Shown here: piece by piece, positions 1 through 64,000 of the stretch | Layout: the number at the start of each line of letters is the position of its first letter | Numbering within the stretch: position 1 is the stretch's first letter | From: Archangium gephyra | Lineage (GTDB): Bacteria; Myxococcota; Myxococcia; Myxococcales; Myxococcaceae | Direction of reading: 5' to 3' | Assembly: GCF_001027285.1 (NCBI RefSeq) | Contig: NZ_CP011509.1 | Span: forward strand, 7,836,501-7,900,500 | DNA length: 64,000 nucleotides | Notes under the pieces: generated by a model | What the model was told of the DNA's origin: nothing | What the model saw: only the letters and a program-made list of their open reading frames with translations | The model's database searches: none | Position numbers and translations under genes: made by a program

Positions 1-138
1 GCGCACGCGGGCGATGATGTCCGCGGTGCGCTGCGCGACGCGGCTGTCCGACGTGCCCGTGCGGTCCAACAGGCGGCGGCGCGCCTCGGGGGACAGCGCG
101 GCGAGGCGCCCCCGGTACTTGAGCAGGGAGGGGTTCAC
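1..138 (-). CDS. hisD: Histidinol dehydrogenase, N-terminal part (runs off window start)
   Basis: The first 46 residues are visible and read VNPSLLKYRGRLAALSP, then a stretch with LLDRTGTSDSRVA. This matches the N-terminus I remember for myxobacterial histidinol dehydrogenases, which oxidise L-histidinol to histidine in the last two steps of the pathway. The GTG start overlaps the hisG stop codon as GTGA, which implies translational coupling within one his operon. The catalytic and zinc-binding parts lie outside the window, so the call rests on the N-terminus and on the position after hisG. Confidence 0.8.
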   Translation of the reverse strand, partial: MNPSLLKYRGRLAALSPEARRRLLDRTGTSDSRVAQRTADIIARVR

Positions 139-989
139 GGCATCAGCCTCTCGATGCGGGTGACGAGGATGCCCTCGCAGCCCAGGCCCTTCAGGGCGGC
201 GATGGTGCGGTAGATGCTCTTGGCGGGCACCACGGCGTGCACGGCCACGAAGTCACCGCCCTGCACGTCCACCACGGTGGGGCCGTTGAGGCCCGGCAGC
301 ACCTCGCGCACGTTGGACAGCACGCGGCGCGGCACGTTGGCCATCAGGTAGCGCTTGCCCCGGGCCGCCAGCACCGAGCTGAGCGCCTGCCGCAGCTCCT
401 CCAGCTTCGCCGCGTCCTCGGCCGGTTGATTCTTCCGGGCGATCAGCCGCGCGCTCGACTGGACGACGGTCCCCACCTCGCGCAGGCCGTTCATCTTCAG
501 CGTCGAGCCCGTGGACGTCAGGTCCACGATGATGTCCGCGATGCCCAGGTGCGGGGCGATCTCCGTGGCCCCCGACACCGGCACCACCGTCACCTTCTGC
601 CCGCGCTTCTCGAAGAACTCCTGCGTCAGCCGCGTGAAGGACGACGCCACCCGCACCCCGTCCCGGACGTCCTCCAGCTTCTCGATGCCGCTCTCCTCGC
701 GGGCGGCCACCACCAACCGGCACCGGCCGAACTCCAGGTCCATCAGCAGGTCCAGGTCCCGGCCGGACTCGCACACCAGATCCCACCCGGTGACGCCCGC
801 GGCCGCCGCGCCATCGGCGACGAACTCGGGGATGTCCTGGGCGCGGACGAAGATGGCCTCGAACTCGCCGCCGAGCGACGCGGTGAGGGCTCTCTCTCCC
901 CGGACCTTCACTTCCAGGCCGGCATCGTTGAACAGCTCGCGAACCTCTTCGGACAGGCGGCCTTTGTTGGGCAGGGCGATCTTCAGCAT
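135..989 (-). CDS. hisG: ATP phosphoribosyltransferase, long form
   Basis: This is the first, feedback-controlled step of histidine synthesis: ATP + PRPP to phosphoribosyl-ATP. The 284-residue length is that of the long HisG form, which carries a C-terminal ACT-like histidine-sensing domain (about residues 210-284) and needs no HisZ. Visible signatures are the start MLKIALPNKGRL, the segment GVTGWDLV near residue 65, and the PRPP-loop region DLTSTGSTLKMNGL near residue 156. It is first in the operon, followed by hisD with a 4-base overlap. A leader peptide and terminator lie upstream, so expression is probably attenuated by histidine supply. Confidence 0.95.
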   Translation of the reverse strand: MLKIALPNKGRLSEEVRELFNDAGLEVKVRGERALTASLGGEFEAIFVRAQDIPEFVADGAAAAGVTGWDLVCESGRDLDLLMDLEFGRCRLVVAAREESGIEKLEDVRDGVRVASSFTRLTQEFFEKRGQKVTVVPVSGATEIAPHLGIADIIVDLTSTGSTLKMNGLREVGTVVQSSARLIARKNQPAEDAAKLEELRQALSSVLAARGKRYLMANVPRRVLSNVREVLPGLNGPTVVDVQGGDFVAVHAVVPAKSIYRTIAALKGLGCEGILVTRIERLMP

Positions 990-1028
990 GGTGGGTACCT
1001 GAGGGGCAGGAGGACGAGCGCGGAAACG

Positions 1029-1058
1029 AAAAAAGCCCGTCCTGGGTGGGACGGGCTT
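1029..1058 (-). terminator. Attenuator terminator of the his operon
   Basis: Read on the minus strand this is a perfect 10-bp stem (AAGCCCGTCC with GGACGGGCTT), a 6-nt loop, and a run of six T that begins in the stem end. It lies 40 bp before the hisG start and 37 bp after the stop codon of a His-rich leader peptide. That is the layout of ribosome-mediated attenuation. Leader codons for Asp-Gly (GACGGG, about 1131-1136) can pair with CCCGTC of the 5' stem arm and could serve as an antiterminator. That pairing is an inference. Confidence 0.85.
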
Positions 1059-1094
1059 CCGTTCACTGCGGCGGTTGCATCGGGGGGGCGTCTG

Positions 1095-1187
1095 TTACGC
1101 GTCAACCCAAGCATGCGCACGGCGAGCGGTCCCGTCGGGGGGCCGATGATGATGCGCATGATGATGGTGGTTGGACGCGAGACGCAC
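1095..1187 (-). CDS. hisL: His operon leader peptide (30 aa, 7 consecutive-type His codons)
   Basis: A GTG-started 30-codon reading frame ends in TAA and encodes MRLASN, then HHHHAHHH (1146-1169), then RPPDGT and a tail ending in AWVDA. Seven of eight adjacent codons are His (CAC or CAT). The frame is followed by an intrinsic terminator and hisG, the classic arrangement in which ribosome stalling at His codons prevents termination. No strong ribosome binding site is visible. The candidate promoter would place the transcript start only a few bases before the GTG, so translation may be almost leaderless. The start codon is inferred; the His run is directly seen. Confidence 0.85.
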   Translation of the reverse strand: MRLASNHHHHAHHHRPPDGTARRAHAWVDA

Positions 1188-1196
1188 GGGTTCACT

Positions 1197-1225
1197 AAGT
1201 AACGGACAGACCCCCGTCTCGTCAA
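1197..1225 (-). promoter_or_regulatory. Candidate sigma-70 promoter of the his operon
   Basis: On the minus strand TTGACG (1220-1225) is followed by a 17-bp spacer and TTACTT (1197-1202). The -35 matches the consensus at 5 of 6 bases and the -10 is weak. It sits just before the leader peptide, where an attenuated operon promoter is expected. The start would fall near position 1190. Confidence 0.5.
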
Positions 1226-1293
1226 CCCGGCCTTCTCACAAAGCTGGAAAACCCCGCTTGCAAACCCCTCCTGGAGCGAGCACAAGCGGCGCG

Positions 1294-2403
1294 ATGCGTG
1301 ACGCCAGCGTGATCATCGTGGGGGGAGGGGTGATTGGCTGTGCCATCGCCCTGAGGCTGAGCCAGGCGGGCGCGCGGGTGACGGTGCTGGAGCGCGCCAT
1401 CGCCGGGGCCGAGGCCTCCAACGCGGCCGGTGGCATCCTCGCCCCCCAGATGGAGTCCGAGGGCCCCGGGCCCTTCCTCGAGCTGTGCCTGCGCAGCCGG
1501 GCCCTGTACCCGGACTTCGCCGCGGAGCTGCTGGCCCTCACGGGCGTCAACGTGAACTACCTGCCCAGCGGCCTGCTGCACGTGGCCTTCGACGGGGCCG
1601 GAGCCCGGCGCCTGGAGACCACCGTGGAGTGGCAGCGGGCCCTGAAGCTGCGCGCGGAGCTGCTCGGCGCGGCCGAGGTGCACGCCCTGGAGCCCCAGCT
1701 CTCCCCCCACGTGGTGGCCGCCGCCCGGTTCCCGGATGACCATCAGGTGGACAACCGGCTGCTCACGCGGGCCCTCACCATGGCCGCCGCGAAGGTGGGC
1801 GCCACCTTCCGCACCGGCTACGTGCGCGGCGTGGTGGAGGAGAAGGGCCGCGTGGTGGGGGTGGACATGGATGGGGACACCCTGCGCGCGGACGCCGTGG
1901 TCATCGCCGCCGGCTCCTGGTCCGGCCTGGTCCAGGGCCTCTCGGTGGATCCCCGCGTGGTGCGCCCGGCCCGGGGGCAGATGGTGCAGCTGCAGACCCG
2001 GCTGCCGCTCTTCTCCCACGTCATCTTCTCCGACAAGGGCTACCTCATCCCCCGGGCGGATGGCCGGGTCCTCGCCGGCAGCACCCTCGAATTCGCCGGC
2101 TTCGAGAAGAACGTCACGGCCGAGGGACTCCATCGGATCCTCGCCCTGGCCATGGAGCTGTGCCCGGCGCTGGGCTCGACCCCGGTGCAGGAGACCTGGG
2201 CGGGCCTGCGGCCCTACACCGACGATCACCTACCCATCCTGGGGGCCGGACCCCTGCCCGGCCTCTTCCTGGCCACGGGTCACTTCCGCAATGGCATCCT
2301 CCTGGCCCCCATCACCGCCCGGCTCCTGGCCCAGGCTGTCCTCGGGGAGACCCCCTCCCTGGACCTCACACCGTTTCGTTTCGATCGCTTCCCCCGCCGC
2401 TGA
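1294..2403 (+). CDS. thiO: Glycine oxidase ThiO (FAD-dependent amine oxidase)
   Basis: FAD-dependent oxidase of the DAO family that oxidises glycine to iminoacetate for the thiazole half of thiamine. The ATG at 1294 starts MRDASVIIVGGGVIGCAIAL, whose GGGVIG dinucleotide-binding loop lies at the N-terminus as expected. The 369-residue length equals that of typical ThiO. Near the C-terminus are ETWAGLRPYTDDHLPILG and GHFRNGILLAP, both typical of this family. Longer in-frame starts exist upstream, but they add sequence before the Rossmann strand. No THI-box precedes it, in contrast to thiC 3 kb away. A related D-amino-acid oxidase activity cannot be excluded from sequence. Confidence 0.85.
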   Translation: MRDASVIIVGGGVIGCAIALRLSQAGARVTVLERAIAGAEASNAAGGILAPQMESEGPGPFLELCLRSRALYPDFAAELLALTGVNVNYLPSGLLHVAFDGAGARRLETTVEWQRALKLRAELLGAAEVHALEPQLSPHVVAAARFPDDHQVDNRLLTRALTMAAAKVGATFRTGYVRGVVEEKGRVVGVDMDGDTLRADAVVIAAGSWSGLVQGLSVDPRVVRPARGQMVQLQTRLPLFSHVIFSDKGYLIPRADGRVLAGSTLEFAGFEKNVTAEGLHRILALAMELCPALGSTPVQETWAGLRPYTDDHLPILGAGPLPGLFLATGHFRNGILLAPITARLLAQAVLGETPSLDLTPFRFDRFPRR

Positions 2404-2514
2404 GCCGCCGGGGAGACATTCCACCCCCCGGACCACCCGGCCAGGCAGCCGGGAAAGTCGAAAAACCGCGTCGGGTTGGCCTTCCGAGCCCCGATCCTCC
2501 TAGAATCCCCCCCC

Positions 2515-3837
2515 GTGGAAGCCATTCCTCCCGTACCTCCCCGGATCCTGATCGTCGACGACGACGATTCCGTGCGCGACGTCATCTCCGTCCTCCTCAG
2601 GGAAGAGGGATACAACTGCGTGGTGGCCAGCGGCGCCGAAATGGCCCTGGACATCGCCAGTCAGGAAGAGACGCCGCTGGTCATCAGCGACATGAAGATG
2701 CCGGGAAAGGATGGCCTGTGGCTGCTCGAGCAGCTGCGTGAGCGCTATCCGGACACCTCCGTCATCATGCTCACCGGCTACGGCGATACCGAGTCCGCCG
2801 TGGACTGCCTGCGCCGGGGCGCTGTCGACTACCTCCTCAAGCCGCCCAAGCTCACGGATCTCATCCGTGCCATCGAGCGGGCGCTCGCCAAGCGCCGCAT
2901 CGAGTTGGCGCGCAAGCGCTACCAGAAGAAGCTGGAGCGCAAGGTCCGTGACAGGACGACCGAGCTGCGCAACGCGCTGCGCGACATCGCCCACACCTAC
3001 CAGTCCACGCTGCTGGCGCTGGTGGCGGCGCTGGACGCGCGCGAGCACGAGACGTCGGACCACTCGCAGCGCGTGGTGCGCTACACGAGCGCCGTCGCCG
3101 AGCGCATGGGCATCAAGGGCCAGGAGCTGGAGGAGATCGGCCGCGGCGCCCTGCTGCACGACATCGGCAAGATTGGCGTTCCGGACGCCGTGCTGCTCAA
3201 GCCGGGCAAGCTCACGCCCGAGGAGTGGCAGGAGATGCGCAAGCATCCGGACATCGGCTTCCAGATGATCCAGAACATCCCCTTCCTGGCCACGCCGGCG
3301 CAGATCGTGCTGTCGCACCAGGAGCGCTGGGATGGGCAGGGCTACCCGCGCAACCTCCGGGGCCAGGAGATCCACATCGGCGCGCGCATCTTCGCCGTGG
3401 CGGACACGCTGGACGCGATGACGAGCGACCGGCCCTACCGCAAGGGCACCACCTTCGCCAACGCCATCGCGGAGATCACCCGCTGCGCCGGCACGCAGTT
3501 CGATCGCGAAGTGGTCCGGGCCTTCCTGGACATTGGTGAGCAGGCGCTCATCAAGATCAAGGAGGACATGCACCTGCGGAAGCTGACGCTGGTGCAGGCG
3601 GAGGCGCAGGCCCAGGAGGCCGAGGCCACCCTGGCGCGGCTCACGGATGACCTGGACGACATCGACCAGAGCATCCCCGGCCCGGGCATTCCGGCGCCGG
3701 CTCCTCGCGGCGCCAGCCCCGCGGCCCCTACCCCTCCCGCGCCCGCGGTGGGGACCCAGCCCACGGCCAACCGTCCGGAGCAGCCCGTGGTCCTGTCGGT
3801 GCTCGCCGGGGGCCGCCAGGGTAATTCACGCGACTGA
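2515..3837 (+). CDS. Response regulator with HD-GYP output domain
   Basis: An N-terminal receiver domain (about residues 8-125, phospho-acceptor Asp59 in ISDMKMPG, Lys in LLKPP) is linked by a charged helix (126-155) to an HD-GYP domain. HD-GYP proteins hydrolyse cyclic di-GMP. The key residues are present: HD at 215-216 in LLHDIGKIG, a later His in KHPDIG, and HQERWDGQGYP at 268-278 with the intact GYP triplet. The last 70 residues are Ala/Pro-rich and probably disordered. The GTG at 2515 is preferred; a TTG at 2476 in the same frame would add 13 residues of no obvious function. No kinase gene is adjacent. Confidence 0.9.
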   Translation: MEAIPPVPPRILIVDDDDSVRDVISVLLREEGYNCVVASGAEMALDIASQEETPLVISDMKMPGKDGLWLLEQLRERYPDTSVIMLTGYGDTESAVDCLRRGAVDYLLKPPKLTDLIRAIERALAKRRIELARKRYQKKLERKVRDRTTELRNALRDIAHTYQSTLLALVAALDAREHETSDHSQRVVRYTSAVAERMGIKGQELEEIGRGALLHDIGKIGVPDAVLLKPGKLTPEEWQEMRKHPDIGFQMIQNIPFLATPAQIVLSHQERWDGQGYPRNLRGQEIHIGARIFAVADTLDAMTSDRPYRKGTTFANAIAEITRCAGTQFDREVVRAFLDIGEQALIKIKEDMHLRKLTLVQAEAQAQEAEATLARLTDDLDDIDQSIPGPGIPAPAPRGASPAAPTPPAPAVGTQPTANRPEQPVVLSVLAGGRQGNSRD

Positions 3838-3893
3838 TGCCCATTTGTGGGGATGCCAGACGGGGGCTCGTGGGTTAAGAGTCGAGCCCCCTC

Positions 3894-4892
3894 ATGATCG
3901 ACGCGCCTCCCCATAGGGATCCCCTGGTCCCTCCCTTGCTGGACGCCCAGGGGAGGACCATGACGTATCTGCGCCTGTCCGTGACGGACCGGTGCAACTT
4001 CCGCTGCACGTACTGCTCGCCGGCCAGCTGGGGTGGGAAGAAGGACCTGCTGACGCCCGAGGAGTTCGAGCGCATCGTCTCCGTCTTCGCGCGCATGGGC
4101 ATCCGCCGGGTGCGGCTCACCGGCGGCGAGCCCCTCATCCGCCCGGACATCCTCGAGGTGGCGCGGCGCATCGCCGCCGTCCCCGGGGTGGAGTGGCTGG
4201 CCATCACCACCAACGCCAGCCACCTGGAGCGCCTGGCGGTGCCGCTGCGCGAGGCGGGCGTCACCCAGCTCAACATCAGCCTGGACACCCTGTCCGAGGA
4301 CACCTTCCGGCGCATCTCCAAGCAGGGGGACTTCGGCACCATCCTGCGGGGCATCGACGCGGCCGTGGGCGCGGGCTACGCCTCGCTGAAGCTCAACGCC
4401 GTCGTCATGAGCGGGGTGAATGACGCCGAGGTGGGGGACCTCATCGCCTACGCCCACGCCCGGGGCATCACCCCGCGCTTCATCGAGCTGATGCCCTTCG
4501 GCCAGGGCACCCCGGTGCCCACGGCGCAGCTGGTGGAGCGGCTGCGGGCCAGCGGGCTGTCCCTGGTCCCCGACGAGGAGCCGCAAGGCGCCGCCGCGGG
4601 CCCGGCGCAGTACTGGCGCGCGCCCGGGGGCCGGGTGGGCTTCATCTCTCCCCTCACCCAGAACTTCTGCGGCGGCTGCAACCGCGTGCGCGTGGCCTCC
4701 AACGGGGACCTGCGCAGCTGCCTCGGCGGGCGGGCCCAGGCGCCGCTGCACACGCTCATCCGCGGTGGCGCCACGGACGCGGAGCTCGCCCTGGCCGTCC
4801 GCCGCGCCCTCGGGGAAAAGCCGGACGGCCACCGCTTCACCGAGCCCGGTGCCGGCGCCTCCCTGCTGACCATGATGGGCATTGGCGGCTGA
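3894..4892 (+). CDS. moaA: GTP 3',8-cyclase (molybdenum cofactor biosynthesis)
   Basis: Radical-SAM enzyme that converts GTP to 3',8-cyclo-GTP, the first step of molybdopterin synthesis. The N-terminal [4Fe-4S] motif CxxxCxxC is seen as CNFRCTYC (Cys34, 38, 41) and is followed by TGGEPLIRPD. The C-terminal second cluster motif is FCGGCNRVRV, with a further Cys in LRSCLGG. The chain ends in Gly-Gly, as active MoaA does. Length (332 aa) is normal. Other moa genes are not adjacent, so it appears to be a single gene. The ATG at 3894 has only a weak ribosome binding site. Confidence 0.95.
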   Translation: MIDAPPHRDPLVPPLLDAQGRTMTYLRLSVTDRCNFRCTYCSPASWGGKKDLLTPEEFERIVSVFARMGIRRVRLTGGEPLIRPDILEVARRIAAVPGVEWLAITTNASHLERLAVPLREAGVTQLNISLDTLSEDTFRRISKQGDFGTILRGIDAAVGAGYASLKLNAVVMSGVNDAEVGDLIAYAHARGITPRFIELMPFGQGTPVPTAQLVERLRASGLSLVPDEEPQGAAAGPAQYWRAPGGRVGFISPLTQNFCGGCNRVRVASNGDLRSCLGGRAQAPLHTLIRGGATDAELALAVRRALGEKPDGHRFTEPGAGASLLTMMGIGG

Positions 4893-4906
4893 GCCGCCGC
4901 CGGGAG

Positions 4907-5293
4907 CTACTTCACCAGCCGGACGTTGAAGGGGTAGCGGTACAGCACCCCTTCGTGGGCCTTGATTCCCGCGTAGATGGACAACACGGCGACTGCCAGG
5001 CCCAGGGGCGCCAGCAGCTTCCAGAGCAGGACGCCACCGAAGCAGAACAGGAGCAGGCCCGCGACCAGCATCACGACGGTCATGGCCAGCATCGTGGCCT
5101 GGAAGTTGAGCGCCTCCTTCGCCTGGCGCTCCACCCAGATGGACTGCTTGCCCTTGAGAAGGATGACGAGCAGGGGGCCGAAGACGGACAGCACCAAGGC
5201 GCTCACGTGCGCGAGCGCGCCCCAGATCTTCTCGTCCGTCGTTGGCTCCGGCGAGCCGGTGATGAACGAGCCGAGCTGCTGATGAGTCTCCAT
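4907..5293 (-). CDS. DUF4870-like small membrane protein
   Basis: A 128-residue protein with a soluble N-terminus (to about residue 28). It then has a hydrophobic hairpin (ALAHVSALVLSVFGPLLVILL), a conserved-looking loop with QAKEALNFQ, and two more hydrophobic segments. This is the pattern of DUF4870 (Tic20-like fold) proteins, whose function is not established. ATG 5293 is chosen because GAGGGG lies 7 nt upstream; a GTG at 5299 is also possible. It is convergent with moaA and downstream of thiC on the same strand, with 146 bp between them. Confidence 0.75.
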   Translation of the reverse strand: METHQQLGSFITGSPEPTTDEKIWGALAHVSALVLSVFGPLLVILLKGKQSIWVERQAKEALNFQATMLAMTVVMLVAGLLLFCFGGVLLWKLLAPLGLAVAVLSIYAGIKAHEGVLYRYPFNVRLVK

Positions 5294-5390
5294 GGACACG
5301 CCCCTCGTGTGCTGGACGGAACCATCTTCCGCCAGCCCGGGGGAAAAGTCACGAAACAGCGACCCGGCAGGTCACCCGGTGGCACGTCAC

Positions 5391-5417
5391 CCGGAATGAC
5401 GCGGCAGGTCATCCCGG
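5391..5417 (-). terminator. Hairpin after thiC, possible terminator
   Basis: CCGGAATGAC and GTCATCCCGG form a 10-bp stem with one mismatch and a 7-nt loop, 23 bp past the thiC stop. No T-run follows. The motif GTCAYCCGG-like occurs three times in 5370-5417, so it could instead be a small repeat. Confidence 0.3.
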
Positions 5418-5439
5418 GCGCCCGGAGGCCCATGAGACT

Positions 5440-7441
<2,002 letters not shown>

Positions 7442-7621
7442 GGGCGAGGGTGTAGCGCACCGGGGGACCGGGTATCAACCGCTTGGAGGGCCGCCTGTCC
7501 GCCAGGAAGCGTCCCGCCGGGCGCGCATCCCCTGCGGAGCCTCCTCCCCCGGGCGAAATCATTGCGCCGGTCAGCCCCGCCGTCGGCAGCCAACGTGGCG
7601 ACCTGACGAAAGAGCACGCCC

Positions 7622-7637
7622 TGGAGCCGATCCTGCA
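7622..7637 (+). promoter_or_regulatory. Candidate sigma-54 promoter before the CBS-domain gene
   Basis: TGGAGCCGATCCTGCA has GG and GC separated by 10 bases, the -24/-12 spacing of sigma-54 promoters, and a TGCA ending. The -24 block lacks the usual CAC. It lies 46 bp before the ATG of the CBS gene. An NtrC-type activator is encoded 2.5 kb downstream. Confidence 0.35.
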
Positions 7638-7683
7638 ATAGCTTCTTTCAAGACCCACGATTCCCCAGGATGGAGCCACGTAT

Positions 7684-8121
7684 ATGCAGACCGTTGGAGA
7701 GCTGATGACCCGCAGCAGCCTGGTCACGATCACCGAGACCCAGAACCTGGCCATGGCGGAGGACCTGCTCCGTCTGCATCGCATCCGGCACCTGCCCGTG
7801 GTGCGGGGGGGCAAGCTCGTCGGGCTCGTCACCCACCGGGATCTGCTGAAGGCCGCGGCGAAGGGCGGCGGGGCGGATCCGGCGAAGCAGCCGCTGTGGG
7901 CCTCGGACGTGATGGTGCGCGACGTGAGGACGGTGACGGCGGACACGTCCACCCGCGAGGCGGTGAAGATGATGCTGGACAACAAGTTCGGCTGCCTGCC
8001 CGTGGTGGGGGCGGACGGGACGCTCATCGGCATCCTCACCGAGGCGGACATGGTCCGCTTCGCCCAGCACCTCATCGAGGACATGGACCGCCGCAGCCTC
8101 GCGGCCGAGTACGAGGCCTGA
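7684..8121 (+). CDS. Two-CBS-domain protein
   Basis: The 145 residues consist almost entirely of a pair of CBS domains (about 7-62 and 75-132). Typical segments are VGELMTRSSLVTI, HLPVVRGGKLVGLVTHRDLL, DVMVRDVRTV and CLPVVGADGTLIGILTEADM. Such Bateman modules bind adenine nucleotides and sense energy state; no catalytic domain is attached. The gene is 41 bp before a universal stress protein gene on the same strand, so the two are probably co-transcribed. ATG 7684 gives the normal start just before the first CBS strand. Confidence 0.9.
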   Translation: MQTVGELMTRSSLVTITETQNLAMAEDLLRLHRIRHLPVVRGGKLVGLVTHRDLLKAAAKGGGADPAKQPLWASDVMVRDVRTVTADTSTREAVKMMLDNKFGCLPVVGADGTLIGILTEADMVRFAQHLIEDMDRRSLAAEYEA

Positions 8122-8162
8122 GCCGCGCCACAGGGGCCTGACAAAGGCCAGAGGGGAGCACC

Positions 8163-9499
8163 ATGTCGATCGTCTTCGGAACGGATTTCTCGGAGCGGGC
8201 GATGACCGCGGCCCGGGCGGCGGCGGTGCTCGCCCGCCGGACCGGAGAGGTGCTCCACCTGGTGCACATCACCGAGTACGGCAGCGCCGGCCGGACCGCC
8301 GCGAGCGATGAGGCCTTGCGCCGCGAGCTGCACTCCCGCCTGGAGGCCCAGGCCGCCGAGCTGCGCACCGGAGACGCCCGGGTGGAGGTCCACCTGCTGG
8401 AGGGCGCCCCGGACGAGGTCCTCGTCGAGCATGCGGCCGTCGCCCACGCCTCGCTCATCATCGTGTCCCACCATGGGCAGCGGGGCCCGCGCTGGCGCAT
8501 CGGCAACGTGGCGGAGCGGGTGGTGCAGTCGGCCCGGTGTCCGGTGCTCGTCCTGCGCTCGGCGGCCCCCCTGGAGGCCTGGGCGCGCGGGGAGCGCAGC
8601 CTGCGCGTCCTGCTGGGCCTGGACTTCTCTCCCCCCTCGGATGCCGCGGTGTCCTGGGTGCGAAAGCTGCGCACGCTCGGCAGTTGCGAGGTGGTGGCCG
8701 CCCATCACTACTGGGGCGCGGATGCCCACGTGCGCTACGGCGTCCCCCTCTCCCCCGAGTCCGAGGTGACGCCCGAGGTGGAGGAGGCCCTGCGCCGCGA
8801 CCTGACGGCCCGCCTGGGCGACATGCCCGGCACCGGCGCCGTCTGGGTGCACCTGGATCCCGGCCTGAGCCGGCCCGCGGAGTCCCTGGTGGCGCTGGCG
8901 CGCAAGGAGGAGGCGGATCTCATCGTGGTGGGAACCCACCAGCGCACTGGGGCGAGCAAGTGGTGGTACGGCTCGGTGTCGCAGCGCATCGTCCACGACG
9001 CGCCCGTCTCCGTGCTGTGCGTACCGGCAAGTGCCGTGTCCACCCTCACCATCCCCGAGGTGCGCCGGGTGCTGGCCCCCACGGATCTCTCCGAGGTGGG
9101 CATCAGCGCCATCCGCCACGCCTACTCCATCGTTCCCGCCGGGGGTGCCGTCTACCTGCTGCACGTGCTGGAGACCGTGGGGGGACGCCTCCCCTCTCCG
9201 CGCAATACCTCTCACTCCAGGGCCCGGCCCACACGCCCGAGCAGGAGCGCCTGGCCGAGGTGCTGCGGGGGCTCATCCCTCCCGAGGCGGCCGTCCGGGG
9301 CATCTCCACGCGCGTGGAGGTGGTCCACGGCCGCAAGGTGTCCGAGGCCATCAACCAGGCGGCCGAGCGGCTCAGCTGCGACGTCATCTGCCTGGCCACC
9401 CATGGGCGCTCGGGGCTCTCCAAGGCGCTGGTCGGCTCGGTGGCCCAGGAGGTGCTCCAGGCAAGCACGAGGCCGGTGTTGCTCGTCCGTCCGGAGTGA
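8163..9499 (+). CDS. Three-domain universal stress protein, interrupted by a frameshift
   Basis: Three UspA-like domains are read. Domain 1 covers about residues 1-142 (ends with CPVLVLRS) and domain 2 about 146-290 (GTHQRTGASKWWYGSVSQRI, then SVLCVPA). Domain 3 starts near residue 300 (RRVLAPTDLSEVGISAIRHA). At about 9180 the frame breaks. The rest of domain 3, with LATHGRSGLSKALVG and VLLVRPE, continues in the -1 frame and stops at 9499. The break lies in GTGGGGGGA. One more G would restore a continuous protein of about 446 residues, and the site also fits a -1 slippery heptamer (G GGG GGA). Unshifted translation would give an out-of-frame tail to 9899. USP domains bind ATP and are linked to stress survival. 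Confidence 0.75.
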
Positions 9500-9567
9500 G
9501 CAGGCGGGCATCCAGGCTCCCAACACCCCGCTTGGGAAGGGGCGTTCCTCGTCCAGGCGGGCATTTC

Positions 9568-9583
9568 CGGCACGCACCTTGAA
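9568..9583 (+). promoter_or_regulatory. Candidate sigma-54 promoter before the OsmC-like gene
   Basis: CGGCACGCACCTTGAA matches the -24 block GGCACG and a TTG at -12 with correct 10-base spacing, but has GA instead of GC at -12. It is 38 bp before the GTG start of the OsmC-like gene. Confidence 0.35.
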
Positions 9584-9621
9584 GGTTTCATCCTGGGTGA
9601 ACGACACCCGGGAGGTGCGAT

Positions 9622-10161
9622 GTGACGTCCATTGCCATCACGGAGTTCGAGACGCGGCTCCACTGGCAGCGCCACTGTGGTGCGCTGCTCTCTGGAGACC
9701 GGGCCTCCGCCATCCCGCTGGGCGGGCCCGAGGAGATGGAGGGGCCCTGGAGCGAGGGCCCGTGGAACCCCGAGACCCTGCTCGTCGGTGCCGTGGAGGG
9801 GCGAACCCTCCTGGCCTTCCTGGAGCAGGCGCGTTCCCTGGGCGTGGAGGTTCTTTTCTACCAGAGCTCCGCCGTGGCCCGCCGGGTGGACGGTCCTGAC
9901 GGGCTTCCCCACTATACGGACTTGATCGTCCGCCCCCACGTGGCCGTCCGGAGCGAGCAGGACGCGAGCCTCGTGCGGGGGATCTTCGAGGCGCTCCCGG
10001 AGCGATGCTTCCCCAGCTCCATGCTGAAGCTCACCCCCCGCATCGAGCCCATCATCGACACCTGGGACGAGCAGCATGCGGCGGCGCTCGAGGAGGATCG
10101 CCGCTACCGGCAGACTTGGCGGTGGTGGGAGAGCGGGAGGGCGGCCGGTTATGAACCTTGA
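9622..10161 (+). CDS. OsmC-like protein lacking the peroxidatic cysteine
   Basis: The 179-residue protein follows the OsmC fold pattern. It has NPETLLVGAVEGRTLLAFLEQA (residues 49-70), then YTDLIVRPHVAV, then a C-terminal ERCFPSSML with Cys129. OsmC proteins reduce organic hydroperoxides with two cysteines. Here the first, normally in a GC-x-x-x motif, is replaced by Arg61, so peroxidase activity is unlikely. The GTG start at 9622 has GGAGG 7 nt upstream. It follows the CBS/USP stress genes and precedes an NtrC-type regulator. The assignment to OsmC is by pattern; the function is open. Confidence 0.65.
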   Translation: MTSIAITEFETRLHWQRHCGALLSGDRASAIPLGGPEEMEGPWSEGPWNPETLLVGAVEGRTLLAFLEQARSLGVEVLFYQSSAVARRVDGPDGLPHYTDLIVRPHVAVRSEQDASLVRGIFEALPERCFPSSMLKLTPRIEPIIDTWDEQHAAALEEDRRYRQTWRWWESGRAAGYEP

Positions 10162-10238
10162 CGTGACGTGCGGGGCATGGTTGCTCACCGTGTAGGAATC
10201 CGCCCCCTGGGGGGCGCTTGCTTGTTACGGTCCACACC

Positions 10239-11663
<1,425 letters not shown>

Positions 11664-11676
11664 CCCTCCGAGGAGC

Positions 11677-12777
11677 TCAGCGGACCAGGGGCAGGCGCAG
11701 GAAGAAGCGCGCCCCACCCTCCGGCGAGCCGCCCACCTCCAGCGTGCCGCCGTGCTGCGTCACGATGGCGTGGACGATGGACAGACCCAGGCCGGAGCCC
11801 TGGGCCTTGGTGGTGAAGAAGGGCTCGAAGAGCCGGTCCCGGATCTCCTCGGGCACGCCCGGACCCGTGTCGTCCACGAGGATCAACACCCGATCGCCCT
11901 CGCGCTCCGCGGAGACTCGGACGAGCCCGTCGGCCGGCGTGGCCTCCAGCGCGTTGAGGGCCAGGTTGATGAGCACCTGGCGCAAGCGCTCCTCCTCTCC
12001 CTGGACGGGAGGCACCGACTCGCCCCCGTCGCCCTCCAGCACCAGCCGCACCCGGCGCGCCTCCGCCTGGCCCGCGAGCAGATCCACCACGCGCTGCAGC
12101 AGCGGCTTCACCTCCACCGGCTCCGGGCGGAACTCGCGCGGCCGGGCGAACTGGAGGAAGTCCTCGAGGATGTGATCCAACCGGCGGATCTCATCGCGCA
12201 CCAGCAGCAGCGGCTCCAGCAGGTGGGGCTGCTGCTCCTCGGAGAGCCGGCGGATCCGCCGCTCCAGCACCGACAGCTGCAAGGCCGCCGCGTTGAGCGG
12301 GTTGCGGATCTCATGCGAGAGCCCGGCCGTCATGGTGCCCACCGCGGCGAGCTTCTCCGTCACCTGGGCCCGGCGCGCCAGCTCGCGCTTCTCCTCGTGC
12401 AGGCGCACCTGGCGCATGGCCTGCTCCAGCGTGAGGAGCAGCTCGTTGGGCGCGCAGGGCTTCATCAGGTAGGCGCACGCCCCCGCGCGCACCGCCGCCA
12501 CGGCCGTCTCCAGCGTGGCGAAACCGGTGAGCAGCACCACCTCGGACTCGGGCACCTTCTCCTTCAGCTCCCGGGCGAGCGCCGTCCCCTCCCCGTCCGG
12601 CAGCCGCAGGTCCACCAGCGCCACGTCGAAGCCCTCCCGGGCGCGCTCGCGGGCCTCGCGGCAACTGCTCGCCCCGTGCACCTGGTAGCCCGCGTCACCG
12701 AGCAGCTCCTGGAGGTTGTCGAGGAAGGCCGCGTTGTCGTCGACGACGAGCACGCGGGGATGCCTGGAGAGGCTCAT
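11677..12777 (-). CDS. Receiver-histidine kinase fusion (third gene of phosphorelay operon)
   Basis: 366 residues: an N-terminal receiver (Asp56 in LVDLRLP; Lys in LMKPC), then a HisKA domain with His155 in [13 protein letters not shown]. The HATPase domain has an N-box [17 protein letters not shown] and [10 protein letters not shown]. There are no membrane segments, so it is cytoplasmic. The receiver-first order suggests that a phosphoryl group received from upstream controls the kinase. Its ATG overlaps the stop of the double-receiver gene as ATGA, so the two are translationally coupled. It converges with the NtrC-type regulator, leaving only 13 bp between stop codons. Confidence 0.93.
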
Positions 12778-13496
12778 GGGGTCCTCTGCCGGCGCGTGGC
12801 GTGGACGCGCTCCAGCACATCCAGCAGCCCGGCCGTATCGAAGGGTTTGGGAAAGACGTCCGTGTGCTCCGCCATGGCCATGGACGGGAGCGCCTCCGGG
12901 TAGGCCGTCATCACGAAGACCGGCAGGTCCGGGAAGCGCTCGCGCAGCCGCCGCAGGGCCTCCCCATCCGGCCCGCCTGGCAGCCGCAGGTCCACCAGCG
13001 CCACGAAGGGCCGGACCGAGGCCAGCTGCTCGGTGTCCAGCACCGAGCGCGCGGTGACGCACGAGAAGCCGCGGGTGCGCAACACCTCGGTGAGGTTGTC
13101 GCTGAGGGCCATGTCGTCCTCGACGAGCGCCACCAGGCCATCCCGGCGCGCCTCGGACAGCAGCGACACGAGCGTGGGAATGGGCACGGGCTTGGGCAGC
13201 ACCGCGAGCAGCCCCTCGCGCCGGGCCGTCTCCAGGTCATCCTCGCCGGGGTAGGCGGTGATGATCACGGCGGCGAGCCCTGGATCCACCTGGCGGATGC
13301 GGTGCACCGCCGCGGCCCCGCTCATGCCGGGCATCTTCATGTCGGTGAGGAGCACGTCGAAGACCTGGGAGCGCGCCAGCTCCAGGGCCCGCGCGCCCTC
13401 CGTCACCACCGTGGCCTCGTCTCCGCCGTCCCGGAGGATCTCCGCGAGGTTCTCCGCGAAGGCCTCGTTGTCATCCAACAGCAGGTATTTCCTCAT
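12774..13496 (-). CDS. Tandem double-receiver protein
   Basis: 240 residues made of two receiver domains and nothing else. Receiver 1 has Asp52 (LTDMKMPG) and Lys102 (LPKPV). Receiver 2 has Asp169 (LVDLRLPGG) and a Lys in FPKPFD. No DNA-binding or enzymatic output is present, so it can only relay or buffer phosphoryl groups or bind partners. It lies between two histidine kinase genes, 8 bp after the first and overlapping the second by 4 bases, which points to a His-Asp-Asp-His relay. ATG 13496 begins directly with the first beta strand (MRKYLLLDDN). Confidence 0.92.
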   Translation of the reverse strand: MRKYLLLDDNEAFAENLAEILRDGGDEATVVTEGARALELARSQVFDVLLTDMKMPGMSGAAAVHRIRQVDPGLAAVIITAYPGEDDLETARREGLLAVLPKPVPIPTLVSLLSEARRDGLVALVEDDMALSDNLTEVLRTRGFSCVTARSVLDTEQLASVRPFVALVDLRLPGGPDGEALRRLRERFPDLPVFVMTAYPEALPSMAMAEHTDVFPKPFDTAGLLDVLERVHATRRQRTP

Positions 13497-13504
13497 GCCG
13501 TCGC

Positions 13505-14656
13505 CTACGTCGAAGGGTGGGAAGGAAGCCGGACCACGAAACGCGCGCCATGGCCCTCGCGGGGCGAGTAGGCAATGGAGCCTCCGTGCCGCTCGATGAT
13601 GCGCTTGACGAGCGGCAGCCCCAGGCCGATGCCTCTCGCCTTGGTGGTCATCAACGGTTCGAACATGCGGCGCCGGATGGCGTCGCTGACGCCGGGCCCC
13701 GTGTCCTCCAGCACCAGCTCCACCCTGTCCGGGCCCGCCGAGGCCGACAGCGCCACCACGCCCTTCTCCCCCACGGCCTGCACGGCGTTCTCCAGCAGAT
13801 TGACGAAGACCTGGCGCATCTGCCCGGGGTCCCCCTGGAGCGTGGGCAGCCCCTCCAGCCCCTCGGCCTGGATGGACACCCCCTCGGGCGCGGGCACCGA
13901 GGTGAGCGCGTCCTTCCACACCTCGTCCAGCCGCAACGGCTCGCGCTTGAGCGGCCGGTCGCGGATCATGTCCAGCAGGTCCGTGACGATCCGGTTGGCC
14001 AGCACCACCTGCTCGCCAATGCGGTCCAGGTGCTTGGTGGCGCGCTCATCGGTGGCCAGGGGCCGGCCCTTGAGGATGAAGAGCGACGTCTCGATGACAC
14101 CCAGGGGATTGCGCAGCTCGTGCCCGATGGAGCCCACCAGCTGGCCGAAGGTGGACAACCGCTCGCTGCGCGCCTGCTGGGCGAGCAGGTCCTCCCGGTA
14201 GGTGTGCAGCATGATGGCCAGCTCGAGATCGAGGATCTTCCCGAGCGCCATCCGCGCGGAGCCCAGCAGCGCGGGCTGCTGCCCATAGTGCTGGTCGATG
14301 ATGCGGTTGAGCTCCTGCCGCAAGGTGTTCATCGCGCCGAACATGTAGTGCTGGGGCAGCGCGATGCGCACGTGCATGCGGCCGATACGGCAGCGCAGCA
14401 GGAAGTACTCCTCGTCCCAGGGCCCGCGCAGCAGCTGCTCCATCCAGGCCACCAGCGTCACCTTCAGGTGGCCCACCTGGCTCTCACCCGCCAGGGCGCT
14501 CCGCGCTCCCTCGTGCTGCAGGATGCGATCGTAGAAGACCTCCGAGATGGCCGGGAACTCGTGCCGGGCCAGCTCATGCAACGCACGGAGCGCCTGCTCG
14601 TCCTCCACCTCGAAGCGGACGTATCTCTTCAACTCCTCGAACAAGGTCTCAGCCAT
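13505..14656 (-). CDS. Globin-coupled sensor histidine kinase
   Basis: 383 residues. The N-terminal 150 have the protoglobin-type sensor pattern: [20 protein letters not shown], then [21 protein letters not shown] with a candidate haem-ligating His95, then [14 protein letters not shown] HisKA domain follows with His179 in [12 protein letters not shown]. The HATPase domain has [18 protein letters not shown] and [12 protein letters not shown]. Globin-coupled kinases usually sense oxygen or other gas ligands through haem. There is no transmembrane segment. It is the first gene of a three-gene operon with a double receiver and a receiver-kinase. Haem binding is inferred from pattern only. Confidence 0.85.
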
Positions 14657-14943
14657 TCGTAGGTGAACGTTCTAGCGCGCCCATCCTCGGGAAACATCGG
14701 GTGGACCCCACACGCCTGCATGGAAATCAACCCTGCGGGGAGTCAGGGCAGCAACCCCCCCCCGGCATCACGAGGCAAGAAGCACGCCATCAGAATAACT
14801 CCCGGAGCGGTTGCCCAGGCGTTCCTCAAGAGCGCAAGCCGTGCGGAATGGGGGGCTGGCGCGCAGCTTTTGCACACGAGGCTGGACCCCCGCGCCCCAC
14901 CCGGGCAGCCTGGGCGCCCTGCGGTCCTGACGAGGAGAACCCC

Positions 14944-15459
14944 ATGAAGCTCAAGGCGCTGTGTGTTGCCCTGTCCCTGCTCGCGATTCCCACGGTGGCG
15001 TCCGCCCAGAACCCGCTGGACCAGCTCAAGAAGTCCGCGGGGGACGCGGGCAAGGCCGCCATCGAGAAGCGCGTCAACGCGAAGCTGACGGAGGAGGCCC
15101 GCAAGAACCAGTGCAGCTTCAAGTCGGGCACCGACCAGCTCGAGCCCGGCTGCGACAAGAAGCTCAAGAACCTCACCAACGCCCTCGTCGAGGCGAAGAA
15201 GCAGCTCGATGCCGGCGGGGTGCAGAACTACAAGTTCGAGGTCTCCGGGCACACCGACTCGAGCGGCGACGCGGCCAAGAACAAGGAGCTCAGCGAGAAG
15301 CGCGCCGCCGTCATCGTCAAGGAGCTCGTCTCCCGGGGCGTGCCGGCTGGGGAGATCATCGCCGTGGGCCGCGGCTCGGAGCAGCCCCTGGTGAAGCCGG
15401 ACAACACGGCGGCCAAGAAGGCCAAGAACCGGCGCTACGAGATCCAGGTCCGGCTCTGA
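14944..15459 (+). CDS. OmpA-family periplasmic/outer-membrane protein
   Basis: 171 residues with a signal peptide (MKLKALCVALSLLAIPTVASA, cleaved after ASA). A lysine-rich helical stretch (about 22-60) leads to a C-terminal OmpA-like peptidoglycan-binding domain (VSGHTDSSGD, LSEKRAAVIVKEL, GRGSEQPL, NRRYEIQV). There is no N-terminal beta barrel, so it is probably a periplasmic protein tethered to peptidoglycan. A GAGGAG site lies 7 nt before the ATG. The MarR gene begins 27 bp downstream on the same strand. Confidence 0.9.
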   Translation: MKLKALCVALSLLAIPTVASAQNPLDQLKKSAGDAGKAAIEKRVNAKLTEEARKNQCSFKSGTDQLEPGCDKKLKNLTNALVEAKKQLDAGGVQNYKFEVSGHTDSSGDAAKNKELSEKRAAVIVKELVSRGVPAGEIIAVGRGSEQPLVKPDNTAAKKAKNRRYEIQVRL

Positions 15460-15485
15460 GCCGGCGGGCACGTGGTGTACAGTCC

Positions 15486-15950
15486 GTGACGATCGTGGCG
15501 CGCTCCCATCTCAAGCTCGATGAGTTCCTGCCGTACCGGCTCTCCCTCGCCTCCAACGCGGTGAGCCAGGTCATCGCCCGGGCCTACGAGGAACACTTCG
15601 GCCTCAAGATGCACGAGTGGCGCGTCATCACCGTGCTGGCCCAGGACGGCGAGCTCACCCAGCAGGAGATCGTCGGCCGCACGAAGATGGACAAGGTGAC
15701 GGTGAGCCGCGCCGCTCAGGTGCTCGAGCGGCGCAAGCTCCTGCGCCGGGTGACCAACGCCGACGACGGCCGCTCCCTCCGGCTCTCCCTCACCGCCGAG
15801 GGGCAGAAGCTCTACGCCCGCGTCGTCCCCGCCGCCCTGGAGCTCGAGGCGGAAGTCCTCGAGGGGCTCAGCGAGCGGGAGATCTCCGAGCTCAAGGACG
15901 TGCTCCACCGCCTCGAGGCGGCCGCCGAGCGCGTGCTCTCCCGTCGCTGA
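15486..15950 (+). CDS. MarR-family transcriptional regulator
   Basis: 154 residues with a winged helix: HEWRVITVLAQDGELTQQEIVGRTKMDKVTVSRAAQVLERRKLLRR is the helix-turn-helix region (about 45-90), and DDGRSLRLSLT is the wing. It sits directly upstream of the tyrosine degradation operon, with a repeat-rich intergenic stretch between. Such MarR regulators commonly respond to an aromatic intermediate (here plausibly hydroxyphenylpyruvate or homogentisate); that ligand is inferred. Start is the GTG at 15486. It may share a transcript with the OmpA-like gene. Confidence 0.88.
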   Translation: MTIVARSHLKLDEFLPYRLSLASNAVSQVIARAYEEHFGLKMHEWRVITVLAQDGELTQQEIVGRTKMDKVTVSRAAQVLERRKLLRRVTNADDGRSLRLSLTAEGQKLYARVVPAALELEAEVLEGLSEREISELKDVLHRLEAAAERVLSRR

Positions 15951-16021
15951 CGCGCCCCTGACGCACCGCGTCCAAAGCATCCGCCGCCGGACAGGCGCCC
16001 GCGTGCCCGCTTGCGCATTTA

Positions 16022-16056
16022 GTTTCAGATGTTACTGTTTCAGATGTTACTATCTG
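16022..16056. promoter_or_regulatory. Operator region of hppD: 15-bp tandem repeat plus inverted repeat
   Basis: GTTTCAGATGTTACT occurs twice back to back (16022-16036 and 16037-16051). The second copy runs into an inverted repeat CAGAT-N6-ATCTG (16041-16056). A TTGCGC (16011-16016) with TACTGT 16 bp later is a possible promoter overlapping the repeats. The position between the MarR gene and hppD makes it the likely MarR operator. Confidence 0.65.
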
Positions 16057-16089
16057 GGACGCTAGAGATAGTTCGGAGGACATCGGCTC

Positions 16090-17163
16090 ATGAGCAGCGC
16101 GGCGGAGAACACCCTCGGGTTGAATGGTTTCGAGTTCGTCGAGTTCACCTCGCCGGATCCCGGCAAGATGATCAGCCTCATCGAGCAGCTGGGCTTCACG
16201 GCCTACTCGATGCACCCGACGAAGGACGTGGTCCGCTACAAGCAGGGGGGCATCAACCTGCTGGTGAACCGCGACCCGAGCGGGCAGGCCGCCGAGTTCC
16301 GGAAGCACCATGGTCCCTCGGCCAGCGGCATGGCGTTCCGGGTGGCGGACGCGAAGAAGGCCTACGAGCTGGCGATCGAGCGCGGCGCGCGTCCGGCGGA
16401 CCCGATGTCCGGCACGCTGGGCTCCGACAGCTATGTCCTCCAGGGCATCGGGGGCAGCCTCCTCTATCTCGTGGACCGCTACGGGGCGAAGGGCTCGCTG
16501 TATGACGGCTGGCGCCAGATTCCCGGCGCCCAGGAGGCCGAGAAGAAGAACAGCGTGGGCCTCGACATCCTCGATCACCTCACGCACAACGTGCGCCGCG
16601 GCGAGATGCGCACCTGGTCGAGCTTCTACAACCGCGTGTTCGGGTTCACCGAGCAGAAGTACTTCGACATCAAGGGCCAGGCGACCGGCCTGTTCTCGCA
16701 GGCGATGATCGCCCCGGACCGTGCCATCCGCATCCCGCTCAACGAGAGCCAGGATGACAAGTCGCAGATCGCGGAGTTCATCAACCAGTACAACGGCGAG
16801 GGCATCCAGCACCTGGCGCTGACCACTCCCGACATCTACACGACGGTGGAGAAGCTGCGCGCGCGCGGCGTCATCTTCCAGGACACCATCGAGACGTACT
16901 ACGAGCTGGTGGACAAGCGGGTGCCGGGCCACGGCGAGGATCTGGCGCGGATGAAGCAGAACCGCATCCTCATCGACGGCAGCAAGTCCGAGGGCTTCCT
17001 GCTGCAGATCTTCACCGAGAACCTCTTCGGTCCCATCTTCTTCGAGGTCATCCAGCGCAAGGGGAACGAGGGCTTCGGCAACGGCAACTTCCAGGCGCTG
17101 TTCGAGTCCATCGAGCTCGATCAGATCCGGCGCGGCGTCATCAAGGTCGAGACCCGGAAGTAG
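16090..17163 (+). CDS. hppD: 4-hydroxyphenylpyruvate dioxygenase
   Basis: Fe(II) enzyme that converts 4-hydroxyphenylpyruvate to homogentisate in tyrosine breakdown. At 357 residues it has the normal two-domain vicinal-oxygen-chelate layout. Iron ligands are visible as His163 (LDHLTHNV), His241 (GIQHLALTT) and Glu319 (FFEVIQRKG). GGAGGA lies 9 nt before the ATG. It is the first gene of an operon with hmgA, fahA and a Rieske protein, behind a likely MarR operator. Confidence 0.97.
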   Translation: MSSAAENTLGLNGFEFVEFTSPDPGKMISLIEQLGFTAYSMHPTKDVVRYKQGGINLLVNRDPSGQAAEFRKHHGPSASGMAFRVADAKKAYELAIERGARPADPMSGTLGSDSYVLQGIGGSLLYLVDRYGAKGSLYDGWRQIPGAQEAEKKNSVGLDILDHLTHNVRRGEMRTWSSFYNRVFGFTEQKYFDIKGQATGLFSQAMIAPDRAIRIPLNESQDDKSQIAEFINQYNGEGIQHLALTTPDIYTTVEKLRARGVIFQDTIETYYELVDKRVPGHGEDLARMKQNRILIDGSKSEGFLLQIFTENLFGPIFFEVIQRKGNEGFGNGNFQALFESIELDQIRRGVIKVETRK

Positions 17164-17196
17164 TCATCCGGTAGAACGGGCTCGAGCGGAGGGAAC

Positions 17197-18510
17197 ATGG
17201 CGATCGACGGGTACATGCCGGGCTTCGGCAACGAGTTCACCACCGAGGCCGTCGCGGGAGCGCTTCCGGAGGGACAGAACTCTCCGCAGCGCGTCCCCTA
17301 CGGACTCTACGCCGAGCAGCTGTCGGGCACGGCCTTCACCGCGCCCCGGCGCGAGAACCGCCGCAGCTGGCTGTACCGGCTGCGTCCCAGCTCGAGCCAC
17401 GGGCCCTTCCGCCCGCTCCCGGAGGGTCTGCTGCGCAGTGGGCCCTTCGCCGAGACGCCCGCCACGCCCAACCGCCTGCGCTGGAACCCGCTCCCGCGTC
17501 CGGCCCAGCCCACGGACTTCATCGAGGGGCTGGTCACGTTCGGTGGGAACGGCTCGCCGTCGCACGGCGTGGGCGTGGGCATCCACCAGTACACCGCCAA
17601 CCGGTCGATGACCGACACCGTCTTCTACAACGCCGACGGGGAGCTGCTGATCGTCCCGCAGTCGGGGCGGTTGCGGCTCGTCACCGAGATGGGCGTGCTC
17701 GGGCTGGCACCGGGCGAGGTGGGCGTCGTCCCGCGCGGTGTGCGCTTCCGCGCCGAGCTGCCCGACGGCACGGCGTCCGGGTACATCTGCGAGAACTACG
17801 GGGGGCTGTTCCGGCTGCCCGATCTCGGGCCGATCGGCGCGAACGGACTCGCGAACCCGCGCGACTTCCTCACGCCGGTGGCCGCCTTCGAGGACGTGGA
17901 TCGCCCCACGCGCGTCGTGCAGAAGTTCCAGGGCCGCCTCTGGGCCGCCGAGCTGGACCACTCGCCGCTCGACGTCGTGGCGTGGCACGGCAACCTGGCG
18001 CCTTACAAGTACGACCTGGCGCGGTTCAACACGATCGGCACGGTGAGCTTCGACCATCCGGATCCGTCGATCTTCACGGTGCTCACCTCGCCGAGCGAGA
18101 GCCCCGGGGTGGCCAACTGCGACTTCGTCATCTTCCCGCCGCGGTGGATGGTGGCCGAGAACACCTTCCGGCCGCCGTGGTTCCACCGCAACATCATGAG
18201 CGAGTTCATGGGGCTGGTGCACGGTGCGTACGACGCGAAGGCCGAGGGCTTCTCGCCGGGCGGCGCGTCCCTGCACAACTGCATGAGCGGCCACGGCCCC
18301 GACCGGGAGACCTATGAGCGCGCGGTGGCGGCCAACCTCGCGCCGCACAAGATCGCCGACACGCTCGCGTTCATGTTCGAGACCCGCTGGGTCATCTCCC
18401 CCACGCGCTTCGCGATGGAGACCCCGGCCCTGCAGCGCGACTACGACGCCTGCTGGTCCAACTTCCCCAAGGCACGCCTGCCCGGTACGGGCACGGAGAC
18501 GAAGCGTTGA
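17197..18510 (+). CDS. hmgA: Homogentisate 1,2-dioxygenase
   Basis: Opens the ring of homogentisate to maleylacetoacetate using Fe(II). At 437 residues it has family length. Recognisable blocks are YMPGFGNEF at the start, [16 protein letters not shown], and the metal-site region [15 protein letters not shown] followed by [14 protein letters not shown]. It starts 33 bp after hppD, with GGAGGG 6 nt before the ATG. Its stop overlaps the TTG start of fahA. Confidence 0.97.
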
Positions 18511-19520
18511 AGCTCGCCTCATTGAAGTCGGGACGTGACGGCCGGCTCGTCGTCGTCTCGGATGACCTGGCCTGGTGCGCGGACGCCACGGCGATCGCGC
18601 CCACCCTGCAGCGTGCACTCGACGAGTGGGAGCGCTGCGAGGCGCCGCTTCGAGCGCTCGCGGCGGCCCTGAATCGTGGCGACGCGCCGAGGAGCCCGTT
18701 CTCCGAGGCGGAGTGTGCCTCTCCCCTGCCCCGCGCCTACCAGTGGGCGGATGGCTCGGCGTACGTGAACCACGTGGCGCTGGTGCGCAAGGCGCGCAAG
18801 GCGGAGATGCCCGAGAGCTTCTGGAGCGACCCCCTCATGTACCAGGGTGGCTCGGATGGTTTCCTCGGCCCGCGTGAGCCCATCCCGCTCGCGGACGAGA
18901 GCTGGGGCTGCGACCTGGAGGGCGAGGTCGCGGTCATCACCGGAGACGTGCGGCAGGGCGCGACGCGCGAGGAGGCCCTGAAGGCGATCCGGCTCGTCAT
19001 GCTGGTGAACGACGTGTCGCTGCGGAACCTCATCCCGGGCGAGCTGGCCAAGGGGTTCGGGTTCTTCCAGTCCAAACCGGCCTCCTCCTTCTCGCCGGTG
19101 GCCGTCACGCCGGACGAGCTCGGCGGCGCATGGCGCGAGGGCAAGCTGCACGGGGCGCTGCGCGTCTCGTTGAACGGAGAGCCCTTCGGGCGCGCGGACG
19201 CGGGCGTCGACATGACGTTCGACTTCGGCACCCTGGTGGCCCACGCCGCGAAGACGCGCGACCTGTGCGCGGGCACCATCATCGGCTCGGGCACCGTGTC
19301 CAACCGCGATGCGGATGGCGGTCCCGGCAAGCCCATCCGGGATGGTGGGCTCGGCTACTCCTGTATCGCCGAGGTGCGGACCGTCGAGACCCTCCTGGCG
19401 GGCGCCCCCAAGACGCCCTTCCTGCGTCACGGGGACCGCGTGCGCATCGAGATGCAGGATGCGGCGGGCCGTTCCCTCTTCGGCGCGATCGAGCAGACTG
19501 TCGCGGCTCCGCGCCGATGA
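18507..19520 (+). CDS. fahA: Fumarylacetoacetate hydrolase
   Basis: FAH-family hydrolase of 337 residues, expected to split fumarylacetoacetate into fumarate and acetoacetate. Family features are [16 protein letters not shown] (acidic metal ligands), [35 protein letters not shown] and [13 protein letters not shown]. The TTG start overlaps the hmgA stop as TTGA, so translation is coupled. The operon lacks an obvious maleylacetoacetate isomerase gene (maiA). Confidence 0.93.
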
Positions 19521-19882
19521 CCGCGGGACGTACGCGCGTCTTCGAGACTCCCGCTGGCGTCGCGCTCTGTACGCTCGACGCCCTGGCGGATCCCGGAGCG
19601 CGCAACGTCGTCCTGCAGATCGATGACGCCTTCTTCCACGGCTTCCTCGTGCGCACCGGCGAGACCGTCCGGGGCTACGTGGACCGTTGCCCGCACCAGG
19701 GGCTGCCGCTGGCGCAGAAGCTCGACAGCTACCTGACGCCCGACGGCCGGCTGATCTCCTGCTCCTGGCATGGGGCGCTCTTCCAGTTGGACGACGGGAT
19801 GTGCGTGGGCGGACCGTGCTCCGGCCAACGGCTGACGCCCTGGCCCGTCACGGTCGAGCACGGTGTGGTGAAGACCGCCTGA
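19517..19882 (+). CDS. Rieske [2Fe-2S] ferredoxin-like protein
   Basis: 121 residues forming a single Rieske domain. The cluster motif is complete: CPHQGLPL at about residues 58-65 and CSWHG at about 79-83, giving two Cys and two His. There is no signal peptide or membrane anchor. The ATG overlaps the fahA stop as ATGA, so it is coupled to the tyrosine operon. Its electron partner is not known. It may deliver electrons to, or keep reduced, an oxygenase in the same pathway; that is inference from position. Confidence 0.9.
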   Translation: MTAGRTRVFETPAGVALCTLDALADPGARNVVLQIDDAFFHGFLVRTGETVRGYVDRCPHQGLPLAQKLDSYLTPDGRLISCSWHGALFQLDDGMCVGGPCSGQRLTPWPVTVEHGVVKTA

Positions 19883-19950
19883 GAATGAGTGGCGCGGACG
19901 TCCGTGCCCCTGCATCTTGCGGCGCGTCATCTCCACCCAGGAGGCTCTCC

Positions 19951-21015
19951 ATGCGTCCGCTTCTTCTGGCTCTCGCCGCCCTGGCGACGGCCGCCTGTGT
20001 CCGAAACGCTCCCGCTCCCGGAACCGCTGAACGCGCCGGGGGAAACAAGGCCCCGGCCCTCGAGCTCGTGGCGCAGTCGCCGCGGCAGTGGACGGGGATC
20101 GCGGTCTCCAAGGACGGCCGCATCTTCGTCAACTTCCCCCGCTGGTCCGAGGACGTCCCCCTCTCCGTGGCCGAGCTGAAGAACGGACAGGTCTCCGCCT
20201 GGCCCGACGCCATCTGGAACGAGTGGAAGCCGGGCACGTCGGAGCCGAACCACTTCGTCGCGGTGCAGAGTGTGGTGATCGATGACCAGGACCGGCTCTG
20301 GGTCGTGGACACGGGCAACCCCTGGTTCAAGGGAGTCATCGCCACGCCCCGGCTCCACCAGTTCGACCTCTCCAGTGGACGCCTGGTGCGCACCTACAGC
20401 TTCCCGCCCGAGGTGTCCTCCGGTGACAGCTACCTCAACGACGTCCGCGTCGACACGGAGCGCGAGGTGGCCTACCTCACTGACTCCCAGGCCGGGGGTC
20501 TGGTGGTGCTGGATCTGAAGAGCGGCGGCTCGCGCAAGGTGCTGAAGGATCATCCCTCCACCCACTCGGAGGTCGACCACCTGATGGTGCTGGGCCGCCG
20601 CTTCGACAGGCAGGTCCAGTCCGATGGGCTCGCCCTCACCCCGGACCGCAAGACGCTCTACTGGTCCGCGCTCACGGGCCACACGCTCTGGCGCATGCCC
20701 ACCGAGGCGCTGCTCGACAAGAGTCTCGATGACAAGGCGCTCGCCAGCCGGGTGGAGAAGGCGCACACCATCGTGGCGCCCGATGGAATCCTCTTCGATG
20801 GCAAGGGAGTCCTGTGGCTCGGTGGACTGGAGGATGGCTCCATCTACCGCTACGTGCCCGGCGGGGCCTACGAGCAGGTCATCCAGGATGCCCGCCTGCT
20901 CTGGCCGGACAGCTTCGCGGAGGGTCCCCAGGGGTGGATCTACGTCACCACCACGCAGATCCACCTGCCCCCCGCCGAGCGTGGGCCCTACGGCATCTAC
21001 CGCTACCAGCCCTGA
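19951..21015 (+). CDS. Major royal jelly/yellow-related lipoprotein
   Basis: 354 residues starting with a lipoprotein signal (LAALATAAC, Cys17). The body fits the MRJP/yellow (dopachrome-conversion-related) six-bladed propeller: WTGIAVSKDGRIFVNFPRW, VQSVVIDDQDRLWVVDTG, YLNDVRVDTEREVAYLTDS, QSDGLALTPDRKTLYWSAL, DSFAEGPQGWIYVTTTQ. The bacterial role is not established. It lies 68 bp after the tyrosine operon on the same strand, with GGAGG 8 nt before the ATG. A link to melanin-like quinone chemistry from homogentisate is tempting but is inference. Confidence 0.85.
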   Translation: MRPLLLALAALATAACVRNAPAPGTAERAGGNKAPALELVAQSPRQWTGIAVSKDGRIFVNFPRWSEDVPLSVAELKNGQVSAWPDAIWNEWKPGTSEPNHFVAVQSVVIDDQDRLWVVDTGNPWFKGVIATPRLHQFDLSSGRLVRTYSFPPEVSSGDSYLNDVRVDTEREVAYLTDSQAGGLVVLDLKSGGSRKVLKDHPSTHSEVDHLMVLGRRFDRQVQSDGLALTPDRKTLYWSALTGHTLWRMPTEALLDKSLDDKALASRVEKAHTIVAPDGILFDGKGVLWLGGLEDGSIYRYVPGGAYEQVIQDARLLWPDSFAEGPQGWIYVTTTQIHLPPAERGPYGIYRYQP

Positions 21016-21030
21016 GCCTCGCGGGCTCCG

Positions 21031-22587
21031 TCAGGCGGCTTCGCGCCGGGACTCTCCGGCGCCCGCCTTCAAGAGCCTGGGCGCGCGGGAGAACACCATC
21101 GTGCCATCGTCGACCTTGCCAAAGCGCAGCATGAACAGGTCGAGCGCGTAGTTCTGGTAGAGCCGCCACGGCTTCTTCGAGCCCTGCTTCGGCATCACGT
21201 CGAGCGCCCGCAGGACGTAGCCCGACGAGAAGTCGAGCAGCGGGAGCTCCTCGACCAGGGGGTCACGGCGCGGCATGCAGGTCGTCACGCCGTGGCGCGC
21301 CATGTGGTTGAGCAGCCGGCAGACATACTCGCTGGTGAGGTCCGCCTTCAGCGTCCACGACGCGTTGGTGTAGCCGAACGTGAAGGCGAGGTTCGGCACG
21401 TCGCTGAACATCATGCCCTTGTAGCTGAGGCTCTTCGACAGGTCGCGCCGCTCGCCGTCGATGCTGAACTCGACATCGCTCAGCAGCTGCAGCTTGAGAC
21501 CCGTGGCGGTCACGATGATGTCCGCCTCCAGCTCCTGGCCCGAGGCGAGCTGGAGGCCCTTCTCCGTGAACGTCTGGATGTGATCGGTGACGACCGAGGC
21601 GCGGCCCTGCTTGATGGCGTCGAACAGGTCGGCATCGGGGACCATGCAGACACGCTGGTCCCATGGCTTGTAGCTCGGCGTGAAGTGGGTCGCGGCCTCG
21701 TGGCCGAGTTGCTCGCGCACCAGGCCCACGAGGTACTCCTTCACCCGCTCGGGCATCTTCCGCGACAGCTTGTAGAAGAACATGCTGAGGAGCACGTTCT
21801 TCCACCGCGTGATCCCATAGGCGAGCATCGCCGGCAGGATGCGGCGCAACCCATTGGCGAGGCGGTCCTCGGCCGGACGCGAGACGACATAGGTGGGCGA
21901 GCGCTGCAGCATGGTGACGTGCGCGGCCTTCCTGGCCATCTCCGGCACGAGGGTGACGGCGGTCGCGCCACTGCCGATCACCACGACGCGCTTGTTCGCG
22001 TAGTCCAGCGTCTCCGGCCAGAACTGAGGATGGATGATCGTGCCCTGGAAGCGCGCTTCACCGGGGAACTCGGGCCGGTGACCCTCGGCGTAGTTGTAGT
22101 AGCCGCTGCACATGAGCAGGAAGTCGCAGGTGAAGCGGACGAGCTCCTTCTCGGGCCCGCGCTCGGCCTCGACCGTCCAGCGAGCGTGCTCGGAGGACCA
22201 GGAGGCCCGCTTGACGTGGTGGCGGAAGCGGATGTGCTGGTCGATCCCATACTCGCTCGCCGTCTCACGCACGTAGCGCAGGATGGACGGGCCGTCGGCG
22301 ATCGCCTTCGCGTCGGTCCACGGCCGGAACGAGTAGCCCAGCGTGTACATGTCCGAGTCCGAGCGGATGCCCGGATAGCGGAAGAGATCCCAGGTGCCGC
22401 CAATCGCCTCGCGCCCCTCGAGGAGCACGTAGGTCCTGCCGGGGCAGTTGGCCTGCACGTGATACGCCGCGCCGATACCAGACAGGCCCGCGCCGACGAT
22501 GAGCACGTCGTAGTGCTCCACCGGTGCTTCCGTCTTCGCGGCCGCGGAGCCCGAGGCGTTGTCGGCGATTGCCGGCCGGTCAGTCAT
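21031..22587 (-). CDS. Flavin monooxygenase of Baeyer-Villiger type
   Basis: 518 residues with two Rossmann sites (VGAGLSGIGAA near 31, VIGSGATAVTLVPEM in the middle). The Baeyer-Villiger fingerprint FxGxxxHxxxWP is seen as FQGTIIHPQFWP at 180-191. GGTWDLFRYPGIRSDSDMY is typical of EthA-like enzymes. The predicted reaction is NADPH- and O2-dependent conversion of a ketone to an ester, or a related S/N-oxygenation; the substrate is unknown. It is divergent from a TetR regulator, with two matching palindromes between them. Confidence 0.9.
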   Translation of the reverse strand: MTDRPAIADNASGSAAAKTEAPVEHYDVLIVGAGLSGIGAAYHVQANCPGRTYVLLEGREAIGGTWDLFRYPGIRSDSDMYTLGYSFRPWTDAKAIADGPSILRYVRETASEYGIDQHIRFRHHVKRASWSSEHARWTVEAERGPEKELVRFTCDFLLMCSGYYNYAEGHRPEFPGEARFQGTIIHPQFWPETLDYANKRVVVIGSGATAVTLVPEMARKAAHVTMLQRSPTYVVSRPAEDRLANGLRRILPAMLAYGITRWKNVLLSMFFYKLSRKMPERVKEYLVGLVREQLGHEAATHFTPSYKPWDQRVCMVPDADLFDAIKQGRASVVTDHIQTFTEKGLQLASGQELEADIIVTATGLKLQLLSDVEFSIDGERRDLSKSLSYKGMMFSDVPNLAFTFGYTNASWTLKADLTSEYVCRLLNHMARHGVTTCMPRRDPLVEELPLLDFSSGYVLRALDVMPKQGSKKPWRLYQNYALDLFMLRFGKVDDGTMVFSRAPRLLKAGAGESRREAA

Positions 22588-22616
22588 GGATGCGCTCTCC
22601 CGTGCGCCGGGGGTAA

Positions 22617-22662
22617 TTGACAGCGCACATTGTCAAATTGCATCTGACAAGGGTTCATGTCA
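22617..22662. promoter_or_regulatory. Twin palindromic operator between the monooxygenase and tetR genes
   Basis: Two sites share one geometry. TTGACA-N8-TGTCAA spans 22617-22636 and TGACA-N8-TGTCA spans 22645-22662. Their centres are about 27 bp apart. Both contain TTGACA in one orientation or the other, so each overlaps a possible -35 box of the gene it faces. This is a good candidate for autoregulation and divergent control by the adjacent TetR protein. Confidence 0.75.
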
Positions 22663-22673
22663 ATAGGACTCCC

Positions 22674-23294
22674 ATGCCCTCCTCTCCCGTGGCCAACCGG
22701 CGTTATCGCGGCTCCTCAGCGGAAGAGCGTCGAGCCCAGAGACGTGAGCAGTTCCTCAAGGCGGCCATCCAGGTCTATGGCGAACAGGGCTATCGCAGCG
22801 CGACGGTGAAGGCCGTCTGCGAGGCGGCCGGGCTGACCGAGCGCTACTTCTACGAGTCGTTCTCCAACAGCGAGGAGCTGCTCGTCGCCTCGTTCCGGGC
22901 GGTGATGCAGTTCCTCTTCGGCGAGCTGGAGAAGGCCATCGCGGGGACCTCGGGGGGCGCCGTCGAGCGGGCGCGTGCGATGCTCACCGCGTACTACGAG
23001 GCGCTCCAGGGCCATCCCCAGTCGGCGCGCGTGTTCCTGGTGGAGATCTCGGGAGTCAGCCCCGCGGTCGATCAGGCGCTCGAGGCGTCGCTCCGTGAAT
23101 TCGGAGACCTGATCGCACGGACGCTCGACCCTCGGGGGAAAGGCGGCACGGCGAGCGAATCGCTGCTGCGCGCGGGCGTGGTCGGCGGCGTCATCCACAT
23201 CGCCTTGAGCTGGGTCGCGAGCGGCTACTCGCAACCCATCCACGAGGTGGTCGGCGCCGCCCTGCGCCTGTGCCTGGTGCTCAAGGAACGTTGA
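22674..23294 (+). CDS. TetR-family transcriptional regulator
   Basis: 206 residues. The N-terminal DNA-binding region reads QFLKAAIQVYGEQGYRSATVKAVCEAAGLTERYFYESFSNSEEL, the TetR helix-turn-helix, at about 20-66. The rest is a helical ligand-binding domain. It is divergent from the Baeyer-Villiger monooxygenase gene, a common arrangement in which the regulator represses the enzyme until substrate appears. ATG 22674 is chosen because the twin operator lies just upstream. Confidence 0.93.
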   Translation: MPSSPVANRRYRGSSAEERRAQRREQFLKAAIQVYGEQGYRSATVKAVCEAAGLTERYFYESFSNSEELLVASFRAVMQFLFGELEKAIAGTSGGAVERARAMLTAYYEALQGHPQSARVFLVEISGVSPAVDQALEASLREFGDLIARTLDPRGKGGTASESLLRAGVVGGVIHIALSWVASGYSQPIHEVVGAALRLCLVLKER

Positions 23295-23370
23295 GCCGGG
23301 GCGCGCTGGCCGCTACGGTCCTCCGCCACGTCGTTAGCTTGTCTTGAACGCGTCACGCAGAGGAGAAGCC

Positions 23371-23784
23371 ATGGGATTCCTGAAGCCCCACGCCGAACGC
23401 ATCTATGCCCTGCTCCGAATCATGAGCGGATTCATGTTCATGCTGCACGGGATGCAGAAGCTCTTCGGCTTGTTCGGCGGTGTGCCTCCCGGGGCGCCCG
23501 CCTTCATCATCTACGTCGCCGGAGGCATCGAGTTCGTGGGCGGCGCGCTCATCTTGCTCGGGCTGTTCGCCGGCCCCGCGGCCTTCCTCTCGAGCGGCAC
23601 CATGGCGGTCGCCTACTTCATGGGGCACGCGATTCCCCAGGGCCACCTCCTCCCCATCGTGAACCAGGGCGAGCTCGCCGCGCTCTACTGCTTCGTCTTC
23701 TTCTACATCTCCGCGCACGGCTCGGGCATCTGGAGTGTCGACGCCGCGCGCCGAGGTGCGAAGAGCCAGGCCGTCTCTGGCTGA
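23371..23784 (+). CDS. DoxX-family membrane protein
   Basis: 137 residues with four hydrophobic segments. The first reads LLRIMSGFMFMLHGMQKLFGLFGG, followed by a PAFIIYVAGGIEFVGGALILLGL helix. The HGxQKLFG block and GGxxExxGG pattern are typical of DoxX proteins, inner-membrane proteins often tied to redox or sulfur metabolism. AGGAGA lies 5 nt before the ATG. Confidence 0.9.
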   Translation: MGFLKPHAERIYALLRIMSGFMFMLHGMQKLFGLFGGVPPGAPAFIIYVAGGIEFVGGALILLGLFAGPAAFLSSGTMAVAYFMGHAIPQGHLLPIVNQGELAALYCFVFFYISAHGSGIWSVDAARRGAKSQAVSG

Positions 23785-23905
23785 TCACCCTGCCGGTGGG
23801 AGACCGGACTGTCTGGCCTGGGCGGCTCGCCGTTGAACGAGGAGCGAGCCCCCCTGCCCTGAACCTTGACAGCGCGCCTCCAATGGACGAAACACGCTCC
23901 GGAAT

Positions 23906-23920
23906 TGAGAATGGTTGTCA
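23906..23920. promoter_or_regulatory. Fur-like box before the CxxCH protein gene
   Basis: TGAGAATGGTTGTCA matches the 7-1-7 Fur consensus (TGATAAT-n-ATTATCA) at 11 of 14 positions by eye. It lies in an unusually AT-rich stretch for this genome, 34 bp before the ATG of the next gene. A second TTTTCA half-site follows. Confidence 0.4.
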
Positions 23921-23953
23921 TTTTCAAATTCATTCCTCTTTCCAGGAACTCCC

Positions 23954-24607
23954 ATGCGTTTCGTCTTCCATTCCGCGGGCATGGCCGTCGTCTGCCTGCT
24001 GTCGACACCAGCCCTCGCCACCAGCACGGGCATCACGGGCCAGTCCGGCAAGGCCGGGCCGACCTGCAACCTCTGCCACACGGGCGCCACGCCGCCGACA
24101 GTCGAGTTCACGGGCCCCTCGGCGCTCGCGCCGGGCGCCACCGGCCAGTACAGCTTCATCATCCGGGGAGGGGCCGCGAAGACGGGGGGCGTGGACCTCG
24201 CGGTGAGCCACTCGGATGCCCTCCTGCAACCGGGCCCGGGGACGAAGAAGCTGGACACGGAGCTCTCCCACTCCGAGCCCAGGGCCTTCGCGGGCAATGA
24301 GCTCCGCTTCGACTTCTCCCTCGTGGCCCCCGCCAGGGACGTCACCCTCACGCTCTTCGGCGCTGGCAACTCGGCCGATGGGGACCTGGGCAGCGGTGGC
24401 GACCGCGCCGCGTCCACGAGGTGGCAGGTGGTCGTGGGCAACGGCACGCCCGACGCGGGCACGCCCGATGCGGGCACTCCCGACGCGGGCACGGGTGAAG
24501 AGCCGGACGACCCGCCCCGTGGAGGCTGCTCCACGACGGGGAGCACGTCCGTGTGGGCCCTCGCGCTGGCCGGAGCCTTCTGGCTTCCGCGCCGCCGTCA
24601 GGGCTGA
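23954..24607 (+). CDS. Secreted CxxCH protein with MYXO-CTERM-like sorting tail
   Basis: 217 residues with a signal peptide ending in PALA (about residue 22), and then CNLCH at 38-42, a single c-type haem-like motif. A beta-rich middle domain (about 45-165) is followed by three tandem TPDAG linkers. The C-terminus reads GGCSTTGSTSVWALALAGAFWLPRRRQG, that is Gly-Cys, a hydrophobic helix and an Arg cluster. That tail is the MYXO-CTERM layout for cell-surface anchoring in myxobacteria. The N-terminal CHTG region with a following domain resembles choice-of-anchor/reelin-like proteins I recall from this group. Haem attachment is not proven. Confidence 0.8.
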   Translation: MRFVFHSAGMAVVCLLSTPALATSTGITGQSGKAGPTCNLCHTGATPPTVEFTGPSALAPGATGQYSFIIRGGAAKTGGVDLAVSHSDALLQPGPGTKKLDTELSHSEPRAFAGNELRFDFSLVAPARDVTLTLFGAGNSADGDLGSGGDRAASTRWQVVVGNGTPDAGTPDAGTPDAGTGEEPDDPPRGGCSTTGSTSVWALALAGAFWLPRRRQG

Positions 24608-24621
24608 TGGAGCCAGGCCCG

Positions 24622-24653
24622 CCGGAGCACCCCGCCTTCGCCGGGTGCTCCGG
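24622..24653 (+). terminator. Strong hairpin after the MYXO-CTERM gene
   Basis: CCGGAGCACCC and GGGTGCTCCGG form a perfect 11-bp stem with a 10-nt loop, 14 bp after the stop codon. There is no T-run, so it is at best a weak or factor-dependent terminator. Confidence 0.45.
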
Positions 24654-24747
24654 GTGCGGTCATCACGGGAGCACGCTCAGGCTGTCGCCGCGCGCAGCGA
24701 CACGGCGCGCCGGGTGAACATCCTGGCCGTGGACGAAAGGAGGCCGT

Positions 24748-25653
24748 TCAACCCCGGGTGGCAGGAGGTTGGGCGTCCACCATGTCGAGGAAGGCCCTGA
24801 ACACGGGCGACGCCTGCTCGCGGCTGGGGAAGTAGAGGAAGAAGCCGGGCACCCAGGCCGCGTACTTCTCCAGGACGATTCGCAAGGTGCCGTGCTGGAG
24901 CTGGGAGAGGACACCCGGCTCGGGCTCGTACGCGAGCCCCATGCCGGCCTCCGCCATGGCCACCCGGGCCCGGCAGTCGTTGCACCTCAGCACCGGGACG
25001 ACAGGAAGCCGCCACGAGCGTTTCCCGGACTCCAGGTGCCAGCGGGAGACCGCGCCCGTCGACTCCTCGCGCATGCCCAGGCAGGCGTGGAGGAGGAGAT
25101 CTTCCGGAGTCCTGGGCTCGCCGCGCCGGGAGAGGTACTCGGGCGAGCCCACCACCAGGAAGCGGAAGCGGTCTCCCAGGCGGACCCGCGCCATGTCCTG
25201 GGGAATGGCATCCATCCGCACGCCCCCGTCGAAGCCCTCGCGCACGAGGTCCACGCGCCGGGTGTCTACCTGGAGTTCCAGCGACACCTTCGGGTACGCC
25301 GCGAGGAAGCGGGACACGACGGGGGCGAGGGCCTGCTCCATCGCCAGCGCGGGCACCGCGAGCCGCACCGTGCCCGCCACCTCATCGCCCGGCGCGTCCA
25401 GCCCGCGCAAGCCGTCGAGTGCCTGCTCCAGGGCCGCCCCACTCCGCTCCAGCAACCGCTGCCCCGCCTCGGTGGGGGCGACACTGCGGGTGGTGCGGTA
25501 CAGCAGCGTCACGCCCAGCCGGGACTCCAGATTCCGGACCGACTGGCTCACCGCCGCCACGGAGACACCCAGCTCCCGGGCCGCCGCCGAGAAGCCTCGC
25601 CGCCGCGCCACCATGACGAAGGCATGCAGCCCGTTCAGCGGAGTGAAGGACAT
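24748..25653 (-). CDS. LysR-family transcriptional regulator
   Basis: 301 residues. The N-terminal helix-turn-helix reads FSAAARELGVSVAAVSQSVRNLESRLGVTLLYRTTRS and the rest is a LysR substrate-binding domain (FLVVGSPEYLSRRGEPRTPEDLL, PVLRCNDCRARVAMAEAGMGLAYEPE). It lies 71 bp downstream of the hydrolase gene on the same strand and is clearly paralogous to the LysR gene at 27567-28478 (shared VPGFFLY[FY]PSR near the C-terminus). The inducer is unknown. Confidence 0.93.
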   Translation of the reverse strand: MSFTPLNGLHAFVMVARRRGFSAAARELGVSVAAVSQSVRNLESRLGVTLLYRTTRSVAPTEAGQRLLERSGAALEQALDGLRGLDAPGDEVAGTVRLAVPALAMEQALAPVVSRFLAAYPKVSLELQVDTRRVDLVREGFDGGVRMDAIPQDMARVRLGDRFRFLVVGSPEYLSRRGEPRTPEDLLLHACLGMREESTGAVSRWHLESGKRSWRLPVVPVLRCNDCRARVAMAEAGMGLAYEPEPGVLSQLQHGTLRIVLEKYAAWVPGFFLYFPSREQASPVFRAFLDMVDAQPPATRG

Positions 25654-25724
25654 GGTCCGGTTCTCCTTCGGAGTCCCTGGCGTACGGGGGCCGCCGCACG
25701 GGACGGCCCCCGGGATGCCGCGCT

Positions 25725-26381
25725 TCAGCGATTGTGCGGCGTGTTGAGCAGCTGCTGCTCCCACGTGAAGCTGGTGCCGACGTTGCCCATGTGGTCCATC
25801 AGCAGCTTCGCCAGGCCGGGCACGGTGGCCTCGCGGGCCCAGTCCCGCTGGAGCTCCGAGGTGAAGACCGTCCAGGTGATGGGCACGGCGCCAGCCTGGA
25901 CCATGCGCTGGATGGCCACCTCGTGCGCCTCGAGGGAGACGCCGCCCGAGGCGTCGGTGACGATGTAGACCTCGTAGCCGTCGCCGAGCGCGTGGATGGC
26001 CGGCATCGCCAGGCAGATCTCCGTCCACAGCGCGGCCATGACGATCTTCTTCCGGCCCGTCTTCTTCACCCAGTCGATGACGCGGGGATCCTCCCAGGTG
26101 TTGATGAAGGTGCGGTTGATGGGCTTCTGCTCCGGGAAGACGTCCTGGAGCTGCTTGAGGAGGAAGCCGCCGCGCTCCTCGACCACCGTGGTCAACAGCG
26201 TCGGCACGTTGAACAGCTTCGCGCCACGGGCCAGGCCCACGACGTTGTTGATGATGGTCTGGGAGTCGTGGCTGCGCAGGCCGGCGAACTGGAAGGGCTG
26301 ATGGTCGATGAGGATCAGCGCGCAGTTGTCGGGCGAGAGCAGTGCGTCGATACCGGCCTTCGGGTTACGGGGGGCGTTCAT
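25725..26381 (-). CDS. Isochorismatase-fold cysteine hydrolase (YcaC-like)
   Basis: 218 residues of the cysteine hydrolase fold. Asp26 is in LILIDHQPFQF and the nucleophile Cys123 is in ALWTEICLAMPAIHAL. The block HEVAIQRMVQAGAVPITW is typical of YcaC-like members. The usual catalytic Lys position seems to be in the INRTFINTWED region, where an Arg rather than a Lys is visible, so the exact triad is uncertain. Substrates of this branch are mostly unknown. The gene is divergent from a LysR regulator, with a LysR-type box between. Confidence 0.85.
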   Translation of the reverse strand: MNAPRNPKAGIDALLSPDNCALILIDHQPFQFAGLRSHDSQTIINNVVGLARGAKLFNVPTLLTTVVEERGGFLLKQLQDVFPEQKPINRTFINTWEDPRVIDWVKKTGRKKIVMAALWTEICLAMPAIHALGDGYEVYIVTDASGGVSLEAHEVAIQRMVQAGAVPITWTVFTSELQRDWAREATVPGLAKLLMDHMGNVGTSFTWEQQLLNTPHNR

Positions 26382-26547
26382 GGTGGCTCTCCAAGGACAG
26401 CAGGGTTGGGTCTTCGCGGAGGCCGCGGCCCGCGCCAACGGGCGGACATGCGGCTCTGCGTTTCGGCGTCAGCACCGCGCCGGGTTGCTGATGGAGAGAC
26501 AATGCCCGCGGGCCGCTCACCGCAGTAGCGGGCAGCTCGCTGAATCA

Positions 26548-26568
26548 CTTTAAACATGATCTTCAAAG
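26548..26568. promoter_or_regulatory. LysR-type binding site between hydrolase and lysR genes
   Basis: CTTTAAACATGATCTTCAAAG is an imperfect 21-bp palindrome with a T-N11-A core in an AT-rich patch. It lies 31 bp before the LysR start and 167 bp before the divergent hydrolase start, the usual place for autoregulation by LysR proteins. Confidence 0.5.
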
Positions 26569-26598
26569 CGAAGCCGGTGGCCTTTAAGGTCCCCCTCC

Positions 26599-27522
26599 AT
26601 GGAGACGCTCGTCACCCTGGAATCGTTCATCCGCAGCGCCCAGTCCTCCAGCTTTTCCGCCGCCGCTCGTACGCTGGGGCTGACGCCCGCGGCCGTCAGC
26701 CAGAATGTCGCCCGGTTGGAGACGAACCTGGGCGTGCGCCTGTTCCAGCGCAGCACGCGGGGGCTGACGCTGACGGAGCCGGGACAGCGCCTGCTGCGCG
26801 AGGCCAGCAGCGGACTGGATGTGCTTCAGACAGCCATCGCCAACGTGGCGATGACGGCGGGACAGCCGGCGGGGATGCTGAAGGTGAGCATGTCTCCCGC
26901 CTTCGGACAGAACTTCGTGCTGCCGCTGCTGGGGGACTTCTTCACGCGCTATCCCGGCATCGTCCCGGACTGGCACTTCGACAACCGGCCGGTGGACATC
27001 ATCAACGAGGGCTTCGACGCGGCGATCGGTGGCGGCTTCGAGCTGCCCACGGGATTGGCCGCGCGGGAGCTGGCCCGGGCACACATCATCGCGGTGGCCG
27101 CGCCCTCCTATGTGGCGAAGATCAAGCCGCCCCGGAAGCCCGCGGACCTCAAGGACTTCGACGGCATCCTGATGCGCTCACCGCATAACGGACGCATCCG
27201 TACCTGGCCGTTGCGCAACCGCGCGGGCGAGCAGGTCGCCGTCGAGATGCGTCCGCGCATGCTCCTCAATGACCCGGAGGCGTGCACGAACTGCGCGGTG
27301 ATGGGGCTGGGCATCACCTTCACCGCGACGCTGAACGCGCTGCCGCACCTGCAAGCGGGAAGGCTGGTGCGGCTGCTGCCGGACTGGTACGCCGACATCG
27401 GGCCGATCTCGATCTACTACGCGGGGCACAAGCAGCTACCGGCGAAGACGCGCGTGTTCGTGGACTTCATCATCGACTCGTTCAAACGCCAGGGCCTGGC
27501 AAAGCAGCTCTCCGCGTCCTGA
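26599..27522 (+). CDS. LysR-family transcriptional regulator
   Basis: 307 residues. Helix-turn-helix at about 18-60: FSAAARTLGLTPAAVSQNVARLETNLGVRLFQRSTRGLTLT. The effector domain continues with GFDAAIGGGFELPTGLAAREL and ends near LPAKTRVFVDFIIDSF. It is divergent from the isochorismatase-fold hydrolase gene and probably controls it and itself. It is more distant from the two other LysR proteins nearby than they are from each other. Confidence 0.93.
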   Translation: METLVTLESFIRSAQSSSFSAAARTLGLTPAAVSQNVARLETNLGVRLFQRSTRGLTLTEPGQRLLREASSGLDVLQTAIANVAMTAGQPAGMLKVSMSPAFGQNFVLPLLGDFFTRYPGIVPDWHFDNRPVDIINEGFDAAIGGGFELPTGLAARELARAHIIAVAAPSYVAKIKPPRKPADLKDFDGILMRSPHNGRIRTWPLRNRAGEQVAVEMRPRMLLNDPEACTNCAVMGLGITFTATLNALPHLQAGRLVRLLPDWYADIGPISIYYAGHKQLPAKTRVFVDFIIDSFKRQGLAKQLSAS

Positions 27523-27566
27523 GGGGGAGGCGCACACCGCCTGGGAGGCCAGCTTCCTGGCCATGC

Positions 27567-28478
27567 TCACTTCACACCGCGCGCACCGAGCAGTTCCTTG
27601 GCAGTCTCGACGAAGAGCCGGAGCGGCCCGGAGCGCTGCGCACGGCTCGGGTAGTAGAGGAAGAAGCCGGGGACCTCGGGCGCGTAGGCCTCGAGCACCC
27701 GCACGAGCCGCCCGCTCTTCAGCTGCTCCTGCACCGCCGGCTCGAAGGTGTACGCAAGGCCCAAGCCCTCCTCCGCCAGGGATGCCGTCACCGCGTTGTC
27801 GTTGGTGACCACGCCTCCGCGCACCGGCACGCGCCAGTTCCTGCGGCCGCGCTCCAACTCCCACGCGTAAAGCGCTCCGGTCGTCTGCGAGCGGAAGGTG
27901 ATGCACTCGTGGCGCAGCAGGTCCTCGGGGCGCTGGGGCGTCCCGTGGCGTGCGAGATAGCTGGGGGCTCCCACGACCACGAACCGGAACGCGTCGGTGA
28001 GCCGCACCTGCACCATATCGCGCTCGATGGCCTCGCTCAGCCGCACGCCCGCGTCGTAGCCCTCCGCCACGATATCCACGAAGCGCTCCTCGATGACGAC
28101 CTCCACCCCCACCCGCGGGTGGCGCGTGCGGAAGGTGGGGAGGACCGGGGTGATGAGGAAGGGCACCGCCATTCGCGGCACCGTCAGCCGCAGCCGGCCC
28201 ACCACCTCCCCTGGCTTCGCGGACACCTCGCCGAGGGCGGCAAGCACCTGGCCCAGTCCCGGGCCCGTGCCCTCGACCAGGCGCCGCCCGGCATCCGTCA
28301 GCGCCACGCTGCGCGTTGTGCGGGTGAGCAACACCACGCCCAGCTGCTCCTCGAGGTGGCGCACGGACTGACTCACCGCGGCTGTGGAGACGCCGAGTTC
28401 GCGCGCCGCGCCGCTGAAGCTGCGCAGGCGGGCCACGACGAGGAACACCTGAAGATGGAGGAGAGGAGCCGTCTTCAT
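27567..28478 (-). CDS. LysR-family transcriptional regulator
   Basis: 303 residues. Helix-turn-helix: FSGAARELGVSTAAVSQSVRHLEEQLGVVLLTRTTRS; effector domain with GYDAGVRLSEAIERDMVQVRL and VPGFFLYYPSRAQR. ATG 28478 (MKTAPLLHLQVF) is the usual LysR start; upstream in-frame codons would add an unusual extension. It is divergent from the secreted cupin gene. A degraded fragment closely matching its DNA-binding region lies 1.8 kb away at 30265-30363. Confidence 0.93.
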   Translation of the reverse strand: MKTAPLLHLQVFLVVARLRSFSGAARELGVSTAAVSQSVRHLEEQLGVVLLTRTTRSVALTDAGRRLVEGTGPGLGQVLAALGEVSAKPGEVVGRLRLTVPRMAVPFLITPVLPTFRTRHPRVGVEVVIEERFVDIVAEGYDAGVRLSEAIERDMVQVRLTDAFRFVVVGAPSYLARHGTPQRPEDLLRHECITFRSQTTGALYAWELERGRRNWRVPVRGGVVTNDNAVTASLAEEGLGLAYTFEPAVQEQLKSGRLVRVLEAYAPEVPGFFLYYPSRAQRSGPLRLFVETAKELLGARGVK

Positions 28479-28629
28479 CGCGAGTGTCCCTCCGTCGAGC
28501 AGACGACGGACCATTGTCAACCAGGGCTTCAAAGCCCATTTGCCTTCGGGCGCCTAGTCCTCAGCGGGGCCGGGGCGTATCTGAACAGGTGTCGTTCCAA
28601 GACACACTCCGCGGTCACTGAATTCGAGA

Positions 28630-29166
28630 ATGAACATGAAGCTTCTCACGACGACGCTTACCTCGCTGCCGTTGCTCGCCCTGGCCTTCACCCTGGCCCG
28701 TCCAGGAGGCTCGGACGCGGGAACGGGCGCTCCCTTGGCCGCAGCTCAGAGCGGCGCCCAGACGCTGAGCATCTCGCGGAACGGCTCGCGACCCTCCACC
28801 AAAGGGCCCGCCGAATACTTCACCGGCTCCGTACGCGTCGATCCGCTGTTCCAGGCGAATGCGCCCGCGCGCGCCTCGGGCGCCTCCGTCACCTTCGAGC
28901 CCGGTGCGCGCTCCGCGTGGCACACGCATCCGCTGGGGCAGACGCTGGTGGTAACGGCGGGCGTCGGCCGGGTGCAGCGCTGGGGCGGCCCCATCGAGGA
29001 GATTCGCCCGGGCGACGTGGTGTGGACTCCGCCCGGTGTGAAGCACTGGCACGGCGCCTCGCCCAGCACCGCCATGACCCACCTCGCCCTCCAGGAAGCG
29101 CTCGACGGCAAGGTGGTCGAGTGGATGGAGAAGGTCACCGACGCGCAGTACGGCGCACAGCCCTGA
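28630..29166 (+). CDS. Secreted cupin-domain protein
   Basis: 178 residues with an N-terminal signal-like segment ([19 protein letters not shown]). A single cupin domain follows: [23 protein letters not shown] has the two metal-type His, and [22 protein letters not shown] is the second motif. Related cupins accompany carboxymuconolactone decarboxylase-type or quinone-acting proteins. The function here is unknown. It is divergent from a LysR gene and heads a same-strand run whose following members are damaged. Confidence 0.85.
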
Positions 29167-29206
29167 AAGAAGGGAAACGCCTGATCGACCGCTGAAGGGA
29201 TGAAGA

Positions 29207-29802
29207 ATGCACATGAACCTCAGACAGTGCTTGATGGTGTGCGCATCGGCGCTGGCGTTGTGCCTTGGCCCGCCCGCCCTGGCCCAGAAAGCGCAGGTCC
29301 CGTTCGTGCGACTGGAGGACCTGGAAATCGACCGCGCGCAGTGGGAAGGCTTCAAGGCAGCGGTTCGCGAGCATGCGGTAGCGACGCTTCGGATGGAGCG
29401 GGGCGTGCTGGCCCTCCATGCCGCGGCGGAGAAAGGCAACCCGGCCCGCACGCGGTGCCCATCCTGCTCGGCGCAAAGCTCCGATTGCCAGCCAAAGTGC
29501 TTGTGCGTATCGCCGAGCTGGAGATCGATCCGGCCCAGCTCGAAGCCTACAAGGCCGCCGTGACGGAGGAGATCGAAACCTCGATCCGCATCGAAGCCGG
29601 AGTGCTGGCCATCTACTCGGTGGCCTTGAAAGAGAAACCGGCCCATCTGCGATTCTTCGAGATTTACGCGGACGAGAAGGCCTACCGTCAGCACCTTGAG
29701 TCGCCGCACTTCAAGAAGTACGTGGACGTCACCAGGTCCATGATCACGGCGCGCAGGCTTTTCGAGACGGAGCCGCTCTCGCTCAGCGCGAAGCCACGGT
29801 GA
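29207..29802 (+). pseudogene. Broken two-domain antibiotic-biosynthesis-monooxygenase-like (quinol monooxygenase) gene
   Basis: The first frame (29207 to about 29450) encodes a signal peptide and the start of one ABM-like domain: FVRLEDLEIDRAQWEGFKAAV up to AAAEKGNPA. It then loses sense. From about 29453 another frame gives AVPILLGAK and a complete second domain: LVRIAELEIDPAQLEAYKAAV, then HLRFFEIYADEKAYRQHLESPHFKKYV. The two halves are copies of the same domain. The second half of domain 1, roughly 45-50 codons, is missing and the frame is shifted, so this looks like an internal deletion rather than a single-base error. The intact protein would be a periplasmic ABM-fold oxygenase. Confidence 0.8.
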
Positions 29803-29929
29803 GGCCGCTTTCACCCAAAGGAAGCCACATGAAGACCAAACGATCCTCATCGCCTCTCTCGTCTTCGCGCTCGCGCTGTCGGCGCTCCCAGCCCATGCAC
29901 AGCAACATGCCCCCACTGAGGCAAAGACC

Positions 29930-30280
29930 ATGAAGATTCGACTGACGGTCGGAGAGAAGGTCCTGACGGCCACCCTGCGCGACAACGAGACCACTCGCGA
30001 CTTCGTCTCCCTGCTGCCCCTGACCCTGACCCTCAAGGACTACGCGGCAACCGAGAAGATCAGCGACTTGCCGAGAAGGCTGTCCACGAAGGGCACGCCT
30101 CCAGGCACCGATGCCTCGGCCGGAGACATCACCTACTACGCCCCCTGGGGGAATCTGGCCCTGTTCTACAGGAACTCCGGCCATGCGAGCGGGCTCGTCA
30201 CGCTCGGGAAGCTCGACGGTGGTGTCGAAGCCCTGAGGGAGGCCGGTCCGCTGAAGGCGAGGATCGAGCTCGTCAAGTAG
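29930..30280 (+). CDS. Cyclophilin-like-fold protein, signal peptide cut off by a frameshift
   Basis: 116 residues (MKIRLTVGEKVLTATLRDN, GDITYYAPWGNLALFYRNSG) match the cyclophilin-like beta-barrel family of unknown function. Upstream, in the same frame, lies a perfect export signal (TILIASLVFALALSALPAHAQ) with no start codon. The ATG at 29829 with MKTK would supply it if one A were added at about 29838-29840. The ancestral product was therefore probably about 150 residues and secreted. As it stands, only the cytoplasmic form from ATG 29930 can be made. Confidence 0.6.
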   Translation: MKIRLTVGEKVLTATLRDNETTRDFVSLLPLTLTLKDYAATEKISDLPRRLSTKGTPPGTDASAGDITYYAPWGNLALFYRNSGHASGLVTLGKLDGGVEALREAGPLKARIELVK

Positions 30281-30363
30281 GTGAGCAGCACCACGCGCAA
30301 GTGCTCCTGGAGTTGGCGCACGGGCTGACGGGCCGGAGCAGTGAAGGCGCCGAGTTCGCCCAC
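30265..30363 (-). pseudogene. Remnant of a LysR DNA-binding domain
   Basis: The minus strand encodes ELGAFTAPARQPVRQLQEHL then RVVLLTYLTS. It aligns residue by residue with the LysR protein at 27567-28478 (ELGVSTAAVSQSVRHLEEQL, GVVLLTRTTRS). Only about 33 codons remain, and they overlap the end of the cyclophilin-like gene. No other LysR sequence is recognisable beside it. Confidence 0.7.
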
Positions 30364-30446
30364 TCCGGACGTCTACGAGGAGCCCGTGCCATCACCCAGG
30401 AGCCGTTCATGACTGCGTTGTCACAGCCCGGGATTGGGATCGAAAC

Positions 30447-31044
30447 ATGAATCGCACGCCTCAGCGCTCTCCTCCCCAGCTCCTCACCCTGGACGCGCTG
30501 GGGGCGGGGGGCCTGCCCTTGCGTGTCATTCGAATCCCAGGAGACGCTCCCGTGCCTGCGCCCGGGCCGCTCGTCTCGACCTTCTTCATGGTCTTCGTGC
30601 TAACGGCGGGAAGGGGGCGAGCCCGTTTCTGGGAGCAGCTCGAGGTCCATGAGGGGGACATCCACCTCGTCCCCGCCGGCGTGGAGCACCAGCCCGTCGA
30701 TGTCGGCAACCTCCAGGGGTGGATCGTGGGGTTCGATCCGCTTTTGCTCCGCTCGCTCGGACCGGAGTGGTTGCCAGAACCGCCTCGAGGCATGGGAAAG
30801 ACGAAGCCCACTCCGGTGCGGAGCCTCTTCGTCCGGGGACTGCAAGGAGACGGGGCTGACGGTGGGGGACTGGCTGCGCGAGCATCGCATGTCCGAAGCC
30901 CGGCGGTGCCTGCTGGAAACGGGAGCCAGTATCGAGAGCATCGCCAGCCAGGTGGGCTACACCGACGTCACCCATTTCATCCGCACCTTCCGGCGCGTCC
31001 ACGGCATGACGCCCCGGGCCTGGCGTGAGCAGCGCCGCCGCTAA
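30447..31044 (+). pseudogene. Degraded AraC-family regulator gene
   Basis: The first frame from ATG 30447 encodes an AraC-type cupin-like sensor domain (STFFMVFVLTAGRGRARFWEQ, EGDIHLVPAGVEHQPVDV). After about 30840 the reading continues in another frame with CKETGLTVGDWLREHRMSEARR and ESIASQVGYTDVTHFIRTFRR up to 31044, the second half of the AraC helix-turn-helix region. The usual linker and first DNA-binding helices are missing. Deletion plus frameshift make a functional regulator unlikely. Confidence 0.75.
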
Positions 31045-31119
31045 TCCCAATCCAAGCCGATTTCCGTCCCAAGCCCTGCTCTGGTGACGGGCGCCACCGC
31101 TCTTTACTGTCTGGCCATC

Positions 31120-32340
31120 ATGACGAACTCAACGACACCTCGTCGCCGCGTTCTGGTGGTTGGACTCGGTATCAGCGGTATCGCCACGGCCATCCGGCTT
31201 CACAAGCTCGGCTGGGAGCCGGTGCTCATCGAGCGGGCTCCCGAGCGCCGCAAGGGCGGATACTTCATCGGCCTGTTCGGGACCGGCAAGGCATCCGCCA
31301 GGCGGCTTGGGGTGCTGGACTCCCTGGTCGATCGCAATTCCCCGCGGATGATGACCTACGAGATTGACCGGGCCCATCATCGGACCCGGGGCATGTCCTT
31401 CGTGGACGCTCCCGGCGCGCCGCTCCCGCTGCTGCGCGGCGACGTGGAAAACTCCCTGTTCTCCGCGTTGCCGAAGGATGTGGAGATCCGCTTCGCGACG
31501 GTCCCCACCCGCATCGAGCAGGACGCGCAGGGGGCCGACGTCACGCTGACCCACACGAAGAGCGGCACGAGCACGACCGAGCGCTTCGAGCTCGTGGTGG
31601 GCGCGGATGGCATGCGCTCGACCGTCCGCCGGCTCGTCTTTGGTCCGCACGAGGACTTCCTGCACCCGCTGAACTACATGATCGCCGCCTGCGTCCTGCG
31701 CAACCCCGTGCCGGGCTACGCCACGCACGAAGGACTGGTCCTGGCCGAGGCGGGAAGGTCGGCGTGGGTGTTTCCCTTCGCGAATCACAACCCCACCGTG
31801 CTCTTCTCCTACCGCGTCGAGGACGTGGACGCGCAGTTCCGCGGCCGGCCCATCGACTCGCTGCGCAAGGCGTACGGACCGGAAGAGGCGGGGTCGGTGC
31901 TGAGCCAGCTGCTCAACGAGTTCGAGACCGCGGACGAATATCTGTTCGACTCGACCAACCATGTCCGCATGCCGAGCTGGCACAAGGGCCGGGTCGTGCT
32001 GGTGGGCGATTCCGCATGGTGCTTGACCCTGTATTCAGGGATGGGTGTGTCGACCGGTCTGGCCGGTGGTGAGCTCCTGGGCAACATGCTGGAGACGTAT
32101 CCAGATGACCTGGAACGCGCGCTGACCCGGTGGGAGGAGAAGCTGCGCCCCTTCATCGAGGACACGCAGCGCGGCTCGCTGAAATCGAGAGCGTTCTTCA
32201 CCCCGGCCAACGAGGCGCAGCGAGTCGTTCGCGCGGTGAGCATCCGCCTCATGAGCAATCGCCTGACGGGCCCGATCGTCAGGAAAGTGATGCGCGACAA
32301 GGACCTCAAAGCCAAGACGATCGACATCGTCGCGCAGTAG
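31120..32340 (+). CDS. FAD-dependent monooxygenase (PHBH/TetX-like)
   Basis: 406 residues with the three class-A flavoprotein hydroxylase motifs. These are VVGLGISGIATAI (FAD ADP-binding loop, residues 12-24), VVGADGMRSTVRRLVFG (DG motif) and GRVVLVGDSAWCLTLYSGMG (GD motif). It is a single-component NAD(P)H-dependent oxygenase; the substrate is unknown, and aromatic compounds or tetracycline-like molecules are the usual range. It lies downstream of the decayed region on the same strand, without a recognisable intact partner. ATG 31120 puts the Rossmann strand at residue 11. Confidence 0.88.
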   Translation: MTNSTTPRRRVLVVGLGISGIATAIRLHKLGWEPVLIERAPERRKGGYFIGLFGTGKASARRLGVLDSLVDRNSPRMMTYEIDRAHHRTRGMSFVDAPGAPLPLLRGDVENSLFSALPKDVEIRFATVPTRIEQDAQGADVTLTHTKSGTSTTERFELVVGADGMRSTVRRLVFGPHEDFLHPLNYMIAACVLRNPVPGYATHEGLVLAEAGRSAWVFPFANHNPTVLFSYRVEDVDAQFRGRPIDSLRKAYGPEEAGSVLSQLLNEFETADEYLFDSTNHVRMPSWHKGRVVLVGDSAWCLTLYSGMGVSTGLAGGELLGNMLETYPDDLERALTRWEEKLRPFIEDTQRGSLKSRAFFTPANEAQRVVRAVSIRLMSNRLTGPIVRKVMRDKDLKAKTIDIVAQ

Positions 32341-32427
32341 CGCGGCATTCAGTCCAACCCCACCTTCCCCTGCGCGCCCCGAGAGCACCAGTCGGCGGAA
32401 GCTGCGGCCGACATCCGCCACTCCGCG

Positions 32428-33672
32428 CTATGCCACGGGTTTCCTTCCGAGACGCGACAGGTGCTCCTCGCCGTTCTCCACGAAGCGCCGCGCCAGCTCG
32501 GCCTGGCCCTCCGCGCCGTGCTCCAGCAGGTACGCCAGCTCCGAGGGCAGCAACGCCTTGACGGTGACGAGCTTCACCTCCCCATACGGTGTGGAGAAGT
32601 GACCCGGCAGCGAGCGTGACTCCACGCCCAGCAGCACGGCCACCCTGCCCTCCCCGGTGACGAGGGACTTGGGCATGCCCTTTCCGGACACCTCCATGGA
32701 GAAGAGGCCCGCCTTCACGCTCTCGCGCACGTGCTCGTGCTCGGCGACCTCATCCGCCACACGGTCCAGCAGCATCAGGGGCCACCCCTTCGAGATGTCC
32801 TTTACGGTCGCGTCCACTTCCAGGGTGAGCTCCAGACCGAAGCCCACGGACGGCTCCAACAGATCGGCGAACGGGTCCGAGAGCCCGTGTGTGACGAGCA
32901 AAGTGCGCCCGGCCTCGCGACGGATGACGCGCCAGAGCTGGCGCTGACCCGGCCACGAGCTGCTCATGGCGATGGGCATGAAGACGTCCTTGTCCAGCGT
33001 GCCCAGGGTGCGCCAGGCCGTTTCACGAGTGGTGTCCGCGATCTCGAACAGCTCGCGGCTCTTCCGGTCCCGTGCGCGCTCCTCCGGGCTGATAGTGCTC
33101 GGTCCGGTCACTTCCTGGAACTTCGGCCCTGTCGCGCCCATTTCCTCGAGGGCCTTCTTGATGACCTCGGACACGACGATGGCTATCCAACCCCAGGTGA
33201 GGAACAGCTGCGCATCACCTACCTTGGCGGGATCAATGCGCAGGCCGATGACAGAGCGGTACTCTCCAACATTTTCTGGCTGCCCATGCTCCGGCTTCCA
33301 GTAGCGCACTTCGTCGGATGCTTCGTCGTCGATGCACTTCACGACACGCGTGATGTTGAGGAGGAAGTATGAGTCGGTCTGACCTTCCACCTCCACTGGA
33401 ATGAGTTGCACGTCACCGGGGGCAAGCCTGGCGAAAACGGCTGCCACCCTGGCGTGAACCACGGGGATGGACGCCCCTGCGAGCATGGAGAAATCCAGCG
33501 CATTGCCAGGGACATAAATGGGAATCCGGAGTCGTCCCTCGATCTCGATGGGCTTTCCCTGTCTGAACAGCCAGGTTCCTGGCTTGTGCCCTTCCTGATC
33601 CACGGGGTCATTCAGCTCCCACCGGCCCGGGATGTGAATGTCGTCCAAAAGCCTGAAGTAGTGTCCTGCCAT
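32428..33672 (-). CDS. Probable Imm11-SUFU fusion immunity protein
   Basis: 414 residues in two parts. The N-terminal 190 (YFRLLDDIHIPGRWELNDPVD, ALDFSMLAGASIPVV, PGDVQLIPVEVEG, YFLLNITRVVKCID) fit the Imm11 immunity family as I remember it. The C-terminal part (about 225-405: LWRVIRREAGRTLLVTHGLSDPF, GFGLELTLEVD, WPLMLLDRVADEV, LPSELAYLLEHG) resembles suppressor-of-fused (SUFU) domains, which often act as immunity modules in bacteria. It starts 22 bp after the toxin gene on the same strand, the standard toxin-then-immunity order. There is no signal peptide, so it acts in the cytoplasm. The domain names are by recall. Confidence 0.7.
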   Translation of the reverse strand: MAGHYFRLLDDIHIPGRWELNDPVDQEGHKPGTWLFRQGKPIEIEGRLRIPIYVPGNALDFSMLAGASIPVVHARVAAVFARLAPGDVQLIPVEVEGQTDSYFLLNITRVVKCIDDEASDEVRYWKPEHGQPENVGEYRSVIGLRIDPAKVGDAQLFLTWGWIAIVVSEVIKKALEEMGATGPKFQEVTGPSTISPEERARDRKSRELFEIADTTRETAWRTLGTLDKDVFMPIAMSSSWPGQRQLWRVIRREAGRTLLVTHGLSDPFADLLEPSVGFGLELTLEVDATVKDISKGWPLMLLDRVADEVAEHEHVRESVKAGLFSMEVSGKGMPKSLVTGEGRVAVLLGVESRSLPGHFSTPYGEVKLVTVKALLPSELAYLLEHGAEGQAELARRFVENGEEHLSRLGRKPVA

Positions 33673-33694
33673 CTAGAGATTCCCTAGCGGGTTT

Positions 33695-35089
33695 TCATTC
33701 GGTCAGCAGCCTATTGAGCCGGCTTCCCTTCCTGGCGATCTCCACAGCCAGTTCTCCAAGCACTTTCCTCAATGCACTCGCACACTCGTGCTGGGTAACG
33801 CAATTCTTCGTCGCCTTCTCCAGGTCGTCGAAGACGGCTTGATGGTACTTCTCAGGATGAGGTCCATAGTGCCCGAGGAGTGAAACCTTGTTGGCTGGGT
33901 CCTTCATCGACATACCCGCCTTGTCGAAGATTGGCTTGAACCTCTTGGTCCAAGGCCCGCCGCGCAACGTGGACTTCTCGTTCTCGATGGTGGCGATGTG
34001 GTGCACGTCTGGCTTCCTCTTCGAGGGAGCTATACGCACCGGAGTTCCCTGCGGAGAGCCTTGAGCCGCCATGCTCAATACATTGGCGGGCAGGACGACA
34101 CTGAAGGTGCCCTCGGCCACCGCGACCTTCACCCTGTCGGCTTCCTGCACGGCCGTGAGCACATCGCGGATACCAGCGTGGGACTCGAGCGCACCGGCGG
34201 CTTGCGTGAATCCCGGCAACGCCGGGGCCTTGGATACGAGTACCGCCGTCTCGCCCAATGCCGCCGTTCCCAGCAGGAGCAGAATCCGCACGCTATTGGG
34301 GCCAATGACCTTGCCGAACCGATCACCCGCCTCGCCTAGCTCCTCGAATGTGCTGGCCTCCGCCGCCTCCTCCCACAGCCGGAACCAGGCCCGTATCAGG
34401 TCGAACAGCTCCCACCCGAGGTACCCCCACATGAGCAGGGCCAGCGCGGCGGCCACACCCTTGGACACCGGTTCGGGTGCCGCGACCAGGGCCATGTAGC
34501 CGATGAGGGTGATGCTCAGTGCTGTCCACAGCTGCGTCGTGGAGAACATGGAGCGCAGCTCCGCGTCCCGCGCCTCCAGCGCCGCGTTCACGGAGAGCGC
34601 CAGGGCCAGGTCGCGCTTGTCCTCGCCGTCCAGGCCCGGCCCGTCCTTGAACAACCCGAGGCAGTCACCCGGCGTGCCTTGCCGCTCGCAGAAGCTCCCG
34701 TAGGACCGCGCCAGGGGCGTGCGCCACTCCGCACCCGTGAGCGGAACGGAAGCCAGTGCCAGCCTCCGGTGGAGGTAGAGTGGCACAGGGCAGTCGGCCA
34801 CCCGCAGCGGCAGGTTCAGCACCAAAGTGGCCAGGGCCTCATCAAGCTCGGAGCCGCTCACCCGCACGGCCCCGAACCGGGTCGGCAGGGAGAGATGGAC
34901 CCGCTCGTCCCCGGCTTCAGCCTCCACGGCCACCGGGAGTGCCCCGGAAGAAGACTCCACCCGCATGCCGCCCCGAGGCACGCTCGTGGCACATGCGGCG
35001 TGGAGCAGGAGGGCAACGAGGGCCCAGGCGCTCAACCCCGGACGCCGCCGCGAACCCGCCGGTCGCGCGCCCATGGGAAGGGTACTCAA
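33695..35089 (-). CDS. Sit-like lipoprotein toxin with C-terminal AHH nuclease domain
   Basis: 464 residues. The N-terminal signal ends in a lipobox (LLHAAC, Cys33). The middle carries Cys-rich and hydrophobic parts, including two membrane-like stretches (about 187-230 and 265-285: APEPVSKGVAAALALLMWGYL, RILLLLGTAALGE). These match the delivery region of SitA5/SitA6-type lipoproteins as I recall them. The last 105 residues form an HNH-like AHH domain: DVHHIATIEN (His363-364), RFKPIFDKAG, LLGHYGPHPEKYHQ (His407, 411, 416). In Myxococcus xanthus SitA lipoproteins pass between cells by TraA/TraB outer-membrane exchange and kill recipients without immunity. TTG 35089 is chosen for the GGAGAGG site 6 nt upstream. 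Confidence 0.82.
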   Translation of the reverse strand: MSTLPMGARPAGSRRRPGLSAWALVALLLHAACATSVPRGGMRVESSSGALPVAVEAEAGDERVHLSLPTRFGAVRVSGSELDEALATLVLNLPLRVADCPVPLYLHRRLALASVPLTGAEWRTPLARSYGSFCERQGTPGDCLGLFKDGPGLDGEDKRDLALALSVNAALEARDAELRSMFSTTQLWTALSITLIGYMALVAAPEPVSKGVAAALALLMWGYLGWELFDLIRAWFRLWEEAAEASTFEELGEAGDRFGKVIGPNSVRILLLLGTAALGETAVLVSKAPALPGFTQAAGALESHAGIRDVLTAVQEADRVKVAVAEGTFSVVLPANVLSMAAQGSPQGTPVRIAPSKRKPDVHHIATIENEKSTLRGGPWTKRFKPIFDKAGMSMKDPANKVSLLGHYGPHPEKYHQAVFDDLEKATKNCVTQHECASALRKVLGELAVEIARKGSRLNRLLTE

Positions 35090-35134
35090 GCGTCACCTCT
35101 CCAGCACGCCGCCCAGGCAGGAAGCAGGAGCCCG

Positions 35135-35177
35135 AAAAAGAGAACGGGCCGCCAGGCTTTCACCTGGCGACCCGTTC
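35135..35177 (-). terminator. Terminator of tRNA-Thr
   Basis: On the minus strand GAACGGGTCGCCAGG pairs with CCTGGCGGCCCGTTC (15 bp with one G-T pair), 6-nt loop, followed by TCTTTTT. It begins 5 bp after the tRNA 3' end. Confidence 0.9.
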
Positions 35178-35181
35178 ATGG

Positions 35182-35254
<73 letters not shown>

Positions 35255-35485
35255 ACAACCACAGCGCTTTTCGGCGTCACCGAAAGATGGGCGCGAAGTA
35301 ACACGCGGTTCCGGACAGGGCAAGCACTTCTTTCATCCCCCCACTTCGGACCCCCTCCCGCCCTTCCCCCCTCCCGCCACAGCCCCGGAGAGCATGCAGG
35401 CGAGCACCCGCCGTGAATGACACGCCGCGTTGGCTAACTACCTGAAAAAACTAAAAGTTTGGATTCCAACATCCCAGCCCAGCGG

Positions 35486-35515
35486 TTGACCTCATGGGGG
35501 CGCCTATGCGCATAA
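35486..35515 (+). promoter_or_regulatory. Candidate promoter of the glutamate dehydrogenase gene
   Basis: TTGACC (35486-35491), 18-bp spacer and GCATAA (35510-35515). The 311-bp gap 35256-35566 holds no gene. Besides this promoter it shows a small palindrome AAACT-N3-AGTTT (35448-35460) in an AT-rich patch, which may be a regulator site. Confidence 0.5.
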
Positions 35516-35566
35516 GGGCCCCGCCTTTACTCAACAATCGCCTTTCCCCAAGGAGCGATTTTTCAC

Positions 35567-37117
35567 ATGGCCAGCGAAGAGAATTTCATGCGCGCCCCGG
35601 CCCCGACGCCCAAGCGCACCGTCTACACGGAGGCGATGGAGATCTTCCATCGCGCCGCCGATCTCATCGGTCTCGACAAGCGCGTGCGTCTGGAGCTCGA
35701 GGAGCCCGACTACGAGCACATCTTCTACGTCACCGCGAAGCTGAAGGACCGCCTCGTCCCGCTCGCTCCCGAGCAGGCCAAGGACTTCGCCAGCCTCTCC
35801 GTCACCCAGGTGCGCAACCCCGAGGGTCTCGAGCGCCTCGCCGACGGGAAGATCATCCTCAACGGCCGCGCCCTGCTGGGCTCGGACGTGAACATCAGCC
35901 GCGGTCACCTGCGCCTGCCGGACGGCAACGTCTACCAGCTCGTCCCCGGCGAGTCGCAGCGCTTCAAGGCCTACCGCGTGCAGCACAACCAGGCCCGCGG
36001 CCCCTACAAGGGCGGCATCCGCTATCACCGCGAGGTCTCCCTGGATCTCTTCAAGGCACTCGGCGCCGAGATGACCTGGAAGACCGCCATCTCCGAGGTT
36101 CCGTTCGGTGGTGGCAAGGGTGGCATCCAGATCGACCCGCGCTCGTACGGCCGCGAGGAGCTGGAGAACATCACCCTGCGCTTCATGTACAAGCTCAAGG
36201 GACTGATCGGCCCCAACATCGACATCCCCGCTCCCGACGTGGGGACCAACGGGGAGATCATGGCGCTCATGTACCGCCAGTACTCGGACGGCGAGCGCGA
36301 GCGGCACAACCTGCGCGGCATCGTGACCGGCAAGGACGTGCGCATCGGCGGCTCCGAGGGCCGTGCGGCCGCCACCGGCCAGGGCGTGGCCTTCTGCATC
36401 GAGGACTACTACGCCGAGAAGGGTGAGACCCTCAAGGGCAAGACCTTCATCCTCCAGGGCTTCGGCAACGTGGGCAGCCACGGCGCCGCCATCCTCCAGA
36501 AGATGGGCGCCCGCCTGCTCGCGGTGAACGACGCCGACGGCACCATCTTCAACGGCGACGGCATCGACGTGCCCGCCCTCATCGCCCACGTCAACGATCC
36601 GAAGAACCTGCGCCGCAGCGTGCTCGGGTTCCCCGGCGCCCAGAAGATCGAGAAGAAGGACTTCTGGGAGGTCCCCGCGGAGATCTGCATCCCCGCCGCC
36701 CTCGGTGGCGAGATCACCGCCGACGTGGCCGAGCGCCTCAAGGTCAAGCTGATCGCCGAGGGCGCCAACGGCCCCACCACTCCCGAGGCCGATCGCGTCC
36801 TGCAGAAGCGCGGCATCGACATGATCCCCGACATCATCGCCAACGCCGGCGGCGTGACGGTGAGCTACTACGAGTGGATCCAGAACAAGCGCATGGAGCG
36901 CTGGAGCGAGGCCGAGGTCAACCAGCGCCTCGAGCACGCGATGAAGCGCAACTACCGCATCATCCGCGACATCTCCCGCAACCAGGCCCGCCGCTCGGAC
37001 ACGCACGACAGCCGTCCGTTCTGCATCGGCAAGGAAGTGGATCCCCGCTGCGCCGCGATGATCCTCGCGCTCAAGCGCATCGAGGCCCACTACCTCCTCG
37101 AGGGCTTCTCGCAGTAA
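35567..37117 (+). CDS. Glutamate dehydrogenase (Glu/Leu/Phe/Val dehydrogenase family)
   Basis: 516 residues. The N-terminal dimerisation domain has the substrate region FKAYRVQHNQARGPYKGGIRYH and the catalytic Lys in PFGGGKGGI. The Rossmann domain has FILQGFGNVGSHGA, and later PTTPEAD and IANAGGVTVSYYEW. It interconverts glutamate and 2-oxoglutarate with ammonia. The chain is about 80-90 residues longer than common 420-residue enzymes, mainly as an insert around 50-120. AAGGAG lies 11 nt before the ATG. A strong terminator follows, so the gene is monocistronic. Confidence 0.92.
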   Translation: MASEENFMRAPAPTPKRTVYTEAMEIFHRAADLIGLDKRVRLELEEPDYEHIFYVTAKLKDRLVPLAPEQAKDFASLSVTQVRNPEGLERLADGKIILNGRALLGSDVNISRGHLRLPDGNVYQLVPGESQRFKAYRVQHNQARGPYKGGIRYHREVSLDLFKALGAEMTWKTAISEVPFGGGKGGIQIDPRSYGREELENITLRFMYKLKGLIGPNIDIPAPDVGTNGEIMALMYRQYSDGERERHNLRGIVTGKDVRIGGSEGRAAATGQGVAFCIEDYYAEKGETLKGKTFILQGFGNVGSHGAAILQKMGARLLAVNDADGTIFNGDGIDVPALIAHVNDPKNLRRSVLGFPGAQKIEKKDFWEVPAEICIPAALGGEITADVAERLKVKLIAEGANGPTTPEADRVLQKRGIDMIPDIIANAGGVTVSYYEWIQNKRMERWSEAEVNQRLEHAMKRNYRIIRDISRNQARRSDTHDSRPFCIGKEVDPRCAAMILALKRIEAHYLLEGFSQ

Positions 37118-37137
37118 GCCCCTCCCCCTGAAGCACG

Positions 37138-37170
37138 AAGGGCACGGTCGCTCCTCGCGGCCGTGCCCTT
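37138..37170 (+). terminator. Intrinsic terminator of glutamate dehydrogenase
   Basis: AAGGGCACGG pairs perfectly with CCGTGCCCTT around a 13-nt loop, followed by TCGCTTTT. It lies 21 bp after the stop codon. Confidence 0.85.
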
Positions 37171-37193
37171 TCGCTTTTCCGCCCCCCGTCCGC

Positions 37194-37562
37194 TCAGTGC
37201 ATGACGCGCTCGCGCGCCACCAGCAGCAGGGGCTGATCCTCCGCCACCTCGTACGCCACCACGCGCAGGCCCACGCCGCGGCTGTTGCCCTCACGCCCGT
37301 CCTTGCGTCCGTACGCCAGCGCCACCTGGTAGCGCACCTCGCACAGGCACGTCATCTCCGTGCCGTCCTCGCCCGCGAACGTCACCTTCACCCGCTCGCC
37401 CAGCGCCAGCTGCTCCCGCGTCTCCACGAACATGCCCTGGGCGCTGATGTTGCGGCCGATCCCCCGGCTCAACCCCCCCTCCGTCGAGAGGTAGATGGTG
37501 AAAACCTTGTCGAAACGCAGATGGGAACGCCGCTCTCGGACCTGGGCCTGCTGTGGTGCCAT
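37194..37562 (-). CDS. PilZ-domain protein
   Basis: 122 residues forming one PilZ domain. The c-di-GMP-binding Arg region reads RERRSHLRFDKV, then SRGIGRNISAQGMFVETREQL corresponds to the (D/N)xSxxG motif, here as NISAQG. Such stand-alone PilZ proteins relay c-di-GMP levels; the partner is unknown. ATG 37562 puts the Arg motif at residues 9-16. The upstream region carries a palindrome and a set of 10-bp repeats shared with the divergent gene. Confidence 0.9.
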   Translation of the reverse strand: MAPQQAQVRERRSHLRFDKVFTIYLSTEGGLSRGIGRNISAQGMFVETREQLALGERVKVTFAGEDGTEMTCLCEVRYQVALAYGRKDGREGNSRGVGLRVVAYEVAEDQPLLLVARERVMH

Positions 37563-37598
37563 CCGGTGACTCCGGGTAGGGGGGAAGGTGGGACAGAA

Positions 37599-37621
37599 AC
37601 TACATGGTGCGAGCATGTAGT
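37599..37621. promoter_or_regulatory. Perfect 8-7-8 palindrome between pilZ and the divergent gene
   Basis: ACTACATG-N7-CATGTAGT, a perfect inverted repeat 37 bp before the pilZ ATG. This is typical of a dimeric regulator site. The regulator is unknown. Confidence 0.6.
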
Positions 37622-37638
37622 CAAAATCTCCACCAGCC

Positions 37639-37678
37639 CATACCGCCACATACCAGCACGTACCGCCACGTACCCATC
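37639..37678. repeat. Four 10-bp direct repeats
   Basis: CATACCGCCA, CATACCAGCA, CGTACCGCCA and CGTACCCATC follow one another without gaps. A period of one helical turn puts all copies on the same DNA face. CACGTACC occurs inside this array twice and again as a palindrome before ftsH. Confidence 0.6.
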
Positions 37679-37767
37679 TCCGGAGTGCCCGGGGAGGCCG
37701 GGGGGTGGCACCATCGGCCTCCCCTCCTTCCCCTCTTCTCTTCCTCTTTTCCTGGAGTAGCCCCCCC

Positions 37768-38442
37768 GTGAGACGACTCTTCCTGGCCGCTCTGCTGCTG
37801 CTGCCCACGCTCGCCCTGGCGGACGTGGATGCGCGCTTCGCCCAGCTGAGGGATCAAGCCGAGGCCCTGGGCAGCCTCTCGTCGTTCCTGGACAAGTACA
37901 TTGGCGAGTGCTCCGGCCTGTTCGTCAGCCCCTCCTGCCGGAGTGACGCCGAGGCGTTCCGCGCGAAGTACGGCGGCCGGAAGCTGTACATGATCGTCGG
38001 CGAGGACGCGGCGACCATGCTCACCCCGGGCCCGTACCAACCCGGCAGCGGCAACTACACCATCCAGGTCATCCCCTACTTCCCGGGGGAGGGCTATGCG
38101 CTCACCCAAGGCACGCCCACGCAGACGGACTCGGCGGGCAACCCGCTGCTGCCGCTCATCCGCATCACCGGCACCACCCCCCAGGGCTGGGCCGCCACGG
38201 ACTTCCTGCGGCTCTTCTCCAGCCGGCAGATCCGGGCGCAGATCGTCTTCACCCCGCAGGGGGTGTGGACGCTCCCGCGCAAGCAGGGCGGCAAGGCCCA
38301 GGGCGTCGCGGCGCGCATCGAAGCCATCCTCCTCACGCACTCGCGCACGGGAGATCCGCTCGGCCTGTGGTTCGCCGAGCAGCCCGCGCCCGCGGCCAAG
38401 GAGCCGGCCACCAAGGGCGGAAAGAAGGGCAAGAAGAAGTAG
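37768..38442 (+). CDS. Periplasmic protein of unknown function
   Basis: 224 residues from a GTG start with a clear signal peptide (RRLFLAALLLLPTLALA). A coil (VDARFAQLRDQAEALGSLSSFLDKYIGECSG) is followed by a beta-rich body with two Cys (about 49 and 57), possibly disulfide-linked. The C-terminus is a Lys/Gly-rich tail (KEPATKGGKKGKKK). I believe similar proteins occur in other myxobacteria under a DUF name, but I cannot assign a function. CTGGAG lies 10 nt upstream. It converges with htrA; a GC-rich hairpin at 38442-38456 separates them. Confidence 0.7.
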   Translation: MRRLFLAALLLLPTLALADVDARFAQLRDQAEALGSLSSFLDKYIGECSGLFVSPSCRSDAEAFRAKYGGRKLYMIVGEDAATMLTPGPYQPGSGNYTIQVIPYFPGEGYALTQGTPTQTDSAGNPLLPLIRITGTTPQGWAATDFLRLFSSRQIRAQIVFTPQGVWTLPRKQGGKAQGVAARIEAILLTHSRTGDPLGLWFAEQPAPAAKEPATKGGKKGKKK

Positions 38443-38454
38443 CCGCCGGGCGGC

Positions 38455-39903
38455 TCAGTACTTCAGCGCGACGTACTGCTGCACATCCCCGCGCTGCACG
38501 CGCAGGAGCACCGAGGCGCCCGCGCCCTTCTCCAGCGCGCCCCTCACCGCCGCGACGTCCTTCACCTTGCGGCGGTTGACCTCCATCACCACGTCGCCCG
38601 TCCGCAGCCCCGCGCTCGCCGCCGGGCTGCGCGGTAACACCCCCGACACCAGCACGCCCCCGTAGGGCTCCAGGCCCATGGGGGCGGCCACCTCGGGGGT
38701 GACATCCCGCAGCACCAGGCCGAGCTCACCCAGGTTGCCCGGACTGTTCATCGCCGCCAGCACCTCCTGCGCCGGACGGGCGGTCAGCTTCACCAGCACC
38801 TCCTGCGACACGCCATCCCGCAGCAGCGTCAGCTTCGCCTCGGACCCCGGCGCCATGATCGCCACCTTGCGCAGCAGCTGCTGGAACGAGTCCACCTGCT
38901 TGCCATTCACCCGCACCACCTGATCTCCGGGGCGGATGCCTGCCTGCGCCGCCGGGCTGGTGGGGTACACCCGCGTCACCACCGCGGCGCGCGTGCCCAC
39001 CTGGGGCTGCTCGTCGATCACCACGCCCAGCCAGCCCTTCTGCAGCTGGCCGTTCTTGCGCAGGTTGGGGAGCAGATCCTTCACCATGTTGATGGGCACC
39101 GCGAAGCCGATGCCCTGCCCCTCGGTGATGATGGCCGTGTTCACGCCCACCACCTCGCCGCGCATGTTGAAGAGCGGCCCGCCCGAGTTGCCCGGGTTGA
39201 TGAGCGCGTCCGTCTGGATGAAGTCGTCGAAGGGGCCCACGCCGATCACCCGCTCCTTGGCGGAGATCATCCCGTGGGACACCGAGTGGTCCAGGCCGAA
39301 GGGGTTGCCGATGGCCACCACCCAGTCCCCCACCTCCATCCGGTCCGAGTCTCCCAGGTACACCGCCGGCAGCCCCCCCACGCCCTGGCCCAGCAGCCGC
39401 AGCAGCGCCACGTCCGTGGACGCGTCGCGGCCCACCACCTCGGCCTGGAACTCGCGCCCGTCCGACAGGCGCACGAGGATCTCACTGGCCGCCTCGTTCT
39501 CGCGCGCCACCACGTGGTTGTTCGTCACCACCAGCCCGTCCGGGGTGAGGATGAAACCCGAGCCGCTCGCCGAGCGTGCCGCGCCCCGCAGCGGGTGGAC
39601 CGTCTCCATGACGTTGATGTTCACCACGCCCGACTCCACCGCGCGGATCAGCGGCGCCAGCGACGTGGGCGGCACGAACCCCGGCAGCATGGGCTCCTTG
39701 GAGGCCCACTCCCGCCACAGCCCCATCGGCCCGCTCGTCACCCGGTTGGAGTCCTCGGCCCAGGCCGCATGCTCCCGCGCCCGTGCCTGGAGCCACGGTG
39801 CGAGCGCTCCCTGCTGCGCTCGTGCACCCGGGACGAGCGCCAGCGAGAGCAGCGCGAGGAGGGGAAGGAGGACGGACGCTAGGGGATTCACGACACGGGC
39901 CAT
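38455..39903 (-). CDS. HtrA/DegP-family periplasmic serine protease
   Basis: 482 residues with a signal peptide (to about ARA, residue 29). The trypsin-like domain has a complete triad: His130 (TNNHVV), Asp164 (STDVALLRL) and Ser240 (NPGNSGGPL). Two PDZ domains follow (about 300-375 and 395-475), containing AAQAGIRPGDQVVRVNGK and AASAGLRTGDVVMEVNRR. It degrades or refolds damaged envelope proteins. It is downstream of grpE on the same strand, 152 bp apart, with a REP-like element in the gap. Confidence 0.95.
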   Translation of the reverse strand: MARVVNPLASVLLPLLALLSLALVPGARAQQGALAPWLQARAREHAAWAEDSNRVTSGPMGLWREWASKEPMLPGFVPPTSLAPLIRAVESGVVNINVMETVHPLRGAARSASGSGFILTPDGLVVTNNHVVARENEAASEILVRLSDGREFQAEVVGRDASTDVALLRLLGQGVGGLPAVYLGDSDRMEVGDWVVAIGNPFGLDHSVSHGMISAKERVIGVGPFDDFIQTDALINPGNSGGPLFNMRGEVVGVNTAIITEGQGIGFAVPINMVKDLLPNLRKNGQLQKGWLGVVIDEQPQVGTRAAVVTRVYPTSPAAQAGIRPGDQVVRVNGKQVDSFQQLLRKVAIMAPGSEAKLTLLRDGVSQEVLVKLTARPAQEVLAAMNSPGNLGELGLVLRDVTPEVAAPMGLEPYGGVLVSGVLPRSPAASAGLRTGDVVMEVNRRKVKDVAAVRGALEKGAGASVLLRVQRGDVQQYVALKY

Positions 39904-39990
39904 GGCGATGGGCTCGAACAGCCACTCCCGCCGCCTATTTCCCAGGATTGTCCGGATCCGCGTTCACGGCACGGAGGGGCGAGGGGGTAG

Positions 39991-40024
39991 ACCCTCACCC
40001 TAGCCCTCTCCCAGAGGGAGAGGG
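39991..40024. repeat. REP-like dispersed palindrome, copy 1
   Basis: ACCCTCACCC-TAG-CCCTCTCCC-AGA-GGGAGAGGG: the last two blocks form a hairpin (CCCTCTCCC/GGGAGAGGG). A second 34-nt copy with the same plan is at 61977-62010. Both are intergenic. Confidence 0.75.
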
Positions 40025-40055
40025 AACTTCCACGATGCGGCTTGAGGGGGACGGC

Positions 40056-40676
40056 TCAGGCCTGGGCGGGGGCGATGTACTTCGCCACCTTCACCCGGGC
40101 CGGACGGATGATCCGATCCTTCAGCCGGTAGCCCGCCCGGGCCTCGGCCACCACCTTCTGGTCCTCGTCCGGGTTGGTGGTGATCTCCATGTCCGTGGCC
40201 TCGGCGGTGTTGGGGTCATACGGCAGCCCCACCACCTGGATGCGCTCGATGCCCGTCTGCTGCAGCTTCGAGAGCAGCCCGTCCCGGATCATCTTCACGC
40301 CCTGCGCCAGGGGCGAGGAGAGGTCTCCCCCACTCATCGTCAGGGAGCGGTCCAGCTCGTCCACCGCCTCCAGCAGCGTGGTGGCCACGTTGCCGCGCTC
40401 CACGTCCATCATCCGCTCGCGCTCGCGGGTGAGGCGCTGCTTGAACTCCTCGCGGTCCTTCTCCAGCTCCTGGTAGGCGCGGGCGAGCTGATCCACGCGG
40501 CGCCGGGCCGCGGTCAACTCCGTCTCCAACCGCTGCTTCTCCGCATCCATCGCGGGCGCGGCCTCCTGGGCCGGCGGCTGTTGCTGCTCGGTGGACGTCT
40601 CGGGCGCAGCCGTAGCGGCGGCCTCCTGGGCCTGCGCGTCCTGGGACGGGCCGTCTGTCCGGGGATTGCCGTTCAT
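40056..40676 (-). CDS. grpE: Nucleotide exchange factor GrpE
   Basis: 206 residues. A disordered Gln/Ala-rich N-terminus (1-45) is followed by a long coiled coil (46-100) and the beta domain that opens DnaK. Typical segments are RAYQELEKDREEFKQRLTRE, LLEAVDELDRSL, GVKMIRDGL, and near the C-terminus GYRLKDRIIRPARVKVAKY. It releases ADP from DnaK in the chaperone cycle. dnaK and dnaJ are not adjacent. It lies in a minus-strand group with htrA and ftsH. Confidence 0.96.
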   Translation of the reverse strand: MNGNPRTDGPSQDAQAQEAAATAAPETSTEQQQPPAQEAAPAMDAEKQRLETELTAARRRVDQLARAYQELEKDREEFKQRLTRERERMMDVERGNVATTLLEAVDELDRSLTMSGGDLSSPLAQGVKMIRDGLLSKLQQTGIERIQVVGLPYDPNTAEATDMEITTNPDEDQKVVAEARAGYRLKDRIIRPARVKVAKYIAPAQA

Positions 40677-40726
40677 GCGGCGAACGTAACCAGCCCCGGA
40701 GTCGTGTCAACGCTCGGACGACGTGA

Positions 40727-40999
40727 CTAGTGCTCGGCGGGTACGGCGGGTTGGTCGGACATGAAGCCGTGATCCACCTGGCCCGTCACCTCGTCGATGA
40801 TCTCCACCTGGGCTGCACGGAGCGAGTAGTACAACAACCACCGCTCGGCCGCCGTGAGTGTCCCCGCGGGCAGGGCCTTCTCTATCTCCTGCACCGTCAG
40901 GCGGCCCTCTCGCAGTCCCTTGGCGAAGAGTGCCTTCCGCGCCGTATAGCTCTTCCCGATTCTATTCTCCACGGCCTCTCCCTCCTTCCCGGCCAACAT
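40727..40999 (-). CDS. Free-standing sigma-70 region-1.1-like small protein
   Basis: 90 residues. Positions 35-65 read GRLTVQEIEKALPAGTLTAAERWLLYYSLRAAQVEIIDE. This follows the pattern of region 1.1 of primary sigma factors (L-T-x-x-E-[IV]-x-x-x-LP ... I-x-[IV]-x-[DE]-E), which blocks DNA binding by free sigma and occupies the polymerase channel. No sigma regions 2-4 are present. AAGGG lies 6-7 nt before ATG 40999. It lies 89 bp after ftsH and 50 bp before grpE on the same strand. A role as a polymerase-channel mimic is inference. Confidence 0.65.
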   Translation of the reverse strand: MLAGKEGEAVENRIGKSYTARKALFAKGLREGRLTVQEIEKALPAGTLTAAERWLLYYSLRAAQVEIIDEVTGQVDHGFMSDQPAVPAEH

Positions 41000-41088
41000 A
41001 ATTTCGCCCTTCCAACACCGCAGAACATGCGGCGTAAAAGGGCGAAGGCAAGGCCAGTGAGCAACCGGGCGAGCGCCCGGAGGCTCCA

Positions 41089-43149
41089 TCACGCGTCGGG
41101 GAGCTTCCCGCTGGAGTGCTGGGCACCAGGCGGAGGCGTCTCGTCACCGCCCGCCGGGTGCGCGGAGATGACCTGACGGGCCTCCGGGTGCAGCAGACCC
41201 CGTGCGGTGGCCTTGGGCCCGAGGATGCGGAGGATCTCATCCTCGTCCACCACCTCGGTGGCGAGCAGCCGGGCGGCCAGGGCCTCCACCTTGTCGCGGT
41301 GGGTGGTGAGCACCTCCCGGGCCCGATCGAGCGCCTCGGTCACCATCTTGCGGATCTCATCGTCCACCATCCGGGCCGTCTGCTCCGAGTAGGAGCGCAC
41401 CTCCGGACCCCCGGCCGAGCGCAGGAAGGCATTCTGCTCGCTGCCCAGGGCCACGGGCCCCAGGGAGCTCATGCCGTAGTCGCGCACCATCAGCTTGGCG
41501 ATCTCCGTGGCCTGCTTCAGGTCGTTGGAGGCACCGGTGGAGACTTCCCCGATGAAGATCTCCTCGGCGGCGCGGCCGCCCATCATCGAGGCCATCTTGT
41601 CGCGCAGCTCGTCGAAGGACATGAGGTAGCGGTCCTCGAGCGGCAGGGACATGGTGTAGCCCAGCGCGGCGATGCCACGGGGGATGATGGACACCTTCGT
41701 CACCCGCTCCGCGTTGGGCAGCATCCACCCCACCACGGCGTGGCCGGCCTCGTGGTGCGCGACGATGTCCTTCTCGCGCTCGTTCATCCGGCGGTTCTTC
41801 TTCTCCAGGCCGGCCACCACACGCTCGATGGCCTCCTCGAAGTCGGCCTTCATGACGAAGTCGCGGTTGCGGCGCGCGGCGAGCAGCGCCGCCTCGTTCA
41901 CCACGTTGGCCAGGTCCGCACCCGCGAAGCCCGGGGTGCGCGAGGCGATGGACTTGAGGTCCACGTCCGGTCCCAGCTTCACGCCCCGGGAGTGGATCTC
42001 CAGCACCCGCTCGCGGCCGCGCTTGTCCGGACGATCCACCAGCACCTGCCGGTCGAAGCGGCCCGGACGCATGAGTGCGCTGTCGAGGATCTCCGGACGG
42101 TTGGTGGCCGCCAGGATGATGAGGCCGGCACGGCTGTCGAAGCCGTCCATCTCCGCCAGCAGCTGGTTGAGCGTCTGCTCACGCTCGTCATGGCCACCGG
42201 CGACCCCCGCGTTGCGGCTCTTGCCGATGGCGTCCAGCTCGTCGATGAAGATGATGCACGGCGCCTTGGCGGTGGCCTGGGCGAACAGGTCGCGCACCCG
42301 GGCGGCACCCACGCCGACGAACATCTCCACGAACTCGGAACCGGAGAGGCTGAAGAAGGGCACCCCCGCCTCACCCGCGACGGCCCGGGCCAGCAGCGTC
42401 TTGCCCGTTCCCGGCGGGCCCACCAGCAGCACGCCCTTGGGGATGCGGCCACCCAGCCGGCGGAACTTCTCCGGCGTCTTGAGGAACTCGACGATCTCCC
42501 GCAGCTCGTCGACCGCCTCGTCCACGCCCGCCACGTCCTTGAAGCCCACGCCCGTGTCGGCCTCGGCCTGCACCTTGGCGCGCGTCTTGCCAAAGCTCAT
42601 GACGCTCTGCGGACCCTGGCCAATCCCTCCAGCCATCCGCTTCATCATGAAGCTCCACAACACGAAGGCGAACGCCAGCGGCAGCAGCCAGACCAGGAGC
42701 ACATCGCTGAAGCCGGACTGGACCACTGCTTCGTATGGGACGCCCTTCTGCTCGAGCAGCGGGACGAGCTGCTCGTCCCCCTCGACGCGATAGGCCATCC
42801 ACGGCAGGTCGCTGAGCTCGGGGCGCAGCCGCTCGCTGCCTCCCGTGGGAGTGCCGGAAGCACGGGCCGCGGAGCTGTCCTTGAGGAAGCCCTTCACCCA
42901 GTCCGGAGCGATCTGCACCTTGGAGAATTTGTCCTCCTGGATGGCCGAGCGGAATTCACTGTAGGTCTTGCGCTGCACGCCCGCGTCCTGGAAGACGTTC
43001 CTGAAGAGAATGAAGCCCAGGAGGAGCAGCGCGATGTAGCCCAGTGGTGAGCCGATCCGGAACCCCTTGTTGGCGGGTGGAGGCTGAGGCTTTTCCTGTT
43101 TCTTTCCGCGTGGGCTCATCCCCGGCGGCATGGTGTTCTGAGGCTTCAT
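41089..43149 (-). CDS. ftsH: ATP-dependent zinc metalloprotease FtsH
   Basis: 686 residues. Two membrane helices (about 34-52 and 149-168) flank a periplasmic domain. The AAA domain has Walker A GPPGTGKT (244-251), Walker [12 protein letters not shown] and [22 protein letters not shown]. The M41 protease has HEAGH at 466-470. The C-terminus ends in a disordered Pro/Gly tail. It is a membrane-anchored quality-control protease. ATG 43149 has GGGGGAG 10 nt upstream; a longer in-frame start lacks support. A perfect palindrome lies 28 bp before the start. Confidence 0.97.
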
Positions 43150-43176
43150 CGTCGACGCACTCCCCCTCCCCCATTG

Positions 43177-43198
43177 CACGTACCCCTGGTGGTACGTG
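43177..43198. promoter_or_regulatory. Perfect palindrome upstream of ftsH
   Basis: CACGTACC-N6-GGTACGTG, an 8-6-8 perfect inverted repeat. The half-site CACGTACC recurs twice in the pilZ intergenic repeats at 37657-37674. Confidence 0.6.
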
Positions 43199-43356
43199 GT
43201 ACCGCTGATCCGCGGGCAAAAGATGTCCACACCCGCCCGCCGGTCAACCCGGCATGCCCAATACAGCTAGGTAATGGTGGTAACGCCGGAACAGCGCTCG
43301 TCCATCCGGGCAACGGCAATGCCCGGCAGCGAACAGCTCACGGCCACAACGGCCAC

Positions 43357-44301
43357 TCAGCGACAGTCCACCCGGTACATGAACTGGGCGGCGAACTCGG
43401 AGCCGAGCACGAAGGAGCGGCCACCGGGCAACCAGGTGATGGCTTCGGACTGGGCCTGGCTGGGGCCGGGCACCTCCACCACCTGGCCCCGCACGAGCTC
43501 CTCCAGCCGAGAGGCGCCCGGAGCACGCACCTCCCACACGCGGGTATAGGTGCGCAGCAGCAGACGCTGGCCGGACGGATGGAGCGCCGCCGAGGTGGTG
43601 CGGTAGTCCACACCCCCGGGGGCCTGAAGCGTGCCCAGGTGCGTGGCCTTGGCCACCGTGCCCGGCGCGAGCCCGTCCAGCGCGAACACCTCGCCCAGCG
43701 AGTCGCGCTCCTTGGTGATGACCGCCAGCCGGCCCGTGCCCGGCTCGAGCACGAGCGACTCGGCGTCATGCGGCCTGTCCGGGTACGAGAAGGCCAACGT
43801 CTCCACGGCGACAGTGCCGTCGGCCACCTCCGGCTCGGGGAAGCGGAAGAGCCGCACCTGCGTCCGGCGCTCGAAGTTGTCTCCGGTGTCCGCCAGGTAG
43901 AGGCACACGCGGGGCTCGCCCGGGGCGCACGGGCCCAGGACGAGGTCCTCCAGGTCCATCCTCGCCGCGTCCTTGGGCTCCAGCCCGGTGAGCGTCACCG
44001 TGGCGAGCACCTTGCCGGAAGCCTCCAGGGCGAACACCCGGAAGGAGTTGCCGGAGTCGTTGTGCGCCCACAGCACCCCCTCGTGACGGGTGCTGGCGGC
44101 GAGCCCGGACAGCTCGGCCAGCTCCAGCGGCACCTGGCCGCTCCGCCGGGGCTCCCCATAGAGCACACAGCCAGGCAACCCCTCGGCGGACGGGTAGCGT
44201 GGATCCGCCCCCGGGGTGGAGGCGTCCGGGCTGGAGGGCTTCTTCGTCGTGCAGGCCCCGAGCAACAGCCCCGCGAGTACCAGGGCGGTGCGACGGCCCA
44301 C
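43357..44301 (-). CDS. Lipoprotein with propeller-like repeats, function unknown
   Basis: 314 residues from a GTG, with lipobox LLLGAC (Cys17). The body reads like an irregular beta propeller: LAELSGLAASTRHEGVLWAHND, DAARMDLEDLVLGPC, VCLYLADTGDNFERR, DAESLVLEPGTGRLAVITKE. Blocks of this type (ELSGLA, NDSG, DLEDLA, DAEAL) recur in secreted proteins with esterase-like or phytase-like propellers; I cannot name an activity. It starts 1 bp after the NUDIX stop codon, so the two are probably translationally coupled. Confidence 0.7.
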   Translation of the reverse strand: MGRRTALVLAGLLLGACTTKKPSSPDASTPGADPRYPSAEGLPGCVLYGEPRRSGQVPLELAELSGLAASTRHEGVLWAHNDSGNSFRVFALEASGKVLATVTLTGLEPKDAARMDLEDLVLGPCAPGEPRVCLYLADTGDNFERRTQVRLFRFPEPEVADGTVAVETLAFSYPDRPHDAESLVLEPGTGRLAVITKERDSLGEVFALDGLAPGTVAKATHLGTLQAPGGVDYRTTSAALHPSGQRLLLRTYTRVWEVRAPGASRLEELVRGQVVEVPGPSQAQSEAITWLPGGRSFVLGSEFAAQFMYRVDCR

Positions 44302-44302
44302 G

Positions 44303-44710
44303 TCAGGCTTCCAGGCCCAGCAGCTTGGCCAACGTCTTCGCGTCCGCGTCGGGGAACTGGTACTTCGACATCTCCTCCAGCGTCACCCAGCGGTGATCAT
44401 GCACGCGCAGGTGCTGGATGGCCGACTCGGGGCTGGTGAGCCGGCAGCGGTAGACGCGGAAGTCGATGTCGTAGCTGGGGTAGTCGTGATGGGTGTGGAG
44501 GGCCTGATCCATCACCTCCACCTCCACGCCCATCTCCTCGCGGATCTCGCGCGCGAGGGCCTTCTCGTCCGCCTCCCCCTCCTCCACGCGGCCACCCGGG
44601 AACTCCCAGAGCAGCGGCAGCGTCGCCTTGGGCGGGCGCTGGGTGATGAGGTAGCGCCCCTCGGCGTTCTGAAGCATCGCGCCCACGACGCGAATGTGAC
44701 GACGAGCCAT
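44303..44710 (-). CDS. NUDIX hydrolase (MutT-like)
   Basis: 135 residues with the complete Nudix box GGRVEEGEADEKALAREIREEMGV (G-x5-E-x7-R-E-U-x-E-E-x-G-U), at about 38-61. The N-terminal strand reads RVVGAMLQNAEGRYLITQRPPKA and WEFPGG precedes the box, as in MutT-type 8-oxo-dGTP hydrolases. It is likely to clean oxidised nucleotides, but other nucleoside diphosphate derivatives are possible. ATG 44710 is used; an upstream in-frame start would add six residues. Confidence 0.88.
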   Translation of the reverse strand: MARRHIRVVGAMLQNAEGRYLITQRPPKATLPLLWEFPGGRVEEGEADEKALAREIREEMGVEVEVMDQALHTHHDYPSYDIDFRVYRCRLTSPESAIQHLRVHDHRWVTLEEMSKYQFPDADAKTLAKLLGLEA

Positions 44711-44810
44711 TTCCGGACTCCTTCTCACGGAAGCACGAAGGGGGGCGGACTAACACGGCCCGGGGCCCCAGGCCAAGCCTCAGGGCCCTCGGAAGCCCTC
44801 ACGGGGCCTC

Positions 44811-45962
44811 TCAGGAGTCCTTTCCCGGCCCCCCCCGGCGGCCCCGGGACGCCGCCCCCCTGCCCCGCCTGGGCGCGCCCGGGGGCTGCTCCAGGTCCTC
44901 CAGGGCGGCCTGGGTGAGCGAGGAGACCTCCGCCACCAGCTCGGCCCGTCCGTACCGCAAGCCCGAGCTCCACAGATGATCCCGGAGCGCCTGGGCCAGC
45001 TCCGCCCCGGTGGCATAACGCTCCTCCCGCTGCGGCGCGAGCGTGCGGTGGATGATGGGCCGCAACCCCTCCGGCAGCGAGCGCGCCGCCGCCTGCACCT
45101 GCTGGGAGCTGAGCTGGCGCATGCGCTTCATCAGCTCGCCGGTGCGCCCGGCCCCCAGCTCCTCGAGACCCGGCACGCGTCCGTCCCCCCGCGCACGCAG
45201 CTGGCGGCTGAGCAGCTCCGCCTCGTGGCGATCGGCCGCGTCCAGCAGGTGCTGGCCGGTGAGCAGTTGCAGGAGGATCAGCCCCAGGGAGAAGAGATCC
45301 GAGCGCCCATCCAGCTGCTCCAGCATGGCGCGCTCCGGGGAGCTGTAGGCCAGGTTGCCCAGATCGCTGTCGCCCTCGGTGGAGATGCGCCCCTCCAGCC
45401 GGGACCAGGCCGCCCCGAAGTCCATCAGCTTCACCTCGCCCTGGCTGCCCACGAGGATGCCCTGCGGTGTCACGTCCCGGTGGACCACGCCCAGGGCGCG
45501 GCCCCGCGTGTCCAGGAGCCCGTGCGCGTAGTGCAATCCATCCGCGACCTCAGAGGTCACATGGCACGCGAGGGCCTCGGAGAAGGAGCGGCCGGCCCGC
45601 GCGGCCAGACGCATCAGGTCACCCAGGGGGCGGCCCTCCACGTACTCCACCAGCAGCAGCGGCGTGTCCGCGGTGCCTCCGAGCATCTGCACCGAGACGA
45701 TGTTGGGGTGGCGCATCTGGCTGCCCAGGCGCGCCTCCTCCATCAGCCGCTGGTAGTCCTCCTGCCGCACCACGCGGTTGAGCCGCTTGAGGACGGTGTA
45801 ACCTCCCTCTCCGTCGTGGTAACGCTGCCGCGTGAGCAGCAGTTCGCCGTGATGGCCCTGGCCCAACGAGCGCACCAGCTCGTAACTCACCATCCCGGCA
45901 TCGAACACCACCGGGTGGGTCTCACGTGTGGGGGTTGTTTCAGGGGTCGTCCGGATCGACAT
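44811..45962 (-). CDS. Ser/Thr protein kinase-like protein with altered catalytic loop
   Basis: 383 residues, soluble. Kinase landmarks are the Gly-rich loop LGQGHHGELLL (about 33-43), Lys59 in TVLKRL, HRD at 161-163 and DFG at 181-183, then SPERA as the APE-like block. The catalytic loop reads HRDVTPQGIL: the Asn that binds metal in active kinases (HRDxxxxN) is Gly168. The C-terminal 110 residues are helical and then basic (RRGRGAASRGRRGG). AAGGAG lies 8 nt before ATG 45962. It is divergent from an XRE regulator. It may be a pseudokinase or a weak kinase. Confidence 0.85.
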   Translation of the reverse strand: MSIRTTPETTPTRETHPVVFDAGMVSYELVRSLGQGHHGELLLTRQRYHDGEGGYTVLKRLNRVVRQEDYQRLMEEARLGSQMRHPNIVSVQMLGGTADTPLLLVEYVEGRPLGDLMRLAARAGRSFSEALACHVTSEVADGLHYAHGLLDTRGRALGVVHRDVTPQGILVGSQGEVKLMDFGAAWSRLEGRISTEGDSDLGNLAYSSPERAMLEQLDGRSDLFSLGLILLQLLTGQHLLDAADRHEAELLSRQLRARGDGRVPGLEELGAGRTGELMKRMRQLSSQQVQAAARSLPEGLRPIIHRTLAPQREERYATGAELAQALRDHLWSSGLRYGRAELVAEVSSLTQAALEDLEQPPGAPRRGRGAASRGRRGGPGKDS

Positions 45963-46100
45963 GCGAAGCACTCCTTGGGGGTTTCCGCGGGCTGACTCGA
46001 AAGGTAAACATGCGCCCCTCGAAGCACCAAGAACGATGACGGGGAGCCAGCAGGGCGGACGTTCAGCCCGTGACCTCCAAAGTCGTGTCTACCTCTCACA

Positions 46101-46143
46101 TGACTCTTGAAGTCACCACTTTTCCGGTTATCTTAGAAGTCAC
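46101..46143. promoter_or_regulatory. Candidate operator between kinase and XRE genes
   Basis: TGACT-N5-AGTCA (46101-46115) is a perfect palindrome. The flanking GAAGTCAC (46109-46116) recurs 27 bp on at 46136-46143 in an AT-rich stretch. The XRE gene starts 60 bp further, consistent with autoregulation. Confidence 0.5.
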
Positions 46144-46202
46144 GTGGGCCCGGGGGTTCCCGGGCCCTGCGCCTTCCACTTCTTTCTCAGGATCGCAACG
46201 GC

Positions 46203-46619
46203 ATGGCACTCCCACGAGGACTGGCTGGGACCATCGGGACAGCGGCCCGGGCGGCTCGGGTCCGGGCCAATCTCACCCAGGAGGACGTGGCCGAGCGGGT
46301 GGGTCTCGCCACCGAGGTGTATGGACGGCTGGAGCGCGGCGGCATGTTGCCCAGCGTCCCCACCCTGAAGAAGCTGTGTGAGGTCCTGCGCATCCCCTCG
46401 GACGTGCTGCTGGGGCTCACCCCCGCCCAGGAGAACTTCTGGACCAAGGAGCCGCCGGCCCGGCCCGTGGAGGAGCCAGGGGAGATCCGCCGCCTGGTGC
46501 GCACCGTGAAGCGGCTGGAGCCGGCCGAGTTCCGGCTGCTGAGCCTCATGGCCACCGGCCTGCTGCGCCTGCGGCTGATGCGGCACGGCCGCTCCTCGGA
46601 CGAGCCCGCTCCCCCCTGA
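46203..46619 (+). CDS. XRE-family helix-turn-helix regulator
   Basis: 138 residues. The N-terminal helix-turn-helix (about 10-70: RAARVRANLTQEDVAERVGLATEVYGRLERG, LPSVPTLKKLCEVLRIPSDVLLGL) is followed by a helical tail of about 60 residues without a known effector domain. It is divergent from the kinase-like gene. Target and signal are unknown. Confidence 0.9.
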   Translation: MALPRGLAGTIGTAARAARVRANLTQEDVAERVGLATEVYGRLERGGMLPSVPTLKKLCEVLRIPSDVLLGLTPAQENFWTKEPPARPVEEPGEIRRLVRTVKRLEPAEFRLLSLMATGLLRLRLMRHGRSSDEPAPP

Positions 46620-46756
46620 GCGTCCTGCCCGTGGACCCTCCCTTCGTGCCGGGGGAGCGGGCGGCCGGGGGGAGGCTCCGCCTTCCTACCCTCGGGTTTC
46701 CCTGGGCAACACCCGGGCAGGGGCGCTAGGTAGGTGAGCCGGATTCCGGCCACCCC

Positions 46757-47245
46757 ATGACAGCTGCCCTCCTCACGCTCACCCTCTTTCTCGCCTCGGG
46801 ACAGTACGCGCCCCAGCAGGCTGGAAGTGAACCCCTCACGCCGGTCCTCGAGGCCCGCGTGCAAACGCTCGGCAAGGAGCTGCGCTGCGCCGTATGCCAG
46901 GGCCTCTCCGTCGCGGACAGCCCCTCGTCCATGGCCCGCGCCCAGCTGGATAAAATCCGCGAGCTGGTGGCCGAGGGGAAGTCGGACCAGGAGGTCCGTG
47001 ACTACTTCGTGGCCCGCTACGGCGAGTGGGTGCTGCTGCAGCCCAAGGCCGAGGGCGTGAACCTGCTCGTGTGGCTGGGCCCCGTGGCCCTGCTGCTGGG
47101 CGGCGCCTTCGTCATCTTCCGGCAGGTGCGGCGCGAGCCCACGCCGGCCGCTCCGGCGGCCTCCGTGCCCGTGACGCCCCCCGCCGCTTCCACCGATTCC
47201 GAGGACCCCTACCTCGCGGCCGTGCGCCGGGAGCTGGATCAATGA
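46757..47245 (+). CDS. ccmH: Cytochrome c maturation protein CcmH
   Basis: 162 residues. A signal or anchor segment is followed by the CcmH domain with the redox motif LRCAVCQGLSVADS (CxxC), and then EVRDYFVARYGEWVLLQP. A membrane helix (LLVWLGPVALLLGGAFVIF) and a Pro/Ala-rich tail end it. It reduces apocytochrome cysteines for haem attachment in the periplasm. It overlaps ccmI by 4 bases (ATGA). Other ccm genes are not in the window, so the locus is split. Confidence 0.9.
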   Translation: MTAALLTLTLFLASGQYAPQQAGSEPLTPVLEARVQTLGKELRCAVCQGLSVADSPSSMARAQLDKIRELVAEGKSDQEVRDYFVARYGEWVLLQPKAEGVNLLVWLGPVALLLGGAFVIFRQVRREPTPAAPAASVPVTPPAASTDSEDPYLAAVRRELDQ

Positions 47246-48162
47246 ACCCCACAGCGACCAACTGGGTGCCTGGCCTCATCGTGCTCACGGTGGGCCTCAT
47301 CGCCGCCGCTCTGTTCCTCTTCACCCGCAAGGTGGCCGCGTCCGCGCCGGAGTCCAAGGATGGCGCGCTCGAGGATCTGGAGCGGCGCTACCAGTCCCTC
47401 ATCGAGCAGCTCAAGGAGCTGGCGGCGGACAAGCACGCCCTGGAGCCGGAGCGCTACGAGGCGGAGCGCAAGCGGCTGGAGCTGGAGGCCGTGGCGGCGC
47501 TGCGCGCCAAGGACGAGCACCTGAAGAAGGGCGGAGCCACCCCGGGCGCGAGACGGGAAGCACCGGCGGCGAAGGGCCTGCTCTCGCCGCAGCTCAAGGG
47601 CGCGCTGTGGGGCGGAGGCATCGTGCTGTTCTTCGCCACGCTGAGCTACACGCTGGTGTCCGAGCAGCGCACGCGGGGCGAGGAAGACGCCGCCACGGGC
47701 CGGGTACCTCCGGGCATGGGCGCCACCGCGCAACAGCCGCAGGAGGACACGCAGCTGACCGAGGCCATGGAGCGCGTGAAGAACAACCCGTCGGATCTGG
47801 ACGCCGCGGCACTGCTGAGCCACGAGCTCATCCGGCGGCAGATGTACGAGGAGGCGGATCGCGTCACGAACCGGGCGCTGGCGGTGGATCCGTTCAGCGT
47901 GGAGCTTCGGGTGCACCTGGGCGTGCTGAAGGCCGTGCGCGGGGACGAGGCGGGCGCGGAGCAGGATCTGATGAAGCTGGTGGACACGTACCCGGACGCC
48001 CAGGAGGCGCTGCTGTTCATGGGCGCCATCGCGATGCGGCAGGGTGACAAGGCGAAGGCGCTGGGGATGTTCGAGCGCTTCGCCGTGGAAGTGCCCAGCG
48101 AGATGCATCCGCCGCCGCTGCTCGCGGCCATCCAGCAGCTGCGCGGCGAGCTGGGCCGGTAG
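47242..48162 (+). CDS. ccmI: CcmI-like cytochrome c biogenesis TPR protein
   Basis: 306 residues. One membrane helix at the N-terminus (VPGLIVLTVGLIAAALFLF) is followed by a charged coil (about 42-92: LEDLERRYQSLIEQLKELAADK), a second helix (GALWGGGIVLFFATLSYTLV), and a C-terminal tetratricopeptide region (about 170-300: EADRVTNRALAVDPFSVELRVHLGVL). That layout is CcmI, which presents apocytochrome to CcmH/CcmF. The ATG overlaps the ccmH stop. Confidence 0.82.
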   Translation: MNPTATNWVPGLIVLTVGLIAAALFLFTRKVAASAPESKDGALEDLERRYQSLIEQLKELAADKHALEPERYEAERKRLELEAVAALRAKDEHLKKGGATPGARREAPAAKGLLSPQLKGALWGGGIVLFFATLSYTLVSEQRTRGEEDAATGRVPPGMGATAQQPQEDTQLTEAMERVKNNPSDLDAAALLSHELIRRQMYEEADRVTNRALAVDPFSVELRVHLGVLKAVRGDEAGAEQDLMKLVDTYPDAQEALLFMGAIAMRQGDKAKALGMFERFAVEVPSEMHPPPLLAAIQQLRGELGR

Positions 48163-48176
48163 AAAAGCCCACCCCG

Positions 48177-48201
48177 GCGGGTTCGAATCCCGTCGGGACA
48201 C
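48177..48201 (+). other. Remnant of a tRNA 3' end (possible attachment site)
   Basis: GCGGG-TTCGAAT-CCCGT is a complete T-arm (G-T, then four G-C/C-G pairs) followed by CGGGACA-C, the form of an acceptor 3' strand with a discriminator base. No D-arm, anticodon arm or 5' acceptor precedes it; the upstream bases are the end of ccmI. It does not match the tRNA-Thr of this window. Such 3' ends are often left by integration at tRNA genes, and it borders a toxin/immunity pair. Confidence 0.55.
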
Positions 48202-48207
48202 ACAAGC

Positions 48208-48256
48208 CCAGGCCGGAAGCTGCTGGAAGCTCAGCGGTTTCCGGCCTTGGTGTTTT
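48208..48256 (+). terminator. Terminator after ccmI and the tRNA remnant
   Basis: CCAGGCCGGAA pairs with TTCCGGCCTTGG around a 20-nt loop, followed by TGTTTT. It may end the ccm transcript, or be the former terminator of the tRNA. Confidence 0.6.
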
Positions 48257-48282
48257 CAGGCTCCGGCGCGTCTCCAGAATGC

Positions 48283-49041
48283 TCAAGGCGAGGAACGCCC
48301 GCCGATCTCCGGGAAGCGCTCGTAGGCCCGTTGAAGCGCATCCAGGTGTGCGGAGTTGTTCAAGTCGAGCGGCGCATCGGTGAGCCGGACAACCCACCCG
48401 CCCGTCGCGGTACGCCGTGAGCGAGAGAGCAGCTCCGCGTCGCGCGCCGGGTCCGGAAAGCCGATGGCCCGTGCGGCAGCGGCAGACCAGTAATTCAGCC
48501 ACCCGAGGAAGTGCGGAATCTCTGGCGCGGGAATATCACGGGGAAGCCCGATCGCAGGCAGCCCCCGAGGCGAAACATCCGGATCGCTCGAAGAATGGCG
48601 CGTCTGCTGAGCGAGTTCCACCCCGTACCCCTCGGGCGACACATGTCCCCAGAACGCACGCGCGCCCTCTCCGATGGCTTCCAGCACATCCACAGCCGCC
48701 GCGATGCCGGCTGAATCCAATGGCAGGCTCGCGGAGACTTGAAAGTGCGGCGGCCCGTCCGCGGCAAGGCCAGCAGGATTCTCCCACCCGCTGAGTATCA
48801 CCGGATGATTTTCGTCATCATTGCAAAGGAAGAAAAAACCGCCGTTTGCCTTGTCTGTCGCGATCCCCTCGTCGCGGTTGGGCAATGCAATCAGGTCGTC
48901 CTTTTCAGAAGTCGTCCACTCCAGCCGCAAGCCGGGAAGCGCGCGCTCCATTCGTTGGGCGATGACAAGAGGGCGCTTCTCGTCACCCACGAGCGCAGGC
49001 GCGAAGACCATCACGTCAAGAGATTTTTGTTCGACTGCCAT
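48283..49041 (-). CDS. DUF5953-like immunity protein
   Basis: 252 residues with no signal peptide. Blocks such as LDVMVFAPALVGDEKRPL, MERALPGLRLEWT, GIAAAVDVLEAIGEGARAFWG, IPHFLGWLNYWSAAAARAIGFPDPARDAELL and TATGGWVVRLTDAPLDLNN agree with my memory of the myxobacterial family DUF5953. It starts 1 bp after the stop of the lipoprotein toxin gene, the tight toxin-immunity coupling seen in Sit loci. The immunity role is inferred from this pairing. Confidence 0.8.
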   Translation of the reverse strand: MAVEQKSLDVMVFAPALVGDEKRPLVIAQRMERALPGLRLEWTTSEKDDLIALPNRDEGIATDKANGGFFFLCNDDENHPVILSGWENPAGLAADGPPHFQVSASLPLDSAGIAAAVDVLEAIGEGARAFWGHVSPEGYGVELAQQTRHSSSDPDVSPRGLPAIGLPRDIPAPEIPHFLGWLNYWSAAAARAIGFPDPARDAELLSRSRRTATGGWVVRLTDAPLDLNNSAHLDALQRAYERFPEIGGRSSP

Positions 49042-49042
49042 A

Positions 49043-50047
49043 TCAGCACCAATCCATAACGACAATTTTGAGAGTGCGGTCTAACGCAAGAAGCGCTTCT
49101 TTGTGCGCCGCGCTTCGGACGCCAACAACGAATTCATACCCACACTCTTCTGCAAGCATTTTCTCGCGTCTGAGCTCCGGGTACTTCACCTGCGCAAGAA
49201 ACCTCCGGGAACGCGGCGAGTGCTTGTCGAAATCATCCGTCTTGACGTCCCACAGCGTGCGCGTGGCCAGTTGCAGCGCGTCGAAGTTCTTCCCATTCAC
49301 GAACACATCCCAGCCGGGGAAGCTGTTGTTCGGCATCAGGTCGGCGCATTGGTTGTGCGGGTCATGACCGCCTAGATGTGGCACCGGGACGGGCTTACAT
49401 CTCGGGTCGTCTTCCTCCACGAGAGCGGACGCGAGTTGCGTCTGTGGCGAGGGCTCCCGGGCCGGTGCTTTCACCGCACGAGGCTGGGTCTCGAGCTCCA
49501 CCATGAGTTGCCGCGAGGACTCCGAGACGTCCCGCAGCCGTGCCTCGAGCTCCCGTTGAGCGTCGATCCAGGGCGGACGGCGGTCGGACTCCGGCCCGGC
49601 GGTGCTGGAGGGCCAGAGCAGGACGAGGGCCACGAGCACCGGACCCACCCTGGAGAGCACCAAAGGGGCCTCGCTTGCTCGTCCAGCCTGGGCGAGGCCC
49701 TCGGCTCCTCTCGCCACCTCAGCGGCTTGCCCGCTCGTCCTCGCGGCGCGCGTGAAGCGCTCGAAGGCCCGCTCCGCCGCGGTGAGCTCGCGGTCCAACT
49801 GTTCCCACTGACGCGGCTCGATGTCTTTGCGTGCCCGAGACAGCAGGGCCCTGGCCTTGTCCAGGTCCGCCCTTCCAATCCACGACCGTTCCGGTGCTGG
49901 CTCCATCGGCGCGGAAACGAGCTGGATGCGCGGGCCCGAAGTGGGAGTCGACGCGAAGGTGCGGGGCCGTGGCATCGACTGCGGGACGGGCGCGCTCGCG
50001 CAGGCGGTGAGCAGCACCAGGAGCGCGCTCCAGGTTCGCAAGCGCAT
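49043..50047 (-). CDS. Sit-like lipoprotein toxin with DUF6310-like nuclease C-terminus
   Basis: 334 residues. A lipoprotein signal (LVLLTAC, Cys16) is followed by a Pro-rich spacer and a helical part (about 55-125). A hydrophobic segment (130-147: LSRVGPVLVALVLLWP) and a coil come before the C-terminal domain (about 212-334). That domain reads CKPVPVPHLGGHDPHNQCADLMP, GWDVFVNGKNFDALQL, LWDVKTDDFD and FVVGVRSAAHKEAL. Asp256 and Asp267-x-Lys269 suggest a restriction-endonuclease-like (PD-D/ExK) site. I recall this domain as DUF6310. ATG 50047 has GAAGGA 7 nt upstream. The immunity gene follows 1 bp later. Confidence 0.8.
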   Translation of the reverse strand: MRLRTWSALLVLLTACASAPVPQSMPRPRTFASTPTSGPRIQLVSAPMEPAPERSWIGRADLDKARALLSRARKDIEPRQWEQLDRELTAAERAFERFTRAARTSGQAAEVARGAEGLAQAGRASEAPLVLSRVGPVLVALVLLWPSSTAGPESDRRPPWIDAQRELEARLRDVSESSRQLMVELETQPRAVKAPAREPSPQTQLASALVEEDDPRCKPVPVPHLGGHDPHNQCADLMPNNSFPGWDVFVNGKNFDALQLATRTLWDVKTDDFDKHSPRSRRFLAQVKYPELRREKMLAEECGYEFVVGVRSAAHKEALLALDRTLKIVVMDWC

Positions 50048-50129
50048 CGTCACATCCTTCATCAAGCGCGGCCCCGGTGTTTTCAGGGGGGCCGCCGGTC
50101 ATCCACCCGGCGGCCCCAGCCGTCCAACG

Positions 50130-53100
50130 TCACTGGGTGACGCGGGCGGTGATGTGATTGTTGTTGCTGGCCTGGCTGAAGCCGGCCGGGCCCGTCACCA
50201 CGAGCGTCGTGGTGCCCACCGAGACCGGATGGAACGAGGTCGTCCGGTAGTTGGGCGTGTCCGGTCCGTTGTTGAAGACCACGGGCGAGAGCGTGAGGGT
50301 CCCCACGCTGGGGTTGCTGCTGGTGACGGTGACGTTGACGTTGGCGAGCCCGGGGCGGAGCAGCTGCGTCGCCTGGAGGTTCATCGTGACCGGGTCGAGC
50401 GCCGCCGGGTAGACATTGAGCGTCGTGTCGGAAGCGGAGACGAGCGTGTCGAAGCTTCCCGTCGTGGAGAAGCCGGCGATGACGAAGCCCGAGGGCACGA
50501 GGGTGAGGGTGGCCGTCTTGCTGTTGTAGCCGGGCGCGGACACCGTGTACTGCACCGTCCCGCTGCCAGCCAACGCCTGCACATGGATGGCGGGCGTCTG
50601 GGTCGCACCCGCCGCGAGGGTGAACGTCAGCGAGCCGCTCCCCAGGGTGTACGCGCTGCTGGACAGGACGGCCTTCGCCGGGTCGGCCACGGTGATGGTC
50701 ACCGGGACGCCTCCCGCGGGCGCGGCGGCTCCGAGGGAGACCGTCGTGGAAACCTCGAGGTCCTTGCCCAGGGTGAGGTCACCGAGGCCGAGGTCGGGCG
50801 CCGTCACCGTGGCGGTCACCTGCTGGCCGTCACTGGGGGTGCTGAAGCCCACGGGCGTGTCAATGGCGAGGATGCTCGTGCCCGCGTTCACCGGATCGAA
50901 CTGGGTGGTGGCGGTGCTCTGGTGGGTGGTGAAGGTGACGGGGCTGGTGGTGAGCGTGCCCACGGTGGGGTTGCTGCTCGTCACGTTCACGGACACCGGA
51001 CCCACTCCGGGGCGGAGCGGCTGGGCGCCTTCACTCAGCAGCGTGTCGGCATTGAGCCGCACCATGTACAGGGTCAGCCAGGTGTTCGCCGCGACACTGG
51101 TGGTGCCGAAGCTGGAGTCGCAACTACTGCCGCACTTCGCCAGCGTCACGCCCGAGGGCACCAGGGTGAGGGTGGACGTCTTGCTGTTGTAGCCGGGCGC
51201 CGATGCCGTGTACTGCACCGTCCCGCTGCCAGCCAACGCCTGCACATGGATGGTGGGCGTCTGGGTCGTACCCGCCGCGAGGGTGAACGTCAGCGAGTTG
51301 CCGCCGAGAGTGGTGGCACTGGTGGACAGGACGGCCTTCGCCGGGTCGGCCACGGTGATCGTCACCGGGACGCCTCCCGCGGGCGCGGCGGCTCCGAGGG
51401 AGACCGTGGTGGAAGCCTGGAGATCCTTGCCCAGGGTGAGGTCACCGAGGCCGAGGTTGGGCGCCGTCACCGTGGCGGTCACCTGCTGGCCGTCACTGGG
51501 GGTGCTGAAGCCCGCGGGCGTGCCGATGGAGAGGATGCTGGTACCTCCATTGGCCGGGTCGAACTGGGTGGTGGCGGCGCTCTGGTTGGTGGTGAAGATG
51601 ACGGGGCTGGTGGTGAGCGTGCCCACGGTGGGGTTGCTGCTCGTCACGTTTACGGACACCGGACCCACTCCGGGGCGAAGCGGCTGGGCGCCGTCACTCA
51701 GCAGCGTGCCGGGCTTGAGCCGCACCATGAACAGGGTCAGCCCGGTGTTGGCCGCGAACGTGGTGGTGCCAAAGCTGGAGTCGCAATAACTGCCGCACTT
51801 CGCCATCGTCACGCCCGAGGGCACGAGGGTGAGGGTGCCCGTCTTGCTGTTGTAGCCGGGCGCGGACACCGTGTACTGCACCGTCCCGCTGCCGGCCAAC
51901 GCCTGCACATGGATGTCAGGAGTGCTGTACCCACCGGCCGCGACGTTGAGCGTCAGCGAGTTGCCACCGAGGGTGGTCGCGCTGGTGGACAGGACGGCCT
52001 TGGACGGGTCGGCCACGGTGACAGTCACCGGGATACCGCCCGAAGGCGCGGCGGCTCCGAGGGAGACCGTGGTGGAAGCCTGGAGATCCTTGCCCAGGGT
52101 GAGGTCACCGAGGCCGAGGTTGGGCGCCGTCACCGTGGCGGTCACCTGCTGGCCGTCACTGGGGGTACTGAAGCCCGCTGGCGTGCCGATGGTGAGGATG
52201 CTCGTGCCCGCGTTCACCGGATCGAACTGGGTGGTGGCGGTGCTCTGGTGGGTGGTGAAGGTGACGGGGCTGGTGGTGAGCGTGCCCACGGTGGGGTTGC
52301 TGCTCGTCACGCTCACCGACACCGGACCCACTCCGGGACGGAGCGGCTGGGCGCCGTCACTCAGCAGCGTGCCGGGTTTGAGCCGCACCATGAACAGGGT
52401 CAGCCCGGTGTTGGCCGCGAACGTGGTGGTGCCGAAGCTGGATTCGCAATAACTGCCGCACTTCGCCATCGTCACACCCGAGGGCACCAGGGTGAGGGTG
52501 CCCGTCTTGCTGGTATACCCGGGCGCCGACGCCGTGAACTGCACCGTCCCGCTGCCAGCCAACGCCTGCACGTAGATGTTGGGCGTGTGGGTCGTTCCAG
52601 CGAAGACGGTGAACGTCAACGACTCGCCACCGAGCACGTCACTGCTGGTGGACAACCGGACCCGCGTGGGATCCGCGACGGTGACGGTGACCTGGGCATT
52701 GCCCGCGGGAGCGGCGGTGTCGAGGCCGACCGTCATGGTGGCCTGGAGATCCTTGCCCAGGGTGAGGGTGGAGACGCTCATGGTGGGCATGCTCACCGTG
52801 GCGGTCACCTGCTGGTTGTTGGAGGGCCTGGTGAAGCCCGCGGGCGTGTCGATGGTGAGGGTGCTGGTGCCCGCGCTCAGCGGATCGAACTCCGCGGTGG
52901 AGAGACTGCTCTGGTTGGTGGAGAAGGCCGCGGGGCTGTTGACGATGGTGCCCACGGAGGGGTTGCTGCTCGTCACGTTCACCACCAGCGGAGCGGCTCC
53001 CGGACGGAGCGGCTGGGTGGCCTCGAGAGCGAGCGTGGTGGCGTTGAGCCTCCCCAGCGACAGCAGCAGCGGGCTGTTGGCCGAGAGCGTGGTGGTGCCG

Positions 53101-56100
53101 AAGGAGGTATCGCAGAAACGGTTGCAGTACAGAAGCGTCACGCCCGAGGGAGCCAACGTCACCGTGCTCGTGGTGGCCGTGTAGCCGGGCGCGCTCATGC
53201 GCAGCTGCACCGTGCCGCTGCCCGCCAACGCCTGCACGTAGAAGGAAGACGTGGCGGTGGTACCGGCCGTCATGTTGAGCGTCAGCGAGCCGCTGCCGAC
53301 CGTGGTGGCGCTGGTGGACAGGAGGGCCTTGCTCGGGTCGGACACGGTGAGGGTCACCGGGACGCCTCCCGCCGGCGCCGCGGTCCCCAGGTAGCCGGTG
53401 AGGCTCGCCTGCAGATCCTTGCCGAGGGTGAGACCGCCCAGGCTCATGCCAGGCGCCGTCACCGTCGCGGTGAGCTGCGTGCCGGTGCTCGGCGGCATGA
53501 AGCCCGCGGGCTGGGTCAGCAAGAGGGTGGCGGTTCCGCCGCCAATCGGATCGAACGCGGTGTTGTTGCGCGAGTCACCGGCGTTGAAGACCACCGGGCT
53601 CGGCGTCATCACACCCACCGTGACATCCGAGCTGGAGACGGGAACGGAGACGCTCACGCCAGGGCGCAGGGCGCCACTGCTGATGACCGTGCGATTCACC
53701 GGGTCGAGCTCGACCAGCGAGATGCCCAGCGAGGTGTTCGCCGAGAACGAGGCGGTGGTGATGCTCGTGATGTTGGTGGGGAACTGGAAGCCGGAGGGGT
53801 TGAGCGTCACCGCCGCCGTGGCCCGGGCATACCCCGTCCCCGTGGCGGTGAGCTGCACCGTCCCGCTGCTGTCCAGGCCATAGAGGTAGATGGCGGGCAG
53901 GTGGGTGGCTCCAGCCATCACCTGCACGGTGATGCTGGCGCTGCCCGGAGCGCCCGCGGCCGTCGCCAGCAGCAACCGCGAGGGATCCGCGCTGGTGAGG
54001 GTGACGTTGAGGTTGCCCGCCGGCGCGGCGACGCCCAGCGAGCCTCCCGTGGTGCCCTGCATGTCCTTGCCCACGTGGGGATTGGCGCTGAGGGTGATGA
54101 AGGGCGCGGGATTGACGGTGAGGCTGGCCGTGACCTGGTTGAGCCCGGTGCCGCTCGCGCGCAGCGTGGTGGTACCCGCCGACACGCCGGTGACGGTCAC
54201 GGTGGCCTGGCTCTCCCCCGCGGGGAAGGTGACGGTGCCCGGCACCGAAGCCCGGGCCGGGTTGTCCGTCCAGAGGTCCACCGTCACGCCCCCCGCCGGA
54301 GCGGGAGCCGAGAGGCTGAGGACGAGCGAGCCCGTGTTGTCCACCAGCACCGACAGGCTGGAGGGCGAGAAACCCATGCTCAGCCGCACGTCCACCGTCC
54401 GCGTGTCCGGTGCATAGCCCGGCGCGATGGCGGTGATGCCCGCCGTACCCAGCGTCACGCCCGTCACGGTGGGCTGCACGCTCGGCGTGGTGGCTCCCTC
54501 GGGGATGAACACGCTGGGCGTCACCTGCACCACGCCGGGCACGGCGCTGGTGAGCTGAACGGTGACACCTCCCGCGGGCGCGGGAGTGGAGAGGCTGACG
54601 GGGAAGGCCAACGTCTGCGACGGTGCCACCACCACCCCACCCGGGATGGTGAGGGTCGCGCTGGCCGTCACCGACACGGAGACCGTCGCGTTGGAGTAGC
54701 CCACCGCCTGCACCGTGAAGGTCGCGCTTCCCTCCGCCAGACCCTTGACCTTGAAGGTCCGGGTGGACTCTCCAGCCGCGAAGGCGAGGCTGGCGCCCGG
54801 GGGATCCACCAGGGAGACGACGTTGTTGGCGTTGCTGGAGAGCGTCACCGTGACGCCGCCCGCGGGCGCGGGATCCGTCAGCGTGAGGGTGCCCTCGAGC
54901 TCGCGGTCGAGACCCACCAACGGCGAGGGCAGCGAGAGCGACATGCGGCGGTGGCTGACACCTACCTCACCGGTGCCGTCGAGGAAGTTGGTCGCGAAGG
55001 CGGTGATGGTGGCCGTACCGGTCCGCGTGCCCGTGGTGACGGTGAAGCTGGCGCTGCGCTCGCGGGAGCCGACGCAGACGGAGCCGGGCACCGTGGCGAT
55101 CAGCGAGTCATTCGACGAGAGATTCACGCACTGCTGGCTGAGCCCCGTCGGGCTGCCGAGGGTGACGGTCATCGTGCTCGAGGAGCTGGTGCGCAGGTTC
55201 ACCGAGGACACGAGGATGGTGTTGCGGATCACCGACGTGAGCGTCAGCGTGTCGGGAGCGGAGTCCTCGAGCCCGTTGTTGACGATGAGCTCGAGCACGT
55301 AGTCGCCGGGCAGATCCGTCTCGATCGTCGGGGTGGCCGTGTTGGCATTGAGCAGGGGCGCGATGCTGCCGGCCGGCCGGGAGAGCACGGACCAGCGGTA
55401 GGTCAGCGGGCGGCCCTGGCCGTCCAGGGAGCCGCGGCCGTCGAGCTGGACGACATCGCCGGTGAAGACCGTCTGGGGGGTGTCCGGCCCGGCGTTGGCC
55501 ACCGGGGCGTCGGAAGCGGTCACCGTCGCCATCACGCGGCCGGTGAACGAGAAGTTCTCGCGCTGGCCAGCGGGGAGGTTGAAGCCCCAGCGTGCGGTGT
55601 TGCTGCCTCCCTGGGGCTCGAGGTCACCGTAGGACCAGAGACCGAAGCGGTTGGCCAGTCCGGGCGGCACCGTCGTGCTGCTGTTGTAGGACTCGAAGCC
55701 GGTCCCGGGCGCCATGGCGTCGAGCTCGACCCAGACGTCGTGCAGCGGTACGGCATAGAAGGACCGGAGGGTCACTTCGCCGCAGAAACGGTTCAGGCCG
55801 CCGCACGCCTCACGCTCGGTGGCGGTGCGCGTGGGCACCAGCTCCACCGTATTGGGCGGTCCGCGTCCCGGCACACCGTCCTGGGCAATGGCCACCTCGG
55901 TCCGAGGCTGGCGGACGCCGCTGCCCCAGCGCGGCATGCTCCTGGGTGGCTCGATGGCCTCGAAGGTGATCGTCCCGTGCTCGACGTCCACCTGCCCCCG
56001 GAAGTGCGCGAGGGCCAGCCCCCGGCTCGCGGCTTCCACCTGGCCGGTCTCGTCCAACGTGTGGGTACTTCCCAGCGGGAGCTCATCTCCCGTACAGGCC

Positions 56101-56174
56101 AACAGGGCACAAAAAAGTGCCACGAGTCCCCGCAGGCGATTGCCGCGAGGACCCCGAATCGTGCGGATGCTCAT
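50130..56174 (-). CDS. Giant repeat lipoprotein (2014 aa, Ig-like/bacterial adhesin type)
   Basis: The largest protein in the window. Its N-terminus has a lipobox (ALLAC, Cys27), so it should be anchored in the outer membrane. About 35-220 is a domain of unknown type. About 225-320 resembles a PKD/REJ-like Ig fold (VANAGPDTPQTVFTGDVVQLDG, RPLTYRWSVLSRPAGS). Several diverged Big-type blocks of 85-95 residues follow (APAGGVTVTLSS, PAPAGGVTVQLTS, PAPAGGVTVDLWTD), to about residue 700. The remaining 1310 residues are six repeats of about 221 residues, up to the stop. Middle units contain CNRFC, CGSYC or CGSSC, so internal disulfides are likely. There is no catalytic motif. Probably a surface adhesin or structural protein. 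Confidence 0.88.
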   Translation of the reverse strand: MSIRTIRGPRGNRLRGLVALFCALLACTGDELPLGSTHTLDETGQVEAASRGLALAHFRGQVDVEHGTITFEAIEPPRSMPRWGSGVRQPRTEVAIAQDGVPGRGPPNTVELVPTRTATEREACGGLNRFCGEVTLRSFYAVPLHDVWVELDAMAPGTGFESYNSSTTVPPGLANRFGLWSYGDLEPQGGSNTARWGFNLPAGQRENFSFTGRVMATVTASDAPVANAGPDTPQTVFTGDVVQLDGRGSLDGQGRPLTYRWSVLSRPAGSIAPLLNANTATPTIETDLPGDYVLELIVNNGLEDSAPDTLTLTSVIRNTILVSSVNLRTSSSSTMTVTLGSPTGLSQQCVNLSSNDSLIATVPGSVCVGSRERSASFTVTTGTRTGTATITAFATNFLDGTGEVGVSHRRMSLSLPSPLVGLDRELEGTLTLTDPAPAGGVTVTLSSNANNVVSLVDPPGASLAFAAGESTRTFKVKGLAEGSATFTVQAVGYSNATVSVSVTASATLTIPGGVVVAPSQTLAFPVSLSTPAPAGGVTVQLTSAVPGVVQVTPSVFIPEGATTPSVQPTVTGVTLGTAGITAIAPGYAPDTRTVDVRLSMGFSPSSLSVLVDNTGSLVLSLSAPAPAGGVTVDLWTDNPARASVPGTVTFPAGESQATVTVTGVSAGTTTLRASGTGLNQVTASLTVNPAPFITLSANPHVGKDMQGTTGGSLGVAAPAGNLNVTLTSADPSRLLLATAAGAPGSASITVQVMAGATHLPAIYLYGLDSSGTVQLTATGTGYARATAAVTLNPSGFQFPTNITSITTASFSANTSLGISLVELDPVNRTVISSGALRPGVSVSVPVSSSDVTVGVMTPSPVVFNAGDSRNNTAFDPIGGGTATLLLTQPAGFMPPSTGTQLTATVTAPGMSLGGLTLGKDLQASLTGYLGTAAPAGGVPVTLTVSDPSKALLSTSATTVGSGSLTLNMTAGTTATSSFYVQALAGSGTVQLRMSAPGYTATTSTVTLAPSGVTLLYCNRFCDTSFGTTTLSANSPLLLSLGRLNATTLALEATQPLRPGAAPLVVNVTSSNPSVGTIVNSPAAFSTNQSSLSTAEFDPLSAGTSTLTIDTPAGFTRPSNNQQVTATVSMPTMSVSTLTLGKDLQATMTVGLDTAAPAGNAQVTVTVADPTRVRLSTSSDVLGGESLTFTVFAGTTHTPNIYVQALAGSGTVQFTASAPGYTSKTGTLTLVPSGVTMAKCGSYCESSFGTTTFAANTGLTLFMVRLKPGTLLSDGAQPLRPGVGPVSVSVTSSNPTVGTLTTSPVTFTTHQSTATTQFDPVNAGTSILTIGTPAGFSTPSDGQQVTATVTAPNLGLGDLTLGKDLQASTTVSLGAAAPSGGIPVTVTVADPSKAVLSTSATTLGGNSLTLNVAAGGYSTPDIHVQALAGSGTVQYTVSAPGYNSKTGTLTLVPSGVTMAKCGSYCDSSFGTTTFAANTGLTLFMVRLKPGTLLSDGAQPLRPGVGPVSVNVTSSNPTVGTLTTSPVIFTTNQSAATTQFDPANGGTSILSIGTPAGFSTPSDGQQVTATVTAPNLGLGDLTLGKDLQASTTVSLGAAAPAGGVPVTITVADPAKAVLSTSATTLGGNSLTFTLAAGTTQTPTIHVQALAGSGTVQYTASAPGYNSKTSTLTLVPSGVTLAKCGSSCDSSFGTTSVAANTWLTLYMVRLNADTLLSEGAQPLRPGVGPVSVNVTSSNPTVGTLTTSPVTFTTHQSTATTQFDPVNAGTSILAIDTPVGFSTPSDGQQVTATVTAPDLGLGDLTLGKDLEVSTTVSLGAAAPAGGVPVTITVADPAKAVLSSSAYTLGSGSLTFTLAAGATQTPAIHVQALAGSGTVQYTVSAPGYNSKTATLTLVPSGFVIAGFSTTGSFDTLVSASDTTLNVYPAALDPVTMNLQATQLLRPGLANVNVTVTSSNPSVGTLTLSPVVFNNGPDTPNYRTTSFHPVSVGTTTLVVTGPAGFSQASNNNHITARVTQ
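50133..54084 (-). repeat. Six tandem repeats of about 663 bp inside the giant lipoprotein gene
   Basis: The same anchor (GCACCGTSCCGCTG) falls at 50552, 51215, 51878, 52541, 53207 and 53855, giving spacings of 663, 663, 663, 666 and 648 bp. The copies around 50.5-52.5 kb are nearly identical in DNA, and they diverge toward the N-terminal end of the protein (54 kb). Outer limits are approximate. Nearly identical long repeats favour copy-number change by recombination and can mislead assembly. Confidence 0.9.
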
Positions 56175-56287
56175 GCCATTCCCCCTCTAAAGTGAATCGG
56201 CGCGGGGCGACTAGCACGATTCGCTAGAGAGGGAAAGCAACGCCCGCCAACGCAAGACCCCCTCGAATTTCCGGCCGAGCGCGCGGC

Positions 56288-59200
56288 TCATCCAGGCCTG
56301 GCGGCCTTGAGCCATTTCATCCACCGGAGCAACAGACCGGATGACGTGTCCGCGTAGGCGGCTGCCGCCTGGATTCGCACGTCCACCTCCGTGCCACCCT
56401 CCGGCGCATTGCTTATCCGCAGTGCGCCACCCAGGCGCCGGGCTCGCTCGAACATGCCCTTGATGCCATAGCGGCCCGGCTTGCCGTCATGGTTGGAATA
56501 GAGGGGATCCAGGCCCGTGCCGTCATCCTTCACGCACAGGCTCAAACGGTGCTCCTCATAGGCCAGGGACACGGCGATGGACCGGGCCTTCGCGTGGCGT
56601 ACCGCGTTGGCCATCGCCTCCCGGGCGATCATGAGCAACTCGTCGCGGACGGCGGCGCGCAGCGGCCGTTCATCGCCCGTGACGGAGACGTCGATGAGGA
56701 GCTTTTCGTCCGCCAGTTCCCACGCCGCACGAGTGAGCGCCATGCCGAGCGGCCCGTCGGTCTCGCGCAGATCGGAGACCCGGTCGCGCGCGGCGGCGAT
56801 CAGGCCCTCGGCCTTCACGATCGCGCGCTCCATCTCTTCGTTGAGTCTGGGTTCGGCGATGCGCCTGGCCACGCTGTCGAACTGAAGCACCAGGCCTTGC
56901 ACTCCCTGCAGCAGCGTGTCGTGCAGTTCCCGGGCAATCCGCTCCCGTTCGCGGTGGCGCTCTTCCAGCCGCAGTTGGACCTGGTTTTCGATGACGCGGG
57001 CCCGCATCCGGTACGCGCTCCAGGCAATGGCCAACAGGGCGAGCACGCAGGCCACGGCGAAAGTCTTCGTCTGGACCAGGGTGGGCTCGATGGTGAAGTC
57101 CAGCGTGGCGCCGGTTTCGTCCCATACGCCGTCACCGTTGGAGGAGACCACGCGGAAACGATAGCGGCCGTGGGTGAGATGGGCGTAGGTCGCCTCACGC
57201 AGCGCTCCGCCGTCGTGCCACTCGCCGTCCACTCCCTCCATCCGATAGCGGAACCGTGCCCGGTCCGCCGCCGCGAGCGTGACCGCGGTGTAGCGCAGCG
57301 TCACGCTGTGGGTGCCTTCCGGCAGCTGCAGGTCGTCCCCCGCGAGATAGGTGCGATCGCCGGCCCGCACGCTCTGAATCTCGGTCCGGGGCGGGCGCTC
57401 GTTCTTGAGCAACGCGGCCGGATCCAGCCACGCGACGCCACCGTTGGTCGCGAACCACAACCGGCCACGCTGATCCCGCACCGCCGTGGGAACCGGACCC
57501 GCCTGCAAGGCAATGCCGGGCAGCCCGTCGCGCCAGTCGAACAGGCGGTAGTTCAGCGCTCCGCCAGGCTGCGAGAACATCCCGTCGATGTCGCCGGCCT
57601 TCACCTGGACCACGCCCCGCCCGCCGTTCATCCACAGGTCCCCGTCCAGCGACTCGATGATTCCAGTGATGTGACCGAAGGCGAGGTCGCGGCTCTCCAG
57701 AATCGTCGCGAAGCGCTGGCCGTCGAAACGCGCGACCCCGTTTTCACCGGCGACCCACAGGTTCTTCCCGGTCGCGTGGACCGTGGTCGCGCGGCCGATC
57801 GCCAACCCATCGCCCACGCCATACCGGGTCGCGTGACCGCCGGACCACCGGACCACTTCGTCCTCGAACGCCAGCCAGACCTCGTTGCCAGGGCCGAACG
57901 CCATGGCATTGGGGGCGGGGCTGTCGCCGAACCGTCTTTCGGGCTGGATGCCCTCGGGGGTGGCGACGAAGATCCCGTGGCCGAGGATCGACAGCCACAT
58001 GCCGTCCTGGCCATTCGGCATGAAGGCCATCACCTGCGACTGAGCGGTGCCGGCGGGGAAGTCGAACTTCCGCAGCGTGTCCCCCTCGCGCCGGAACACC
58101 CCCCGTCTGTCGAACCACCACAGCGCGCCATCCGCGGCCGTGATGGCCCAGCGGTTCGGCACCGGACCGTCGTAGGCGCGAGGTGGAGCGGGCGGGTCCA
58201 CCACCAGCGCGGTCCGCTGATTGCCCACCATCACCCCGGTATCCAGAACCGCGAGCGAGAAGCCCCCTTGAGACACCGACGACAGCTCGGGGATGTCCTG
58301 CAGGCGCTTCTTCTGGAAACCCACCAGCCCGGCGTTCGTGCCCACCCACACCGTGCCCTCGGTGTCCTCGATCACCGGCACCAGCACCGAGGAGGCCAGT
58401 CCATCGGCCCGCTCGAACTTCTCCAACGGATCCGAGGGGCTCAGGCCGCGTCCGGTCGGAATGCTGGCCGGGGAGGACAACCGCCAGATGCCGGACCCCC
58501 AGATGGTGAGCCAGAGGCTGCCGTCGCGGGCGAACAGCATCTGCTTGGCCCGTGCGAAGGCAGGCGCGCCCGCCGTCGGCACGGAAGGCGCGGGTGCGGT
58601 GACTGGCGGGACGGACCGGGCATGGTCCGGCAGAGGACGCGTCCCCTGGAGATCATCGCTCAGCCAGAGCCGGCCGGCAGGGTCCTCCGCGAGCACGGCG
58701 TCCCGGGAGATCGTTTCTCCCGTGTCCTGGAACCGCCGCTCCCCCGGACGGAGGAAGAACAGCCGGCGTGGCGTGCAAACCCAGAGCACGCCGCGCCGAT
58801 CGACGTAGACGTACTCCGCGGCGCCGTCGTCGTAGCCCCATTCCCGGCCCACCACCTGCCATTGCCCCGCCTCGAACCTGGCCAACCCGCCCGCGGCGGC
58901 GGCCCAGAGCGCGCCGTCCGGGGTGCTGGCGAACCTCAGCACACGGCCGGGCGGCATTCCCTCGCGGGGGCCAAAGACGGTGGCGCGGCCCTCACTCAGT
59001 CGCGCCGCGCCTCCGGCGAAGAAACCCAGCCAGATGTCGCCGTTGGGCAGCACCTTCAACGCGTTGATGTTGGAGGACGGCAGCCGCTGCCCCTCCCGCA
59101 GCGGATAGCGGTCGAAGCGGACCCCATCGAACCGATAGAGGCCCATGCCGGTGCCGAGCCAGAGGTATCCCGTGGGCGACTGCTCCAGCGTCCAGATGTC

Positions 59201-59332
59201 GGCGGGCGCGCCCTCGGTCACCGAGTACGAGGTGTAGGCGTAGGGGTCGAGGGACGTGGCCGAGGCGTCACAGGGGCGCAGCGCAGCGGCCAGTGCGAGC
59301 AGGAGGATGAAGAGGGACGGCCGGAGACACAT
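56288..59332 (-). CDS. Two-component-propeller sensor histidine kinase (HisKA_3 type)
   Basis: 1014 residues. A signal peptide (MCLRPSLFILLLALAAALRPC) is followed by about 650 residues of Reg_prop-like repeats (TGYLWLGTGMGLYRFDG, NGDIWLGFFAG, EGTVWVGTNAGLVGF, RGRLWFATNGGVAWLDP). Then come a Y_Y_Y-like Ig domain (RARFRYRMEGVDGEWHD), one membrane helix (TKTFAVACVLALLAIAW) and a NarL-class kinase core with His804 in RERIARELHDTLLQGVQ. The ATPase site includes EAMANAVRHAKA, DDGTGLD and YGIKGMFERAR. The propeller probably binds a periplasmic ligand. ATG 59332 is chosen because it gives the signal peptide directly. No response regulator is adjacent. Confidence 0.92.
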   Translation of the reverse strand: MCLRPSLFILLLALAAALRPCDASATSLDPYAYTSYSVTEGAPADIWTLEQSPTGYLWLGTGMGLYRFDGVRFDRYPLREGQRLPSSNINALKVLPNGDIWLGFFAGGAARLSEGRATVFGPREGMPPGRVLRFASTPDGALWAAAAGGLARFEAGQWQVVGREWGYDDGAAEYVYVDRRGVLWVCTPRRLFFLRPGERRFQDTGETISRDAVLAEDPAGRLWLSDDLQGTRPLPDHARSVPPVTAPAPSVPTAGAPAFARAKQMLFARDGSLWLTIWGSGIWRLSSPASIPTGRGLSPSDPLEKFERADGLASSVLVPVIEDTEGTVWVGTNAGLVGFQKKRLQDIPELSSVSQGGFSLAVLDTGVMVGNQRTALVVDPPAPPRAYDGPVPNRWAITAADGALWWFDRRGVFRREGDTLRKFDFPAGTAQSQVMAFMPNGQDGMWLSILGHGIFVATPEGIQPERRFGDSPAPNAMAFGPGNEVWLAFEDEVVRWSGGHATRYGVGDGLAIGRATTVHATGKNLWVAGENGVARFDGQRFATILESRDLAFGHITGIIESLDGDLWMNGGRGVVQVKAGDIDGMFSQPGGALNYRLFDWRDGLPGIALQAGPVPTAVRDQRGRLWFATNGGVAWLDPAALLKNERPPRTEIQSVRAGDRTYLAGDDLQLPEGTHSVTLRYTAVTLAAADRARFRYRMEGVDGEWHDGGALREATYAHLTHGRYRFRVVSSNGDGVWDETGATLDFTIEPTLVQTKTFAVACVLALLAIAWSAYRMRARVIENQVQLRLEERHRERERIARELHDTLLQGVQGLVLQFDSVARRIAEPRLNEEMERAIVKAEGLIAAARDRVSDLRETDGPLGMALTRAAWELADEKLLIDVSVTGDERPLRAAVRDELLMIAREAMANAVRHAKARSIAVSLAYEEHRLSLCVKDDGTGLDPLYSNHDGKPGRYGIKGMFERARRLGGALRISNAPEGGTEVDVRIQAAAAYADTSSGLLLRWMKWLKAARPG

Positions 59333-59411
59333 GGAAGCTCGGGGAGGCGGCCAAGTATGGCCGATCGCGCACGGTGCTTCCATTCAGGAGCGGCCCGGTC
59401 CCCCTGCCAGG

Positions 59412-59519
59412 AAGAAAGACCCTGACAAGGTCATTCCGGAAGAGTTGCTGAAGTTCCCCGCGGGCAGCTTTGCCTATCCGATCGGCTCGGTGGACAATGC
59501 CCGCTCGCTGGGGAGCTGA
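59412..59519 (+). pseudogene. Possible 3' remnant of a lost gene
   Basis: A 35-codon open stretch ends in TGA just 3 bp before the ATG of the next gene. It encodes KKDPDKVIPEELLKFPAGS, then FAYPIGSVDNARSLGS. Its composition is protein-like and unlike the GC-driven noise around it, and no proper start precedes it. It may be the tail of a gene truncated when the sensor kinase region was inserted, or chance. I do not recognise the family. Confidence 0.25.
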
Positions 59520-59522
59520 CAC

Positions 59523-60737
59523 ATGTTCCGAATCGCCTGGGGGGAGCTCTTCATGCTCCTCAACCCGCTGTGGGCCCCGTTCATCCTCTTCCTCCTGGGC
59601 CAGCGGCGCCGCCGCGCCTGGGTGAACGCCGCCGCCCAGCAGCTCGGGGGCACGGCCCAGGACGCGCGCCGCGTGACCGGGACGTCCGCTGGCATCCCCT
59701 GGGAGCTGGTGCTCACCCACACCCCGTTCCCCGCGCGTCCCTCCTGGCACCTCACCTTCCCGTCCGTCACCTCCACGGACCTCGTGCTGCGCGCCGAGAC
59801 GTCCTCGGATCAGAAGTGGAAGAAGCGGGGCTTCATCGCCGAGTTGACCACCGGAGATGAGACCTTCGACGCGCGGCACCTCCTGCTGTGCTCGGACCCC
59901 GAGGCCGCCGCGCGCCTGCTGGGCCACGAGCCACTGCGCCAGGCCATCGCCGCGCTCCCGCTGGAAGAGGACACGAATCCGGCGGCTCCCGGTCCGAAGG
60001 GGCACGTCGCCTGGGTCCAGGCCGGACAGGGCCTGGAGGCGGAGTTGGATCTGCACCGCGTGGACGAGACCGAATTCCCTGCGCGTCTCGCCGCCTTCTT
60101 CCAGCAACTCCACACGCTGGGGAAGACGTTGCAGGGGACCCCCCGTCGCGGCACGCCCGGTCCGCTGCGGCCTCGGGTGCTCGACACCAACGCCGAGCTG
60201 CGCGTCACCACCACCCTGGCGATGCTGTCCCTGCCGGTGGGCTTCACCCTGTTGGGAGTGCTGCGGGTGCTGACCGGGAACGCCTCCTTCCCGCTGGGAC
60301 TGCTCACGAGCTGGCTGCTCGGGCTCGCCGTTGGCGCGCTGCCAGGCCTGGGCTTGCTGTGGGCCTCGCGCGGCCAGCACAGCTTCTACCGGCGCGCCTG
60401 GCAGGTCCCGTGCCTCGCCATCCTCGGCGGCGTGCTGCTCCCCCTCCTCCTCACCTGCCTCAACACCCTGCCCTCTGGTGCCGTCGTCGAGGAGCTCCGG
60501 GTGAAGGTCCTCGGCTCGTCCCCCGATGACCTGGGGGGCGTCAAATACTGGGAGCTGGAGCTGGAAGGCCTCGGCACGGTGGGCCTGCCCTACGACTTCG
60601 GACAGACCATTCCCCGCGGCTCCGAGGTCCAGGTGCTCGTCACCACCGGACTCCTGGGCTCTCCGCGCGTGCTCGACCTCGAGCCCGCGCCAGCCCCGGC
60701 CCGTTCTCCCGCCGTGGCTGGCGACGGAGCGCCCTGA
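59523..60737 (+). CDS. Membrane protein of unknown function
   Basis: 404 residues. One hydrophobic helix lies near the N-terminus (ELFMLLNPLWAPFILFLLG). A soluble domain of about 180 residues is followed by three membrane segments (about 230-250: LAMLSLPVGFTLLGVLRVL; 260-285; 300-320: CLAILGGVLLPLLLTCL) and a soluble tail. No family is recognised. It converges with the acetyltransferase gene with only 3 bp between stop codons. Its ATG follows a possible gene remnant. Confidence 0.65.
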   Translation: MFRIAWGELFMLLNPLWAPFILFLLGQRRRRAWVNAAAQQLGGTAQDARRVTGTSAGIPWELVLTHTPFPARPSWHLTFPSVTSTDLVLRAETSSDQKWKKRGFIAELTTGDETFDARHLLLCSDPEAAARLLGHEPLRQAIAALPLEEDTNPAAPGPKGHVAWVQAGQGLEAELDLHRVDETEFPARLAAFFQQLHTLGKTLQGTPRRGTPGPLRPRVLDTNAELRVTTTLAMLSLPVGFTLLGVLRVLTGNASFPLGLLTSWLLGLAVGALPGLGLLWASRGQHSFYRRAWQVPCLAILGGVLLPLLLTCLNTLPSGAVVEELRVKVLGSSPDDLGGVKYWELELEGLGTVGLPYDFGQTIPRGSEVQVLVTTGLLGSPRVLDLEPAPAPARSPAVAGDGAP

Positions 60738-60740
60738 CGC

Positions 60741-61952
60741 TCAGCCGCGGACCGCCGAGAGCCTGCGCCTCAAGCGGCGCACGCGCTCGACCATGTCCTG
60801 CGGCAGCACGCGCTTGGCCACCTCGCGCACCTGCTTCATGGCCTCCTCGCGCCGCACCAGCCACTCCCCTCCCCCACCGGGTGAGAGCACGCGCACGGAC
60901 ACCGTGCGCCGCTGCTGCGTCGTCCAGTCGGACTTGTAGGACTCGGTGCCTCGCAGGAAGTCGTACTCGCTGAACCCCGCCTCGATGGCGTCCTTGAACG
61001 TCTCGCCCACCAGCACCAGGCCCACGCTCCGGTTGCGCCACGCCGGATCATAGCCGGACTGGAAGTAGATGAACGCGTCCCGGTGGAGGATGCCGTACAC
61101 CGAGGCCACCGCCTGGCCTCCCACCTTCATCGTGTACAGGCGCAGCCGCCCCCGCTCGGCGAGCAGTTGCGTCGCGTCCCGGTGGAAGGACTCGACTCCA
61201 CTGCCGCGAATGCCCTGCGAGCCTCCGTCCGACTCCCACCGCGCCGAGTGCAGCCGGAAGAAGTCCGTCAGCGGCCCCGCCAGCGCCCCCGGCGCCTCCG
61301 TCTTCTCGATGCGGTAGCCCTCCTGCTTCTCCAGCCACTTCTTGCGCCGCAGGAAGTTGTCCCGCCGGCTCGTACGCCTCAGGAAGCCGTCGAAGGTCTC
61401 CCCCTTCGACAGCGACTCGTACGGGCACACGTACCGCGTGGACATCCGCAGGTCCGCCCGGTGCTTCTCGAACGTCTCCCGCAGCACCCGCACCGTCACC
61501 GAGTCCTCGCGCAGGTCCGTCAGATCCAGCACGTCCCACTGATCCCTCAGCTCCCACAGGGCCTCGGCGAAGACGCGCGCCACTTCCTCCTCGCGCCCTC
61601 TGCGCGCGACCACGTCCAGGTAGTCGCTGCCCACGTGCGTCTCGCCCAGGAACGCCAGCCGCCTCACCGGCCTCCCGAGCACCCACTGGTACTCGAAGCC
61701 CAGCGGCATCAGCCCCACCAGCGCCCCCGTCCGATCCTTCGCCTGCAACACGAAGGGCTTGCGGTCCGCGCCGATCCGCCGGCACCACGGGTACAGCCAC
61801 TCCCACGCGTTGAACGGGCCCGCGTTGCTCGCGTCCAGCAGGTCGCTCCAGGCGCCTCGCAGCCCCGCCAGCTGGGACAGCTCCCGTACGGTGCCCACCT
61901 CCAGCCACTGCGCGGGGCTCGGCGTGGGTGACAGTTCCGCTTCGTGAATCAC
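60741..61952 (-). CDS. FemAB/GNAT-type acyl- or aminoacyltransferase
   Basis: 403 residues from a GTG. The C-terminal half contains a GNAT-like fold typical of FemAB/BioF2-type proteins: LRLYTMKVGGQAVASVYGIL, AFIYFQSGYDPAWRNRSVGLVLVGETFKDAIEAG, YDFLRGTESYKSDW. Such proteins often sit in extracellular-polysaccharide or lipopolysaccharide clusters. It is the last of three same-strand genes with a DegT-type aminotransferase and another FemAB-like protein, all presumably in one polysaccharide pathway. A REP-like element separates it from the aminotransferase gene. Confidence 0.82.
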   Translation of the reverse strand: MIHEAELSPTPSPAQWLEVGTVRELSQLAGLRGAWSDLLDASNAGPFNAWEWLYPWCRRIGADRKPFVLQAKDRTGALVGLMPLGFEYQWVLGRPVRRLAFLGETHVGSDYLDVVARRGREEEVARVFAEALWELRDQWDVLDLTDLREDSVTVRVLRETFEKHRADLRMSTRYVCPYESLSKGETFDGFLRRTSRRDNFLRRKKWLEKQEGYRIEKTEAPGALAGPLTDFFRLHSARWESDGGSQGIRGSGVESFHRDATQLLAERGRLRLYTMKVGGQAVASVYGILHRDAFIYFQSGYDPAWRNRSVGLVLVGETFKDAIEAGFSEYDFLRGTESYKSDWTTQQRRTVSVRVLSPGGGGEWLVRREEAMKQVREVAKRVLPQDMVERVRRLRRRLSAVRG

Positions 61953-61976
61953 GGTGTTGACCTCGTGTCTCGAAAT

Positions 61977-62010
61977 ACCCTCACCCCGACCCTCTCCCGG
62001 GGGGAGAGGG
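61977..62010. repeat. REP-like dispersed palindrome, copy 2
   Basis: ACCCTCACCC-CGA-CCCTCTCCC-GGG-GGGAGAGGG, the same 34-nt plan as at 39991-40024. It is intergenic, between two polysaccharide-cluster genes. Confidence 0.75.
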
Positions 62011-62062
62011 AGGGGATTCAGCCTGGGACTTCAGGGAGCCGGGCTCCGATCAGGAGCCCCGC

Positions 62063-63238
62063 TCAGCCCGCGTGCTTGCGCGTGCGCCGGTCCTGCGTCA
62101 GCGCTCCCCGCACCACCAGCGCCACCTCCGCCATCACCTCTGGCGAGAGATCCTGGTGGCACGGAATCTCCACGATGCTCCGCCTCAGCTGCATCACCTC
62201 GGGGAACGCCGAGGCGTCGCACGCCGGGTGCATGTGCCTCCAGAAATCGATGGCCTCGATTCCCCGCGCGTGCAGCCTCGCCAGCACCTCCGCCTTGTCC
62301 TCCACCACCAGCGGGTAGAAGAGCGGGCTCACCCCCGCCGGCAGCTGGTTGAACAGCGGCGGCGACACGTCCCGCAGCCGTCCCAGCAGGAAGAAGTAGT
62401 TGCGCCGCCGCCGCTCGACGATCGCCTCCAGATCCTGCGCCTGGGCGATCCGCCTCGCGAACGGGCTCATCCCCAGGTCCACATGCCGCCTGTCGAAGTG
62501 CTGCGTGCCCGTGGCCACCCGCTGGATGTCCGCCGCCTTCACCGCGCCCTTGCCCAGGCTCCGGATGAAGCTGCGCACCCCGCGGCCGAAGCGGCCCCCG
62601 CGCAGCTCCAGGTTCTGCAGCAGCGCGGAGAGCGTATGGCTCAGCGTGGACGTGATGGGCGGCGTGGGCGGCTCGGGCAGGCTGTACTGCCTCGGGCCGT
62701 TGACGACGAGCGCCCCGCCATGCGGCAGCGGCAGCGTCTTGTACAGGCAGAAGATGCCGATGTCCCCCGTCGTCCCCAGCGGCACCGAGCCGTCCGCGCT
62801 CAGCAACGACAGCGCGCAGTCCTCGATGAGCGGCAGGCCATGCTTGTCCGCGATCCGCCGCATCTCCTCGGCCGGGCCGGGGAAGCCCGCGTAGTGCGTG
62901 AGGTAGAGGGCCTTCGTGTTCGGCCCGATGCGCCGCTCCACGTCCTCCACGTCCACGTCCCAGCGGCTGCCCACCCGGTAGAAGCGCGGCGTGGCCCCGG
63001 CGTCCGCCACCGCCTCCACCTCCACACCGTGGTGGTAGGCCGGCATCAGCACCTCGCCCTTGTCCAACCCCAGCATCTTCACCGTCAGCCAGACGGCGTT
63101 GCGGGCGAAGTAGAACCAGCGGACGTTGGGCGCGCTGAAGGGCATGAAGCCGCTCGGCTCACCACGGCCCAGCAGCATGCCCGGCCACAACGTCGGCAGG
63201 GCGGGAACGAACAACCGCGTCGAGTTCAGCGCTTCCAT
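62063..63238 (-). CDS. DegT/DnrJ/EryC1/StrS-type aminotransferase
   Basis: 391 residues, PLP-dependent fold. Seen are LMPAYHHGVEVEAVADAGATPRFY and VDVEDVERRIGPNTKALYLTHYAG (cofactor region), LPLIEDCALSLLSADGSVPLGTTGD, and the PLP-lysine segment IFCLYKTLPLPHGGALVV. These enzymes make amino sugars by transamination of keto-sugar nucleotides. The sequence is somewhat divergent from standard sugar aminotransferases, so the substrate is open. Its start overlaps the end of the upstream FemAB-like gene by 13 bp, showing one operon. Confidence 0.83.
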   Translation of the reverse strand: MEALNSTRLFVPALPTLWPGMLLGRGEPSGFMPFSAPNVRWFYFARNAVWLTVKMLGLDKGEVLMPAYHHGVEVEAVADAGATPRFYRVGSRWDVDVEDVERRIGPNTKALYLTHYAGFPGPAEEMRRIADKHGLPLIEDCALSLLSADGSVPLGTTGDIGIFCLYKTLPLPHGGALVVNGPRQYSLPEPPTPPITSTLSHTLSALLQNLELRGGRFGRGVRSFIRSLGKGAVKAADIQRVATGTQHFDRRHVDLGMSPFARRIAQAQDLEAIVERRRRNYFFLLGRLRDVSPPLFNQLPAGVSPLFYPLVVEDKAEVLARLHARGIEAIDFWRHMHPACDASAFPEVMQLRRSIVEIPCHQDLSPEVMAEVALVVRGALTQDRRTRKHAG

Positions 63239-64000
63239 CTCGCCACCACCTCCCTGGCCACCGGGGCCCAGCGGAACTTCGCCGCGCACATCGCGCGGCC
63301 CAATGCCGTATCGTTGAAGACGTAGAGCCACGTGTGGCGGCGCACCTTGTCCGTCCAGTCGCGCTTCCACACCATGTCCGGCCCCAGGAAGTCGAACTCG
63401 CGCAGGCCTCGGGACATGCAGTCGCGCAGCACGTCCTCCATGAGGAGCTGGCCCGGGCTGCAATCCCCCAGCGACTCGTCGTAGCCAGGCTTGAGCAGGA
63501 AGTAGCGCCCGCCGTACTCCAGCGCGTACTGGAAGGCCACCGCGCGCCCGTCCAGCCGCATGTAGTAGAGCGCCAGCCGGCCCGCGTACCCCGCCGTGCG
63601 CGCCAGCTCCGAGTAGAAGCCCCGCGTCCGCGTGTCCTGCGCCATCGCCGTCCCGCGCCGGCCCTTCCAGCCGCTCGCCTCCAGCGCGAAGCCCTCCTCC
63701 AGCTTCGACTCCAGCTCCAGCCCGCCCTCCACCCGCTCCACCGTGACGCGGCCCTTCTCCTCCAGCTTGCGGCGCCGGCGGCGGCAGTTGGCCTTGAACT
63801 TGGACTGCAGCGTCTGCTGGTACGCCTCCCACGAGTCCGGCAGCGGGATGTAGGGCGACTGCAAGGACTCCCACGTCCCCACCGACAGCCCCGCCGCCTT
63901 CGCCGCCTCGTACAGCGACCAGCCAGCCCCACCCTCGGGCACGTCCGTGAGCAGCAGCACGTCCCAGCTCTTGTCCGTGCGCAGGTGCGAGAAGAACGCC
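63226..64000 (-). CDS. FemAB/GNAT-type transferase (runs off window end)
   Basis: At least 257 residues are visible. The reading frame is still open at the window edge, so the true start is outside. Family features are LQSKFKANCRRRRRKLEEKG, LALYYMRLDGRAVAFQYALEYGGRYFLLKPGYDESLGDCSPGQLLMED and LREFDFLGPDMVWKRDWTDKVRRHTWLYV. It is similar in plan to the protein at 60741-61952. The stop codon lies within the start of the aminotransferase gene, so translation is coupled. Confidence 0.85.
   Translation of the reverse strand, partial: AFFSHLRTDKSWDVLLLTDVPEGGAGWSLYEAAKAAGLSVGTWESLQSPYIPLPDSWEAYQQTLQSKFKANCRRRRRKLEEKGRVTVERVEGGLELESKLEEGFALEASGWKGRRGTAMAQDTRTRGFYSELARTAGYAGRLALYYMRLDGRAVAFQYALEYGGRYFLLKPGYDESLGDCSPGQLLMEDVLRDCMSRGLREFDFLGPDMVWKRDWTDKVRRHTWLYVFNDTALGRAMCAAKFRWAPVAREVVARWKR

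Follow-up and report, generated by a model that had tools for sequence, protein, structure and literature searches.

Predicted leaderless leader-peptide attenuators precede the his operons of Archangium gephyra and of its relatives in three phyla

Attenuation of the his operon is classically known from enteric bacteria, and a His-rich leader in front of hisG in Archangium gephyra raises the question of how a myxobacterium controls its histidine genes. We analyzed this locus within a window of 64,000 nucleotides, meaning the whole stretch of DNA under study, taken from a genome that consists of a single 12.49 Mb contig. Our analysis indicates that the his operon is very probably under ribosome-mediated transcription attenuation, with the leader peptide translated from a leaderless 5' end. 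The parts of the switch, their conservation and co-variation, the promoter spacing and the operon context are all read from sequence. The features, in window positions, are the following:

1225-1196, minus strand: predicted leader promoter, with the -35 element TTGACG at 1225-1220, a spacer of 17-18 nt, and the -10 element TACTTA at 1201-1196 or TTACTT at 1202-1197
1187-1095, minus strand: leader peptide ORF MRLASNHHHHAHHHRPPDGTARRAHAWVDA, 30 codons, from GTG (1187-1185) to TAA (1097-1095), apparently leaderless
1169-1146, minus strand: regulatory His run CAC CAT CAT CAT GCG CAT CAT CAT, 7/8 codons being His
1160-1112, minus strand: protector (1:2) stem, 1160-1152 (CATGCGCAT) with 1120-1112, from RNAalifold (Myxococcaceae, Gemmatimonadota) and the free-state fold of this leader
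1136-1050, minus strand: antiterminator (2:3), a long hairpin from GACGGG (1136-1131) to CCCGTC (1055-1050), with the leader stop codon in its upper part
1059-1029, minus strand: intrinsic terminator (3:4), stem 1059-1049 with 1042-1032, loop CACCCA, U tract 1034-1029
989-135, minus strand: hisG, heading the his operon; long form with the HisG C-terminal domain, TIGR00070 and TIGR03455 both scoring above their cut-offs

The hisG, hisD, hisF, HisN (histidinol-phosphatase) and HisIE products pass curated NCBIfam cut-offs, HisC falls just below its own, and hisH, hisB and hisA were recognised from their ORF translations alone. On the other side of the leader, a gene for a ThiO-like FAD-dependent oxidase (1294-2403, plus strand) is divergent and shares the intergenic region. 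Elsewhere in the window, a TPP riboswitch (75 bits; 7336-7444, minus strand) lies ahead of thiC (7299-5440, minus strand).

The first-pass annotation had described a 30-codon leader with a GTG start and seven His codons out of eight at 1146-1169, and we confirmed both from the sequence. In a scan of the 64 kb in every reading frame on both strands, this run was the single 8-codon stretch with at least seven His codons, and 20 triplet-shuffled windows contained none. We compared the regions upstream of hisG at 104 distinct loci, counting as a His-run leader at least four His in ten codons. Such a leader was present in 92/92 loci with a long hisG and enough upstream sequence, which belong to Myxococcaceae (Archangium, Hyalangium, Myxococcus, Corallococcus, Pyxidicoccus and others), Gemmatimonadota and Candidatus Eiseniibacteriota. 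A short ORF in which codons for the end product are clustered, as is characteristic of the attenuators of amino-acid operons, was found in this leader (7/8 His) and in all of these relatives. At ten other Myxococcota loci, with HisG 35-42% identical, no such leader was observed. Codon choice within the runs differs from that in hisG: the Myxococcaceae leader runs contain 191 CAT versus 63 CAC, and the hisG genes 5 CAT versus 93 CAC. CAT is the rare His codon of these GC-rich genomes, yet it dominates in the leaders. Two explanations could account for this preference: CAT may be decoded more slowly, or the His-run stem may need it for pairing.

Between the leader ORF and hisG lies a GC-rich hairpin, AAGCCCGTCC-CACCCA-GGACGGGCTT, followed by six U. 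A terminator with six T had been proposed at this place, and it proved to be the sole terminator-like site in 900-1400 (1 found versus 0.4 expected). A terminator precedes hisG in 90/91 loci tested, as in the class of leader-peptide attenuators, and its stem carries compensatory changes among relatives (RNAalifold; Myxococcaceae, Gemmatimonadota). Loss of the His run or the terminator in close relatives had been named as a sign against attenuation; both are kept in all close relatives. As intergenic terminators are common, the hairpin could in principle be constitutive and the His-rich ORF accidental, with a DNA-binding repressor or a different promoter in control of the operon. We consider this highly improbable, since the uniqueness of the run in 64 kb, its presence in every one of the 92 loci and the co-variation of the antiterminator described below all argue against it, and no promoter-like site was found in the ~40 nt between the terminator and hisG. 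The switch might instead act on translation by masking the hisG ribosome binding site, and variants of this kind are known for other leaders according to one report (PMC9413887). Here, however, the final hairpin is a stem with U6 that ends ~40 nt before hisG and excludes the hisG start region, which makes translational attenuation very unlikely and favors the control of transcription.

Transcription attenuation involves a second structure that excludes the terminator. The first-pass annotation had proposed GACGGG in the leader for this role, and the complement of GACGGG (1136-1131) is indeed present as CCCGTC (1055-1050) within the terminator 5' arm. The pairing thus stood, but its extent did not: GACGGG represents only the first six bases, at the end of a helix of ~25 bp in which the second half of the leader pairs with the sequence through the terminator 5' arm, with a duplex energy of about -40 kcal/mol in most members. 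An alignment-free test, with the constant core left out, compared the pairing of each leader half to its own partner and to partners from other species. Own segments paired better than swapped ones for the 2:3 helix in Myxococcaceae (-26.7 versus -22.4 kcal/mol) and in Gemmatimonadota (-27.5 versus -25.0 kcal/mol), with 0/5000 permutations as good in either group. In the Gemmatimonadota alignment, two-sided changes were more numerous than in any of 500 shuffles. They lie mainly at pair 63:134, which occurs as GC, GU, CG and AU. In the divergent locus L018, an A-U pair has become U-A by a compensated exchange, with GTCGGG instead of GACGGG in the leader and CCCGAC instead of CCCGTC downstream. 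By pair counting in Myxococcaceae alone, antiterminator co-variation did not exceed shuffles or column composition, because the helix varies too little there (93% paired, variation mostly one-sided); it appeared solely once divergent members were included. Taken together, the antiterminator partners co-vary and the terminator changes compensate each other, which answers positively the covariation check suggested with the first description of the locus.

The His run is itself part of a further structure. Its segment CATGCGCAT forms base pairs with GCGCATG, which lies in the leader's second half, and the resulting protector stem encloses a small hairpin, CGGcCCC...GGGaCCG (1145-1127), whose GGCCC...GGGCC pairing hides GACGGG. 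This pairing of the His run would account, at the level of the RNA, for the GCG codon found within it in most Myxococcaceae. We analyzed the competition between these structures by equilibrium folding of an RNA ending just before the terminator 3' arm, with ribosome footprints set by standard assumptions. For this leader, the antiterminator held the terminator 5' arm with a mean probability of 0.00 with no ribosome, 0.97 when a ribosome stood at the first His codon, 0.98 at the middle His codon and 0.02 at the stop codon; the means over 42 Myxococcaceae were 0.09, 0.95, 0.97 and 0.15, respectively. In this model, the Myxococcaceae values behave as classical attenuation would, with off as the default state. 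For 47 leaders of Gemmatimonadota and related bacteria, the corresponding probabilities were 0.51, 0.82, 0.82 and 0.56, so that equilibrium folding separates the stalled from the at-stop state weakly in Gemmatimonadota (0.82 versus 0.56). Since this contrast is weak, the outcome in Gemmatimonadota would depend on timing and kinetics. Pairing, co-variation and ribosome-state folding together support an exclusive antiterminator chosen by the position of the ribosome, the folding being clear in Myxococcaceae and weak in Gemmatimonadota.

The most distinctive part of the system is the start of its leader. In this genome, the start codon begins 8-9 nt past the -10 element. TTGAC was observed 34-39 nt ahead of the leader start codon in 82/91 loci, and within 29-42 nt of it in 83 loci versus a shuffled mean of 0.8. 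The -35/-10 spacer measures 17-18 nt in 88/91 loci and the gap from the -10 element to the start codon 5-10 nt in 88/91, which fits leaderless spacing; the usual layout is TTGAC-N17/18-TAnnnT (or a close variant), 5-10 nt, then the start codon. In several Gemmatimonadota members, merely 5-6 nt separate a perfect TAnnnT from the ATG, leaving no room for an untranslated leader. Shine-Dalgarno pairing at the leader start was not above that of shuffled sequence in Myxococcaceae and Gemmatimonadota, the mean anti-SD energies (-1.6 and -0.5, respectively) being weaker than shuffled, as expected for leaders without a Shine-Dalgarno. The start codon is ATG in 47/47 leaders on the Gemmatimonadota side and GTG in most Myxococcaceae leaders, GTG being less usual than ATG in leaderless initiation. 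A strict sigma-70 scan missed the leader promoter, whose -10 element matches sigma-70 poorly in this genome. From the promoter spacing, transcription is predicted to start at, or within ~4 nt of, the leader GTG, and the leader is apparently leaderless. The first-pass annotation had hinted at a nearly leaderless start; the conserved promoter-start spacing and the lack of a Shine-Dalgarno strengthen this view. It had also counted a promoter downstream of the leader as a point against attenuation, and the conserved promoter lies upstream.

The same attenuator could, alternatively, carry a conventional untranslated leader, with an upstream start and a normal ribosome binding site. The weak -10 hexamer of this genome would allow it, and some start sites would leave 1-4 nt of untranslated RNA. 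We regard this as unlikely, given -35/-10/start-codon spacings that are constant across three phyla, the Shine-Dalgarno result before the leader start, and the Gemmatimonadota promoters that sit too close to the ATG. A leaderless start is the reading that we retain.

From these elements, we infer as follows where the RNA begins, where ribosomes would stand and how the switch would respond to histidine. Transcription would begin at the GTG or within ~4 nt of it, leading to leaderless translation of the leader peptide. With ample charged tRNA-His, the ribosome would pass the His codons and reach the stop codon, where its footprint would disrupt the upper antiterminator. Behind it, the His-run stem would re-form and sequester GACGGG, the terminator would then form, and transcription would halt ahead of hisG. 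When histidine is scarce, the ribosome would stall in the His run and cover the 5' side of the protector stem, freeing the second half of the leader to pair with the terminator 5' arm and the sequence preceding it. This antiterminator would let RNA polymerase continue into the operon. Without translation of the leader, the RNA of Myxococcaceae would adopt the protector and terminator fold, making off the default. Overall, the His attenuation first proposed for this locus is supported, and what that proposal lacked was the long antiterminator, the protector stem of the His run and the spread across phyla.

To describe this spread, we used a covariance model, R1, which detected exactly one site in the A. 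gephyra genome, the hisG leader. R1 matches were found in 73/195 Myxococcota genomes (one family, except for one weak match), in 91/249 Gemmatimonadota genomes and in 8/47 genomes of the Eiseniibacteriota group. Among 18 R1-match loci examined (L149 and L159-L175), 15 are followed by hisG; the others are L149, which has a different leader, L173 and the weak L175. Second R1 matches in four genomes (G137, G138, G159 and G055) were rejected as chance matches in coding sequence. One Gemmatimonadota genome (G294:C210) possesses two His attenuators ~9.5 kb apart, before hisG and hisC (L184:789 and L184:10303), an arrangement that is a split his operon, each part with its own leader. Since the second copy precedes hisC, the element is tied to the his genes and not to hisG alone. 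In the HisG tree, the long-form Myxococcaceae group with Gemmatimonadota and Eiseniibacteriota, apart from other Myxococcota, and Myxococcaceae need three label changes under the starred branches. This fits a joint horizontal movement of the his operon and its attenuator. Three contigs labelled Comamonas (L038), Kuenenia (L080) and Planctomycetota (L098) have a hisG and leader that group with Myxococcus, Gemmatimonadota and Myxococcaceae MAGs, respectively, and these records are probably mislabelled or misbinned.

Similar leaders were observed before other genes. In Archangium genomes, a Thr-run leader (e.g. VSFFSATTTTTTTATQTAGVDSCVK) precedes a threonyl-tRNA synthetase-like gene (L176-L182); it was the second R1 match in two of these genomes and also occurs in the genome under study (L180, G000:C1:10275361-10275578). 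TTGACA lies ~37 nt ahead of its GTG start, a spacing as in the his leader, and the element is apparently a leaderless Thr attenuator. In a Gemmatimonas genome (G199, L149:1500-1670), a leader with aromatic codons, MSTRAFSYWHGYRTPPRMGSGVR, starts ~36 nt past the start of a TTGACA; behind it come a terminator and a gene reading like DAHP synthase, making it a possible leaderless aromatic attenuator. Because of these Thr-run and aromatic leaders, the leaderless design may be general in Myxococcota and Gemmatimonadota. We propose, as an idea that is plausible but short of probable, that leaderless leader-peptide attenuation is a general design for amino-acid sensing in both phyla, with direct assembly of ribosomes on the 5' end, so that the switch would report both His-tRNA charging and the capacity for leaderless initiation, and that its his version moved between phyla with the operon. 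The his leaders also provide ~90 natural replicates in which translation apparently begins at codon one of an RNA still being made. With them the timing of attenuation, ribosome loading versus RNA polymerase, is testable, for example in Myxococcus xanthus. In addition, the covariance model can annotate leaders missed by the current Rfam library.

How does this leader compare with known systems? The Rfam His_leader model (RF00514) had no match in the window, at the gathering threshold or up to E = 10, nor in the whole genome, although the E. coli control was positive. T-box covariance models likewise gave no match at the gathering threshold or up to E = 10. In the whole Rfam library, no family matches this leader RNA; a Thr_leader fragment (17 bits, permissive Rfam threshold) was a terminator-like scrap that we rejected as chance. 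One study describes T-box control of his genes in Firmicutes and Actinobacteria (PMC9413887), and a T-box riboswitch specific for His, or some other his RNA already known, could have been expected here; with these negative searches its probability is close to nil. The reading that we keep, his attenuation, extends this mechanism to three more phyla, where the RNA has no sequence relation to the Rfam model. Full-text literature, a scope that omits most subscription papers, contained no prior description of his attenuation in Myxococcus or Myxococcota, Deltaproteobacteria or Gemmatimonadetes.

Like enteric hisL (E. coli and Salmonella, RF00514), the leader combines a His-run peptide, an exclusive antiterminator and intrinsic terminator, and hisG as the first gene. 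It differs in showing no sequence or structure match, in being apparently leaderless, in belonging to other phyla and in that here the ~15 codons after the His run form the 5' half of the antiterminator. In Firmicutes, as far as the available parts of two reports go, his attenuators are predicted in the B. cereus group, Peptostreptococcaceae and Erysipelotrichales and are reported as lineage-specific (PMC9413887), and hisZ/hisS leaders are known in bacilli (PMC2965389). These share with ours a short His-rich ORF followed by an attenuator with terminator and his genes; in the same parts of these sources, they differ by 3-5 His codons and other lineages, and no leaderless start is described. The Sinorhizobium meliloti trpL attenuator RNA starts at the ATG of its leader peptide (PMC7298713), a leaderless design like that proposed here, where the 5' end is predicted from promoter spacing; it differs by its Trp codons, trpE(G), 14-aa peptide and alphaproteobacterial host. 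In Streptomyces lividans, the LeuL, TrpL, IlvL, MetL and ThrL leaders are transcribed leaderless (PMC8079986), again in a GC-rich genome; no His leader is listed among them, and some are without an intrinsic terminator. Overall, the analysis gives good support to a family of predicted leaderless his attenuators, apparently undescribed, whose mechanism class is that of classical ribosome-mediated attenuation.
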